The notes beneath the pieces were generated by a model. The model searched no databases. It was not told the origin of the DNA and worked only from the letters and a program-made list of their open reading frames with translations. A program made the position numbers and the translations under genes. Shown one piece after another: positions 1-21,947 of a DNA stretch of 21,947 nucleotides (the first letter of the stretch is position 1; each line of letters begins with the position of its first letter). Where the stretch lies: the NCBI GenBank assembly GCA_903868035.1, contig CAIPTQ010000086.1, positions 1 through 21,947 on the forward strand, given 5' to 3'. This DNA comes from an uncultured Phycisphaerales bacterium (GTDB lineage Bacteria > Planctomycetota > Phycisphaerae > WQYP01).

Positions 1-155
1 AGGGCGAGAGGCCCTGGGAGGGAGCTCTCGCGCTATGGGGGGGGGGGAATCGTGACCGGCACGCCATGACGCGTCACCGGGTTTTTATTTTGTTCGTGGC
101 ACCGCCGGTCCGCCGGTGTTAATGGGCGCAAGCCCAAGCCACGTAATTCAATGCA

Positions 156-170
156 TCGGCAAAATGCCGA
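156..170 (-). terminator. possible hairpin downstream of tmRNA
   Basis: A 6-bp inverted repeat (TCGGCA/TGCCGA) around a 3-nt loop lies 10 nt beyond the 3' end of the tmRNA on the minus strand. No T-run follows it, so it may be a processing or weak termination hairpin. Further downstream (1-150) I see G/C-rich inverted repeats and a poly-G run but no gene. Confidence 0.25.
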
Positions 171-180
171 GGCCACAGTT

Positions 181-557
181 TGGAGGCGGAGGGAGTTGAA
201 CCCTCGTCCCGAGGCAGGTTGACGAAAGCCTCTACGTGCGTAGGTCAAATTTTATCTTATGCCGCGCGGCGTCTTAAACCGAACTCCGCGGGCACCAGCT
301 CCTCCTGGGTCTTAGCGCCGGCCCAAGGAACCCTGGCCAACGAGCGGTCTGCTGAAATGACAACTCATCCCATGACACAGACGATCACAGGTGAATCGTG
401 CAGCCAGTATTTAGGCCGCAAGACGGAGGCTTTCGCCCCCGACTGGGAACTTGTAGTTCTCAGTAGCATTTAAGTTTTGCCACACAGTTTTACGACTTGC
501 ATGACAGGTCGGCACGCCACCAGCATCACTACTGTCCGGTCGATACCTGGCGCCCCC
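181..557 (-). ncRNA. ssrA: tmRNA (transfer-messenger RNA)
   Basis: This is a one-piece tmRNA of 377 nt that rescues stalled ribosomes with SmpB and tags the incomplete protein for proteolysis. The 5' end GGGGGCG pairs with the 3' end CGCCTCC over seven base pairs. The third pair is G-U, the alanine identity element charged by AlaRS. The T-arm is GAGGG-TTCAACT-CCCTC and the discriminator is A. No CCA is encoded. The internal reading frame appears to give an 18-residue tag, ATENYKFPVGGESLRLAA, followed by TAA and ending in the usual LAA degron. The resume codon is taken as the GCT after AACTTAAAT, which is an inference. The gene lies at the downstream end of the minus-strand tRNA array, about 260 nt beyond tRNA-Lys(TTT). 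Confidence 0.93.
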
Positions 558-815
558 GAATTTTCAAAGAGCAAAGCGTGTTCGCATTTCCGCTTTTTGT
601 CGCGTTGCGACCGTAATAGTTATCGGCTTGACAGGCCTCGAGGACTACACGTTCTTTCGGGAGGTTCTAACCCTTGCCCCGCCGCAACTGCGACTGATTG
701 AATAAGCATAGCAAATGGCCGCGGAATGTCAAGCGTGTCGGGGCCGAATGTTGGGAAATTATTGCGGCGCGTGGGCGCGGCGGCGTTTGCGAGCCGGGCA
801 TGGGAGCGCCTGCAT
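558..815. other. spacer between tRNA-Lys and tmRNA
   Basis: About 260 bp with no convincing gene. It must contain either the tmRNA promoter or the leader of a common transcript. I could not identify a clear minus-strand -35/-10 pair. A small inverted repeat GTCGC/GCGAC lies near 599-611. Confidence 0.5.
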
Positions 816-888
816 TGGGCCCGGCAGGAGTTGAACCCGCATCTGTCTCCTTAAAAGGGAGCGACTCTGCCAGTTGAGCTACAGACCC
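816..888 (-). tRNA. tRNA-Lys(TTT)
   Basis: A 73-nt cloverleaf. The acceptor stem GGGTCTG/CGGGCCC pairs with G-U pairs, the discriminator is A, and the D-stem is GCTC/GAGT. The anticodon loop CTTTTAA gives anticodon TTT. The outermost anticodon-stem pair is a G-A mismatch. CCA is not encoded. It is the last tRNA before ssrA in transcription order. Confidence 0.92.
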
Positions 889-903
889 GTGGAACACTGT
901 TGA

Positions 904-977
904 TGGCCCGGGCGGGAGTCGAACCCGCGGGAAGCAGGGTTTAAGCCTGCCGTGTCTGCCGGTTGCACCACCGGGCC
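904..977 (-). tRNA. tRNA-Leu(TAA) with short variable loop
   Basis: A 74-nt cloverleaf with acceptor GGCCCGG/CCGGGCC, A73, D-stem GTG/CAC and T-arm GCGGG-TTCGACT-CCCGC. The anticodon loop CTTAAAC gives TAA, for the UUA codon. The 5' half has the wide D-loop and three-pair D-stem typical of leucine tRNAs. The variable region is only five nucleotides (TTCCC), where bacterial leucine tRNAs normally carry a long arm. CCA is not encoded. The call as leucine rests on anticodon, A73 and the D-arm. Confidence 0.85.
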
Positions 978-982
978 GTGGG

Positions 983-998
983 GATTTTCGATTTTCGA
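983..998. repeat. 7-bp repeat GATTTTC (array facing 1197-1238)
   Basis: Two copies of a T-rich heptamer (ATTTTCG) fill the spacer between tRNA-Leu(TAA) and tRNA-Leu(GAG). They are the reverse complement of the GAAAATC heptamers found at 1197-1238. Confidence 0.7.
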
Positions 999-1006
999 TG
1001 GGGGGA

Positions 1007-1088
1007 TGCTCTCGGCAGGATTCGAACCTGCACGCCCGAAGGCGCGGCCACCTCAAGGCCGTGCGTCTGCCAATTCCGCCACGAGAGC
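1007..1088 (-). tRNA. tRNA-Leu(GAG)
   Basis: An 82-nt class II tRNA with acceptor GCTCTCG/CGAGAGC and A73. The anticodon loop TTGAGGT gives GAG, for CUY codons. The variable arm of 13 nt is a clean hairpin CGCC-TTCG-GGCG with a UUCG tetraloop. It is the only one of the four leucine tRNAs here that keeps the long variable arm. CCA is not encoded. Confidence 0.93.
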
Positions 1089-1093
1089 GCGCT

Positions 1094-1121
1094 GAAACTC
1101 GAAACATGAAACTTGAAACTC
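1094..1121. repeat. 7-bp tandem repeat GAAACTC
   Basis: Four consecutive heptamers (GAAACTC, GAAACAT, GAAACTT, GAAACTC) fill the whole spacer between tRNA-Leu(GAG) and tRNA-Arg(CCG). Confidence 0.85.
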
Positions 1122-1123
1122 GA

Positions 1124-1196
1124 CGATCCCGGCGCGGCTCGAACGCGCAGCCTCCGGCTTCGGAAACCGGCGCTCTTCCAGTTGAGCTACGAGATC
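1124..1196 (-). tRNA. tRNA-Arg(CCG)
   Basis: A 73-nt cloverleaf with acceptor GATCTCG/CGGGATC, discriminator G and D-stem GCTC/GAGC. The anticodon loop TTCCGAA gives CCG. G73 is common in arginine tRNAs. CCA is not encoded. Confidence 0.92.
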
Positions 1197-1238
1197 AAAA
1201 TCAAAAATCATAAATCGAAAATCGAAAATCAAAAATCC
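1197..1238. repeat. 7-bp tandem repeat GAAAATC
   Basis: About six degenerate A-rich heptamers (CAAAAAT, CATAAAT, CGAAAAT and so on) form the spacer between tRNA-Arg(CCG) and tRNA-Arg(TCT). Confidence 0.8.
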
Positions 1239-1242
1239 ACCA

Positions 1243-1315
1243 TGGCCCCGGCAGGACTCGAACCTGCATCAATCCGCTTAGAAGACGGATGCTCTGCCAA
1301 TTGAGCCACGAGGCC
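1243..1315 (-). tRNA. tRNA-Arg(TCT)
   Basis: A 73-nt cloverleaf with acceptor GGCCTCG/CGGGGCC, discriminator A and T-arm GCAGG/CCTGC. The anticodon loop CTTCTAA gives TCT, for AGA and AGG. CCA is not encoded. The plus-strand AAA+ gene region begins immediately upstream of it. Confidence 0.92.
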
Positions 1316-1340
1316 GACGGTCGCAAGCGAACTCACACCC

Positions 1341-1367
1341 TTGCCACCCGCGCCCACCCCCTATAAT
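1341..1367 (+). promoter_or_regulatory. possible promoter for the AAA+ gene
   Basis: A perfect TATAAT lies at 1362-1367, with TTGCCA 15 bp upstream at 1341-1346. The spacing is shorter than the usual 17 bp. The ettA promoter in this window has the same TTGCCA box. It would give a leader of about 245 nt before the AAA+ start codon. Confidence 0.35.
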
Positions 1368-1460
1368 GCATGGAGACAACCCGCACTGGCCGAGCCCGCC
1401 GTCTGGACTCCCAACATAGCTTGGAACTTTGCCGTTGCTGCCGCGTTGGGGGAAATATGA

Positions 1461-1504
1461 AGGAGACCTGCATGCGGCGGCACATTTCCGCCAGGCTCCT
1501 TTTT
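1461..1504 (+). terminator. terminator-like hairpin in the AAA+ leader
   Basis: AGGAG-A-CCTG pairs with CAGG-CTCCT through nine base pairs with one bulged A. There is an inner GCGG/CCGC helix, and TTTTT follows directly. It has the layout of an intrinsic terminator but lies upstream of the gene, so it could be a leader attenuator or the end of a short RNA starting near 1374. Confidence 0.5.
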
Positions 1505-1618
1505 CCTGGCTGACGGCCCTGCATGGCGGGGAGGTCAGTCGCGCCAGCGGTTGGGCAACCGGCGTCCCGCCCCGACGACACCCGCTGGCATACTCTCGTG
1601 GCACTGCCTGGAGCCCTC

Positions 1619-3166
1619 ATGCCTACCGATAGCTTACCCGCCCCCCCAACCGTTCCCCCGGCCTCCCCGCAGGCCCCAGCGAACTCCCTCCCCGTGGTCG
1701 CGGCCATCCAGGGCATCCTCGACACCGGGCGGCCGCTGCTCTACATTCAGACCACCGAAGAGGACCGCGTCATCGGGGTGTTCCGGCGGATCGCCGAAGC
1801 GCGGCGCGGGGACCTGTTCCTGTGGAGCGTGACCGAGGGCCTGCTGCAGAACGGCAAGCCGCTCCCGAGCCAGCCCGAGGGGGCGCGGGGCATCCTGGAT
1901 TTCATCGTGGCGCACGACCAGCCGGGCATTTTCCTGCTCAAGGACTTTCACGAGTTTCTCCACGACTCGGTCGAAATCCGCCGCCGGCTCCGCGACCTGT
2001 ACTACCGCTGCCTGGATACGGGCAAGTTCACGGTGATCTGCGCGCCCACGAAGTACATCCCGGAGGAAATCAACCGCGAGGTCGCCTTCAGCGAACTGCC
2101 CCGGCCCGACCTCAAGGAACTGGAGGAACTGCTGGCGGCCGAGGCGCAAGCCATCACCGGCGGCGCGGCGAACCTGTCCGCGGAGACGATCTACGAGCTC
2201 ACCCGCGCGGTGCAGGGGCTGACGTTCCACGAAGCCCGGCACGCCCTGCGGCGGGTGATGGCCGAGCATGGCCAGCTCGACTCCTCCATCGTGCGGACGC
2301 TGGAACAGGAGAAACAGCAGCTCGTCCGCAAAACGGGCCTGATCGAATACGTCCCCAACACGACCGGCATCGACCAGATCGGCGGGCTCGAGGTGCTCAA
2401 GACGTGGCTGACGCAGCGGCGCGGACTGTTCTTCTCGCGGGAGAGCATCTCCGCGGAGATCGTGCCCAAGGGCCTGCTGCTGATGGGCGTCTCGGGCTGC
2501 GGCAAGAGCCTTTCGGCGCGGGCCGTCGCGAACGTATTTGACCTGCCGCTGTACCGCATCGACATGGTCCATGTGTTCGCGGCCGGGATCAACAACGCCG
2601 AGCGGCTCTTCGCCTCCGCCTGCCGCACCATGGAGGAAGTGTCCCCGGCGGTGGCCTGGTTCGACGAGATCGAAAGCGGAATCTCCCGCGACCACCAGGA
2701 TGACACCGGCGTGCTCGACCGGCTCTTCAGCTACTTCCTGACGTGGATGCAGGAGAAAACCGCCGGGCTGTTCGTCGTGGCGACGGCCAACCGGATCGAC
2801 CTCCTGCCGGCGGAGATGATCCGCAAGGGGCGGTTCGACCAGGTCTTCTTCATCGACCTGCCGGACGCCGACGAGCGGCTGGAGATCTTCAAGATCCACC
2901 TCTCCCGCCGCGGTCTGGACCCGTCGGGAATGCGGCTCAACCTGATCGCGGACCGCGCCGAGGGCTGGACCGGCGCGGAGATCGAGCAGGCGGTGATCGC
3001 GGCCATCATTGCGGCGCGCATCGCCAAGGAACCCGTCAGCGACAAATACATGTTCATGTCGCTCCATCAGATCGTGCCGCTCTCGAAGACCATGAAGGAG
3101 CAGGTGAACCACATCCGCTCCTGGGCGTATGACCGCGCCCTTCGCGCTTCGGTGCGCAAGTTGTGA
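1619..3166 (+). CDS. Ycf46-like AAA+ ATPase
   Basis: A 515-residue AAA+ ATPase that resembles the Ycf46 group of cyanobacteria and plastids. Its cellular role is not well established. The N-terminal part (about residues 25-110) contains LLYIQTTEEDR, similar to the equivalent Ycf46 segment. The ATPase module shows Walker A GVSGCGKS (290-297), Walker B VAWFDEIE (345-352), sensor 1 around N391, the arginine-finger segment MIRKGRFD (400-407) and a sensor-2 WTGAEIEQA stretch. ATG 1619 is preferred over an in-frame ATG at 1523 because GGAG lies 5 nt upstream and the extra N-terminus is low complexity. It is the only plus-strand gene inside the tRNA array, and its stop codon directly abuts the 3' end of tRNA-Gly(TCC) on the other strand. 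Read-through would run antisense across the tRNAs. Confidence 0.85.
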   Translation: MPTDSLPAPPTVPPASPQAPANSLPVVAAIQGILDTGRPLLYIQTTEEDRVIGVFRRIAEARRGDLFLWSVTEGLLQNGKPLPSQPEGARGILDFIVAHDQPGIFLLKDFHEFLHDSVEIRRRLRDLYYRCLDTGKFTVICAPTKYIPEEINREVAFSELPRPDLKELEELLAAEAQAITGGAANLSAETIYELTRAVQGLTFHEARHALRRVMAEHGQLDSSIVRTLEQEKQQLVRKTGLIEYVPNTTGIDQIGGLEVLKTWLTQRRGLFFSRESISAEIVPKGLLLMGVSGCGKSLSARAVANVFDLPLYRIDMVHVFAAGINNAERLFASACRTMEEVSPAVAWFDEIESGISRDHQDDTGVLDRLFSYFLTWMQEKTAGLFVVATANRIDLLPAEMIRKGRFDQVFFIDLPDADERLEIFKIHLSRRGLDPSGMRLNLIADRAEGWTGAEIEQAVIAAIIAARIAKEPVSDKYMFMSLHQIVPLSKTMKEQVNHIRSWAYDRALRASVRKL

Positions 3167-3239
3167 TGCGGCGTGCGGGACTTGAACTCGCAACCTCCTG
3201 GTTGGAAGCCAGGCGCTCCGCCAATTGAGCTAACACCGC
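3167..3239 (-). tRNA. tRNA-Gly(TCC)
   Basis: A 73-nt cloverleaf with acceptor GCGGTGT/ACGCCGC. The anticodon loop CTTCCAA gives TCC, for GGA and GGG. The discriminator is A, unlike the T73 of tRNA-Gly(GCC) nearby. The T-stem GCGAG/CCCGC has one A-C mismatch. CCA is not encoded. Confidence 0.91.
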
Positions 3240-3242
3240 GCG

Positions 3243-3279
3243 GGAATTTTCGATTTTTGATTTTTGATTTTCGATTTTG
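3243..3279. repeat. 7-bp tandem repeat GATTTTT/GATTTTC
   Basis: Five T-rich heptamers form the spacer between tRNA-Gly(TCC) and tRNA-Leu(CAA). They are the same family as 1197-1238, in the opposite orientation. Confidence 0.8.
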
Positions 3280-3285
3280 TTCACG

Positions 3286-3360
3286 TGCTCCCGGCAGGAT
3301 TCGAACCTGCATCAAGCGGTTCTTGAGACCGCCGCGTTTGCCGCCTTACGCCACGGGAGC
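3286..3360 (-). tRNA. tRNA-Leu(CAA) with short variable loop
   Basis: A 75-nt cloverleaf with acceptor GCTCCCG/CGGGAGC, A73 and a leucine-like D-arm (three-pair GCG/CGC stem, 12-nt loop). The anticodon loop CTCAAGA gives CAA, for UUG. The variable region is five nucleotides (TTGAT), so the long leucine arm is missing. CCA is not encoded. Confidence 0.86.
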
Positions 3361-3363
3361 ATA

Positions 3364-3436
3364 AGTGCCCGGCGAGACTTGAACTCGCAACCTCCGCATT
3401 GGCAACGCGGCGTTCTGCCGGTTGAACTACGGGCAC
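3364..3436 (-). tRNA. tRNA-Gly(GCC)
   Basis: A 73-nt cloverleaf with acceptor GTGCCCG/CGGGCAC and T73, the usual bacterial glycine discriminator. The anticodon loop TTGCCAA gives GCC. Only 3 nt separate it from tRNA-Leu(CAA). CCA is not encoded. Confidence 0.92.
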
Positions 3437-3443
3437 GTGGAAA

Positions 3444-3516
3444 AGCCCACACAGGGACTTGAACCCCGAACCTCCTGTTTACGAAACAGGCGCTCTGCCA
3501 GTTGAGCTACGCGGGC
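3444..3516 (-). tRNA. tRNA-Thr(CGT)
   Basis: A 73-nt cloverleaf with acceptor GCCCGCG/TGTGGGC containing two G-U pairs. The anticodon loop TTCGTAA gives CGT, for ACG. The discriminator is T. CCA is not encoded. Confidence 0.91.
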
Positions 3517-3522
3517 GCGTGT

Positions 3523-3547
3523 GATTTTCGATTTTTGATTTTCGATT
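3523..3547. repeat. 7-bp repeat, upstream-side arm of the tRNA-Cys flanking pair
   Basis: GATTTTC/GATTTTT heptamers that are inverted relative to the array at 3655-3684 on the far side of tRNA-Cys. The tRNA therefore sits between two complementary arms. Confidence 0.75.
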
Positions 3548-3561
3548 TGCGTGTTGGAACA

Positions 3562-3646
3562 AGACCGGGACGGGACTCGAACCCGTGCGGGCATGACCTG
3601 CCGGTGGATTTGCAGTCCACTGCCTTCGCCGCTCGGCCACCCGGCC
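3562..3646 (-). tRNA. tRNA-Cys(GCA) with long variable arm
   Basis: An 85-nt tRNA. The acceptor is GGCCGGG/CCCGGTC with a G2-U71 pair, and T73 is the cysteine identity base. The anticodon loop CTGCAAA gives GCA. The D-arm GCC/GGC resembles ordinary bacterial cysteine tRNAs. The variable region is 17 nt (3587-3603) and can form GGCA-GGTCA-TGCC, where cysteine tRNAs normally have 4-6 nt. CCA is not encoded. Confidence 0.88.
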
Positions 3647-3654
3647 AAATTGAA

Positions 3655-3684
3655 TCGGAAATCGAAAATCATAAATCGAAAATC
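3655..3684. repeat. 7-bp repeat GAAAATC, far-side arm of the tRNA-Cys flanking pair
   Basis: Four A-rich heptamers between tRNA-Cys and tRNA-Lys(CTT), reverse-complementary to 3523-3547. Confidence 0.75.
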
Positions 3685-3687
3685 CAC

Positions 3688-3760
3688 TGACCCCGGCAGG
3701 ACTTGAACCTGCAACCTTCCGGGTAAGAACCGGAAGCTCTGCCAGTTGAGCTACGGAGTC
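3688..3760 (-). tRNA. tRNA-Lys(CTT)
   Basis: A 73-nt cloverleaf with acceptor GACTCCG/CGGGGTC, A73 and D-stem GCTC/GAGC. The anticodon loop TTCTTAC gives CTT, for AAG. CCA is not encoded. Confidence 0.92.
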
Positions 3761-3782
3761 GGATCGGTGTGCGGTGGAGAGA

Positions 3783-3855
3783 TAGGATCGGGCGGAGTCG
3801 AACCGCCCACCTCTTCCTTATCAGGGAAGCGCTCTGCCAACTGAGCTACGATCCT
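3783..3855 (-). tRNA. tRNA-Ile(GAT)
   Basis: A 73-nt cloverleaf with acceptor AGGATCG/CGATCCT, A73 and T-arm GGCGG/CCGCC. The anticodon loop CTGATAA gives GAT. It is not next to rRNA genes, where this tRNA is often found in bacteria. CCA is not encoded. Confidence 0.93.
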
Positions 3856-3862
3856 GAATTCT

Positions 3863-3890
3863 GGAAACTCGAAACTCGAAACTTGAAACT
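3863..3890. repeat. 7-bp tandem repeat GAAACTC
   Basis: Four heptamers (GAAACTC twice, a GGAAACT-type start and GAAACTT) form the spacer between tRNA-Ile and the initiator tRNA. Confidence 0.8.
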
Positions 3891-3894
3891 AAAA

Positions 3895-3968
3895 TAGCGG
3901 GAGTGGGATTCGAACCCACGGCACGTGGCTTATGAGACCACGGACATCGACCACTCGTCCATCCCGCG
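3895..3968 (-). tRNA. tRNA-fMet(CAT), initiator
   Basis: A 74-nt tRNA with anticodon loop CTCATAA. Initiator features are the CGCGGG 5' end, a 1-72 mismatch (C1/U72), an A11-U24 pair in the D-stem and A73. The anticodon stem GTGGT/GCCAC keeps G29-C41 and G30-C40, but the third pair is U31-G39, so the usual three G-C pairs become GGU/GCC. An elongator or Ile2 identity is less likely because of the mismatch and A11-U24. CCA is not encoded. Confidence 0.8.
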
Positions 3969-3978
3969 ATATATCCAA

Positions 3979-4050
3979 TAGTGGCGGCAGGAGTCGAACC
4001 TACGCACTGCCGGTTATGAGCCGGCTGCTCTGCCTCTGAGCTACGCCACT
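3979..4050 (-). tRNA. tRNA-Met(CAT), elongator
   Basis: A 72-nt cloverleaf with acceptor AGTGGCG/CGCCACT fully paired, A73 and D-stem GCTC/GAGC. The anticodon stem is GCCGG/CCGGC and the loop CTCATAA gives CAT. It lacks initiator features, so it is elongator Met. A lysidine-modified Ile2 tRNA is the alternative. Confidence 0.85.
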
Positions 4051-4186
4051 GTGAGCGCGCGGTCCTTGGGAGGAAACCGCGGCCACTCCCATCTGAGGAT
4101 CAGAAGCCGGAAGACAGAAGACAGGAGTCAGAGGCGCGGAAAATTCCGGCCTCCAACTTCCTGCTTCTTTGCCCTCGGGCTTGCCT

Positions 4187-4828
4187 TCAGCCCTTCAACT
4201 CCACGTTCCAGTACGCCTCGTCGACAAACTGCGCCCACGAGGCGTGCTGCACGCGGATCAACTGCGCCGGCGTCTTCAACGCCCGCGGCACGCGAATCAA
4301 TTTCATCCGCGCCTCCGCCGGCGTCTTGTCCGCCTTCCGCGAGTTGCACTCGGTGCATGCGCACACCAAATTTTCCCACGTGTCGCCGCCCCCGCGCGAC
4401 TTGGGCACCACGTGGTCCAGCGACAGCTCGCTGGAGGGGTACTTGCACCCGCAATACTGGCACGTGTTGCCGTCGCGGTGGTAGATGTTCCGCCGGTTCA
4501 GCGGCACAAACGGCCCCGAAATCTGCCGGCCCCGGTGCTTCCGATACCGCTGCCGGTCGAACTTCGTCAGCCGCACCACCGTGGGCGCCGCCAGGCGGCC
4601 GCGCACCAGGCCGACCCAGTCATGCCGCTCGCTTTCAAACTCGGACTTCAAATCCGAAAGCTCCCGCCACGACGCCAAATCATACGTCCCCAAGTGTGGA
4701 TCATCTGTGTCCACCACCTCCGCCGCTCCCGTCACCAGCAAGGACAGCGCCCGCCGCACATCAATCACATGAATGGGCGCGAACACCTTGTTCAGCGCCA
4801 GAACCGGATACGAGAGAACCGCCGTCAC
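4187..4828 (-). CDS. HNH endonuclease family protein
   Basis: A 213-residue protein with a C-terminal HNH nuclease domain. A CxxC pair (C123, C126) lies upstream of the LDHVVPKSRGG motif, whose H139 is the presumed general base. ENLVCACTECN (N153, second zinc pair C158/C161) follows. These make the HNH fold with a structural zinc. The N-terminal 110 residues are typical of stand-alone HNH proteins found widely in bacterial chromosomes, whose biological role is mostly unknown. GTG 4828 is chosen because a perfect AAGGAGG lies 5 nt upstream (4834-4840). An upstream ATG at 4858 would bury that site. It lies in the tRNA array in the same direction as the tRNAs, between tRNA-Pro(CGG) and tRNA-Met. 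Confidence 0.85.
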   Translation of the reverse strand: MTAVLSYPVLALNKVFAPIHVIDVRRALSLLVTGAAEVVDTDDPHLGTYDLASWRELSDLKSEFESERHDWVGLVRGRLAAPTVVRLTKFDRQRYRKHRGRQISGPFVPLNRRNIYHRDGNTCQYCGCKYPSSELSLDHVVPKSRGGGDTWENLVCACTECNSRKADKTPAEARMKLIRVPRALKTPAQLIRVQHASWAQFVDEAYWNVELKG

Positions 4829-4833
4829 GGGAA

Positions 4834-4840
4834 CCTCCTT
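4834..4840 (-). promoter_or_regulatory. ribosome binding site of the HNH gene
   Basis: AAGGAGG is complementary to the 16S 3' end and lies 5 nt before the GTG at 4828. It decides the start codon. Confidence 0.7.
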
Positions 4841-4841
4841 T

Positions 4842-4870
4842 CTAGCCCGGCGTGGCAACGCCCGGCAAAA
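4842..4870. repeat. 29-bp dispersed repeat, copy 1
   Basis: Identical over 29 bp to 5947-5975. The core is a near-palindrome (CCGGCGT/ACGCCCGG). It lies just upstream of the HNH gene and resembles small REP-like intergenic elements. Confidence 0.8.
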
Positions 4871-4886
4871 CGCGACTAGCCCGTGT

Positions 4887-4966
4887 GTGGTCAGTTGCCA
4901 GTGGCCAGTTGTCGATGAACATCACCGACGAACTCCTACTGACCACTGACAACTAACCACGGACCA
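4887..4966. repeat. inverted pair of 7-bp repeats (AGTGGTC/AGTTGCC family)
   Basis: Heptamers AGTTGCC, AGTGGCC and AGTTGTC at 4887-4913 face their reverse complements at 4941-4960, with 17 of 20 bases complementary. The arms are separated by about 34 nt. Confidence 0.7.
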
Positions 4967-4972
4967 CTCCAT

Positions 4973-5046
4973 TCAGGCTGGGCGGACTTGAACCGCCGGC
5001 CTCTTGCGCCCGAGGCAAGCGCTCTGCCATGCTGAGCTACAGCCTG
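4973..5046 (-). tRNA. tRNA-Pro(CGG)
   Basis: A 74-nt cloverleaf with acceptor CAGGCTG/CAGCCTG (C1-G72, characteristic of bacterial proline tRNAs) and A73. The anticodon loop CTCGGGC gives CGG. CCA is not encoded. Confidence 0.92.
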
Positions 5047-5047
5047 G

Positions 5048-5147
<100 letters not shown>

Positions 5148-5153
5148 TCCACG

Positions 5154-5227
5154 GGAGATCGACGGGACTCGAACCCGCATCCCCGGCGTCACAGGCCGGT
5201 GCCTTCGCCGCTTAGGCCACGATCTCC
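5154..5227 (-). tRNA. tRNA-His(GTG)
   Basis: The acceptor is GAGATCG/CGATCTC with an encoded extra G-1 opposite C73, the histidine identity pair. The anticodon loop CTGTGAC gives GTG. Coordinates include G-1 (position 5227). CCA is not encoded. Confidence 0.93.
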
Positions 5228-5280
5228 ATCTGTCTTCTGACTTCTTGCTTCTTGCTTCTTGCTTCTTGCTTCTGTCTTCT
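5228..5280. repeat. 7-bp tandem repeat CTTCTTG
   Basis: At least five pyrimidine-rich heptamers (CTTCTTG, then CTTCTGT) fill the spacer between tRNA-Pro(TGG) and tRNA-His. Related copies occur at 5485-5507, and a diverged facing pair at 4102-4170. Confidence 0.8.
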
Positions 5281-5285
5281 CCCAT

Positions 5286-5358
5286 TCAGGCAGACAGGAC
5301 TCGAACCTGCATGCTCCTGGTCCCAAACCAGGCGATCCGCCGCTTGATCCACTGCCTG
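5286..5358 (-). tRNA. tRNA-Pro(TGG)
   Basis: A 73-nt cloverleaf with acceptor CAGGCAG/CTGCCTG, A73 and D-stem GATC/GATC. The anticodon loop TTTGGGA gives TGG. CCA is not encoded. Confidence 0.92.
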
Positions 5359-5377
5359 TGATTTCCAGCAGCATTCA

Positions 5378-5476
5378 CCACGGAGCCACGGAGACACGGA
5401 GAGAAATGAATTTGAGGTGTGCCGTTGTGACACGTATCAACGTTTTTCCCCCACTCTCTCCGTGCCTCCGTGTCTT
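5378..5476. repeat. inverted CACGGAG repeat pair
   Basis: Three CACGGAG words at 5378-5403 face complementary CTCCGTG words at 5454-5474 across about 50 nt. The motif is different from the other 7-bp families but is arranged the same way, in the spacer between tRNA-Trp and tRNA-Pro(TGG). Confidence 0.65.
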
Positions 5477-5514
5477 CTGGATTCTTGCTTCTGTCTTCTT
5501 GCTTCACCCACAAG

Positions 5515-5587
5515 CACGGCGGGCGGGAGTCGAACCCGCATGGACCGGTTTTGGAGACCGGGGCTCAGCCTATCGAGCATCCGCCGT
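5515..5587 (-). tRNA. tRNA-Trp(CCA)
   Basis: A 73-nt cloverleaf with acceptor ACGGCGG/CCGCCGT and G73, the tryptophan identity base. The anticodon loop CTCCAAA gives CCA. No CCA tail is encoded. Confidence 0.93.
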
Positions 5588-5600
5588 ATATAACCGTGGC

Positions 5601-5617
5601 ATCGGCGTCCCGCCGAT
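5601..5617. repeat. 17-bp palindrome in spacer
   Basis: A perfect 7-bp inverted repeat ATCGGCG/CGCCGAT with loop TCC lies between tRNA-Ala and tRNA-Trp. It resembles the GGCACGC/GCGTGCC palindrome at 6215. Confidence 0.6.
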
Positions 5618-5622
5618 GTTCA

Positions 5623-5696
5623 TGGAGCGCGAGGGATTCGAACCCTCAACCTCCTGCATGCAAAGCAGGCGCTCTGCCAATTAGAGCTACCGCCCC
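5623..5696 (-). tRNA. tRNA-Ala(TGC)
   Basis: A 74-nt cloverleaf with acceptor GGGGCGG/GCGCTCC, including the alanine-specific G3-U70 pair and a G7-G66 mismatch, and A73. The anticodon loop TTTGCAT gives TGC. CCA is not encoded. Confidence 0.92.
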
Positions 5697-5739
5697 GGTT
5701 GAGTCTTGAGGTTCCAGTGTCATGTTTCAAGTAGTTCTC

Positions 5740-5795
5740 GAACCTTGAACCTTGAACCTTGAACCTTGAACCTTGAAACTCGAAACTCGAAACTC
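5740..5795. repeat. 7-bp tandem repeat GAACCTT then GAAACTC
   Basis: Five exact GAACCTT heptamers followed without a break by three GAAACTC heptamers. The switch of repeat unit in the same 7-bp register suggests one array diversified in place. Confidence 0.88.
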
Positions 5796-5798
5796 GTA

Positions 5799-5871
5799 TT
5801 GGGTCGGCAGGATTCGAACCTGCAACTGCCGGATTCAAAGTCCGATGTGCTACCATTTGCACCACAACCCA
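5799..5871 (-). tRNA. tRNA-Gln(TTG)
   Basis: A 73-nt cloverleaf with acceptor TGGGTTG/CGACCCA and A73. The anticodon loop CTTTGAA gives TTG. The U1-A72 start is typical of bacterial glutamine tRNAs. CCA is not encoded. Confidence 0.92.
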
Positions 5872-5873
5872 CG

Positions 5874-5946
5874 CGACCGCGGCAGGGCTCGAACCTGCAA
5901 CCTCCGGCTTCGTAGACCAGCACTCTTCCAGTTGAGCTACGCGGTC
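5874..5946 (-). tRNA. tRNA-Arg(ACG)
   Basis: A 73-nt cloverleaf with acceptor GACCGCG/CGCGGTC and G73. The anticodon loop CTACGAA gives ACG. A34 would be deaminated to inosine by TadA to read CGN codons. CCA is not encoded. Confidence 0.92.
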
Positions 5947-5975
5947 CTAGCCCGGCGTGGCAACGCCCGGCAAAA
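5947..5975. repeat. 29-bp dispersed repeat, copy 2
   Basis: Identical to 4842-4870. It abuts the 5' end of tRNA-Arg(ACG). Confidence 0.8.
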
Positions 5976-6013
5976 TGTGGCCCCCGACACAACGCCCCAA
6001 TCACCGCCCAAAG

Positions 6014-6085
6014 CTGCAAGGGTGGGAATCGAACCCACAACCCTCGCCTTAACAGGGCGCCGCACTACCGTTGTGCTACCTTGCA
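6014..6085 (-). tRNA. tRNA-Asn(GTT)
   Basis: A 72-nt cloverleaf with acceptor TGCAAGG/CCTTGCA, G73 and D-stem GCAC/GTGC. The anticodon loop CTGTTAA gives GTT. CCA is not encoded. Confidence 0.93.
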
Positions 6086-6088
6086 ATT

Positions 6089-6114
6089 GAAACTCGAAAC
6101 CCGAAACTCGAAAC
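6089..6114. repeat. 7-bp tandem repeat GAAACTC
   Basis: Four heptamers (GAAACTC, GAAACCC, GAAACTC, GAAACTA) form the spacer between tRNA-Asn and tRNA-Ser. Confidence 0.8.
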
Positions 6115-6121
6115 TAAAAAG

Positions 6122-6206
6122 CGGAGGGTGAGGGAGTCGAACCCCCAAGGCTGTCACACTCGACGGTTTTCGGGACCGCTGCCGTCGCCAATCGGCTTGA
6201 CCCTCC
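6122..6206 (-). tRNA. tRNA-Ser(CGA), C33 variant
   Basis: An 85-nt class II tRNA with acceptor GGAGGGT/ACCCTCC, G73 (serine discriminator) and a variable region of about 17 nt. The anticodon stem CGGT/ACCG encloses the loop CCCGAAA, which gives CGA. Position 33 is C instead of the near-universal U. CCA is not encoded. Confidence 0.87.
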
Positions 6207-6214
6207 AAGGTAGC

Positions 6215-6231
6215 AGGCACGCTCCGCGTGC
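6215..6231. repeat. GGCACGC/GCGTGCC palindrome
   Basis: A perfect 7-bp inverted repeat with loop TCC in the spacer upstream of tRNA-Ser. It has the same 7-3-7 geometry as 5601-5617. Confidence 0.6.
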
Positions 6232-6295
6232 CGTCCGTGCGGCGGACGGGCTTTGCCTCACCCGCCCGCCGCACCGTCCTAAGGTAAAACCCTTC

Positions 6296-6376
6296 TCGAA
6301 ACTCGAAACTCGAAACTTGAAACTCGGAACTTGAAGTTCTGTTCTTGATACTGGAAACTTGAAACTCGAAACTCGC
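6296..6376. repeat. 7-bp repeat array GAAACTC/GAAACTT
   Basis: About ten heptamers, some diverged, with a short reverse-oriented stretch in the middle (GAAGTTC and neighbours). This spacer lies between tRNA-Ser and tRNA-Glu. Confidence 0.78.
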
Positions 6377-6379
6377 CAC

Positions 6380-6450
6380 CAGACCCAGCGGGAATCGAAC
6401 CCGCGCCGACGGCTTGAAGGGCCACCGTGCTCCCATTACACCATGGGTCC
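6380..6450 (-). tRNA. tRNA-Glu(TTC), C33 variant
   Basis: A 71-nt cloverleaf with acceptor GGACCCA/TGGGTCT (terminal G-U pair), discriminator G and D-stem GTG-type. The anticodon stem GGC/GCC encloses the loop CCTTCAA, which gives TTC. Position 33 is C rather than U. CCA is not encoded. Confidence 0.87.
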
Positions 6451-6455
6451 ATGAG

Positions 6456-6533
6456 CGTAATTGGTAACTGGTAATTGGTAATTGGTAATTCGGCGCACAC
6501 ACCTCCAATTACCAATTACCATTTACCAATTAC
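6456..6533. repeat. large inverted array of 7-bp repeat GGTAATT
   Basis: Four GGTAATT-type heptamers at 6456-6489 face four complementary AATTACC-type heptamers at 6507-6533. The arms are about 27-30 nt with few mismatches, around a G/C-richer loop. The arrangement predicts a long hairpin upstream of tRNA-Glu. Confidence 0.8.
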
Positions 6534-6597
6534 CTGTAAATTGGCTATTCACTTGTCAAAGACCCGCCGGCGCTTGCCGCCCTGTTCTGACCACCGA

Positions 6598-6626
6598 CAC
6601 GAGGCCCTGTCATCGGGGGCCTCGTG
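6598..6626. repeat. 10-bp perfect inverted repeat
   Basis: CACGAGGCCC pairs with GGGCCTCGTG across a 9-nt loop, between tRNA-Leu(CAG) and tRNA-Glu. No T-run follows on either strand, so a processing or structural hairpin is more likely than a terminator. Confidence 0.6.
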
Positions 6627-6647
6627 GCCGGATCGATCAAATTGAAG

Positions 6648-6723
6648 TGGCTCGGGTGGGATTCGAACCCACAGGGGCCTGTTTCTGAGACAGGCGTGTC
6701 TGCCAAAGTTGCACCACCGAGCC
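6648..6723 (-). tRNA. tRNA-Leu(CAG) with short variable loop
   Basis: A 76-nt cloverleaf with acceptor GGCTCGG/CCGAGCC, A73, D-stem GTG/CAC and a 13-nt D-loop. The anticodon loop CTCAGAA gives CAG, for CUG. The variable region is five nucleotides (CCCCT), so the long arm is absent. It is the first tRNA of the array in transcription order. CCA is not encoded. Confidence 0.86.
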
Positions 6724-7320
6724 AAAGGCCATGCCCAAGCCAAAAGCTGGGGCAGGAATTTCGGGATGCGCTGGGGCGAAAATAATTGGGAAAATTCGAC
6801 GGCCAGCGCGGGATCGGGGGGGCTTCCCCCGCACTGGCGGAGGAAGGTTACCTATTCACTCGCTCGCTACCAAAATCCTGTATCGAGCCTGGATAGCGTT
6901 TGGGTGATAGGCTGCCGCCCATGATGGCGGCCGCGGCGAGGTCCGCGAGGGGGGGGGTCGTCGGGGCAATCAGGGTCTGGGGCCCTAACTGCGGATGTCC
7001 CCGGCGCAACCGTGCCGCGCAGCGCCCTTGCGGGGCTGTGGGCGTTTCGAAGTTGGGCCATCGGGACATCATGGAAGGTCATCCTTTTCAGGCGAAGCAA
7101 GCTTCGCACATGAGAAGACACGCGAACAGGCTCCGCGTGAGCCGCAGCCTTGGTCAGGCCGCCAAAAGACTATACGCACAACCCGTGCCAAACGTGCGGG
7201 CTTTCACAATAAATTCCCACAAAATCCCGCAAGGTGCCAGAAACACAGCATTTGCAGCCATCAGCCCAAAACCGCCGCATGCCGCCTTGGTGCCGATAAC
7301 CCACTCGATTACGCGCTTTT

Positions 7321-7338
7321 GGGATAAATGTTTATCCC
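7321..7338. promoter_or_regulatory. 8-bp-arm palindrome, possible operator
   Basis: GGGATAAA and TTTATCCC flank a 2-nt centre. The geometry suits a dimeric regulator or a small hairpin. No known operator consensus was recognised. Confidence 0.3.
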
Positions 7339-7348
7339 GCAAGATAGC

Positions 7349-7393
7349 TATGTTCTCATATCTCATATCTCAAATCTCAAATCTCAAATCTCA
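7349..7393. repeat. 7-bp tandem repeat ATCTCAA
   Basis: Six heptamers (two ending in TA, then four exact) upstream of ettA. They show that the 7-bp spacer style extends beyond the tRNA array. Confidence 0.82.
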
Positions 7394-7512
7394 AATTCCA
7401 CACATCCGTCTCTGTGTTCTCTGTGCTCTCGGTGTTCTCTGTGTCGAAATCGTCGTGTCGTCGTGGTTCAATTTGGTTGCGCTTCGCCGCTTACGCTACG
7501 GGTTCAGTTTAG

Positions 7513-7540
7513 TTGCCAGCCTGCCGGGGCGCGGTATAAG
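7513..7540 (+). promoter_or_regulatory. probable ettA promoter
   Basis: TTGCCA (7513-7518) and TATAAG (7535-7540) are separated by 16 bp, close to the sigma-70 consensus. Initiation near 7547 would leave a short leader of about 22 nt before the ATG at 7569. Confidence 0.5.
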
Positions 7541-7568
7541 CTTCAAACTCACTTATTGGAGCATACGC

Positions 7569-9257
<1,689 letters not shown>

Positions 9258-9353
9258 TGCGTTTTGCTCGGGCGTACGTAATTCGACCGCTAGCTCCTTA
9301 GATCGCCGTTACTAAATACATCATGCATTTGGCTGCTGGTAGAGTCAAGGATA

Positions 9354-9389
9354 ACGAAATCGAAAATCAAAAATCAAAAATCGAAAATC
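9354..9389. repeat. 7-bp tandem repeat GAAAATC
   Basis: Five A-rich heptamers just downstream of the fabZ-like stop codon, the same family as in the tRNA spacers. Confidence 0.78.
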
Positions 9390-9391
9390 CC

Positions 9392-9859
9392 TCACACGCT
9401 CATCCCCGTCACCGTCGCCTCGAACACCAAATTCCCGTTGTGGATGCCCTGGCATTTCGCCTTGGCGCGGCGGCGCGTCAGTTCGATGGTCTCGGCAATC
9501 ATGTACAGACGCCCCGGCGGCACCACCGTGCCGCGGAAGACGACCTCGTCGCAGCGGGCGAAGCCCACGAAACCCATCTCCGGCTGCAAGCGCATGGTCA
9601 GGTAAGCGCACAACTGGGCGGCACATTCGATCATCAGCACGCCGGGCATGATGGGCCGGCCGGGGATGTGGCCGCGCACCCAGAAATCGTCGCAGGTGAT
9701 GTCCTTGAAGCCGATGATGAATATGCCGTCGTCATGGACGATGCCGGAGAGCATTTCCATTTCGTAACGATGCGGGAGAATCTTGCGGATGCCTTCCGGG
9801 TGTACGACGACTTTATTGAGATCGACGGTGGACAGGTCGTAGAGAAAAGACGGGGCCAT
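9392..9859 (-). CDS. fabZ: FabZ-like 3-hydroxyacyl-ACP dehydratase
   Basis: A 155-residue hot-dog fold protein of the FabZ/FabA dehydratase group, which removes water from 3-hydroxyacyl-ACP in type II fatty acid synthesis. The LPHRYEM segment (28-34) matches the FabZ PHRYP motif. The catalytic pair is H64 in GHIPGRPIMPG and E78, fourteen residues apart as in E. coli FabZ (H54/E68). GAGG precedes the ATG by 4 nt. There are no fatty-acid neighbours here, so it may be a specialised paralogue rather than the housekeeping enzyme. It is followed by 7-bp repeats and convergent to ettA. Confidence 0.85.
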   Translation of the reverse strand: MAPSFLYDLSTVDLNKVVVHPEGIRKILPHRYEMEMLSGIVHDDGIFIIGFKDITCDDFWVRGHIPGRPIMPGVLMIECAAQLCAYLTMRLQPEMGFVGFARCDEVVFRGTVVPPGRLYMIAETIELTRRRAKAKCQGIHNGNLVFEATVTGMSV

Positions 9860-9963
9860 GAAACCTCAGGTTGAAAAAGTGGAGATGGAACAAGGAGGAC
9901 CAGGGCCACTCGGCGCGCAGTCCGCAATGATCCGTGTTTTTACAGCACGGCATGTGCCGCGAC

Positions 9964-10215
9964 TCAAGGGGCGGTGGAACGGGATTCCAGGACGCGCACG
10001 CGGAGGGCCTGGGCCTGGGACTTGATGTCCTGCATGCTCTTGCGCACGCGGGTGCCCGCGGCCTTGTTGCCGCCGATGGCCTTCTGGTAATCGCCCTCGG
10101 CCTCGGCCACCAGGCGTTTGAGCTTCTCGTACTCATCGGTGGGTGTCGCAGGAATGGCGAGGGGGGCCGCTGGGGCGGGGGCGGGGGGCGATGGAATGCC
10201 GGGATTCATGGTCAT
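9964..10215 (-). CDS. histone H1-like (Hc1-type) DNA-binding protein
   Basis: An 83-residue protein. A Pro/Ala-rich leader (residues 1-24) is followed by a charged helical region resembling the N-terminal helical part of chlamydial Hc1. The shared pattern is EYEKLKRLV, then GNKAAGTRVRKSMQDIKSQA. Hc1-family proteins bind and condense DNA. This copy lacks the lysine-rich C-terminal tail of chlamydial Hc1. ATG 10215 is chosen because GGGAGG lies 8 nt upstream. An ATG six bases further in (10209) is also possible, while the upstream ATG at 10254 has no such site. It is divergent from the SNF2 gene and codirectional with fabZ. Confidence 0.72.
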   Translation of the reverse strand: MTMNPGIPSPPAPAPAAPLAIPATPTDEYEKLKRLVAEAEGDYQKAIGGNKAAGTRVRKSMQDIKSQAQALRVRVLESRSTAP

Positions 10216-10259
10216 TAGGGATACCTCCCAAAGAAAAAGCCTCATCCGTGGCACAAGTT

Positions 10260-10272
10260 GGGGACATTGTCC
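10260..10272. promoter_or_regulatory. GGGAC/GTCCC palindrome in divergent spacer
   Basis: GGGAC-ATT-GTCCC lies in the 204-bp region between the divergent Hc1-like and SNF2 genes and could be an operator. No matching regulator is known to me, and no good promoter pair was seen. Confidence 0.25.
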
Positions 10273-10419
10273 CGATTATTGGCCTGATTTCAAGGGTTTT
10301 TCCGGACGCGGAGAAAATTACACGTTTGGCCATAAAAGTGACACTCTTCAGCGTGGTGCTGACGGGGTAGGATCAAGGCCGTAAAATGGAATACCTGATT
10401 GGCCAACCTTGGAGTACGA

Positions 10420-13221
10420 ATGTCGGCACTGCTGGTTTCCATTTCCCAAACCGGGCGGCTGCGCGTGGAGGAAACGGCGACCGCCGCGGATTCAACGGGG
10501 ATGGGGGACGGTGCGGCACGGCGGATACTCAAGGCCTTTGATGACGGCGCGGGGGGTGGTTTAGGGGCGGGGCTGCTGCATCTGGCCGTGGGGGAACTGC
10601 AAACGCCGCTGGGCGCGGAGTTGGGCTTTGCGCGGGATTTCGCCAAGGAGTATGTCACGTGGCTATGCCACGCGGCGGCGACGGCGGGCGGGACCGAGGC
10701 GGCGGGGTGGAAAGCGGTGCCCGCGCTGGCGGAGGAGGAGCGGGCGCAGCACGTGATGCGCGCCCCGCCGATGAAGGGGCTGGAGTATCTGACGGTCGAG
10801 GCGTTGGGCGAGTGGTGGGAGGCGATCGATGCCGCGGCGCGGCAGGCGGCGGAGAATCATCCGGCGGGTTTGCAGGGCTACCTGCGGGAGGCCAGTCCGC
10901 TGTGGCGGATGGTAGGGCGGGTCACGTTTCATCTGGCGGAGAACAAGCGGCATCCGGATAAACCGTTCGCGTTTCTGGCGACGTACGCGCGGCGCGTGTC
11001 GGCCCAGGCCCGGGTGCAGCACCAACCCCTGGGCGCGGCCCTGCGCGAATATGGCGGGGGCGGGGGGGCGGGCGGGACGCGGGACAAGGAGCGGCTCATT
11101 GCGCTGCTGACGCCCATCGAACGGGCGGCCGGGAAGAGCCTCTGGGTCAAGGAACTCGTCGAGAGCGGCGAGGTGTATCATCCGCTGGCGTGGTCGCCCG
11201 AGGAGGCGTACCGGTTTTTGCGGGAGCTTCCGGTTTTGGAGGAAAGCGGCCTGTTGGTGCGCGTGCCCGACTGGTGGAAGGCCAACCGCCCGCCGCGGCC
11301 GGCGGTGAGTGTGAGGATTGGCGAGGCGAAGAAGTCCGCGCTGGGGCTCGATGCGCTGCTGGATTTTCAGGTGGGGGTGGCGCTGGGGGGCGCGCAACTG
11401 TCGGCGGCGGAGATCAAGGGGCTGCTGGCGTCCTCCAGCGGGCTGGTGCTGCTCAAGGGCCAGTGGGTGGAGGTGGACAAGGAGAAACTGGCGGCGGCGC
11501 TGGATCATTGGAACAAGGCCAAGGCGGCGGCGCGCGGCGGGGGCGTGACGTTTCTGGAAGCGATGCGGATGCTTTCGGGCGTGAAACTCGCGGATACCGG
11601 GGCGGCGGAAGCGGTGGTGAGCGAGGCGGACTGGTCGCAGGTGTCGGCGGGCGAATGGCTGGGGCGGACACTGGCGCGGATTCGGACGATGGAAGAGGGG
11701 ACCGCCGGCGGCACGTGCGAGCCGCCGGGTTTGACCGCGACGCTGCGGCCGTATCAGCGCATCGGCGTGGAATGGCTGGAGTTCATGGTGCAACTGGGCC
11801 TGGGCGCGTGCCTGGCGGACGACATGGGCCTGGGCAAGACCGTGCAGGTGCTGGGGTTGCTGATGAAGCTGCGGGCGCTGGCGGGCGTGAGCGGCGATGG
11901 ACAAACAGGAGGCGAAAAAGCGGGACGCGGCCTGGCGGCGGGGCAGCCGAGCCTGCTGGTGGTGCCGGCATCGCTGCTGGGGAACTGGAAGGCGGAGATC
12001 GCGAAATTCTCCCCGGACCTGGCGTACATGGTCGCCCATCCTTCGGAGTCGGAGGAGGCGACCTGGACGGCCGACGCGCTGGCGGGACGCGAACTGGTCA
12101 TCACCACCTACGGCATGCTGGTGCGCGTCGAGGCGCTGCGCCGGCAGGCGTGGAACCTGGTGATCCTCGATGAGGCCCAGGCGATCAAGAATTCCGGCAC
12201 GCGCCAGACGCGGGCGGTCAAGGAACTCGCGTGCCGGGGTCGGATTGCGCTGACGGGCACGCCGGTGGAAAACCGCCTCTCGGATTTGTGGTCGCTGTTT
12301 GATTTCATTAATCCCGGCCTGCTGGGGCCGGCGGCGACCTTCGGCAAGGCGGTCAAGCGGATGGCGACGGGCGAGGCCGGCGGCTATGGCCCGCTGCGGG
12401 CGCTGATCCGACCGTACCTGTTGCGCCGGCTGAAGACCGACAAGCGGGTCATCGCCGATCTGCCGGAGAAGACGGAGGTGCGGGCGTATTGTACCTTGAG
12501 TAAGCGGCAGGCGGCGTTGTACGAACAGGCGGTGGATCTGCTGGCCAGGCAACTGCAGGAAGCGGAAGGGATTCAGCGGCGGGGCCTGGTGCTGGCCTAC
12601 CTGATGCGGTTCAAGCAGATATGCAACCATCCCTCGCAGTGGCTGGGCGACAATGGGTATGAGGCGGGCGACAGCGGGAAATTCGCGCGGCTGGGCGAGA
12701 TCTGCGCCGAGCTGGCCGAGCGCCAGGAGCGGGCGCTGGTCTTCACGCAGTTTCGCGAGTTGACCGGGCCGTTGGCGGATCACTTGGCGGGTATCTTCGG
12801 TCGGCCGGGGCTGGTGCTGCACGGCCAGACGCCGGTGGGCAAGCGGCGGGAATTGGTGGAGGCGTTCCAGCGGGAGGATGGGCCGCCGTTCTTCGTGCTC
12901 TCGCTGAAGGCCGGGGGGACGGGTTTGAACCTGACGGCGGCATCGCAGGTGATTCATTTCGACCGCTGGTGGAACCCGGCGGTGGAGAACCAGGCGACGG
13001 ATCGGGCGTTTCGGATCGGGCAGAAGAAGAATGTGCTGGTACACAAGTTCGTCTGCCGGGGGACGCTGGAGGAGCGCATTGACGAGATGATCGCCGGCAA
13101 GCAGAGCCTGTCGCAGGAAGTGCTGGAGGGGGGCGCGGAAAAGCTGCTCACGGAGATGAAGGACGACGAGCTGCTGAAATTTGTCTCGTTGGATATACAC
13201 CGGGCCGGGGCGTTGGTGTAG
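10420..13221 (+). CDS. SNF2-family DEAD-like helicase/ATPase
   Basis: A 933-residue protein of the bacterial SNF2/RapA-like superfamily 2, which translocate on double-stranded DNA using ATP. The N-terminal 440 residues form the SNF2-associated region found in the bacterial YwqA/HelZ type. The ATPase core shows DDMGLGKT (467-474), DEAQ (584-587), LTGTPVENRLSDLW (from 611), AGGTGLNLTAAS (from 831) and RWWNPAVENQATDRA with RIGQ at 865-868 (motif VI). ATG 10420 is chosen because GGAG lies 5 nt upstream. The coding sequence is extremely GC-rich, giving long spurious antisense frames. A SWIM zinc-finger gene begins 37 nt downstream, the same pairing as ywqA-ywqB in Bacillus, so the two probably act together on DNA. 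Confidence 0.92.
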   Translation: MSALLVSISQTGRLRVEETATAADSTGMGDGAARRILKAFDDGAGGGLGAGLLHLAVGELQTPLGAELGFARDFAKEYVTWLCHAAATAGGTEAAGWKAVPALAEEERAQHVMRAPPMKGLEYLTVEALGEWWEAIDAAARQAAENHPAGLQGYLREASPLWRMVGRVTFHLAENKRHPDKPFAFLATYARRVSAQARVQHQPLGAALREYGGGGGAGGTRDKERLIALLTPIERAAGKSLWVKELVESGEVYHPLAWSPEEAYRFLRELPVLEESGLLVRVPDWWKANRPPRPAVSVRIGEAKKSALGLDALLDFQVGVALGGAQLSAAEIKGLLASSSGLVLLKGQWVEVDKEKLAAALDHWNKAKAAARGGGVTFLEAMRMLSGVKLADTGAAEAVVSEADWSQVSAGEWLGRTLARIRTMEEGTAGGTCEPPGLTATLRPYQRIGVEWLEFMVQLGLGACLADDMGLGKTVQVLGLLMKLRALAGVSGDGQTGGEKAGRGLAAGQPSLLVVPASLLGNWKAEIAKFSPDLAYMVAHPSESEEATWTADALAGRELVITTYGMLVRVEALRRQAWNLVILDEAQAIKNSGTRQTRAVKELACRGRIALTGTPVENRLSDLWSLFDFINPGLLGPAATFGKAVKRMATGEAGGYGPLRALIRPYLLRRLKTDKRVIADLPEKTEVRAYCTLSKRQAALYEQAVDLLARQLQEAEGIQRRGLVLAYLMRFKQICNHPSQWLGDNGYEAGDSGKFARLGEICAELAERQERALVFTQFRELTGPLADHLAGIFGRPGLVLHGQTPVGKRRELVEAFQREDGPPFFVLSLKAGGTGLNLTAASQVIHFDRWWNPAVENQATDRAFRIGQKKNVLVHKFVCRGTLEERIDEMIAGKQSLSQEVLEGGAEKLLTEMKDDELLKFVSLDIHRAGALV

Positions 13222-13245
13222 ACTGTGCGGCGTGTGGTTTTTGAC

Positions 13246-13252
13246 AAGGAGG
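13246..13252 (+). promoter_or_regulatory. ribosome binding site of the SWIM gene
   Basis: AAGGAGG lies 6 nt before the ATG at 13259 and fixes the start. A longer in-frame reading from 13181 would overlap the helicase gene. Confidence 0.7.
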
Positions 13253-13258
13253 TCGCTT

Positions 13259-14158
13259 ATGGGTTGGGGTTACGGTTACGGATACGGTTACGGATATGGC
13301 GGTTTCGCACCTTATGTGAGCGTGGCGCAGCGCCGGGCGAATGCGGCGCGCGAAATGTCCAAGCTGACCAAGAAGGGGCAGGTTCTCGCGCCGGTGAAAC
13401 TCGCCGGGCGGACGATCGCGGCGAGTTTCTGGGGCGAGGGGTGGTGCGATCACATGGAGTCATACAGTGATTTCGCCAACCGCCTGCCGCGGGGGCGGTC
13501 GTACGTGCGCAACGGATCGGTGCTGGACTTGCAGATACGGCCGGGCCGGATCAGCGCCATGGTGATGGGATCGGAACTGTACGACATCAAGATCGCGATT
13601 CAGCCGCTGAAGAAAGACCGCTGGCAGGCGCTCAAGCAGCAGTGCGCCGGGAAGATCAAGTCCGTGCTGGAACTGCTCAAAGGGGGCGTGTCGGTGGGCG
13701 TCATGGAAGTGATGTCGCACCGCGAGAACGGCATGTTCCCCGCGCCCAAGGAAATCGAGATGGAATGCTCCTGCCCGGACTCGGCGTACCTGTGCAAGCA
13801 TCTGGCGGCGGTGCTCTATGGAGTAGGCTCGCGGCTGGACACGGCGCCGGAATTGCTCTTCACGCTGCGCCAGGTCGATCCCGCGGAACTGATCGCCCAG
13901 GCGACCCAAACGCTGGTCACGACGCGGGCGGCACGGGCCAGGGATTTGCGCGGCGATGAGTTGTCCGAAGTCTTCGGCATTGACCTGGTCGAGGGCGCGG
14001 AGCTGGAGGCCGCGGCGGCCAAGGTTGCAGCGGACCAAGCACCGCAAGTTGCGATTGTGCCGCGTGTGGTGCGGACATTGGTGAAGCAGCGTGCCACCAA
14101 GGCCAAGGCCAAGCCCAAAGCCCGCAAGCGCCGTGTACGCGCGGCGATGGCCCTCTGA
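13259..14158 (+). CDS. SWIM zinc-finger protein
   Basis: A 299-residue protein with a SWIM zinc-binding motif, C170-S-C172-x6-C179-K-H181 (CxCxnCxH). SWIM domains bind nucleic acid or protein. Proteins of this kind (YwqB/COG4279 type) are repeatedly found beside SNF2 helicases. Residues 1-14 are a Gly/Tyr run (GWGYGYGYGYGYGG) encoded by a 6-bp tandem repeat and probably disordered. The C-terminal 25 residues are rich in Lys, Arg and Ala (KAKAKPKARKRR) and could bind DNA non-specifically. It follows the helicase gene by 37 nt, probably in one operon, and is convergent with yacG. Confidence 0.86.
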   Translation: MGWGYGYGYGYGYGGFAPYVSVAQRRANAAREMSKLTKKGQVLAPVKLAGRTIAASFWGEGWCDHMESYSDFANRLPRGRSYVRNGSVLDLQIRPGRISAMVMGSELYDIKIAIQPLKKDRWQALKQQCAGKIKSVLELLKGGVSVGVMEVMSHRENGMFPAPKEIEMECSCPDSAYLCKHLAAVLYGVGSRLDTAPELLFTLRQVDPAELIAQATQTLVTTRAARARDLRGDELSEVFGIDLVEGAELEAAAAKVAADQAPQVAIVPRVVRTLVKQRATKAKAKPKARKRRVRAAMAL

Positions 14159-14207
14159 GGCGCGAGCGCGGTCCGGCTGCGAATACGATCACGAGACCGC
14201 GGCTTTA

Positions 14208-14441
14208 TCAGCCTGGGGCGCCGGGTTCGCGGCGGGGCATGTTTTCAAGCTGGTCGGTGGGATCGATGGGGCGGGCAAGTGTGTATTTGCCGTCCACCCA
14301 GTTGCTCAGATCGCGGAGGCGGCAGCGGTCGGAACAGAAGGGGAAGGTGGGGACGGCGGCATGGGGGAGGATGGCATGGCACATGGGGCATCGGAAGACG
14401 GTGCCGTCGTTGCCGATGGGTTTGGGGTTGTGGGCGGGCAT
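14208..14441 (-). CDS. yacG: YacG-type DNA gyrase inhibitor
   Basis: A 77-residue zinc protein of the YacG family, known in E. coli to bind GyrB and inhibit gyrase. The four zinc ligands are C18, C21, C36 and C40 in CPMC ... FCSDRC. The family signature RCRLRDLSNWVDGKY follows. ATG 14441 is chosen because AGGAGG lies 6 nt upstream. The longer reading from 14477 adds an Arg-rich leader. It is the last gene of the minus-strand chaperone cluster, 42 nt after the FmdB-like gene. Confidence 0.88.
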   Translation of the reverse strand: MPAHNPKPIGNDGTVFRCPMCHAILPHAAVPTFPFCSDRCRLRDLSNWVDGKYTLARPIDPTDQLENMPRREPGAPG

Positions 14442-14483
14442 GGGTCGCCTCCTGCGCGGGGACGGATGGCAGTTCAATGCGGG

Positions 14484-14879
14484 CTACTGGGACTTGGCGG
14501 CGGGTTTGGATTCGGACTTGGACTCCGTTTTGGCGGGGGACTTGGTTTCGGATTTGGCCGGGGCGGCGTTGGTTTTGGGCGCTTCGGTCTTGGTGCCGGT
14601 GTCCGTCTTGGTGTCCGTCTTGCCGTCGGTCTTGGCCGGGGCGGCATCGGTTTTGACGGGGGCGGAATCGCTTTTGGCGTCGGCCTTGTATTTGTCGGAG
14701 CGGTAGTCGGTGGTGTAGAAGCCGCTGCCCTTGAAGATGAAGCCGGCGCCGGCGGAGATGAGGCGTTTGACCTTGCGCTTGCCGCAGGCGGGGCATTTGA
14801 CGGTGGACTTAGCCTTGATGGACTGGAACTCCTCAAAGCGATGTCCGCAGGCGGAACAGGCGTATTCGTAGGTGGGCAT
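14484..14879 (-). CDS. FmdB-family zinc-ribbon protein
   Basis: A 131-residue protein beginning MPTYEYACSACGHRFE, the hallmark of FmdB-type zinc ribbons. Ligands are C8, C11, C29 and C32. Residues 1-60 are the ribbon and the GFYTTDYR segment, conserved in the family. Residues 65-131 are a low-complexity Lys/Thr/Ala/Pro/Ser tail (repeated KTD, PAK, KSE), probably disordered. The biochemical role of the family is not established. The start ATG 14879 has GGAG 5 nt upstream. It lies between grpE and yacG in the same orientation. Confidence 0.85.
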   Translation of the reverse strand: MPTYEYACSACGHRFEEFQSIKAKSTVKCPACGKRKVKRLISAGAGFIFKGSGFYTTDYRSDKYKADAKSDSAPVKTDAAPAKTDGKTDTKTDTGTKTEAPKTNAAPAKSETKSPAKTESKSESKPAAKSQ

Positions 14880-14895
14880 GGGGGCTCCGTAGATC

Positions 14896-14976
14896 ATTGA
14901 AATTGAATCATTGAGAAATTGAATCATTGAATCATTTTCATAAATGATTCAATGATCCGATGATTCAATGATCCAA
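14896..14976. repeat. GAATCATT palindromic spacer (fmdB-grpE)
   Basis: GAATCATT words on both sides of a TCAT loop. The arms 14923-14937 and 14942-14956 are perfectly complementary over 15 bp, with further copies outside. The same words build the groEL-groES spacer at 19700-19785. Confidence 0.8.
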
Positions 14977-14977
14977 T

Positions 14978-15535
14978 TCATTTGCTCACTTTCACCTTGG
15001 CCGGCCGCAGCACGCGGTCGCCGATTTTGTAGCCCTGCTGGAAGGTCTGGGTGACGGTCATGGAGGGCTGGTCGCTGGCGGCCTGCATGATGGCCTCGTG
15101 CTGGTGGGGGTCGAAGGGGAGGCCCAGGGGGTCGAAGGATTCGATGCCGCGGCTGGCGAGGACTTTGCGGAGCTCGTCGTAGGTGATTTTGATGCCGCCC
15201 AGCAGGCCCTGGGCGTCGATCTTTTCGGGATCGACAGATAGAGCCATGTCGAAGTGATCGAGAACCTGGAGCATGGATTTGGCGAAGTCGGCGTCGGCAT
15301 TCGAGCGGGCCTCGAGGACTTCGCGGGCGGCGCGGCGCTGGTAGTTCTGGAAATCGGCCTGCCCGCGGATGAGCTTGGCCTTGAGGTCGGCGATCTCCAG
15401 TTGGGCGGCCTGGGCGGCCTCATCGGCGGCGTCATCGGCGGCGGAAGCGGCGATGTCGGCAGCGTCGGGCGGGGGGGCGAAATCATCGGGGAGAGACTCA
15501 TTTTGAGCATTATTTTGAGCATCATCGCGGGACAT
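14978..15535 (-). CDS. grpE: GrpE, nucleotide exchange factor of DnaK
   Basis: A 185-residue GrpE, which releases ADP from DnaK. An acidic, Ala-rich disordered N-terminus (1-45) is followed by the long dimerising helix (about 46-100; QADFQNYQRRAARE is the family core). The C-terminal beta domain ends in FQQGYKIGDRVLRPAKVKVSK, the GrpE signature. GAGG lies 6 nt before the ATG. It is downstream of dnaJ, separated by 158 nt containing a 10-bp repeat. No dnaK is present in the window. Confidence 0.95.
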   Translation of the reverse strand: MSRDDAQNNAQNESLPDDFAPPPDAADIAASAADDAADEAAQAAQLEIADLKAKLIRGQADFQNYQRRAAREVLEARSNADADFAKSMLQVLDHFDMALSVDPEKIDAQGLLGGIKITYDELRKVLASRGIESFDPLGLPFDPHQHEAIMQAASDQPSMTVTQTFQQGYKIGDRVLRPAKVKVSK

Positions 15536-15590
15536 GGCGCACCTCAGTTAACTCTTGTGCCAGCAAGGGGATAGGGCGAATTTTCCGCCA

Positions 15591-15681
15591 AAATAAGTGA
15601 ACAAAAGTCGACAAAAGTCGACACTAAGTCGACATAAGTTGACGTAAGTTGACGCAAGTTGACGGAAGTCGAAGCAATCTG
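15591..15681. repeat. 10-bp tandem repeat ACNNAAGTYG upstream of grpE
   Basis: About nine units, nearly all exactly 10 bp long (one is 11), with consensus ACNNAAGTYG. Positions in the unit are unevenly conserved: AAGT and the terminal G are kept while two positions vary. The repeat occupies most of the dnaJ-grpE spacer and places each motif on the same DNA face. Confidence 0.85.
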
Positions 15682-15693
15682 ACGCAGGGTTTT

Positions 15694-16869
15694 TCATGGG
15701 TTCTCCCGTTCATCCTGTTGGCGTTTTTTTTCGTCTTCGGTGCCGACGACGTAGTCCTTGAGTTTGTCGAAGAAGCTTTTCTGGGCGGGGAGGACGTTGA
15801 TGTCCTCAAGTTTAGCGTATTCGCGGAGAACTTCTTCCTGTTTGCGGTTTATCTTTTTGGGAATTTCGATGAGGATTTGGACGAGTTGATGTCCCTGGGT
15901 GCCGCGGTTGTGGTCGGGGAGTCCGAGGTTTTTGAGGACGAGGACTTCGCCATGCTGGGTGCCGGGGGGAATGCGGAGGTTGGATTTGCCATAGAGGGTG
16001 GGGACTTCCATGTCGGCGCCGAGGGTGGCCTGGGCGAAGGAGACGGGCAACTGCATGACGAGGTTGTTTTCATCGCGGACGAAGAACTGGTGGGGCTGGA
16101 CGTGGATGTGGACGTGGAGGTCGCCGGGGGGGCCATTGCCATCGCCGGGCTCGCCGCCGCCCTTGACGCGGACGGTCATGCCGTCGTGCATGCCGGGAGG
16201 GATGGGAACCTGGAGGGTGACTTTTTTGGCCTGGCGTCCGGAGGCGTCGCAGGTGGGGCAGGGGATTTCGACGGTGGAACCCTGGCCCATGCAGTGGGGG
16301 CAGGTGGTGACCATCTGGAACATGCCGCCGAAGCCGCGTTGGGCGACCTGGCCGCGTCCGCCGCAGGTGCGGCAGACGGCGCGGTTGGTGCCGGGCTTAG
16401 CGCCGGAGCCTTTGCAGGTTTCGCAGATTTCCTGGCGGGTGAATTCGATTTGGCGCATACAGCCGGAGGCGACATCCTGGAGGGAGAGGGTGGTTTGGGT
16501 TTCGAGGTCGTAGCCGCGGCCTTGGCCGGGGTGGCCCTGACGACCGCCCATGCCGCCCATCATGCCGCCGAAGACCTGGTTGAAGAGTTCTTCGATGCTG
16601 GTGACGTTCATGTGGTTGAAGTCATGCATGGGCTGGCCGCGGAGGCCGTCGTGGCCGTACTGGTCGTAGCGGGCGCGTTTTTCGCGGTCGGAGAGGACTT
16701 CGTAGGCCTCGGCGGCCTCCTTGAAGCGGTGCTCGGCATCCTTGTTGCCGGGGTTTTTGTCGGGGTGGTATTTGAGGGCGGCCTTGCGATAGGCTTTTTT
16801 GACATCGTCCACGGACGCACCCTTGGCGAGTTCGAGAATCTCGTAGTAGTCGCGTTTGGTGGTGGGCAT
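15694..16869 (-). CDS. dnaJ: DnaJ, Hsp40 co-chaperone
   Basis: A 391-residue type I DnaJ that stimulates DnaK ATPase and delivers substrates. The J domain occupies 1-75, with HPD in YHPDKNPG. A short Gly/Met-rich linker (GGMMGGMGG) follows. The zinc-finger region has four motifs, [24 protein letters not shown] and CPTCDASG. The last has lost one glycine of the CxxCxGxG consensus but keeps both cysteines. C-terminal substrate-binding domains run to about 340. The tail is charged. The upstream ribosome-binding sequence is weak (GGGAA). The frameshifted HEPN-like gene ends only 1 nt upstream of the ATG. Confidence 0.95.
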
Positions 16870-16870
16870 G

Positions 16871-17730
16871 TCAGGTTCCCAAAGCAGGCGACCCGGAGGC
16901 CGCGGAAATCTCGTTCATCAATCGGACGACATCTTCGGCGACTTTGATGGCACTTTCGGCTTCGGCCTCAGTGGCGATTTCGCCGCGGTGAATGATGGCG
17001 TTGCGACGGTCGTAACTGGCGGACAATCGCGTCCAAAGTTCTTCCGGTTCCCTGAAAAATGAACGCCCAGATACCAGCCGCAGTCCGATGGTCATCCGAT
17101 GCCGAAGGCCAAAATCGAGTCCTTTGAGGAATTTCCGGCTCTCGCTCCATTCATCGGAAAGTTGTGCGTCCACAAGCGAATCGAATTGGCTGCTAAATGT
17201 GGCGTCAATCGTACTCCAAGAAAGAGCACGGCTTCGCGAAAACGGCCGTCTTCGAATGCTTGGTGGGCATCGAGTAGGAACAAATTCACAACTGGCGGCT
17301 CGGTTCCATTCGCGAATTTATGACGGATATTTTCTGACAATTGCGAAAACTTGCTCGTATATTTCAGATATGCCTGTAAGGCCAATGGTGGAGAAAATGT
17401 CAGGATTTTGCCCCAAGACCCGTTCGTATCGTCAATGAAAAACCTGAATGGACTGGCCTTCCAGAGCGTCAGTTCATTGACTAATGACGTGTCAGAAGTG
17501 ATGACCCGATACCAGCGAATGAGCCGGTTAATTCGAACGATAAGAGAACGCGCTTCGCTCGTCTGTCGGCTATCGATGGCGAGGCGCGTAACCTCATCGG
17601 AATGAAAACCACTCGAGAAGGTGCAGTTGGTTGAGTTCCAGCGCAGAGGTTCACGCCGATTGTCGGCATAATCTCCGTCCGCAAGAGCGAGGGAGAAGGG
17701 AAGGGCACATTCAATGCGGATTTGCGGCAT
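16871..17730 (-). pseudogene. frameshifted gene with HEPN-like motif
   Basis: Two overlapping frames appear to be one gene broken by a 1-bp loss. The N-terminal part (212 residues as read, starting at 17730) is in one frame. Near 17211-17217 the sense continues in another frame, so that FLGV would join TIDATFSSQFDSL and run to the stop at 16871. The joined product would be about 286 residues. The C-terminal part contains RRNAIIHRG, matching the R-x4-H motif of HEPN ribonuclease domains. I do not recognise the N-terminal part. A sequencing error or programmed frameshift are alternatives to decay. It starts 7 nt after the small upstream gene and abuts dnaJ. Its GC content and codon use are visibly lower than its neighbours, which suggests recent acquisition. 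Confidence 0.65.
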
Positions 17731-17737
17731 GTTTCAT

Positions 17738-17986
17738 TTACGCCACATGCAAGATTTCGAGGGAAAGGCTGTGTTCCTTCGCGATGAGCTCGAGATCCTC
17801 AATGTAATCATCCACGAACTGATCTGTCTGCATGCCCTTTTTATAGGATAAATAAGCGCGCAATGCCGTCTTTTTGCGAAATAATTGGGCACTCGCCTCC
17901 GCGTGGTCACTTTCGTACAGGCCGAGATACTCGCCGTACTCCGGGATTACCGCACCGGCCAGTTCTGGTTCCGCTTTTACCGTCAT
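17738..17986 (-). CDS. small protein of unknown function
   Basis: An 82-residue acidic protein (EYGEYLGLYESDHAE; DDYIEDLELIAKEHS) that I do not recognise. It has no signal peptide, membrane segment or cysteine motif. ATG 17986 is chosen because AGGAG lies 7 nt upstream. A longer reading from 18013 would start at the -10 box. It precedes the frameshifted HEPN-like gene by 7 nt, so the two probably form a two-gene operon. A small acidic protein in front of a HEPN-like protein could be an antitoxin or immunity partner, but that is only an inference from arrangement. Confidence 0.6.
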   Translation of the reverse strand: MTVKAEPELAGAVIPEYGEYLGLYESDHAEASAQLFRKKTALRAYLSYKKGMQTDQFVDDYIEDLELIAKEHSLSLEILHVA

Positions 17987-18011
17987 CGAATGGCTCCTAA
18001 AATCGTCAGAC

Positions 18012-18017
18012 ATTATA
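18012..18017 (-). promoter_or_regulatory. -10 box for the small gene/HEPN-like operon
   Basis: A perfect TATAAT on the minus strand, about 25 nt before the ATG at 17986. The sequence 17 bp upstream (TGTCAA) is a poor -35. It suggests the two-gene unit has its own promoter within the chaperone cluster. Confidence 0.4.
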
Positions 18018-18059
18018 CGATAGTGGATTCCAAATTGACACCGGCAAGCGTTTGCCGTG

Positions 18060-19682
<1,623 letters not shown>

Positions 19683-19703
19683 TCATTGAAGGAGATTGAG
19701 AGA

Positions 19704-19784
19704 TTGAATCATCGGATCATTGAATCATTGAAATATCACCATCGGAGCAATGATCCGATGAATCAATTTCCCAATGATTCAATC
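19704..19784. repeat. palindromic spacer between groES and groEL
   Basis: A 19-bp near-perfect inverted repeat (19704-19722 with 19748-19766, 18 of 19 paired) built of GAATCATT/GATCATT words, plus a further outer copy at 19772-19784. It is related to the fmdB-grpE spacer. It would form a hairpin in the groES-groEL mRNA. It is not a CIRCE element. Confidence 0.8.
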
Positions 19785-19788
19785 GTTT

Positions 19789-20079
19789 TCACTTTTCGAC
19801 GACGCCGAGGAGGTCGGATTCGCGGAGGATGACGAACTTGTCGTCGTCCACCTTGACCTCGGTGCCGGCGTACTTGCCGTAGTAGACCTCATCGCCAGCC
19901 TTGACGGCAATGGGGGCGCGTTTGCCCGAGTCGAGCATCTTGCCGGGGCCCACGGAGATAACCTTGCCGCGGGTGGGCTTTTCCTTGGCCGTTTCTGGCA
20001 AAAGAATGCCGGTGGCGGTTTTGGTTTCCGCTTCGGCTTGCTTGACGACGAGACGATCATCGAGGGGACGGATGTTCAT
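19789..20079 (-). CDS. groES: GroES, 10-kDa co-chaperonin
   Basis: A 96-residue GroES lid subunit, which closes the GroEL chamber. It has the family start IRPLDDRLVVK, the mobile loop ETKTATGILLPETAKEKP (about 18-35), GKVISVGPG, and the C-terminal strand DKFVILRESDLLGVV. AAGGAG lies 9 nt before the ATG. It is followed by groEL copy 1 and preceded by the brnT-hicB unit. Confidence 0.96.
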   Translation of the reverse strand: MNIRPLDDRLVVKQAEAETKTATGILLPETAKEKPTRGKVISVGPGKMLDSGKRAPIAVKAGDEVYYGKYAGTEVKVDDDKFVILRESDLLGVVEK

Positions 20080-20120
20080 GGTTTTTTGCTCCTTGGAATT
20101 CTGGATACTATCACTTGTGT

Positions 20121-20519
20121 CTACCCATTAAGGGCGACGCGTTGGACGCCTACAAATCTCGAAGCTTGCGTGTCGGGCTTCCCTTTGTCATCCATGCAGG
20201 CCTCAATGGCCTGTTTGATTCGCTTTAGCAGCGAGGGCATGGTTTTGGCCTGGCTATGGCATCCTTGAAGTTCAGCCACAGTCCCGTAAAGCCATCCATC
20301 AACATCCTCCGAAATAATCACGGTGTATTCACGCAATCTCATGGCCTGTCCGGCGCCCCCGTGCGCCAGCCTGCGGGAACGACTCAAGCGGCGGGCCGCC
20401 TCGATTCCCGTCTGGCCTCGCCCAAGGACGCGCACCCGGGAAAAATCAATTTCCTTGGGCGGCTCTTCGGCCAGTTCAGCTTCGCTGAACGTAACTTCTC
20501 TATGCTTTACGCTGCTCAT
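20121..20519 (-). CDS. HicB-like antitoxin with extra N-terminus
   Basis: A 132-residue protein as read from ATG 20519. Residues 60-132 are a HicB-type antitoxin domain (MRLREYTVIISEDVDGW, ELQGCHSQAKT, FVGVQRV), which in HicAB systems binds and neutralises the RNase HicA. No hicA is present. Residues 1-59 (with TFSEAELAEEPPKEIDFSRVRVLGRG) resemble the short antitoxins that accompany BrnT-like toxins and then run into an Arg-rich stretch. This suggests two antitoxins joined in one frame. A second start at ATG 20342 would give HicB alone (73 residues). The 20519 start overlaps the end of brnT by 20 nt, which points to translational coupling. Confidence 0.65.
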   Translation of the reverse strand: MSSVKHREVTFSEAELAEEPPKEIDFSRVRVLGRGQTGIEAARRLSRSRRLAHGGAGQAMRLREYTVIISEDVDGWLYGTVAELQGCHSQAKTMPSLLKRIKQAIEACMDDKGKPDTQASRFVGVQRVALNG

Positions 20520-20787
20520 AGTCCCTGATTTCCGCTTTGGTCGCGTTTCTTGCCGAGATAATTCGAATAATTTCCTCATATTCGCCACGATAGCAATAGG
20601 TGACGACTAAAACACGCCCGCGTTCTGAGATTCCAATCTCGCGAAATCGTTCCTCGCTGGCGGAATGAACAGCGTCTTCGATCGTAAGGGATCGTGGATC
20701 GGTGAAAACGCCCGCCGCTTCGTCGAAGCTGACTCCATGCTTCTTGCGATTAGTCGTGGCTTTGATGCTATCCCATTCAAGATTCAC
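20500..20787 (-). CDS. brnT: BrnT-family toxin
   Basis: A 95-residue protein matching the BrnT family, a RelE-like ribonuclease toxin that cleaves RNA and blocks translation. The visible family pattern is LEWDSIKATTNRKKHGVSFDEAAGVF (split here only by position), then HSASEERF, GRVLVVTY and RIISARNATKAEIRDYE. It starts with GTG 20787, with GAGG 8 nt upstream. It is the first gene of a two-gene unit inserted between groEL copy 2 (48 nt upstream) and groES. BrnT is normally paired with BrnA; here the overlapping partner is HicB-like. Confidence 0.82.
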   Translation of the reverse strand: MNLEWDSIKATTNRKKHGVSFDEAAGVFTDPRSLTIEDAVHSASEERFREIGISERGRVLVVTYCYRGEYEEIIRIISARNATKAEIRDYEQRKA

Positions 20788-20835
20788 CTTCCTGACCTCA
20801 TGGTTAAGCCTCGGGTTAATCCCAAAACGCCAAGA

Positions 20836-21947
20836 TCACATCATGCCATCCATGCCGCCCATGCCGCCCATTCCACCCATGCCGCCGCCCATACCGCCCA
20901 TGCCGCCGCCGCCCATGCCGCCGGGGCCACCGGCATCCTTGGGCTTGGGCTTTTCGACGATGATGGCGTCGGTGGTGAGGAGGAGGGTGGCGACGCTGGC
21001 GGCGTTTTGGAGGGCGCTGCGTTCGACCTTGGTCGGGGTGATGATGCCGGCCTTGACCATATCCTGTTCATAATCGAGTGTCAGGGCGTTAAAGCCAAAA
21101 TTGCCTTTGCCCCCGAGAACTTTCTTCACGATGACTGCTCCTTCTTCGCCGGCATTTTCCGAGATGCACCGCAGGGGTTCCTGCAGGGCGCGGCGGACGA
21201 TTTCGATGCCGGTCTGTTCGTCGTCGCTGTCGGTTTTAAGGTCGTCCAAGACCACGAGGCTCCGCAGCAGCGACACTCCGCCGCCGGGGAGGATGCCTTC
21301 TTCCACGGCCGCGCGGGTGGCATGCAACGCATCCTCGACGCGGGCCTTTTTCTCTTTCATTTCGGATTCGGTGGCCGCGCCGACGTTGATCTGGGCGACG
21401 CCGCCGGCGAGTTTGGCGAGGCGTTCCTGGAGTTTTTCGCGGTCGTAGTCGCTGGTGGTGATGCCGATCTCGCGGCGGATTTGTTCGATGCGGGCCTGGA
21501 TGGCGGTGCTCTTGCCGGCGCCTTCGATGATGGTGGTGTTGTCGGAGTCGATCTGAATCTTCTTGGCCTGGCCGAGGTCGGCGACGGTGACGCGGTCAAG
21601 GTCCACGCCGAGATCCTTCATGATGGCGCGGCCGCCGGTGAGGGTGGCGATGTCCTCGAGCATGGCCTTGCGGCGGTCGCCGTAGCCGGGGGCCTTGACG
21701 GCGGCGACCTGGAGGACGCCGCGGAGCTTATTGACGACCAGCGTGGCGAGGGCTTCGCCGTCGATGTCCTCGGCGATGATGAGCAGGGGGCGCTTGGCGC
21801 TCTGGATTTTTTCGAGGATGGGGACGAGCTTGCTGGCGGAGGAAATCTTGTCTTCGAAAATGAGGATGTAGGCTTTTTCGAGTTCGACGGTCATGGCGTC
21901 CTGGTTGGTGATGAAGTTGGGGGTGAGGAAGCCGCGGTCGAACTGCA
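20836..21947 (-). CDS. groEL: GroEL, 60-kDa chaperonin (copy 2, 5' end outside window)
   Basis: A partial chaperonin open to the right edge of the window. About 370 residues are visible, starting in the apical domain ([16 protein letters not shown]) and running to the C-terminus. It includes [28 protein letters not shown] and [12 protein letters not shown]. The C-terminus is a long Gly-Met tail (MGG repeats ending MDGMM), as in canonical GroEL. It differs from copy 1 at many positions and is not a recent duplicate. Roughly the first 190 residues are missing. The ATG at 21894 is internal and is not the start. Confidence 0.95.

Follow-up and report, generated by a model that had tools for sequence, protein, structure and literature searches.

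Leucine tRNA genes in a planctomycete tRNA array

A long variable arm is a textbook trait of bacterial tRNA-Leu, where it is treated as fixed. This class II trait is absent from three of the four tRNA-Leu genes in a 21,947-nucleotide stretch of planctomycete DNA (the window), which raises the question of whether the organism possesses an unusual leucyl-tRNA synthetase (LeuRS) or whether these genes lie outside its main tRNA set. ARAGORN and Rfam (RF00005) agreed on the four genes, all of which are on the minus strand: tRNA-Leu(TAA) at 904 to 977, tRNA-Leu(GAG) at 1007 to 1088, tRNA-Leu(CAA) at 3286 to 3360 (3285 to 3360 in ARAGORN), and tRNA-Leu(CAG) at 6648 to 6723 (6647 to 6723 in ARAGORN). 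With variable-loop length taken as the anticodon-to-T-loop distance, the TAA, CAA, and CAG genes were class I, with loops of 5 nt each, and Leu(GAG) was class II, with a 13-nt hairpin (CGCC-UUCG-GGCG) closed by a UUCG loop, as described in the initial annotation. Across the window, a class-I-leucine pattern matched the three short-looped genes and nothing else, compared with a mean of 0.00 matches in 100 dinucleotide shuffles. The leucine-like character previously assigned to the short-armed genes was also borne out; all four genes have A73, A14, A15, G18G19, and A20a (A20a of the CAA gene was read by eye). Position 48 is U in the CAA, CAG, and GAG genes, in which the bacterial tRNA-Leu identity set (A73, A15-U48, G18G19, A20a) is complete, and C in Leu(TAA), which has A15-C48.

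The leucine genes belong to an array at positions 816 to 6723, in which each of the 25 tRNA genes is encoded by the minus strand (4.2 per kb; ARAGORN). In the passages of PMC5966550 that define tRNA array units, at least 20 tRNAs and at least 2 per kb are specified; HNH endonuclease genes are described there as frequent and tmRNA genes as present in some arrays. Both of these frequent but nonobligatory companions are found here, although the tmRNA gene could belong to the host. The HNH gene (4187 to 4858, minus strand; Pfam HNH_5/HNH) is within the array, and its product matched the viral family phrog_16726 (PHROGs; 3e-31) and was 49% identical over 79 aa to an HNH protein encoded inside a Mycolicibacterium plasmid tRNA array. 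The tmRNA gene (181 to 557, minus strand; tag ATENYKFPVGGESLRLAA) is directly downstream of the array and looks host-like; the RLAA end of its tag is common to 3 of 10 planctomycete relatives. An AAA ATPase gene (1523 to 3166, plus strand) is also within the array, on the strand opposite to the tRNAs. Like HNH, its product had a viral-family match, nearly full-length, to phrog_8638 (function unknown; 5e-99), and relatives occur in bacteria as well as in this family. No tRNA array adjoined the four nearest planctomycete AAA homologues; one tRNA was found at one of these loci (L001) and none at the others (L002 to L004).

Two other array genes have long arms: tRNA-Ser(CGA) (6121 to 6206, minus strand), which retains a 16-nt class II arm and was called by ARAGORN only, below the Rfam cutoff, and tRNA-Cys(GCA) (3562 to 3646, minus strand), which has U73 and an unusual 17-nt arm. 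The 25-gene array, the HNH and tmRNA genes, the long-armed tRNA-Cys(GCA), and C48 of Leu(TAA) had gone unmentioned in the initial annotation.

The array units of mycobacteria and of their plasmids and phages described in PMC5966550 resemble the window in tRNA number (20 or more), density (2 or more per kb), and the presence of HNH, with tmRNA in several. The window differs in its planctomycete origin, looser spacers, AAA ATPase gene, long-armed tRNA-Cys, and host-like tmRNA. The trn operon of Anabaena PCC 7120, as portrayed in PMC10272220, comprises 26 tRNA genes in addition to housekeeping tRNA genes that are dispersed; unlike the window array, it is on a megaplasmid and is silent until translational stress induces its expression.

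Short-armed leucine tRNAs in other arrays and genomes

Leucine tRNAs with short arms were encountered repeatedly, in arrays of viruses and plasmids and in two arrays on planctomycete chromosomes. When viral loci were selected on tRNA-Asn, the arm was absent from 43 of 77 measurable Leu tRNAs, whereas all 57 Ser and all 26 Tyr tRNAs that could be measured had it (2 Leu, 3 Ser, and 2 Tyr with unmeasurable arms were left out). In a sample selected on the leucine pattern, 187/250 Leu, 1/96 Ser, and 2/39 Tyr tRNAs were class I (2 Leu, 2 Ser, and 0 Tyr left out). Arm lengths were counted in all 120 viral loci plus another set of 80; an earlier count took 80 of the 120. Near-duplicates occur among the viral contigs, so that the 43 class I Leu genes represent 35 distinct sequences from 27 loci. 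A73 and U48 were present in all 43, and, where parsed, A14 and A15 in 40/40 and A20a in 39/40. This almost perfect retention of identity elements indicates that the tRNAs are under selection, and the view that the arm loss is not random decay was upheld. With arm loss in Leu but not in Ser or Tyr tRNAs, the Asn-selected sample offers a natural experiment on how far each synthetase depends on the arm.

Of five arrays examined from plasmids and phages, four contained both leucine forms and the fifth had class I only; an HNH gene was inside three of the five. Two Mycolicibacterium plasmids that were checked had class I Leu(CAG) and Leu(TAA) alongside class II Leu(CAA). The array of Citrobacter phage Ci1 has 20 tRNAs and an HNH homing endonuclease, like the window, with class I Leu(CAA) and Leu(TAG) and class II Leu(TAA); it differs in being part of a phage genome, with numerous small annotated genes separating its tRNAs. 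A search of open-access full text in PMC found no description of armless leucine tRNAs in accessory arrays, for which the short-armed form could serve as a marker.

In one planctomycete genome (G284), a single array holds five class I Leu tRNAs, a short-armed gene for each leucine anticodon, and another five Leu genes, of class II, lie outside it. In a second (G522), Leu(CAG) is present in both forms, class I within an array and class II outside it; some tRNAs of this array were called by Rfam and missed by ARAGORN, and its Leu(CAA), which is 85 nt long, is not in the arm-length figures. For the shared anticodons, the short-armed genes of both genomes are redundant with a separate housekeeping set (five class II Leu in G284 and four in G522 were used as the baseline). 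Class II leucine genes elsewhere in the genome, which the initial annotation had named as weighing against its own proposal, were therefore found in both planctomycete genomes with short-armed Leu. Genomes with class I Leu numbered 1/397, 0/46, and 1/392 in pattern surveys (the sets of 397 and 392 partly overlap), and these are lower bounds because the sensitivity of the pattern is low: of the viral class I Leu tRNAs, it matched 2 of 43 when loci were selected on Asn and 115 of 187 when they were selected on the leucine pattern. It matched 0/34 class II and 0/71 housekeeping tRNAs. GroEL comparison revealed no close relative of the window among 392 Planctomycetota genomes (best identity, 66 to 68%).

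A single LeuRS of bacterial type was found in each of five planctomycete genomes (G284 and G001 to G004), with no special or second LeuRS among them. The G284 enzyme belongs to the ordinary bacterial family despite the short-armed tRNA for every leucine anticodon in that genome.

Probable reserve leucine tRNAs for an ordinary synthetase

The initial annotation had proposed a LeuRS adapted to class-I-shaped tRNAs. This is not implied, since the elements known to be recognized by LeuRS are kept and, according to PMC9976931, E. coli tRNALeu retains activity in variants that lack the long arm and E. coli LeuRS is arm independent. Short-armed Leu tRNAs are, moreover, common in viral contigs and present in the plasmid arrays examined, where they presumably have to work with the host LeuRS, and the G284 LeuRS is ordinary. 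Mammalian mitochondrial tRNA-Leu, to which PMC9976931 also refers, likewise lacks the long arm but is served by a separate mitochondrial LeuRS.

We consider that the window contains an accessory array unit of the kind found in phages, plasmids, and some chromosomes, with its leucine tRNAs as a reserve charged by an ordinary LeuRS (probability, roughly two in three); as far as can be judged from sequence, charging by the ordinary enzyme is most likely. The array would have lodged beside the tmRNA gene in a Phycisphaerae-like planctomycete, and an ordinary class II leucine set would be encoded elsewhere in the same genome. The short-armed tRNAs would descend from class II Leu tRNAs that shed the variable arm. 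This loss could be tolerated if the features read by bacterial LeuRS are A73 and the D-loop/15-48 elbow rather than the arm, whereas SerRS and TyrRS would need theirs. Leucylated by the normal LeuRS, the short-armed tRNAs may function as a reserve if the main tRNA pool suffers damage or becomes limiting. They resemble transferable spares more than evidence for an atypical LeuRS.

It is possible, but doubtful, that the array is accessory and of little function and that the arm was lost through relaxed constraint only, with a tolerant LeuRS and no selection for the loss. Accessory tRNAs are divergent in general, and arm loss affects almost exclusively the one class II isotype with a bacterial synthetase known to be arm independent (PMC9976931). 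However, the retention of identity elements in viral class I Leu and the short-armed gene for each leucine anticodon in G284 argue against this possibility.

It is likewise possible, but doubtful, that arm loss is a general adaptation of mobile tRNA arrays, in which giving up an arm dispensable for LeuRS makes leucine tRNAs unseen by host defense nucleases and toxins that cut the class II variable arm. If so, array Leu tRNAs would be a cleavage-proof leucine supply for a phage, plasmid, or island, and the window array and the five-anticodon set of G284 could be domesticated copies retained against tRNA-cleaving attack. Short-armed leucine tRNAs allow a direct test of whether antiphage defense can be evaded by means of tRNAs. 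The phage T5 tRNA-Tyr that resists retron-Eco7, in the account given in PMC13096335, is also mobile and differs from the usual form in its variable loop; resistance is experimental in that tyrosine case, whereas in the leucine case of the window it is proposed only.

Relationship of the array tRNAs to housekeeping tRNAs

In order to classify the array tRNAs, the amino acid of the closest planctomycete housekeeping tRNA was compared with that of each query. Raw identity to housekeeping tRNAs had separated the classes poorly (0.737 versus 0.785), and the nearest-neighbor test was used instead. The reference consisted of two draft genomes, with 43 tRNAs from G284 (no His) and 28 from G522 (where Ile, His, Phe, Asn, and Gln are missing outside the array). 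Queries whose isotype the reference lacks, among them the window tRNA-His, and Stop-called tRNAs were dropped, which reduced the window from 25 to 24, other phyla from 53 to 50, plasmid arrays from 62 to 60, and the random viral sample from 150 to 145. The amino acids agreed for 10/24 window tRNAs, compared with 47/50 housekeeping tRNAs of other phyla (Fisher p 1.7e-6), which were those near AAA homologues and included no Leu genes. Agreement in related housekeeping tRNAs (G001 to G004) was 28/30, a baseline biased upward because only best-scoring loci were taken. Other arrays scored low: 2/6 in G284, 3/14 in G522, 23/60 in plasmids, and 49/145 for viral tRNAs. Judged by this comparison, the tRNAs of the window array are shown to be of accessory type, diverged from housekeeping isoacceptors.

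It is unlikely that the array is instead the main tRNA set of an organism whose lineage truly lost the leucine arm. The adjoining host-like tmRNA, the lack of duplicated anticodons except CAT, the presence of an initiator-like tRNA-Met(CAT) (3894 to 3969, minus strand; 1-72 mismatch by direct reading), and the occurrence outside the array of one of its spacer-repeat types would fit such a set. However, in addition to the low nearest-neighbor agreement, the mean Rfam score of the window tRNAs (61.05; n = 22) was below that of G284 housekeeping class I tRNAs (68.6; n = 34). Furthermore, Phe, Tyr, Val, and Asp tRNAs and many isoacceptors are missing from the array, so other tRNA genes must exist. 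The tRNAs of G284 (full list) and, among the matches listed, of G001 to G004 are mostly dispersed, and both planctomycetes with class I Leu also have class II Leu.

Several observations were nevertheless counted against the accessory reading. Besides the host-like tmRNA, no integrase, structural, or transfer genes were detected among 14 window proteins searched with Pfam or 10 searched with PHROGs. The tRNA genes are spaced more loosely than those of the plasmid arrays examined, and the spacers contain repeats. Best same-amino-acid identity to housekeeping tRNAs was higher for the window (0.756) than for viral tRNAs (0.703; p 5e-5) or plasmid arrays (0.727; p 0.05). Leu(TAA) lacks U48, had no match to named phages in BLAST, and matched only three plasmid records.

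Class I shape with a leucine anticodon is an unusual pairing, which might indicate that the short-armed tRNAs carry another amino acid or act outside translation, but this is very improbable given leucine anticodons throughout and A73, A14, A15, G18G19, and A20a in all four genes. An artifact of gene calling or assembly can be practically dismissed: the window comes from a contig record, but two programs concurred on the four Leu genes, and short-armed Leu tRNAs are also present in records of named phages and plasmids.

Short-armed leucine tRNAs in the array and in planctomycete genomes

According to ARAGORN, the minus strand over the first 6.7 kb of the window carries 25 tRNA genes together with a tmRNA, and Rfam confirmed the tmRNA and 24 of the tRNAs, the exception being tRNA-Ser(CGA) (6121-6206). 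The initial annotation had reported that three of the four leucine tRNAs lack the long variable arm, and this was borne out by both cloverleaf drawings and direct measurement: the variable loop is 5 nt in Leu(TAA), Leu(CAA), and Leu(CAG), and Leu(GAG) keeps its arm, with a loop of 13 nt. The loop of Ser(CGA), determined in the same two ways, is 16 nt. A pattern for class I-shaped leucine tRNAs matched only the three short-armed leucine genes in the window (mean in 100 shuffles, 0.00).

The same pattern matched at least 1 of 397 genomes from the class that contains the Phycisphaerae and at least 1 of 392 Planctomycetota genomes, two samples that overlap in part; these counts are lower bounds because the pattern has low sensitivity, detecting 2 of 43 class I leucine tRNAs in one viral sample. 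With this low-sensitivity pattern, none of 46 genomes from other groups was matched. In the planctomycete genome G284, an array of six tRNAs (locus L113, 9227-9720; contig C100) comprises short-armed leucine tRNAs for all five leucine anticodons and a tRNA-Tyr that is unlike the other tRNA-Tyr of that genome. No obvious mobile genes were recognized by eye among the open reading frames listed for this contig. An inventory that drew on all 48 Rfam matches in G284 revealed five class II leucine genes outside the array, one for each anticodon. In a second planctomycete genome, G522, ARAGORN predicted 14 genes in an array that lies at the end of a contig; one of them is a short-armed Leu(CAG), and class II Leu(CAG), Leu(TAG), Leu(GAG), and Leu(TAA) are found elsewhere in the genome. 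Thus, in both relatives the short-armed leucine tRNAs supplement class II leucine tRNAs. G284 and four other planctomycete genomes (G001 to G004) each have a single leucyl-tRNA synthetase (LeuRS), which belongs to the ordinary bacterial family.

Among the other array tRNAs, tRNA-Cys(GCA) (3562-3646) has U73 and an unexpected 17-nt class II arm, unlike the main tRNA-Cys of G284, which is a 74-nt class I molecule; 3 of 24 measurable viral tRNA-Cys genes, from a sample selected on tRNA-Asn, scored as long armed. Positions 7 and 66 of the tRNA-Ala (5623-5696) form a G-G mismatch, and tRNA-Gly(TCC) (3167-3239) has A73 and a T-stem mismatch, both possible signs of relaxed constraint. The spacers between tRNAs contain short repeats of the GAAACTCGAAACT type (3864-6361) and the CGATTTT/GATTTT type (986-9377), of which only the latter recurs in the window beyond the array.

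Companion genes and affinities of the array

With 25 tRNAs in 5.9 kb (4.2 per kb), the array is a tRNA array unit as defined in PMC5966550 (at least 20 tRNAs and at least 2 per kb). According to the same paper, the most widespread coding sequence of such arrays is an endonuclease, often HNH, and several arrays contain tmRNA; both companions are present here. The HNH protein is 49% identical over 79 residues to the HNH protein within a Mycolicibacterium plasmid array and also matches a viral HNH family. The protein encoded by an AAA ATPase gene within the array (1523-3166) matches, along most of its length, the viral family phrog_8638, whose function is unknown. Its nearest homologs are in four Planctomycetota/Phycisphaerae records (L001 to L004; 55 to 63% identity), and relatives occur in records titled Aminicenantes, Acidobacteria, Dadabacteria, Desulfuromonadales, and actinobacteria. 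Three of 10 planctomycete relatives share the RLAA ending of the window's tmRNA tag; the tmRNA thus appears to be host-like, and the array may just be adjacent to it. No integrase or structural gene was detected among the window proteins searched, which cover part of its open reading frames.

Each tRNA was scored for whether its closest planctomycete housekeeping tRNA shares its amino acid; the reference comprised 43 tRNAs of G284 and 28 of G522. Agreement was 10/24 in the window array, compared to 47/50 for housekeeping tRNAs of other phyla (Fisher test, P = 1.7e-6) and 28/30 for those of G001 to G004. Values for the G284 array (2/6), the G522 array (3/14), plasmid arrays (23/60), and viral tRNAs (49/145) were also low, and in this sequence comparison the window array resembles these accessory sets. 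The mean Rfam score of the window tRNAs (61.05; n = 22) was lower than that of G284 housekeeping class I tRNAs (68.6; n = 34; P = 1.1e-4). Closeness to housekeeping tRNAs was 0.756 in the window, lower than for other-phylum housekeeping tRNAs (0.805; P = 6e-5), but higher than for viral tRNAs (0.703; P = 5e-5) and marginally higher than for plasmid arrays (0.727; P = 0.05), which counts against the accessory reading.

Class I leucine tRNAs in viruses and plasmids

At least 120 stretches in IMG/VR matched the class I leucine pattern, and tRNAs were present at all 80 listed loci (total, 1,032). Among 120 pattern-selected loci, which are biased toward class I leucine tRNAs, the class I form accounted for 187/250 Leu, 1/96 Ser, and 2/39 Tyr. 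In a second sample of 80 viral loci, selected on tRNA-Asn and sharing one locus with the first, it accounted for 43/77 measurable Leu, 0/57 Ser, and 0/26 Tyr. The synthetases for serine and tyrosine need the arm, which fits its near-universal retention in those tRNAs. A second class I leucine form, with a remodeled D-arm (often CCCAA..GG.AGAGG), occurs at viral loci L313 to L389; it is missed by the survey pattern and retains A73, A15-U48, and mostly A20a.

Named records reached through tRNA queries illustrate the phenomenon and give no frequency. Several window tRNAs led to a Nonomuraea plasmid (class I Leu[AAG, CAG]; class II Leu[CAA]), and window Leu(TAA) led to two Mycolicibacterium plasmids (class I Leu[CAG, TAA]; class II Leu[CAA]; HNH gene in the array). 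Viral class I leucine tRNAs led to Citrobacter phage Ci1 (class I Leu[CAA, TAG]; class II Leu[TAA]; HNH gene in the array) and Rhodococcus phage Dorin (class I Leu[TAA, CAA]). A sixth record, a Pseudomonas plasmid, has a single tRNA and no array.

The leucine identity set of Escherichia coli consists of A73, the A15-U48 pair, G18G19, and A20a, and E. coli tRNA-Leu variants stripped of the long arm retain activity (PMC9976931). The 43 class I leucine tRNAs of the Asn-selected sample had A73 (43/43), U48 (43/43), A14 and A15 (40/40 parsed), and A20a (39/40), and viral class II leucine tRNAs retained these elements to much the same degree; class I tRNAs of other isotypes had A73 in only 325/600 cases and U48 in only 219/600. 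The window leucine genes retain A73, A14, A15, G18G19, and A20a, with U48 absent in TAA alone. With these elements kept, charging of the short-armed leucine tRNAs by an ordinary LeuRS would be expected.

The short-armed tRNAs might serve as a reserve under stress, as described for the Anabaena trn operon (PMC10272220). By analogy, loss of the arm could also permit escape from nucleases that cut the variable loop: retron-Eco7 and Septu cleave that of tRNA-Tyr, and T5 tRNA-Tyr resists retron-Eco7 owing to its own variable loop (PMC13096335).

Earlier work has described tRNA arrays, the HNH and tmRNA genes that accompany them, and antidefense roles of phage tRNAs. In open-access PMC full texts, no description of systematic arm absence in mobile leucine tRNAs was found, nor is it described in the accessible portions of PMC7609411, PMC5966550, PMC12803027, PMC10264068, PMC13015707, PMC11555353, PMC13096335, and PMC10272220. 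The Mycobacterium avium study (PMC12803027) states generally that array and chromosomal tRNAs differ in their D, anticodon, and variable arms.

Flanking genes and host

The flanking genes identified are bacterial and encode a chaperone block (two Cpn60 proteins, GrpE, and DnaJ), a FabA-like enzyme, an ABC-F-like ATPase, and an SNF2 helicase. The first Cpn60 (GroEL) gene (18060-19673) was identified through a match to planctomycete GroEL, and the second (20836-21894) ends in a Gly/Met-rich tail. The window GroEL is 66 to 68% identical to its nearest relatives in the sample of 392 planctomycete genomes, and the ten best relatives all belong also to the sample of the Phycisphaerae-containing class, in which G002 (from L002) is titled Phycisphaerae. 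The organism is therefore Phycisphaerae-like, with no close relative among those 392 genomes. A GroES-like open reading frame was seen by eye between the two Cpn60 genes, with the DnaJ and GrpE genes close by. At 20121-20787, also between the chaperonin genes, a gene for a BrnT-type ribonuclease toxin (Pfam PF04365) adjoins a short gene with weak UPF0150-like and HicB-like matches.
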